This document shows positions 1-11,794 of a stretch of DNA of 11,794 nt, in pieces. A program made the translations under genes and the position numbers. The notes under the pieces were generated by a model. The model did no database searches. It worked only from the letters and a program-made list of their open reading frames with translations, and was not told the DNA's origin. This DNA comes from Prevotella sp. (lineage in GTDB: Bacteria; Bacteroidota; Bacteroidia; Bacteroidales; Dysgonomonadaceae). The DNA lies in assembly GCA_031260865.1 (NCBI GenBank), contig JAISKQ010000223.1, positions 1 to 11,794 of the forward strand, read 5' to 3'. Each line of letters starts with the position of its first letter. Positions within the stretch are counted from its first letter, which is position 1.

Positions 1-133
1 AAGCATGCCGCGTCTCTATGGTCATTACCTTTACCGGTATCACTTTTTCCTGATTTTTCACTTCTGTTTTGCTCGTGCAGGCGGTCATGAAAAGAAGCGT
101 TATCGCCGAATAGAAGAAGAATTTGTTTATCAT
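1..133 (-). CDS. RND-efflux periplasmic adaptor-like lipoprotein, N-terminal part
   Basis: The first 44 codons of a minus-strand gene that continues past the left edge. The protein begins MINKFFFYSAITLLFMTAC, a short signal peptide ending in a lipobox-like FMTAC, so Cys19 would be lipidated and the mature protein anchored in a membrane facing the periplasm. The next residues (TSKTEVKNQEK, then VIPVKVMTIE) match the usual opening of HlyD/AcrA-type membrane fusion proteins, where the first beta strand carries a 'PVxV' pattern. Such adaptors link an inner-membrane RND pump to an outer-membrane TolC-like channel. The family call rests on only about 25 mature residues, so the lipoprotein call is firmer than the adaptor call. 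The pump and channel genes would be expected further left. The gene lies downstream of the first copy of a 94-bp regulatory block and has a plausible promoter between that block and its ATG. Confidence 0.65.
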   Translation of the reverse strand, partial: MINKFFFYSAITLLFMTACTSKTEVKNQEKVIPVKVMTIETRHA

Positions 134-172
134 AGTTTTATGTTAAATTAAATCGCCTATTAATTTAAAATA

Positions 173-203
173 TAAAAGTATGGTTGGAATTTTAACACGG
201 CAA
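173..203 (-). promoter_or_regulatory. Candidate Bacteroidetes-type promoter of the adaptor gene
   Basis: On the minus strand a TTG (203-201) is followed after 20 bases by TACTTTTA (180-173), one mismatch from the Bacteroidetes -7 consensus TAnnTTTG; the -33/-7 spacing is as expected. Transcription would start near 166, leaving a leader of about 33 nt. The TTG is the exact left end of the 94-bp repeated block, and the same arrangement recurs at the second copy, which supports the call. Confidence 0.5.
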
Positions 204-294
204 GGTCAATAGTGCTGAATAGTTGGACGAAAAGACGGATAAATAATTTTAGTATGTATAAAAATGATTTTTGACTTGACTAAAGTGCTGATTT
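201..294. repeat. 94-bp duplicated regulatory block, copy A
   Basis: Aligned without gaps to 4316-4409 with 84 of 94 positions identical. Positions 201-234 (34 nt) and 277-294 (18 nt) are perfectly conserved; all ten substitutions (235, 236, 240, 252, 258, 265, 266, 270, 275, 276) fall in the AT-rich middle. Each copy carries AGTGCTGA twice in the same orientation, here at 211-218 and 284-291, 73 bp apart. Similarity stops at the candidate -33 TTG on the left. The pattern fits an operator or activator region with two protein-binding sites rather than a transposon end. The likely binder is the AraC-family protein encoded next to copy B; that link is inference. Confidence 0.85.
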
Positions 295-410
295 CAGCAA
301 AATTCGCGCCTTTTATTTTCGGACAAAGAACAGAAACAACCCATTATTATAAAAATGCTAAATTCCTCAACTTTTACCCTTGCCCCCGGAAATAAACAGT
401 TTCTTATTAA

Positions 411-1376
411 TTATCTATTATATACCAGTTTTACGTTATCTATCCAAAGGCGGCTATCCGTATTTCCTATATAAGCGCCTCCATTGCTGGATGCGAATTG
501 TAGAACAATGTGCGTGACCTCTTCGTTTTCATTAGCCCAGCCTATTTCCTGTATAGGCACCATTTTCCCTTTGCTATTTCGGGTATAGTAGGCATTGTCT
601 CCATTTTTAAGTTCCATATAGGAACGATAATAGTTTTGTTTGGATATATCACCGTAATGTATAGGTAAACGGTGTCCGTTCTGCCAGCTTTCGACTGTTT
701 TTTCAAATAGTTCATAAGCGGTGGCAACACGAGTAGCGAATACATTTCCATTCGTATCTTCCCATCTATGTTGCAATAATAACTGAGTTTCCGCCCTGTC
801 TTTCTCTTGTAGTAGCGATTGTCGGCTAAATCCGGTAGCTTTTATCTTTAAACCTCCGGTTACGACCTTATAGTCATATTCTAAAGCATTGGGACGTTGT
901 GTAAATGGAACGCCTGTAACTAATTTGCTCTGAGGATCGCTTGTCCCGGTAACAGGCTCAATCATTTCACCAAGAAAGATCGCGCCACTTGCCAATACTT
1001 TAATGCTAAAAAGACCTAACACTTTACATTCTTCTATACGTGTTTCTAAACGCGCGCAATAGCCGTTATCTCTTTTTTCAGGAAAAACGGTGACACTGGT
1101 TTTTGTTATACCTTTCACTTTTGCCAATACCGAAGATACCGCCCATGGCGATTTTGTGTTTTTGTAGGGTTTATCTATCAGCGTATCTCCGGATGCTATC
1201 GCATATAGATATTTTGTGTTGCCTCCAATTATTGCCGATTCTGTTATTTTGCGAACCATCCATTGATTCATATCTCCGAACTGAATAGGTGTCACGGTTT
1301 CTTTTTGCGAATACACGTATAATGATGATAGAAACATCAACATCAATAATAATTGTTTCTTTTCAAACTTTATCAT
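411..1376 (-). CDS. Secreted PCMD (putative carbohydrate metabolism) domain protein
   Basis: A 321-residue protein with an N-terminal signal peptide (about residues 1-23, ending near YVYSQ), so it is exported. The mature part resembles the PCMD family of Bacteroidetes: a start of the type IQFGDMNQWMVRKITES, a central PFTQRPNALEYDYKV segment, and the closing SRLWIDNVKLVYNR beta-strand motif that usually ends this lectin-like jelly-roll domain. The family is named 'putative carbohydrate metabolism' but no biochemical function is established to my knowledge. No lipobox is present, so it is probably periplasmic or surface-exposed rather than lipidated. It is the last gene of a three-gene minus-strand operon, starting 19 bases after the phosphoethanolamine transferase stop. 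No clear intrinsic terminator is visible in the 116 bp (295-410) between its stop and repeat copy A. Confidence 0.8.
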   Translation of the reverse strand: MIKFEKKQLLLMLMFLSSLYVYSQKETVTPIQFGDMNQWMVRKITESAIIGGNTKYLYAIASGDTLIDKPYKNTKSPWAVSSVLAKVKGITKTSVTVFPEKRDNGYCARLETRIEECKVLGLFSIKVLASGAIFLGEMIEPVTGTSDPQSKLVTGVPFTQRPNALEYDYKVVTGGLKIKATGFSRQSLLQEKDRAETQLLLQHRWEDTNGNVFATRVATAYELFEKTVESWQNGHRLPIHYGDISKQNYYRSYMELKNGDNAYYTRNSKGKMVPIQEIGWANENEEVTHIVLQFASSNGGAYIGNTDSRLWIDNVKLVYNR

Positions 1377-1395
1377 AACAAACTATCTATATTAA

Positions 1396-3111
1396 TTAGT
1401 GGTATATTTTTCGTTTTTCGATCATCAATTTGTCTTCCTTCTTCAAATTGGTATCATAAAAGAACACAGGGTCATCATGATCGCCCAAATACATCCTTTT
1501 TTCTATTTTAAACGCAGGGTTTACTAAAGATAATCCTGATTCTAAATAATTAGTTTTAATGGAAGCAATATCCAACAATGTATGAAATATAGCATTTGTG
1601 GATACCGGTTTCAATTGATTGGATTTCGCGGCTTCATATTTCTGTTGAAAATTCATTTGATAGTTTGACGAGAACCAAATTAGCATGGGGATTCTTAACT
1701 GATAGAAAGTAGGATTTGGCGACGCGTGCAAAAATTTCATCCTGCCATCATCCAATATATCTTCTCCGTGATCTGACGCAAAAAGCAAGGAAGAACATGA
1801 ACCAGAATTTTCTAAGATATCTGTAATGCGGGAAAGAAAATCATCAGTGTATAAGATGCTATTGTCATAAGCATTGACTAACTTCTCTTTCATCTTTCTG
1901 GTAATTTCCGTTACATTATCAGGCTTAAATTTCGAAAACTCTTTCGGATAACGATCTTTATAATTGAAATGAGAACCATACGTATGTAATATAATAAATA
2001 AATTTCCGGGAATAGAATCTATGCAGTGTTTAAAAATCGGAAGCAGGACATCATCATAATTATCTATAATCTTTCCGTCATTTCGTCGTGATCGTATATT
2101 TCGATAATAATGAGCATCTTCCGCGAAATATTGAGTAAATGTCTTATTCGCTCCCTGATTTGATAAAAACACAGTGGTGAAACCGATTTCTTTAAATGCC
2201 TCAATAACACTTTTTTGCCCATATATTATGTTATAATTCTCAGCCGAAGCCGCCGACATCATTATAGATACACTTTTGTGTGTAGTATTCGATTGCGTGA
2301 TGGCGTCATTAAAGAATACCAATCCTTTTTTTTGTTCAAGCAAGGGAGTTGTTTTACGTTCATAACCATACAGACTCCAGTTTTCGGCCCGACTCGATTC
2401 CCCAATAACCAATGTGTATATCTCTCTCTGTTTAGCGATAGTGTCTTTTTTCGCCTCAAATGTAAAGTCTTTTGATGTTGCCGGATAAATCCTGCTTTTT
2501 TGCCATTTATCAATTGCAAAATTCAGATTATAAAAAACATTCACGGGATATACATTTTCATGGAAAGTATATCTGCCTGTGTTATTATCTTTGGATAAAA
2601 ACGATAATATATAAGAGGTAATTATTAATATTCCTCCCATTATAACAAGCTTTTCCCTTAAAGCATTTTCAAGGTATATTTTGCGCTTCATCTGATAAAT
2701 AGCAATAACCATTGTCGGTATATATAATATACAAACTAACACGATGGATGACCACAGGCTATTGAGCAGCTCACTAACTTCGGAAGTATTGGTTGTCACC
2801 ACATTCAGAAACATATCCACCGCGATAACATCTTCACCAAAGAGATAGAATACTACCAACTGGAAAGCATGTATGATAAGAAGAGGAAATAATATAAGTT
2901 GTATAAGTCCCGTATTTTTCGCTAAAGAGAAAAGCAGGGTATATAATCCCAACGGAAAAAATATGAGAACGATTTTTCCATATATATTGAGTGGTTCCGT
3001 AAATATTAAAAAAATACCGGGTATCATATTTAATAAGATATAAAACCAAATAAACTTCGAGGAGGAAGCCGAAAAGGACTTTATCTGTTTTTTCAATATA
3101 TCTATAATCAT
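1396..3111 (-). CDS. Phosphoethanolamine transferase, EptA/MCR-like (sulfatase fold)
   Basis: A 571-residue inner-membrane enzyme expected to move phosphoethanolamine from phosphatidylethanolamine onto lipid A or another envelope glycan. About five membrane helices occupy residues 20-172, followed by a periplasmic sulfatase-type domain. Visible metal and catalytic residues: Glu238 in VIGESSRAENWSLYGY; Thr277 in SNTTHKSVS, aligning with the nucleophile of MCR-1/EptA; His376 and His381 in LHTYGSH; Asp447-His448 in SDHGED; His462 in FLHASP. The two cysteines that bracket the nucleophile in MCR-1 are absent here (Gln273 and Ile283 at those positions by my alignment). Its ATG comes one base after the stop of the upstream outer-membrane protein gene, implying translational coupling. 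In Proteobacteria such enzymes give resistance to cationic peptides; the acceptor in this organism cannot be told from sequence. Confidence 0.9.
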   Translation of the reverse strand: MIIDILKKQIKSFSASSSKFIWFYILLNMIPGIFLIFTEPLNIYGKIVLIFFPLGLYTLLFSLAKNTGLIQLILFPLLIIHAFQLVVFYLFGEDVIAVDMFLNVVTTNTSEVSELLNSLWSSIVLVCILYIPTMVIAIYQMKRKIYLENALREKLVIMGGILIITSYILSFLSKDNNTGRYTFHENVYPVNVFYNLNFAIDKWQKSRIYPATSKDFTFEAKKDTIAKQREIYTLVIGESSRAENWSLYGYERKTTPLLEQKKGLVFFNDAITQSNTTHKSVSIMMSAASAENYNIIYGQKSVIEAFKEIGFTTVFLSNQGANKTFTQYFAEDAHYYRNIRSRRNDGKIIDNYDDVLLPIFKHCIDSIPGNLFIILHTYGSHFNYKDRYPKEFSKFKPDNVTEITRKMKEKLVNAYDNSILYTDDFLSRITDILENSGSCSSLLFASDHGEDILDDGRMKFLHASPNPTFYQLRIPMLIWFSSNYQMNFQQKYEAAKSNQLKPVSTNAIFHTLLDIASIKTNYLESGLSLVNPAFKIEKRMYLGDHDDPVFFYDTNLKKEDKLMIEKRKIYH

Positions 3112-3112
3112 C

Positions 3113-4273
3113 TCAGAATGCTTCGTTTATATTAAAATAGAATGCCGTTTGTCCCTTACCGACTCCATAGTCGAGACGTATATTTACTCTATTCTTAAAT
3201 TCCCATCGATAGCCTGCTCCAAATGTAGGCAGTGTATGTTCCCATTTAAATTCATCAAAATCAGGGAATACATTTCCGGCTCCGATCCATAGGGTGATAC
3301 CACTCCTCCTATATACTTTTTGCCGAAGCTCCACTTGTGTCTGCAGCAACTTCTTATCCCTGTACTGTCCTTTATAATAACCTCTCATCTGGTAGGAGCC
3401 ACCTAATAAGGATACCATACTCCATGGTATATTTCCGTTATTGAAGGTTCCCTGAAAATCAAAGGCTAATATGCCTCCTTTCCATACCGGAGTATAATAT
3501 CTGGCTATAAATTCCGTCCTGTTGAAGTTGCTGGAAGCGCCTAAAAATGTAGGATAAAAGTTTTGTTCTAATTTTAAATAAAGTCCATGATATGGGTTTG
3601 GAATAAAATCCCTTGAATCATAAGAAACAATAATGCCACCACCTATAGCCGTGTTATTTCTATCCGCTCCGGCGAGAAAATCTATATCCCTGAATTTATC
3701 ACCTCGTATATGCTGTCCCATACCTGTGATACCGATATAAGTATAGTTTGCCAGTTTCTTAAGGAAGTCGACTTTTATTTGTATCTCTTTTTTTGTATAT
3801 TTAGAGTAGTTATCTTCATTCTTTCCGTTATCGTATCCGATGCCCCAATATCTGCCGGGCATTGACGAAAAGAACATATTTATATCTAATCTGTACTTAT
3901 CCTTAGGGAATATCGTATTGCCTCCTATACCCAACGAATAAGCCCCTGAAGTGGTAAAGTCTCCGAAAATGGAAACATTTGAAGGCGAAATACTCAGATC
4001 GGTTCTGTCTATTCTGTATAGTCCCGAAGCTACCATACCTAAACCTAATTTAGTATCTTTGGAATAATGCGGTCCTCCGATAAACGAGATATCCAAGCGT
4101 TTGTCGTTATTCACTTCATTTGATTTCTCAAAGTATTCTAATATACTATTTATAAAGTTCTTATGATTAACGGTCTTGGTCGAGTCCGTCTGGCTATAGC
4201 AAGTAATAATATTACTTCCAAGCGTAAAAAATAATAGGATACATGCGACGCGGTTACTCATTTGGTTTTTCAT
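3113..4273 (-). CDS. BamA/TamA-family (Omp85 surface antigen) outer-membrane beta-barrel protein
   Basis: A 386-residue protein with a signal peptide (about residues 1-28, ending ITCYSQ) and then a beta-barrel rich in alternating aromatic/glycine strands. It resembles the C-terminal barrel domain of Omp85 proteins: a first strand ISFIGGPHYSKDTKLGLG, an internal GGIIVSYDSRDFIPNPYHG strand-turn, the MRGYYKGQYRDKK segment corresponding to the family's RGY loop, and a terminal strand ending in Phe (FYFNINEAF), the usual barrel-assembly signal. There are no POTRA repeats, since only about 30 residues separate the signal peptide from the barrel, so it is a barrel-only member and unlikely to be the essential BamA. 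It is first in the operon with the phosphoethanolamine transferase and PCMD genes. The ATG at 4273 was chosen; an in-frame ATG 12 bases downstream (4261) is possible. Its cargo or partner is unknown. Confidence 0.82.
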   Translation of the reverse strand: MKNQMSNRVACILLFFTLGSNIITCYSQTDSTKTVNHKNFINSILEYFEKSNEVNNDKRLDISFIGGPHYSKDTKLGLGMVASGLYRIDRTDLSISPSNVSIFGDFTTSGAYSLGIGGNTIFPKDKYRLDINMFFSSMPGRYWGIGYDNGKNEDNYSKYTKKEIQIKVDFLKKLANYTYIGITGMGQHIRGDKFRDIDFLAGADRNNTAIGGGIIVSYDSRDFIPNPYHGLYLKLEQNFYPTFLGASSNFNRTEFIARYYTPVWKGGILAFDFQGTFNNGNIPWSMVSLLGGSYQMRGYYKGQYRDKKLLQTQVELRQKVYRRSGITLWIGAGNVFPDFDEFKWEHTLPTFGAGYRWEFKNRVNIRLDYGVGKGQTAFYFNINEAF

Positions 4274-4287
4274 TAAAAATATAGATA

Positions 4288-4318
4288 CAAAAAAAGAGGC
4301 GTTTTTTCAATATCACAA
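4288..4318 (-). promoter_or_regulatory. Candidate promoter of the barrel/EptA/PCMD operon
   Basis: On the minus strand TTG (4318-4316) is followed after 20 bases by TTTTTTTG (4295-4288), one mismatch from TAnnTTTG. The -7 box lies in an A-rich run, so it could be fortuitous, but the position relative to the 94-bp block is the same as at copy A. Transcription would begin near 4281, leaving about 8 nt before the ATG. Confidence 0.42.
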
Positions 4319-4409
4319 GGTCAATAGTGCTGAATAGTTGGACGAAAAGGAGGAAAAATAATTTTAATATGTGTAAAAAGAATTATTGATATGACTAAAG
4401 TGCTGATTT
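4316..4409. repeat. 94-bp duplicated regulatory block, copy B
   Basis: The partner of 201-294 in direct orientation, 4115 bp away. AGTGCTGA boxes are at 4326-4333 and 4399-4406. This copy fills most of the divergent gap between the minus-strand three-gene operon and the plus-strand araC gene: its left box lies just upstream of the minus promoter's -33 and its right box lies where the -33 of the araC promoter would be. That makes it a plausible shared operator for activation of the operon and for araC autoregulation (inference). Confidence 0.85.
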
Positions 4410-4418
4410 TGTTTTTTG

Positions 4419-4426
4419 TATCTTTA
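4419..4426 (+). promoter_or_regulatory. Candidate -7 element of the araC promoter
   Basis: TATCTTTA, one mismatch from TAnnTTTG, 19 bases before the chosen ATG at 4446. No TTG occurs at the expected -33 distance; an AGTGCTGA box of copy B (4399-4406) occupies that place instead, which fits a promoter governed by the regulator. Confidence 0.45.
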
Positions 4427-4445
4427 TACTTCAAAAAGAAACTTT

Positions 4446-5318
4446 ATGGAAAGGATAGTAACGCCGCTGACGTGGCAAAAAGACTTAAAAAACAAGGCGG
4501 GAGGCGAAAGCATTGGTAATGACTTTATCCTGCTCGACAATTTTTCAATGTTGCCGTTATTCAACTATCCATTCAAACTGGATATGCTGGTGGTTATGTT
4601 TTGCACAAAAGGAACAGTTTGCGGCACAATAGATATGCAGCCTTGCAATTTGTTCGCCCCTTCCATAATCATTGCTCAACCAAACCAAATCCTGAGTTAT
4701 GAACATGTCAGTGAGGATTTCGCAGGGTGTTGCCTTATTTTTTCCAATGACTTTTCCATCGAAATTCAACCTCACCTTGACGAGCGATTGCCTATCGCCG
4801 CCGCCATTCGAGAAAAACCTTACGTTCAACTCGACAATAAGGGTATGATATTTATCCGCAAATTTCTTTTTACCCTCAAAAAGGTCATGGCGATGACCGA
4901 AAATCCTTATCGTTTGGAAATGATAAAACATTTGACGATGCTGTCTTATTATATGACTCACCCCAGTTTTGAAAACATTATTGAATCGGCAAAACCAAGC
5001 CGTCGGGTGTTGCTGGTGGAAAAATTCACAACTCTTATAAGAGAAAATTATCGAACGCAACGCAAAACGTCATTTTATGCCGGCAAACTTTGCCTTACGC
5101 CGAAGTACTTGTCGGAGACAGTCAAGGCAACCACCGGTAAATCCGTGTCCGATTGGATTGACGACTATGTGATATTAGAAACCAAAGCCCTTCTCAAATC
5201 CACAAACATGACGATTCAGCAAATCAGTGACGCGTTGAATTTTCCATCACAATCATTTTTCGGGAAATATTTTAAGCGAAACACGGGCATATCGCCTAAA
5301 GAGTATAGAGGAAAATAA
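4446..5318 (+). CDS. AraC/XylS-family transcriptional regulator
   Basis: A 290-residue regulator. The N-terminal part (to about residue 190) looks like the cupin-type sensing domain of AraC proteins, with short strands such as LDMLVVMFCTKGTVCGTID and SIIIAQPNQILSYEH. The C-terminal 95 or so residues form the double helix-turn-helix domain: SFYAGKLCLTPKYLSETVK (first HTH), then ALLKSTNMTIQQISDALNF and the family signature FFGKYFKRNTGISPKEYR. The ATG at 4446 (MERIVTPL) is preferred over an upstream TTG at 4416 because the TTG extension would run through the promoter-like TATCTTTA. The gene is divergent from the envelope operon and shares repeat copy B with it. A second copy of that block stands before the efflux adaptor at the left edge, so both operons are candidate targets. 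Its ligand is unknown. Confidence 0.88.
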   Translation: MERIVTPLTWQKDLKNKAGGESIGNDFILLDNFSMLPLFNYPFKLDMLVVMFCTKGTVCGTIDMQPCNLFAPSIIIAQPNQILSYEHVSEDFAGCCLIFSNDFSIEIQPHLDERLPIAAAIREKPYVQLDNKGMIFIRKFLFTLKKVMAMTENPYRLEMIKHLTMLSYYMTHPSFENIIESAKPSRRVLLVEKFTTLIRENYRTQRKTSFYAGKLCLTPKYLSETVKATTGKSVSDWIDDYVILETKALLKSTNMTIQQISDALNFPSQSFFGKYFKRNTGISPKEYRGK

Positions 5319-5325
5319 TAATTTC

Positions 5326-5333
5326 TATCTTTG
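5326..5333 (+). promoter_or_regulatory. -7 element of yigZ, TATCTTTG
   Basis: A perfect match to the Bacteroidetes TAnnTTTG -7 box, only four bases before the yigZ ATG at 5338 and eight bases after the araC stop. No TTG is visible at -33. The spacing implies transcription starting at or next to the start codon. Confidence 0.6.
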
Positions 5334-5337
5334 CACG

Positions 5338-5937
5338 ATGGAAGATACGTTTAAAACAATTACATCTGTCTCCAAAATTATTTATACTGAAAAACGGAGT
5401 AAGTTTATCGCTTATGCTATACCCGTGCAATCGGTGGAAGAAGCGAAAACGGAAATAGAAAAACTCCGTAAAGAGTATTATGACGCGCGCCATGTCTGCT
5501 GGACGTATATGCTGGGAGCCGAACGTAAAGAATTTAGGACGAATGATGACGGCGAACCATCCGGCACAGCAGGTAAACCCATCTTAGGACAGATAAACTC
5601 CAATGACCTTACAAATATACTGATTGTCGTGGTCCGTTACTTTGGCGGCATTAAATTGGGAACAAGCGGACTTATTGCCGCCTATCGCGAAGCGGCCGCG
5701 GAAGCTATATCGGAAAATGAAATCATTGAAAAAACAGTGGATTGCCAGGTATCCTTCAGTTTTGAATATCCTTTTATGAATGATGTTATGAAAATAGTAA
5801 AAGATACGGACGCTACTATCCTGAACCAAAGCTACGATATGGATTGCGTCATGGCGTTGGAAATAAGAAAATCGCTGTTCGATAAACTAAAAAGCAGGCT
5901 TCTAAAAGTGGAAAGCCTGCGATTTATAGAAAAATAA
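5338..5937 (+). CDS. yigZ: YigZ/IMPACT-family protein (UPF0029)
   Basis: A 199-residue cytoplasmic protein, normal length for bacterial YigZ. The N-terminal IMPACT domain is clear: KRSKFIAYAIPV (about 19-30), ARHVCWTYMLG (50-60), DDGEPSGTAGKPIL (71-84) and RYFGGIKLGTSGLIAAYR (100-117). The C-terminal 70 or so residues correspond to the ferredoxin-like DUF1949 domain. The eukaryotic homologue IMPACT/Yih1 binds Gcn1 and dampens Gcn2 signalling; the bacterial role is poorly defined, with nucleic-acid binding proposed. Transcription is probably its own, from the TATCTTTG at 5326. The 3' end converges on the fprA gene with only nine bases between stop codons, and an inverted repeat in its last codons serves as the terminator of the opposite strand. 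Confidence 0.93.
   Translation: MEDTFKTITSVSKIIYTEKRSKFIAYAIPVQSVEEAKTEIEKLRKEYYDARHVCWTYMLGAERKEFRTNDDGEPSGTAGKPILGQINSNDLTNILIVVVRYFGGIKLGTSGLIAAYREAAAEAISENEIIEKTVDCQVSFSFEYPFMNDVMKIVKDTDATILNQSYDMDCVMALEIRKSLFDKLKSRLLKVESLRFIEK
5884..5920 (-). terminator. Intrinsic terminator of the lgt-fprA unit, inside yigZ
   Basis: Read on the minus strand, GCAGGCTT (5920-5913), an 11-nt loop and AAGCCTGC (5901-5894) are followed directly by TTTTT (5893-5889), then AG and TTT. The 8-bp GC-rich stem and T-tract begin 27 bases after the fprA stop. On the plus strand the hairpin is followed by GATTTATAG with no T-tract, so it should act on minus-strand transcription only. Confidence 0.75.
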
Positions 5938-5946
5938 CGGTTTGTC

Positions 5947-7149
5947 TTATCTATCTTGTTTTAGCTTGTCTGCCATCGATTTACCTAATGATATACATGC
6001 CTCGTAAGTCTCATTTCGCATAGCTTGTTTCATTTCCACCGGAGAACCTACTACCTCGAATTTTGTGTCTTGAGCAAACTGAGCCAGTCGTTTTACTGCC
6101 GCGCCCGCCCACGTGAATGAACCAAAATATCCGAAATAACGGTATTTCATATCACGCCCTTCGATTTTCGATAACAGATATTCTACTTCAGGAAATAATT
6201 TATTGTTATAAGTCGGTGAGCCGACTATCAACCCTTTATATTTGAATATATCGCGTATAATGTAGGAATGCGAACGTTTGGACACATTGTGCAGGATTAC
6301 TTCTTTTATACCCTGTCGCGCCAATTCGTAAGCGATGGTTTCAGCCATTTGTTCGGTATTGCCATACATACTGCCATACGCTATCACAACCCCTTCGTCG
6401 CCTTCGTAACGGCTGAGCTTGTCATATATTCCTGTTACGTTCTTTATCTGTTCATCCAAAGTCCATACAGGACCATGTGTAGAGCAAATGTATTTTATCT
6501 CAAGGGCTTTCAGTTTTTCAAGAGCCTTTTGCACAGGTGAACCGAATTTACCTACTACATTCGAATAATAACGAATCATTTCATCATAATAGCGCTCCGG
6601 ATGTAATTGCGTGTCTGTTATTCCGCCGTCAAGTGTACCGAATGTGCCAAAAGCATCGCCGGAAAAAATGATTTTATAATATGAGTCGTATGTCATCATT
6701 GTTTCAGGCCAGTGAACCATCGGCGTCAGATAGAATGTCAGGTTATGCTTTCCTAACGACAGGGTATCATTATCTCCTATTATTTTCACACCTTCGGTAA
6801 TACCAAAGAACCCTTGTATCATATCAGCCGTACGTTTGTTACCCACAATCTGCACGTTCGGATACCTGTTTCTTAATAGTCCCAATGAGCCGGAATGATC
6901 CGGTTCCATGTGGTTGATGACAACATAGTCTAAAGGTTTTCCGTTCAGAGCCAACTCTAATTTATGAAAGAATATATCCGAATAGCACACATCCACGGTA
7001 TCGAATAGCGCTGTTTTCTCATCAACAATTATATATGAATTGTATGACACGCCTTTAGGCAAAGGCCATAAGTTTTCGAAGAGATGTTTGGTGCGGTCAT
7101 TCACGCCAATATAATAGAGATCTCCTTTTATCGCAATTGGTTTTAACAT
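5947..7149 (-). CDS. fprA: Flavodiiron protein (A-type flavoprotein), O2/NO reductase
   Basis: A 400-residue soluble enzyme of the two-domain flavodiiron class. The N-terminal metallo-beta-lactamase-like domain holds every expected di-iron ligand: His80, Glu82, Asp84 and His85 in NHMEPDHSGSL, His146 in MVHWPET, Asp165 in SGDAFGTFG and His225 in STHGPVW. The C-terminal flavodoxin domain begins near residue 254 with the FMN phosphate loop YGSMYGNTEQMAE and continues with VGSPTYNNKLFPEV and GYFGSFTWAGAAVK. It ends without a rubredoxin module, so electrons should come from a separate rubredoxin or similar donor. Such proteins reduce oxygen to water or nitric oxide to nitrous oxide and protect anaerobes. 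It lies 36 bases after lgt on the same strand and has no recognisable promoter in that gap, so the two are probably cotranscribed. Confidence 0.94.
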   Translation of the reverse strand: MLKPIAIKGDLYYIGVNDRTKHLFENLWPLPKGVSYNSYIIVDEKTALFDTVDVCYSDIFFHKLELALNGKPLDYVVINHMEPDHSGSLGLLRNRYPNVQIVGNKRTADMIQGFFGITEGVKIIGDNDTLSLGKHNLTFYLTPMVHWPETMMTYDSYYKIIFSGDAFGTFGTLDGGITDTQLHPERYYDEMIRYYSNVVGKFGSPVQKALEKLKALEIKYICSTHGPVWTLDEQIKNVTGIYDKLSRYEGDEGVVIAYGSMYGNTEQMAETIAYELARQGIKEVILHNVSKRSHSYIIRDIFKYKGLIVGSPTYNNKLFPEVEYLLSKIEGRDMKYRYFGYFGSFTWAGAAVKRLAQFAQDTKFEVVGSPVEMKQAMRNETYEACISLGKSMADKLKQDR

Positions 7150-7185
7150 GTTGTTTGTGAATTATTTATAAATAGTTTACATTTA

Positions 7186-8223
7186 TCACTTATTTTTCTT
7201 TTCAATTGTTTCTTTCTTCTTCAGAGCGCTCCAAACAAGCCAGATACCCCATATAACAAAAGGCAAACTCAATAATTGCCCCATATTGACGCACAAGGTC
7301 GCTTTCATTTGCACTTCAAAAGGTTCTTGTACATTTTTAAGAAATTCGACAAGAAATCTGGAGAAAAATATTCCGATTAATGACAAGCCGAGAATAAGTC
7401 CCGTCTTTTGTCTTGCCGAAGTTTTGTAAAATAAATACAGCCCCATACCAAAAATAAAAAGATATATCAGGGCTTCATATATTTGTGTGGGATGACAGGG
7501 TAAACTACCCGATCCGCCCATATCCAATGGCGTTGACCACATACGGTCTCGAACAAAGTTGAATCCCCAAGGCAATTTTGTGGGTACTCCGTATATCTCC
7601 GAGTTCATCAGGTTTCCCAATCGAATAGACATCGCGCCTATCGCTACGCCTACAACCAGCCTGTCCAGCGTTTTTATGGACATTTCTCGTGAGGTATATA
7701 CCAATGATACACAGACGCCGATGAAAAAGCCCATAAACAGAAATTGATATAATAACAGATCCAATGAGGATTCCGCTCCGGTAACAAGCCTATATATATA
7801 ATAACAGGCAGCTCCCAAAACGAGACCGGTTAAGGAAGAAATACCGAGGTGTTTCCAATTTATTTTCTTGTTCGTGACTTTCAGAGAATAGAGACATACG
7901 CCAATCGTCATGCCGATAGCTCCTCCGTGACTTGCCAAACCGCCTTCCCATATTTTCAGCAAATCGACAGGCTTTGATAAGTACGCGACGGGGTCATAGA
8001 ACAAGCAATGACCGAGACGCGCTCCGATAATAAGTCCCGTAAGCACATATATAAAAAGGGAGTCAAACCATTTTTCGGGGAGTTTCTCTAGTTTGTACAT
8101 TCTTTGTACAACCATCGTTGTGCAAAAAACCCCTGCAGCCCATAAGATGCCATACCAGCGTATATCACGACCAAAGAAAGAAAAAGCTTCGGGGTCAACG
8201 TTCCATGTAATAAATGAAAGCAT
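7186..8223 (-). CDS. lgt: Prolipoprotein diacylglyceryl transferase
   Basis: A 345-residue polytopic inner-membrane enzyme that moves diacylglycerol from phosphatidylglycerol onto the lipobox cysteine of prolipoproteins. Family landmarks: IRWYGILWAAG (21-31), GARLGHCLFYDP (67-78), IWEGGLASHGGAIG (91-104) with His99 at the HGG position, the signature RLGNLMNSEIYGVPT (201-215) with Arg201 and Asn204, and HPTQIYEALIYL (244-255). Between KVTNKK (about 120) and IKTLDRLVVGVAIG (about 183) there are roughly 60 extra residues with two hydrophobic stretches (about 129-145 and 156-176) where shorter Lgt proteins go straight from one helix to the next. The reading frame is intact through this insert. 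The tail (about 310-345) has a last membrane helix and a lysine-rich end. Its product would be needed for lipoproteins such as the adaptor at the left edge. Confidence 0.93.
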   Translation of the reverse strand: MLSFITWNVDPEAFSFFGRDIRWYGILWAAGVFCTTMVVQRMYKLEKLPEKWFDSLFIYVLTGLIIGARLGHCLFYDPVAYLSKPVDLLKIWEGGLASHGGAIGMTIGVCLYSLKVTNKKINWKHLGISSLTGLVLGAACYYIYRLVTGAESSLDLLLYQFLFMGFFIGVCVSLVYTSREMSIKTLDRLVVGVAIGAMSIRLGNLMNSEIYGVPTKLPWGFNFVRDRMWSTPLDMGGSGSLPCHPTQIYEALIYLFIFGMGLYLFYKTSARQKTGLILGLSLIGIFFSRFLVEFLKNVQEPFEVQMKATLCVNMGQLLSLPFVIWGIWLVWSALKKKETIEKKNK

Positions 8224-8244
8224 ATAAATTATTTTTTAAGGTCA

Positions 8245-8252
8245 CAAACCTA
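8245..8252 (-). promoter_or_regulatory. -7 element of the lgt-fprA promoter
   Basis: Minus-strand TAGGTTTG is an exact match to TAnnTTTG, 21 bases upstream of the lgt ATG. No TTG is found at the -33 distance. Transcription would start near 8238, giving a leader of about 15 nt. Confidence 0.5.
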
Positions 8253-8474
8253 TTATTACTTATAATTTTTTTGGACTGTAAAGATATAAAATACTTATCA
8301 ACAGAGATACATTTCGAGAATTAGTTTACATGACGTTTTACTTTTATTGCTATTAATAAATTGTTGTATAAATATTTATGTTTCATTCCGAATCTTCATT
8401 ATTATATAAAATTATGATAAAAAAAGATTGTGTACAAATTGTTCTTAAAATTGTTTATGTTAACAAACATCTTT

Positions 8475-8502
8475 TAAAAAGGCTATTTAATTAACCTTTT
8501 TA
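8475..8502. repeat. Inverted repeat before the glycogen debranching gene
   Basis: TAAAAAGG (8475-8482) and CCTTTTTA (8495-8502) form 8-bp arms around a 12-nt loop that itself contains TTAATTAA. It covers the place where a -33 element for the TACCTTTA box (8504-8511) would be, so it may be an operator. The AT-rich stem makes it a poor intrinsic terminator. Confidence 0.5.
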
Positions 8503-8503
8503 C

Positions 8504-8511
8504 TACCTTTA
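8504..8511 (+). promoter_or_regulatory. Candidate -7 element of the glycogen operon
   Basis: TACCTTTA, one mismatch from TAnnTTTG, 81 bases before the ATG at 8593, giving a leader of about 75 nt. There is no TTG at -33; the inverted repeat 8475-8502 abuts it. Confidence 0.35.
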
Positions 8512-8592
8512 AGAACGAAAATAGAACAATCGAAATATCCATTGGCTTATTTTCGTTATATATCAATATATTAATAAGTATATCTGTTAATT

Positions 8593-10569
8593 ATGGATTA
8601 CAATTATAAAAAGACGAACGCGTATTTAAAATTCGACAGGTCTCGGATGGTCAACCTTGAGTATTCGCTGAACAGGGAGATTCTAAGAACGAATCGGAGG
8701 GGAGCTTATCATTGCACTACATTGGTTGAGTGTAATACTCGTAAACAACATGGCTTGCTGGTTATGCCTATACCTAAACTGGGTAACTCGAACCATGTGC
8801 TTTTGTCGTCATTTGACGAAACAGTGATACAGCATGGCGCTGATTTTAATTTAGGCATACATAAGTATGATGGTAATAACTATAGCCCTATGGGGCATAA
8901 ATATATCAGAGAATTTGATTGCGATTCGTTGCCGCGTACTATATACAGAGTAGGAGGCGTCATTTTGTCAAAAGAAAAAATGTTCTCCCTTAAAACGAAT
9001 ACCATATATATACGATACACCCTTCTGGATGCACATTCGCCTACGACGATGCGGTTTAAGCCGTTTTTGGCGTTTCGAAACATTAACGAATTGACCGAAG
9101 AAAATACCATCGCGGAATGTGGTTATAAGAAAGTGGAGAATGGTATTAGCATGTGTATGTACAGCGGTTATCCCGAATTGTTCATGCAGTTTAGCAAACC
9201 TGTCGATTTTGTATCTAATCCTAATTGGTATAAAGGGATAGAATATCAGCGGGATATGGAACAGGGATTGCCTTACAAAGAAGATCTCTTTGTGCCGGGA
9301 TATTTTGAATTGCCTATCAAGAAAGGCGAGTCTGTCATTTTTTCAGCGAGCGATGTTTCCAAGAATACGAGCGATTTGTTAACGTTGTTTGAAGAAGGTA
9401 TTAAAAAGCGGACGCCACGTTCTTCTTTTTACAATTGTTTAAAAAATTCAGCCCATCAGTTTTATTTCCGTCCGTCCAAAGACGAACTTTATTTATTATA
9501 TAGCTATCCATGGGGAGAAGTAAGAGCCAGAGACCAATTTATAGCCTTGGATGGCGCTACTTTGGGTATTGGAAGAACGGAGGCTTTTGAGGAAATTGTG
9601 GACACAGCGATCCCTGCGATAGAACAGTTTATGCAAGGAAAACCGATAACAGGATTCCTGAAAGATATAGGCGACGGGGATGTCCTCCTTTGGCTGATAC
9701 GCGCTTTAAAGAAATTCGCGAATCAGTATTCCGAGCGTTTTTATTTAAAATACGCCGAATTGGTCAATAGAATAGTTACTTTTATACAAGAAGACAAACA
9801 TCCGGGTCTTAAACTACTGCCAAATGGTTTGTTGAGTGTGGACTACAGGACAGGGCATCCCAGTTGGATGCATAACAAGATTGCCGACGGTTATAATCAA
9901 ATAATAGCCCGTACAGGATGTTTGGTGGAAATTAATGCTTTTTGGTATAACGCGTTGAAATTTAAAGAAGAAATAGCACATAATAAAGAAGATGAAGAAC
10001 TGGAAGAAGAGATGGGGTTATTGGCTGAAATAACAAAAAATTCTTTTCTCAATGTTTTCCTTAACGATAGCGGTTATTTGTACGATTATGTTGTAGGTAA
10101 CTATGTGGACTGGAGCGTAAGGCCGAATATGCTGTTGGCTATCGCGCTCGATTATCCTATATTGGATAAGCGGCAGAGTAAATTTATCCTTGATATTATT
10201 ACAAAAGAGTTGCTGACACCAAAGGGGATACGTTCGTTGAGTCCTAAGAGCATCGGGTTCAGACCTCGGTGTGAAGACGCTCTGGTTGGCAGGTTATATA
10301 GCGCGTACAACGGATCAGCATGGCCTTGGCTGTTAGGTTCGTATCAGGAAGCATACCTGAAGATTTTCCAACGTAGCGGCTATTCATTCCTGAGCAGGTT
10401 GCTAATAGGAGTAGAGGAAGAAATGTCGAATGACGGGGTCGGCTCTTTGTCGGGCGTATATGACGGCAGTATCCCATATTTCGGACATGGACCTATATCT
10501 TATGCCATAAATGTGGCGGGTATGATAAACGCATTAAATACACAAAAGTCAATTGAAAACGAATATTAA
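8593..10569 (+). CDS. Glycogen debranching enzyme-like protein (GH133), possibly catalytically altered
   Basis: A 658-residue cytoplasmic protein matching the bacterial amylo-alpha-1,6-glucosidase family in length and order: an N-terminal beta-sandwich (about 20-255; NREILRTNRRGAYHCTT, FVPGYFELPIKKGESVIFSAS) and a C-terminal (alpha/alpha)6 barrel (about 275-650; RARDQFIALDG, VEINAFWYNALKF, SVRPNMLLAIALDYP, LLTPKGIRSLSPKS, SAWPWLLGSYQEAYLK). The family normally hydrolyses the alpha-1,6-linked glucose at glycogen branch points. Oddities: the usual TWMD-type motif reads SWMH (His427); the conserved Tyr-His-Gln-Gly before WPW reads AYNGSAWPW with no His; and the near-terminal SIxE motif, where the catalytic base is expected, reads SLSG (Gly621). 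The frame is intact and the rest well conserved. The gene is followed 68 bases later by a glycosyltransferase, the usual Bacteroidales glycogen arrangement. Family membership is secure; enzymatic activity is uncertain. Confidence 0.85.
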   Translation: MDYNYKKTNAYLKFDRSRMVNLEYSLNREILRTNRRGAYHCTTLVECNTRKQHGLLVMPIPKLGNSNHVLLSSFDETVIQHGADFNLGIHKYDGNNYSPMGHKYIREFDCDSLPRTIYRVGGVILSKEKMFSLKTNTIYIRYTLLDAHSPTTMRFKPFLAFRNINELTEENTIAECGYKKVENGISMCMYSGYPELFMQFSKPVDFVSNPNWYKGIEYQRDMEQGLPYKEDLFVPGYFELPIKKGESVIFSASDVSKNTSDLLTLFEEGIKKRTPRSSFYNCLKNSAHQFYFRPSKDELYLLYSYPWGEVRARDQFIALDGATLGIGRTEAFEEIVDTAIPAIEQFMQGKPITGFLKDIGDGDVLLWLIRALKKFANQYSERFYLKYAELVNRIVTFIQEDKHPGLKLLPNGLLSVDYRTGHPSWMHNKIADGYNQIIARTGCLVEINAFWYNALKFKEEIAHNKEDEELEEEMGLLAEITKNSFLNVFLNDSGYLYDYVVGNYVDWSVRPNMLLAIALDYPILDKRQSKFILDIITKELLTPKGIRSLSPKSIGFRPRCEDALVGRLYSAYNGSAWPWLLGSYQEAYLKIFQRSGYSFLSRLLIGVEEEMSNDGVGSLSGVYDGSIPYFGHGPISYAINVAGMINALNTQKSIENEY

Positions 10570-10585
10570 GTAATAGAGTCATCGC

Positions 10586-10613
10586 TATTTCTATATAGAT
10601 ACATTTAGAAATA
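10586..10613. repeat. AT-rich inverted repeat between debranching and glycosyltransferase genes
   Basis: TATTTCTA (10586-10593) and TAGAAATA (10606-10613) form 8-bp arms with a 12-nt loop in the 68-bp gap. With one G-C pair-type position per arm and no T-tract it is too weak for an intrinsic terminator; it could affect mRNA processing or be chance. Confidence 0.35.
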
Positions 10614-10637
10614 ACTGACAACTTGAAACAAGAATAT

Positions 10638-11794
10638 ATGAACGCATTAATGTTTGGATGGGAGTTTCCTCCCCACATATTAGGTGGGCTTGGAACCGCG
10701 AGCTACGGGCTTACTAAAGGTATGGCGATGCAGCCTGATATGGATATTACATTCGTGATTCCCAAACCGCGGGGCGATGAAGACCAAAGTTTTCTGAAAA
10801 TAATAGGAGCGTGCAATACTCCGGTTGCATGGCGTGAAGTATATTGGGACTATGTCAGCGAACGATTGTCCAAATATATGGATCCGCAGGAATATTATAA
10901 CCTGAGAGATCATATCTATGCGAATTTTAATTATTTGCATACAAACGATTTAGGATGTATCGAGTTTTCGGGTCGCTATCCCGACAACCTGCTTGAAGAA
11001 ATAAATAACTATTCTATTGTGGCGGGCGTGATAGCGCGTACTCATCAATTTGATATAATCCACTCCCATGACTGGCTTACTTATCCCGCGGGGATACATG
11101 CCAAGAATATTCTGAAGAAACCATTGGTCATTCATGTCCATGCCACGGATTTTGACCGCAGCAGAGGAAATGTGAATCCGCAGGTTTATCAGATGGAGAA
11201 GAACGGGATGGATTTTGCCGACCATATTATATGTGTCAGCGACCTCACCCGTAATACCGTGATAGAGAAATATCATCAGGATCCGGCAAAGGTGACGACC
11301 GTGCATAACGCGGTGGAACCCTTGAGCGCGGACATTGTTGCTATTGAACCTGAAAAAGGAAAAGACAAAGTGGTGACATTCCTTGGACGTATCACAATGC
11401 AGAAAGGACCTGAATATTTTGTGGAGGCAGCCGCCCGTGTGTTGGAAAAAGCGAAGCATATACGTTTTGTGATGGCGGGTAGCGGCGATATGATGGAACG
11501 TATGATCTATCTTGTCGCCGAAAAAGGAATATCGGATAAGTTTCATTTTACAGGATTTCTTAAAGGGAAGCAAGTATATGAGATGCTGAAACGCAGCGAC
11601 GTATATGTCATGCCTTCGGTATCCGAACCGTTCGGTATATCTCCGCTCGAAGCAATGCAATGCAGCATTCCTACTATTATATCCAAACAGTCCGGTTGCG
11701 CCGAAATATTGGATAAGGCGGTCAAAATCGATTATTGGGATGTGGAAGGTATGGCGGACGCTATTTATTCTATTTGTACATACGATGCCATGTC
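10638..11794 (+). CDS. GT4-type GT-B glycosyltransferase, glycogen synthase-like (3' end outside window)
   Basis: 385 codons of an open frame that runs off the right edge. The N-terminal lobe starts with MFGWEFPPHILGGLGTASYG, the glycine-rich loop that meets the donor and acceptor in GT-B enzymes. Further landmarks are DIIHSHDWLTYPAG (139-152), VIHVHATDFDRSRGN (164-178), TVHNAV (221-226), FLGRITMQKGPEYF (248-261) with the Arg251/Lys256 pair that binds the donor phosphates, and the EX7E motif of retaining GT4 enzymes, Glu330 and Glu338 in SEPFGISPLEAMQ. The likely reaction is alpha-glucan elongation from a nucleotide-activated glucose. It has no evident promoter of its own and is probably cotranscribed with the debranching gene; in Bacteroidales a GH57 alpha-amylase commonly follows. 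Missing are the final strands and helices of the C-terminal lobe. Confidence 0.9.
   Translation, partial: MNALMFGWEFPPHILGGLGTASYGLTKGMAMQPDMDITFVIPKPRGDEDQSFLKIIGACNTPVAWREVYWDYVSERLSKYMDPQEYYNLRDHIYANFNYLHTNDLGCIEFSGRYPDNLLEEINNYSIVAGVIARTHQFDIIHSHDWLTYPAGIHAKNILKKPLVIHVHATDFDRSRGNVNPQVYQMEKNGMDFADHIICVSDLTRNTVIEKYHQDPAKVTTVHNAVEPLSADIVAIEPEKGKDKVVTFLGRITMQKGPEYFVEAAARVLEKAKHIRFVMAGSGDMMERMIYLVAEKGISDKFHFTGFLKGKQVYEMLKRSDVYVMPSVSEPFGISPLEAMQCSIPTIISKQSGCAEILDKAVKIDYWDVEGMADAIYSICTYDAM

Follow-up and report, generated by a model that had tools for sequence, protein, structure and literature searches.

How does one and the same 94-nt block come to stand before two different operons of a single bacterial genome, and does it place both of them under the regulator encoded beside it? 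The question is raised by the window, by which is meant the whole stretch of DNA analysed, 11,794 nucleotides of contig C275 of genome G000 (NCBI GCA_031260865.1, JAISKQ010000223.1), an assembly of 2,536,070 bases in 335 contigs with a completeness of 74% and a contamination of 2.6%. The arrangement is known from this single contig.

The Locus

Read from left to right, the locus consists of the start of an adaptor gene on the minus strand, copy 1 of the block, three minus-strand genes for a PCMD-domain protein, an EptA-like protein and an Omp85-like protein, copy 2 of the block, and araC and yigZ on the plus strand. The adaptor gene (2..133, minus strand) is truncated by the contig end and retains 44 codons, with its ATG at 133; its translation, and tblastn matches to adaptor genes near araC in relatives, indicate an RND-efflux periplasmic adaptor lipoprotein. 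The initial annotation had spoken here of drug efflux, an attribution that draws on these 44 codons and on the RND operons of the relatives described below and reaches as far as they do; elsewhere in the 74% complete genome, a search for the rest of the efflux operon returned only pumps at 21–24% identity.

The envelope operon, transcribed from the minus strand, begins with the Omp85-like outer-membrane barrel (gene 1, 3113..4273; PF01103, with NF047779 below its cut-off), continues with the EptA-like phosphoethanolamine transferase (gene 2, 1396..3111) and ends with the PCMD-domain protein (gene 3, 411..1376; PF13201). The EptA-like protein exceeds the cut-offs of PF08019 (52.3 bits) and PF00884 (152.2 bits), while against the NCBIfam family of lipid A phosphoethanolamine transferases, NF028537, it reaches 234.9 bits where the cut-off is 500, and the phosphoethanolamine modification proposed earlier draws on this protein, above the Pfam and below the NCBIfam cut-offs. 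On the plus strand follow the AraC-family regulator (4446..5318) and a YigZ-family gene (5338..5937), which is above the Pfam and below the NCBIfam cut-off.

The regulator matches PF00165 and, with 68.4 bits against a cut-off of 33.6 (E 6.9e-19), PF12833 (HTH_18), and has the DNA-binding domain with two helix-turn-helix (HTH) motifs that defines AraC/XylS proteins; by sequence as well as by fold, its C-terminal domain corresponds to 2k9s, the DNA-binding domain of AraC. It is not the AraC of E. coli, to judge from the equivalog NF007860 (55.4 bits, cut-off 208), and its N-terminal half, where the family would have a cupin-like regulatory domain, has no match to a sensor domain of Pfam. The structural model (43 sequences, pLDDT 78, pTM 0.57) predicts an N-terminal half rich in beta strands and a double HTH; in Foldseek, full-length members of the AraC family from Vibrio cholerae and E. 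coli match the whole model best, with TM-scores of about 0.3 to 0.4, and its N-terminal half, within a model of pTM 0.57, aligns with the regulatory domain of RhaR (TM 0.71 by target).

The Repeated Block

Two matching blocks had been proposed at 201..294 (copy 1, on the efflux side) and 4316..4409 (copy 2, with the envelope operon on one side and araC on the other), and they are found at exactly these positions, neither with an assigned strand, with 84 identities in 94 gap-free positions; the wider match found by the repeat search runs from 190 to 294 and from 4305 to 4409 (105 nt at 86%). The first 34 and the last 18 nt are identical in the two copies, all 10 mismatches falling inside the central 42 nt, a clustering within 42 consecutive positions that has P = 0.002 in 200,000 random placements. 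The flanks differ on both sides.

Searches of the 74% complete genome G000 found these two copies and no third. BLAST returned them together with five matches of 15–26 nt (E 0.23 to 0.81), and a covariance model without structure returned the same two (E 1.1e-19 and 2.2e-18), its third-best match, of 18 bits and E 0.0096, lying in the gap between two reading frames whose 3′ ends converge, on a contig in which no AraC relative was found. The core pattern AAGGTYN{11,18}TTGGACNAAA occurs twice, both times within the blocks, and not at all in its reversed control. The genome-wide search that the initial annotation had proposed as a check has, then, yielded two copies and no other clear site by BLAST, model or core pattern. 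With only two sites in a genome of 74% completeness, the finding that was to count against the proposal, namely a dispersed repeat, therefore does not apply; at this completeness the count is a limit and not a proof, and further sites may be missing. In 24 other genomes of the genus, BLAST gave short matches of 21 to 41 nt in three (E 0.0008 to 0.0097) and none in 21.

Several other identities for the block were considered and rejected. The end of a mobile element, or a dispersed repeat of another kind, is ruled out by the presence of only two copies in the 74% complete genome and by the conserved place of the block in relatives; a structured RNA, because window positions 1–6000 contain no Rfam match at the gathering score and the block also lies upstream of −33 boxes; and a conserved small reading frame, because none of the six frames is open throughout all nine block sequences compared below. 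As for an operator made of inverted repeats, it is chiefly in the A/T-rich middle of the block that the best inverted pairs are found.

Internal Anatomy and Promoters

The block is laid out as an AAGG, a TTGGAC 21 bp later and a similar repeat another 52 bp along, and these spacings are close to whole turns of the helix, B-DNA having a helical repeat of 10.5 bp per turn. Three elements on the plus strand were delimited by alignment and offset scan, in copy 1 also by the identity profile: R1 (202..219 in copy 1, AAGGTCAATAGTGCTGAA; 4317..4334 in copy 2), which in copy 1 abuts the −33 element of the operon; R2 (223..240, beginning TTGGACGAAA; 4338..4355), whose first half is the most conserved part; and R3 (275..292; 4390..4407), 52 bp past R2, which in copy 2 is situated at the araC promoter according to promoter inspection. 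Among 1,711 offset pairs of 18-mers, R2/R3 is the best-matching pair, R1/R2 ranking 66 and R1/R3 ranking 76; an AraC-type operator would have direct repeats near its −33/−35 element, but here the element that stands at −33 is R1, a weak repeat of R2. R1 and the first half of R2 are the same in both window copies, which differ at 3 of 10 positions in the second half of R2 and at 2 of 18 in R3. Over eight sequences (28 pairs, copy 2 excluded) the mean pairwise identity is 78% in R1, 92% in the first and 65% in the second half of R2, 53% in the middle and 73% in R3, as against 31–45% in 30-nt stretches outside the block.

Both blocks had been described as ending on the TTG of a candidate minus-strand promoter with a 20-nt spacer, and this is what is found: from the TTG at 201–203, 20 nt lead to a candidate −7 box TACTTTTA of the efflux promoter (173..180, minus strand), and from the TTG at 4316–4318, 20 nt lead to a candidate −7 box TTTTTTTG of the envelope operon (4288..4295, minus strand), which is weaker than the consensus and does not have the form TAnnTTTG. 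The Bacteroides promoter consensus is given as TTTG near −33 and TAnnTTTG at −7 (PMC7366714). At the operon-side edge of the block, TTG is present in both window copies and in loci L094, L097 and L100 of the relatives and TTT in L095, L096, L098 and L099, and all seven have a TAnnTTTG box 19–20 nt from the edge. On the araC side, a TAnnTTT box lies 21–30 nt past R3 in copy 2 and in six of the seven relatives, including L094, in which araC is no longer adjacent; none was found past R3 in L095 or in copy 1. The candidate −7 box of araC in the window is TATCTTTA (4419..4426, plus strand), and at a similar place L100 has TATCTTTG and L096 has TAATTTTG.

The Block in Relatives

When named genomes were scanned with the AraC protein, 66 loci came up, the seven closest of which were taken into the block alignment; the closer AraC proteins P0002–P0008 (78–84% identity) stand outside this DNA comparison. 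Elsewhere in the analysis, loci L181, L184 and L185 entered only the check for AraC relatives, and L182 is outside all counts. By their record names the seven belong to Candidatus Symbiothrix (L094), Dysgonamonadaceae (L095, L096, L099), Prevotellaceae (L097, L098) and Bacteroidales (L100). Their AraC proteins are 58–78% identical to that of the window, and each locus has one block, beside an RND-efflux adaptor operon. Together with the two window copies, nine blocks align over 94 columns, 26 of them invariant, the sole gap being a 1-nt insertion in L094. In six of the seven (L095–L100) the block lies between the operon and a divergent araC, and in L094 it has stayed with the adaptor, though araC is 2.4 kb away behind other genes.

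Frames for an adaptor and an RND permease were recognized by eye in L095–L100, and a TolC-like frame in L095 and L098, from at most three frames per locus; the record of L094 stops within the adaptor gene. In L095, the one relative compared with NCBIfam, the full-length adaptor passes TIGR01730, and the permease and TolC matches are below their cut-offs. The efflux operon of L097 and L100 opens, to the left of the operator, with a small gene that by eye encodes a secreted protein. One of the genes that fill the roughly 2.4 kb between operator and araC in L094 (456–2832) resembles a Y1-type transposase.

Beyond these seven, 44 of the loci, plus G011, were searched upstream of araC with a profile of the nine blocks, the starts of araC being extrapolated from tblastn; the other 15 were unused, as partial or contig-edge matches, with L116, L121 and L125 among those simply left out. 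Eleven of the 45 upstream regions score at least 8 bits and seven at least 12, the remaining 34 falling below 8; among the controls, none of 900 first-order shuffles reaches 8 bits, and of 1,483 other stretches, taken from the 44 loci without G011, five reach 8 and none 12. The matched core in L105, L106, L119, L138 and G011 is AAGGTC, 14–15 nt and TTGGACKAAA. The genes opposite these distant araC genes vary, by eye and from their first residues, between efflux adaptors, short-chain dehydrogenases and outer-membrane proteins. Since the block is conserved in the relatives and scores before 11 of 45 distant AraC genes as against 5 of 1,483 control stretches, it is very probably the operator of the adjacent AraC-family protein.

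Across the order, the core pattern was matched six times in 5 of 393 genomes, two of these matches being the window's own, and its reversed control 39 times (counted by hand); the matches being fewer than those of the control, the core pattern alone therefore fails to find the regulon elsewhere. The block model has 11 matches in ten other genomes, at 21–24 bits. Reading frames were listed around six of them, no AraC relative was found at E 1e-3 in the 3 kb of any of the 11 loci, and with this absence the matches are taken as chance and not as operator sites.

A Probable Gain on the Envelope Side

The envelope operon occurs with the same gene order (Omp85-like/EptA-like/PCMD), at 55–90% identity, in ten other genomes of the genus. 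The block was found in none of the ten in the 300 nt before Omp85, nor was an AraC relative found in the stretches examined, which reach past Omp85 by about 0.3 kb in most cases and by several kb in G012 and G018. Because these ten genomes carry the operon without the block in those 300 nt, the operon appears to be older than its AraC site. In the relatives of the block alignment, for their part, the putative operator regularly has its place on the efflux side, the site on the EptA side being the apparent gain. In the two closest genomes, G012 and G018 (loci L043/L044), a GAAC/GTTC palindrome, AAATGAACATTCGTTCATTT in L044, precedes the envelope operon; by eye it is of the kind bound by TetR-family proteins, and it suggests that another regulator may act there.

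Discussion

In the relatives, one copy of the probable operator stands beside an RND efflux operon, in most cases with a divergent araC on its other side. The regulator would bind R2 (TTGGACKAAA...), with R1 beside the −33 box of the operon, and drive that operon; at the araC promoter, 52 bp from R2, R3 could serve autoregulation or the formation of a DNA loop. In the window the Omp85-like/EptA-like/PCMD operon lies between araC and the efflux operon with a copy of the block on both sides, so that one regulator probably now controls the pump and the modification of the envelope. We consider it likely that a duplication of the operator brought the resident envelope operon under the efflux-type AraC; the binding of AraC, the direction of control and the route of the duplication we infer from the sequences. 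Of the two-operon AraC regulon that the initial annotation had put forward, two points are supported: that the block is a regulatory site linked to the neighboring AraC, given its conservation beside the adaptor operon of seven relatives, six of which have it before araC, and its weaker forms before 11 of 45 distant araC genes; and that the 74% complete genome has two such sites only. The internal layout of the site, with its spacings of 21 and 52 bp, and the efflux side as its usual position add to that annotation.

It could be argued that one of the copies is a scar, the block having been copied as the operon moved in and one side alone still working, without a two-operon regulon. No araC promoter box accompanies R3 in copy 1, the operon's −7 box at copy 2 is poor, and with L094 as outgroup six of the differing positions are derived in copy 2 and two in copy 1, with two ambiguous. 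However, six against two are too few to weigh, and the two copies agree throughout R1 and the first half of R2 and at 16 of the 18 positions of R3, in contrast to their diverged middle, so we hold this reading to be unlikely. It is very unlikely that the block is the conserved site of another regulator, AraC being a bystander: the site does touch promoter elements, which are conserved in their own right, and before 34 of the 45 distant AraC genes no form of it reaches the threshold, but where it is found it precedes AraC genes of this subfamily despite opposite operons that differ (by eye efflux, outer-membrane proteins, dehydrogenases), and no third clear site was found in genome G000.

The assembly itself has to be considered, since contigs of related strains could have been joined, two alleles of one operator then appearing as two copies. 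Contig C303 (L062) carries at 12478–13257 a second araC tail and a second yigZ, 94% identical to those of the window over 780 nt; the contig end falls within this araC, and the yigZ side runs into what is by eye the end of fprA, with an IS-like transposase gene next. The fragment looks like the allele of another strain, a single yigZ is present in each of the 24 further genomes of the genus that were searched, and the completeness of the bin is 74% and its contamination 2.6%. Against this, the copies differ at 10 positions and have unlike flanks on both sides, and 116 nt separate copy 1 from the PCMD stop, whereas a false join would be expected at a shared stretch, all of which makes an artefact very unlikely. 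The C303 fragment is probably the allele of a related, co-binned strain, or possibly a true second copy; a 2.1-kb stretch of the same contig with suf-like genes is single in genome G000. Quite unlikely, finally, is that the 4.1-kb envelope operon between two direct 94-nt copies of the operator is a removable cassette, recombination deleting the operon and leaving one efflux-operator-araC unit; the C303 fragment could then be the other state, and, if this were true, a population could carry both states and the extent of the regulon would vary between cells.

Under the reading we favor, that of a duplicated operator, the locus can be compared with known systems. Regulator-linked RND efflux operons are a general known kind, which the relatives L095–L100, with adaptor and RND permease genes divergent from araC, resemble; the window differs in the envelope operon that lies in between with an operator copy of its own. 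The araC-araBAD system of E. coli, whose control sites are described as araI1/I2, O1 and O2 (PMC4760080), likewise has an AraC-family protein with proximal sites beside the operon promoter and further sites on the side of the regulator, whereas in the window the sequence is another, the spacings are 21 and 52 bp, there is no sugar operon and the promoters are of the Bacteroidetes type. The concept of regulatory switching, or horizontal regulatory transfer of intergenic regions, appears in PMC5890482, and the same envelope operon is indeed found under differing upstream DNA in different genomes, but here the operator resembles that of the neighboring efflux locus and is kept in two copies.

The growth of a regulon by a new operator is of a kind already known, of which the present case is a new instance, and such a regulon is described in no paper among the matches listed in our literature search. 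It offers a readable example of growth by operator duplication, in that available sequences show the operon in residence, the operator at its usual place and the two combined, and it provides a candidate recognition sequence for a Bacteroidales-type AraC subfamily whose genes face operons for efflux, for outer-membrane proteins and for other functions. Should the two operons respond together, the activity of the pump and the modification of the surface would belong to a single response to a signal.

One further observation concerns the barrel. Members of the AraC subfamily stand opposite genes for outer-membrane and Omp85-like barrel proteins in L063 (9399–12984), L119, L134, L138 and L140. 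The block profile reports nothing upstream of araC in L134 and L140, and scores 12.6 bits in L119, 12.4 in L138 and 9.0 in G011. In G011, L119, L134, L138 and L140 the neighbors of araC include an Omp85-like barrel 34–38% identical to that of the window, and the association between such barrels and this AraC subfamily therefore recurs.
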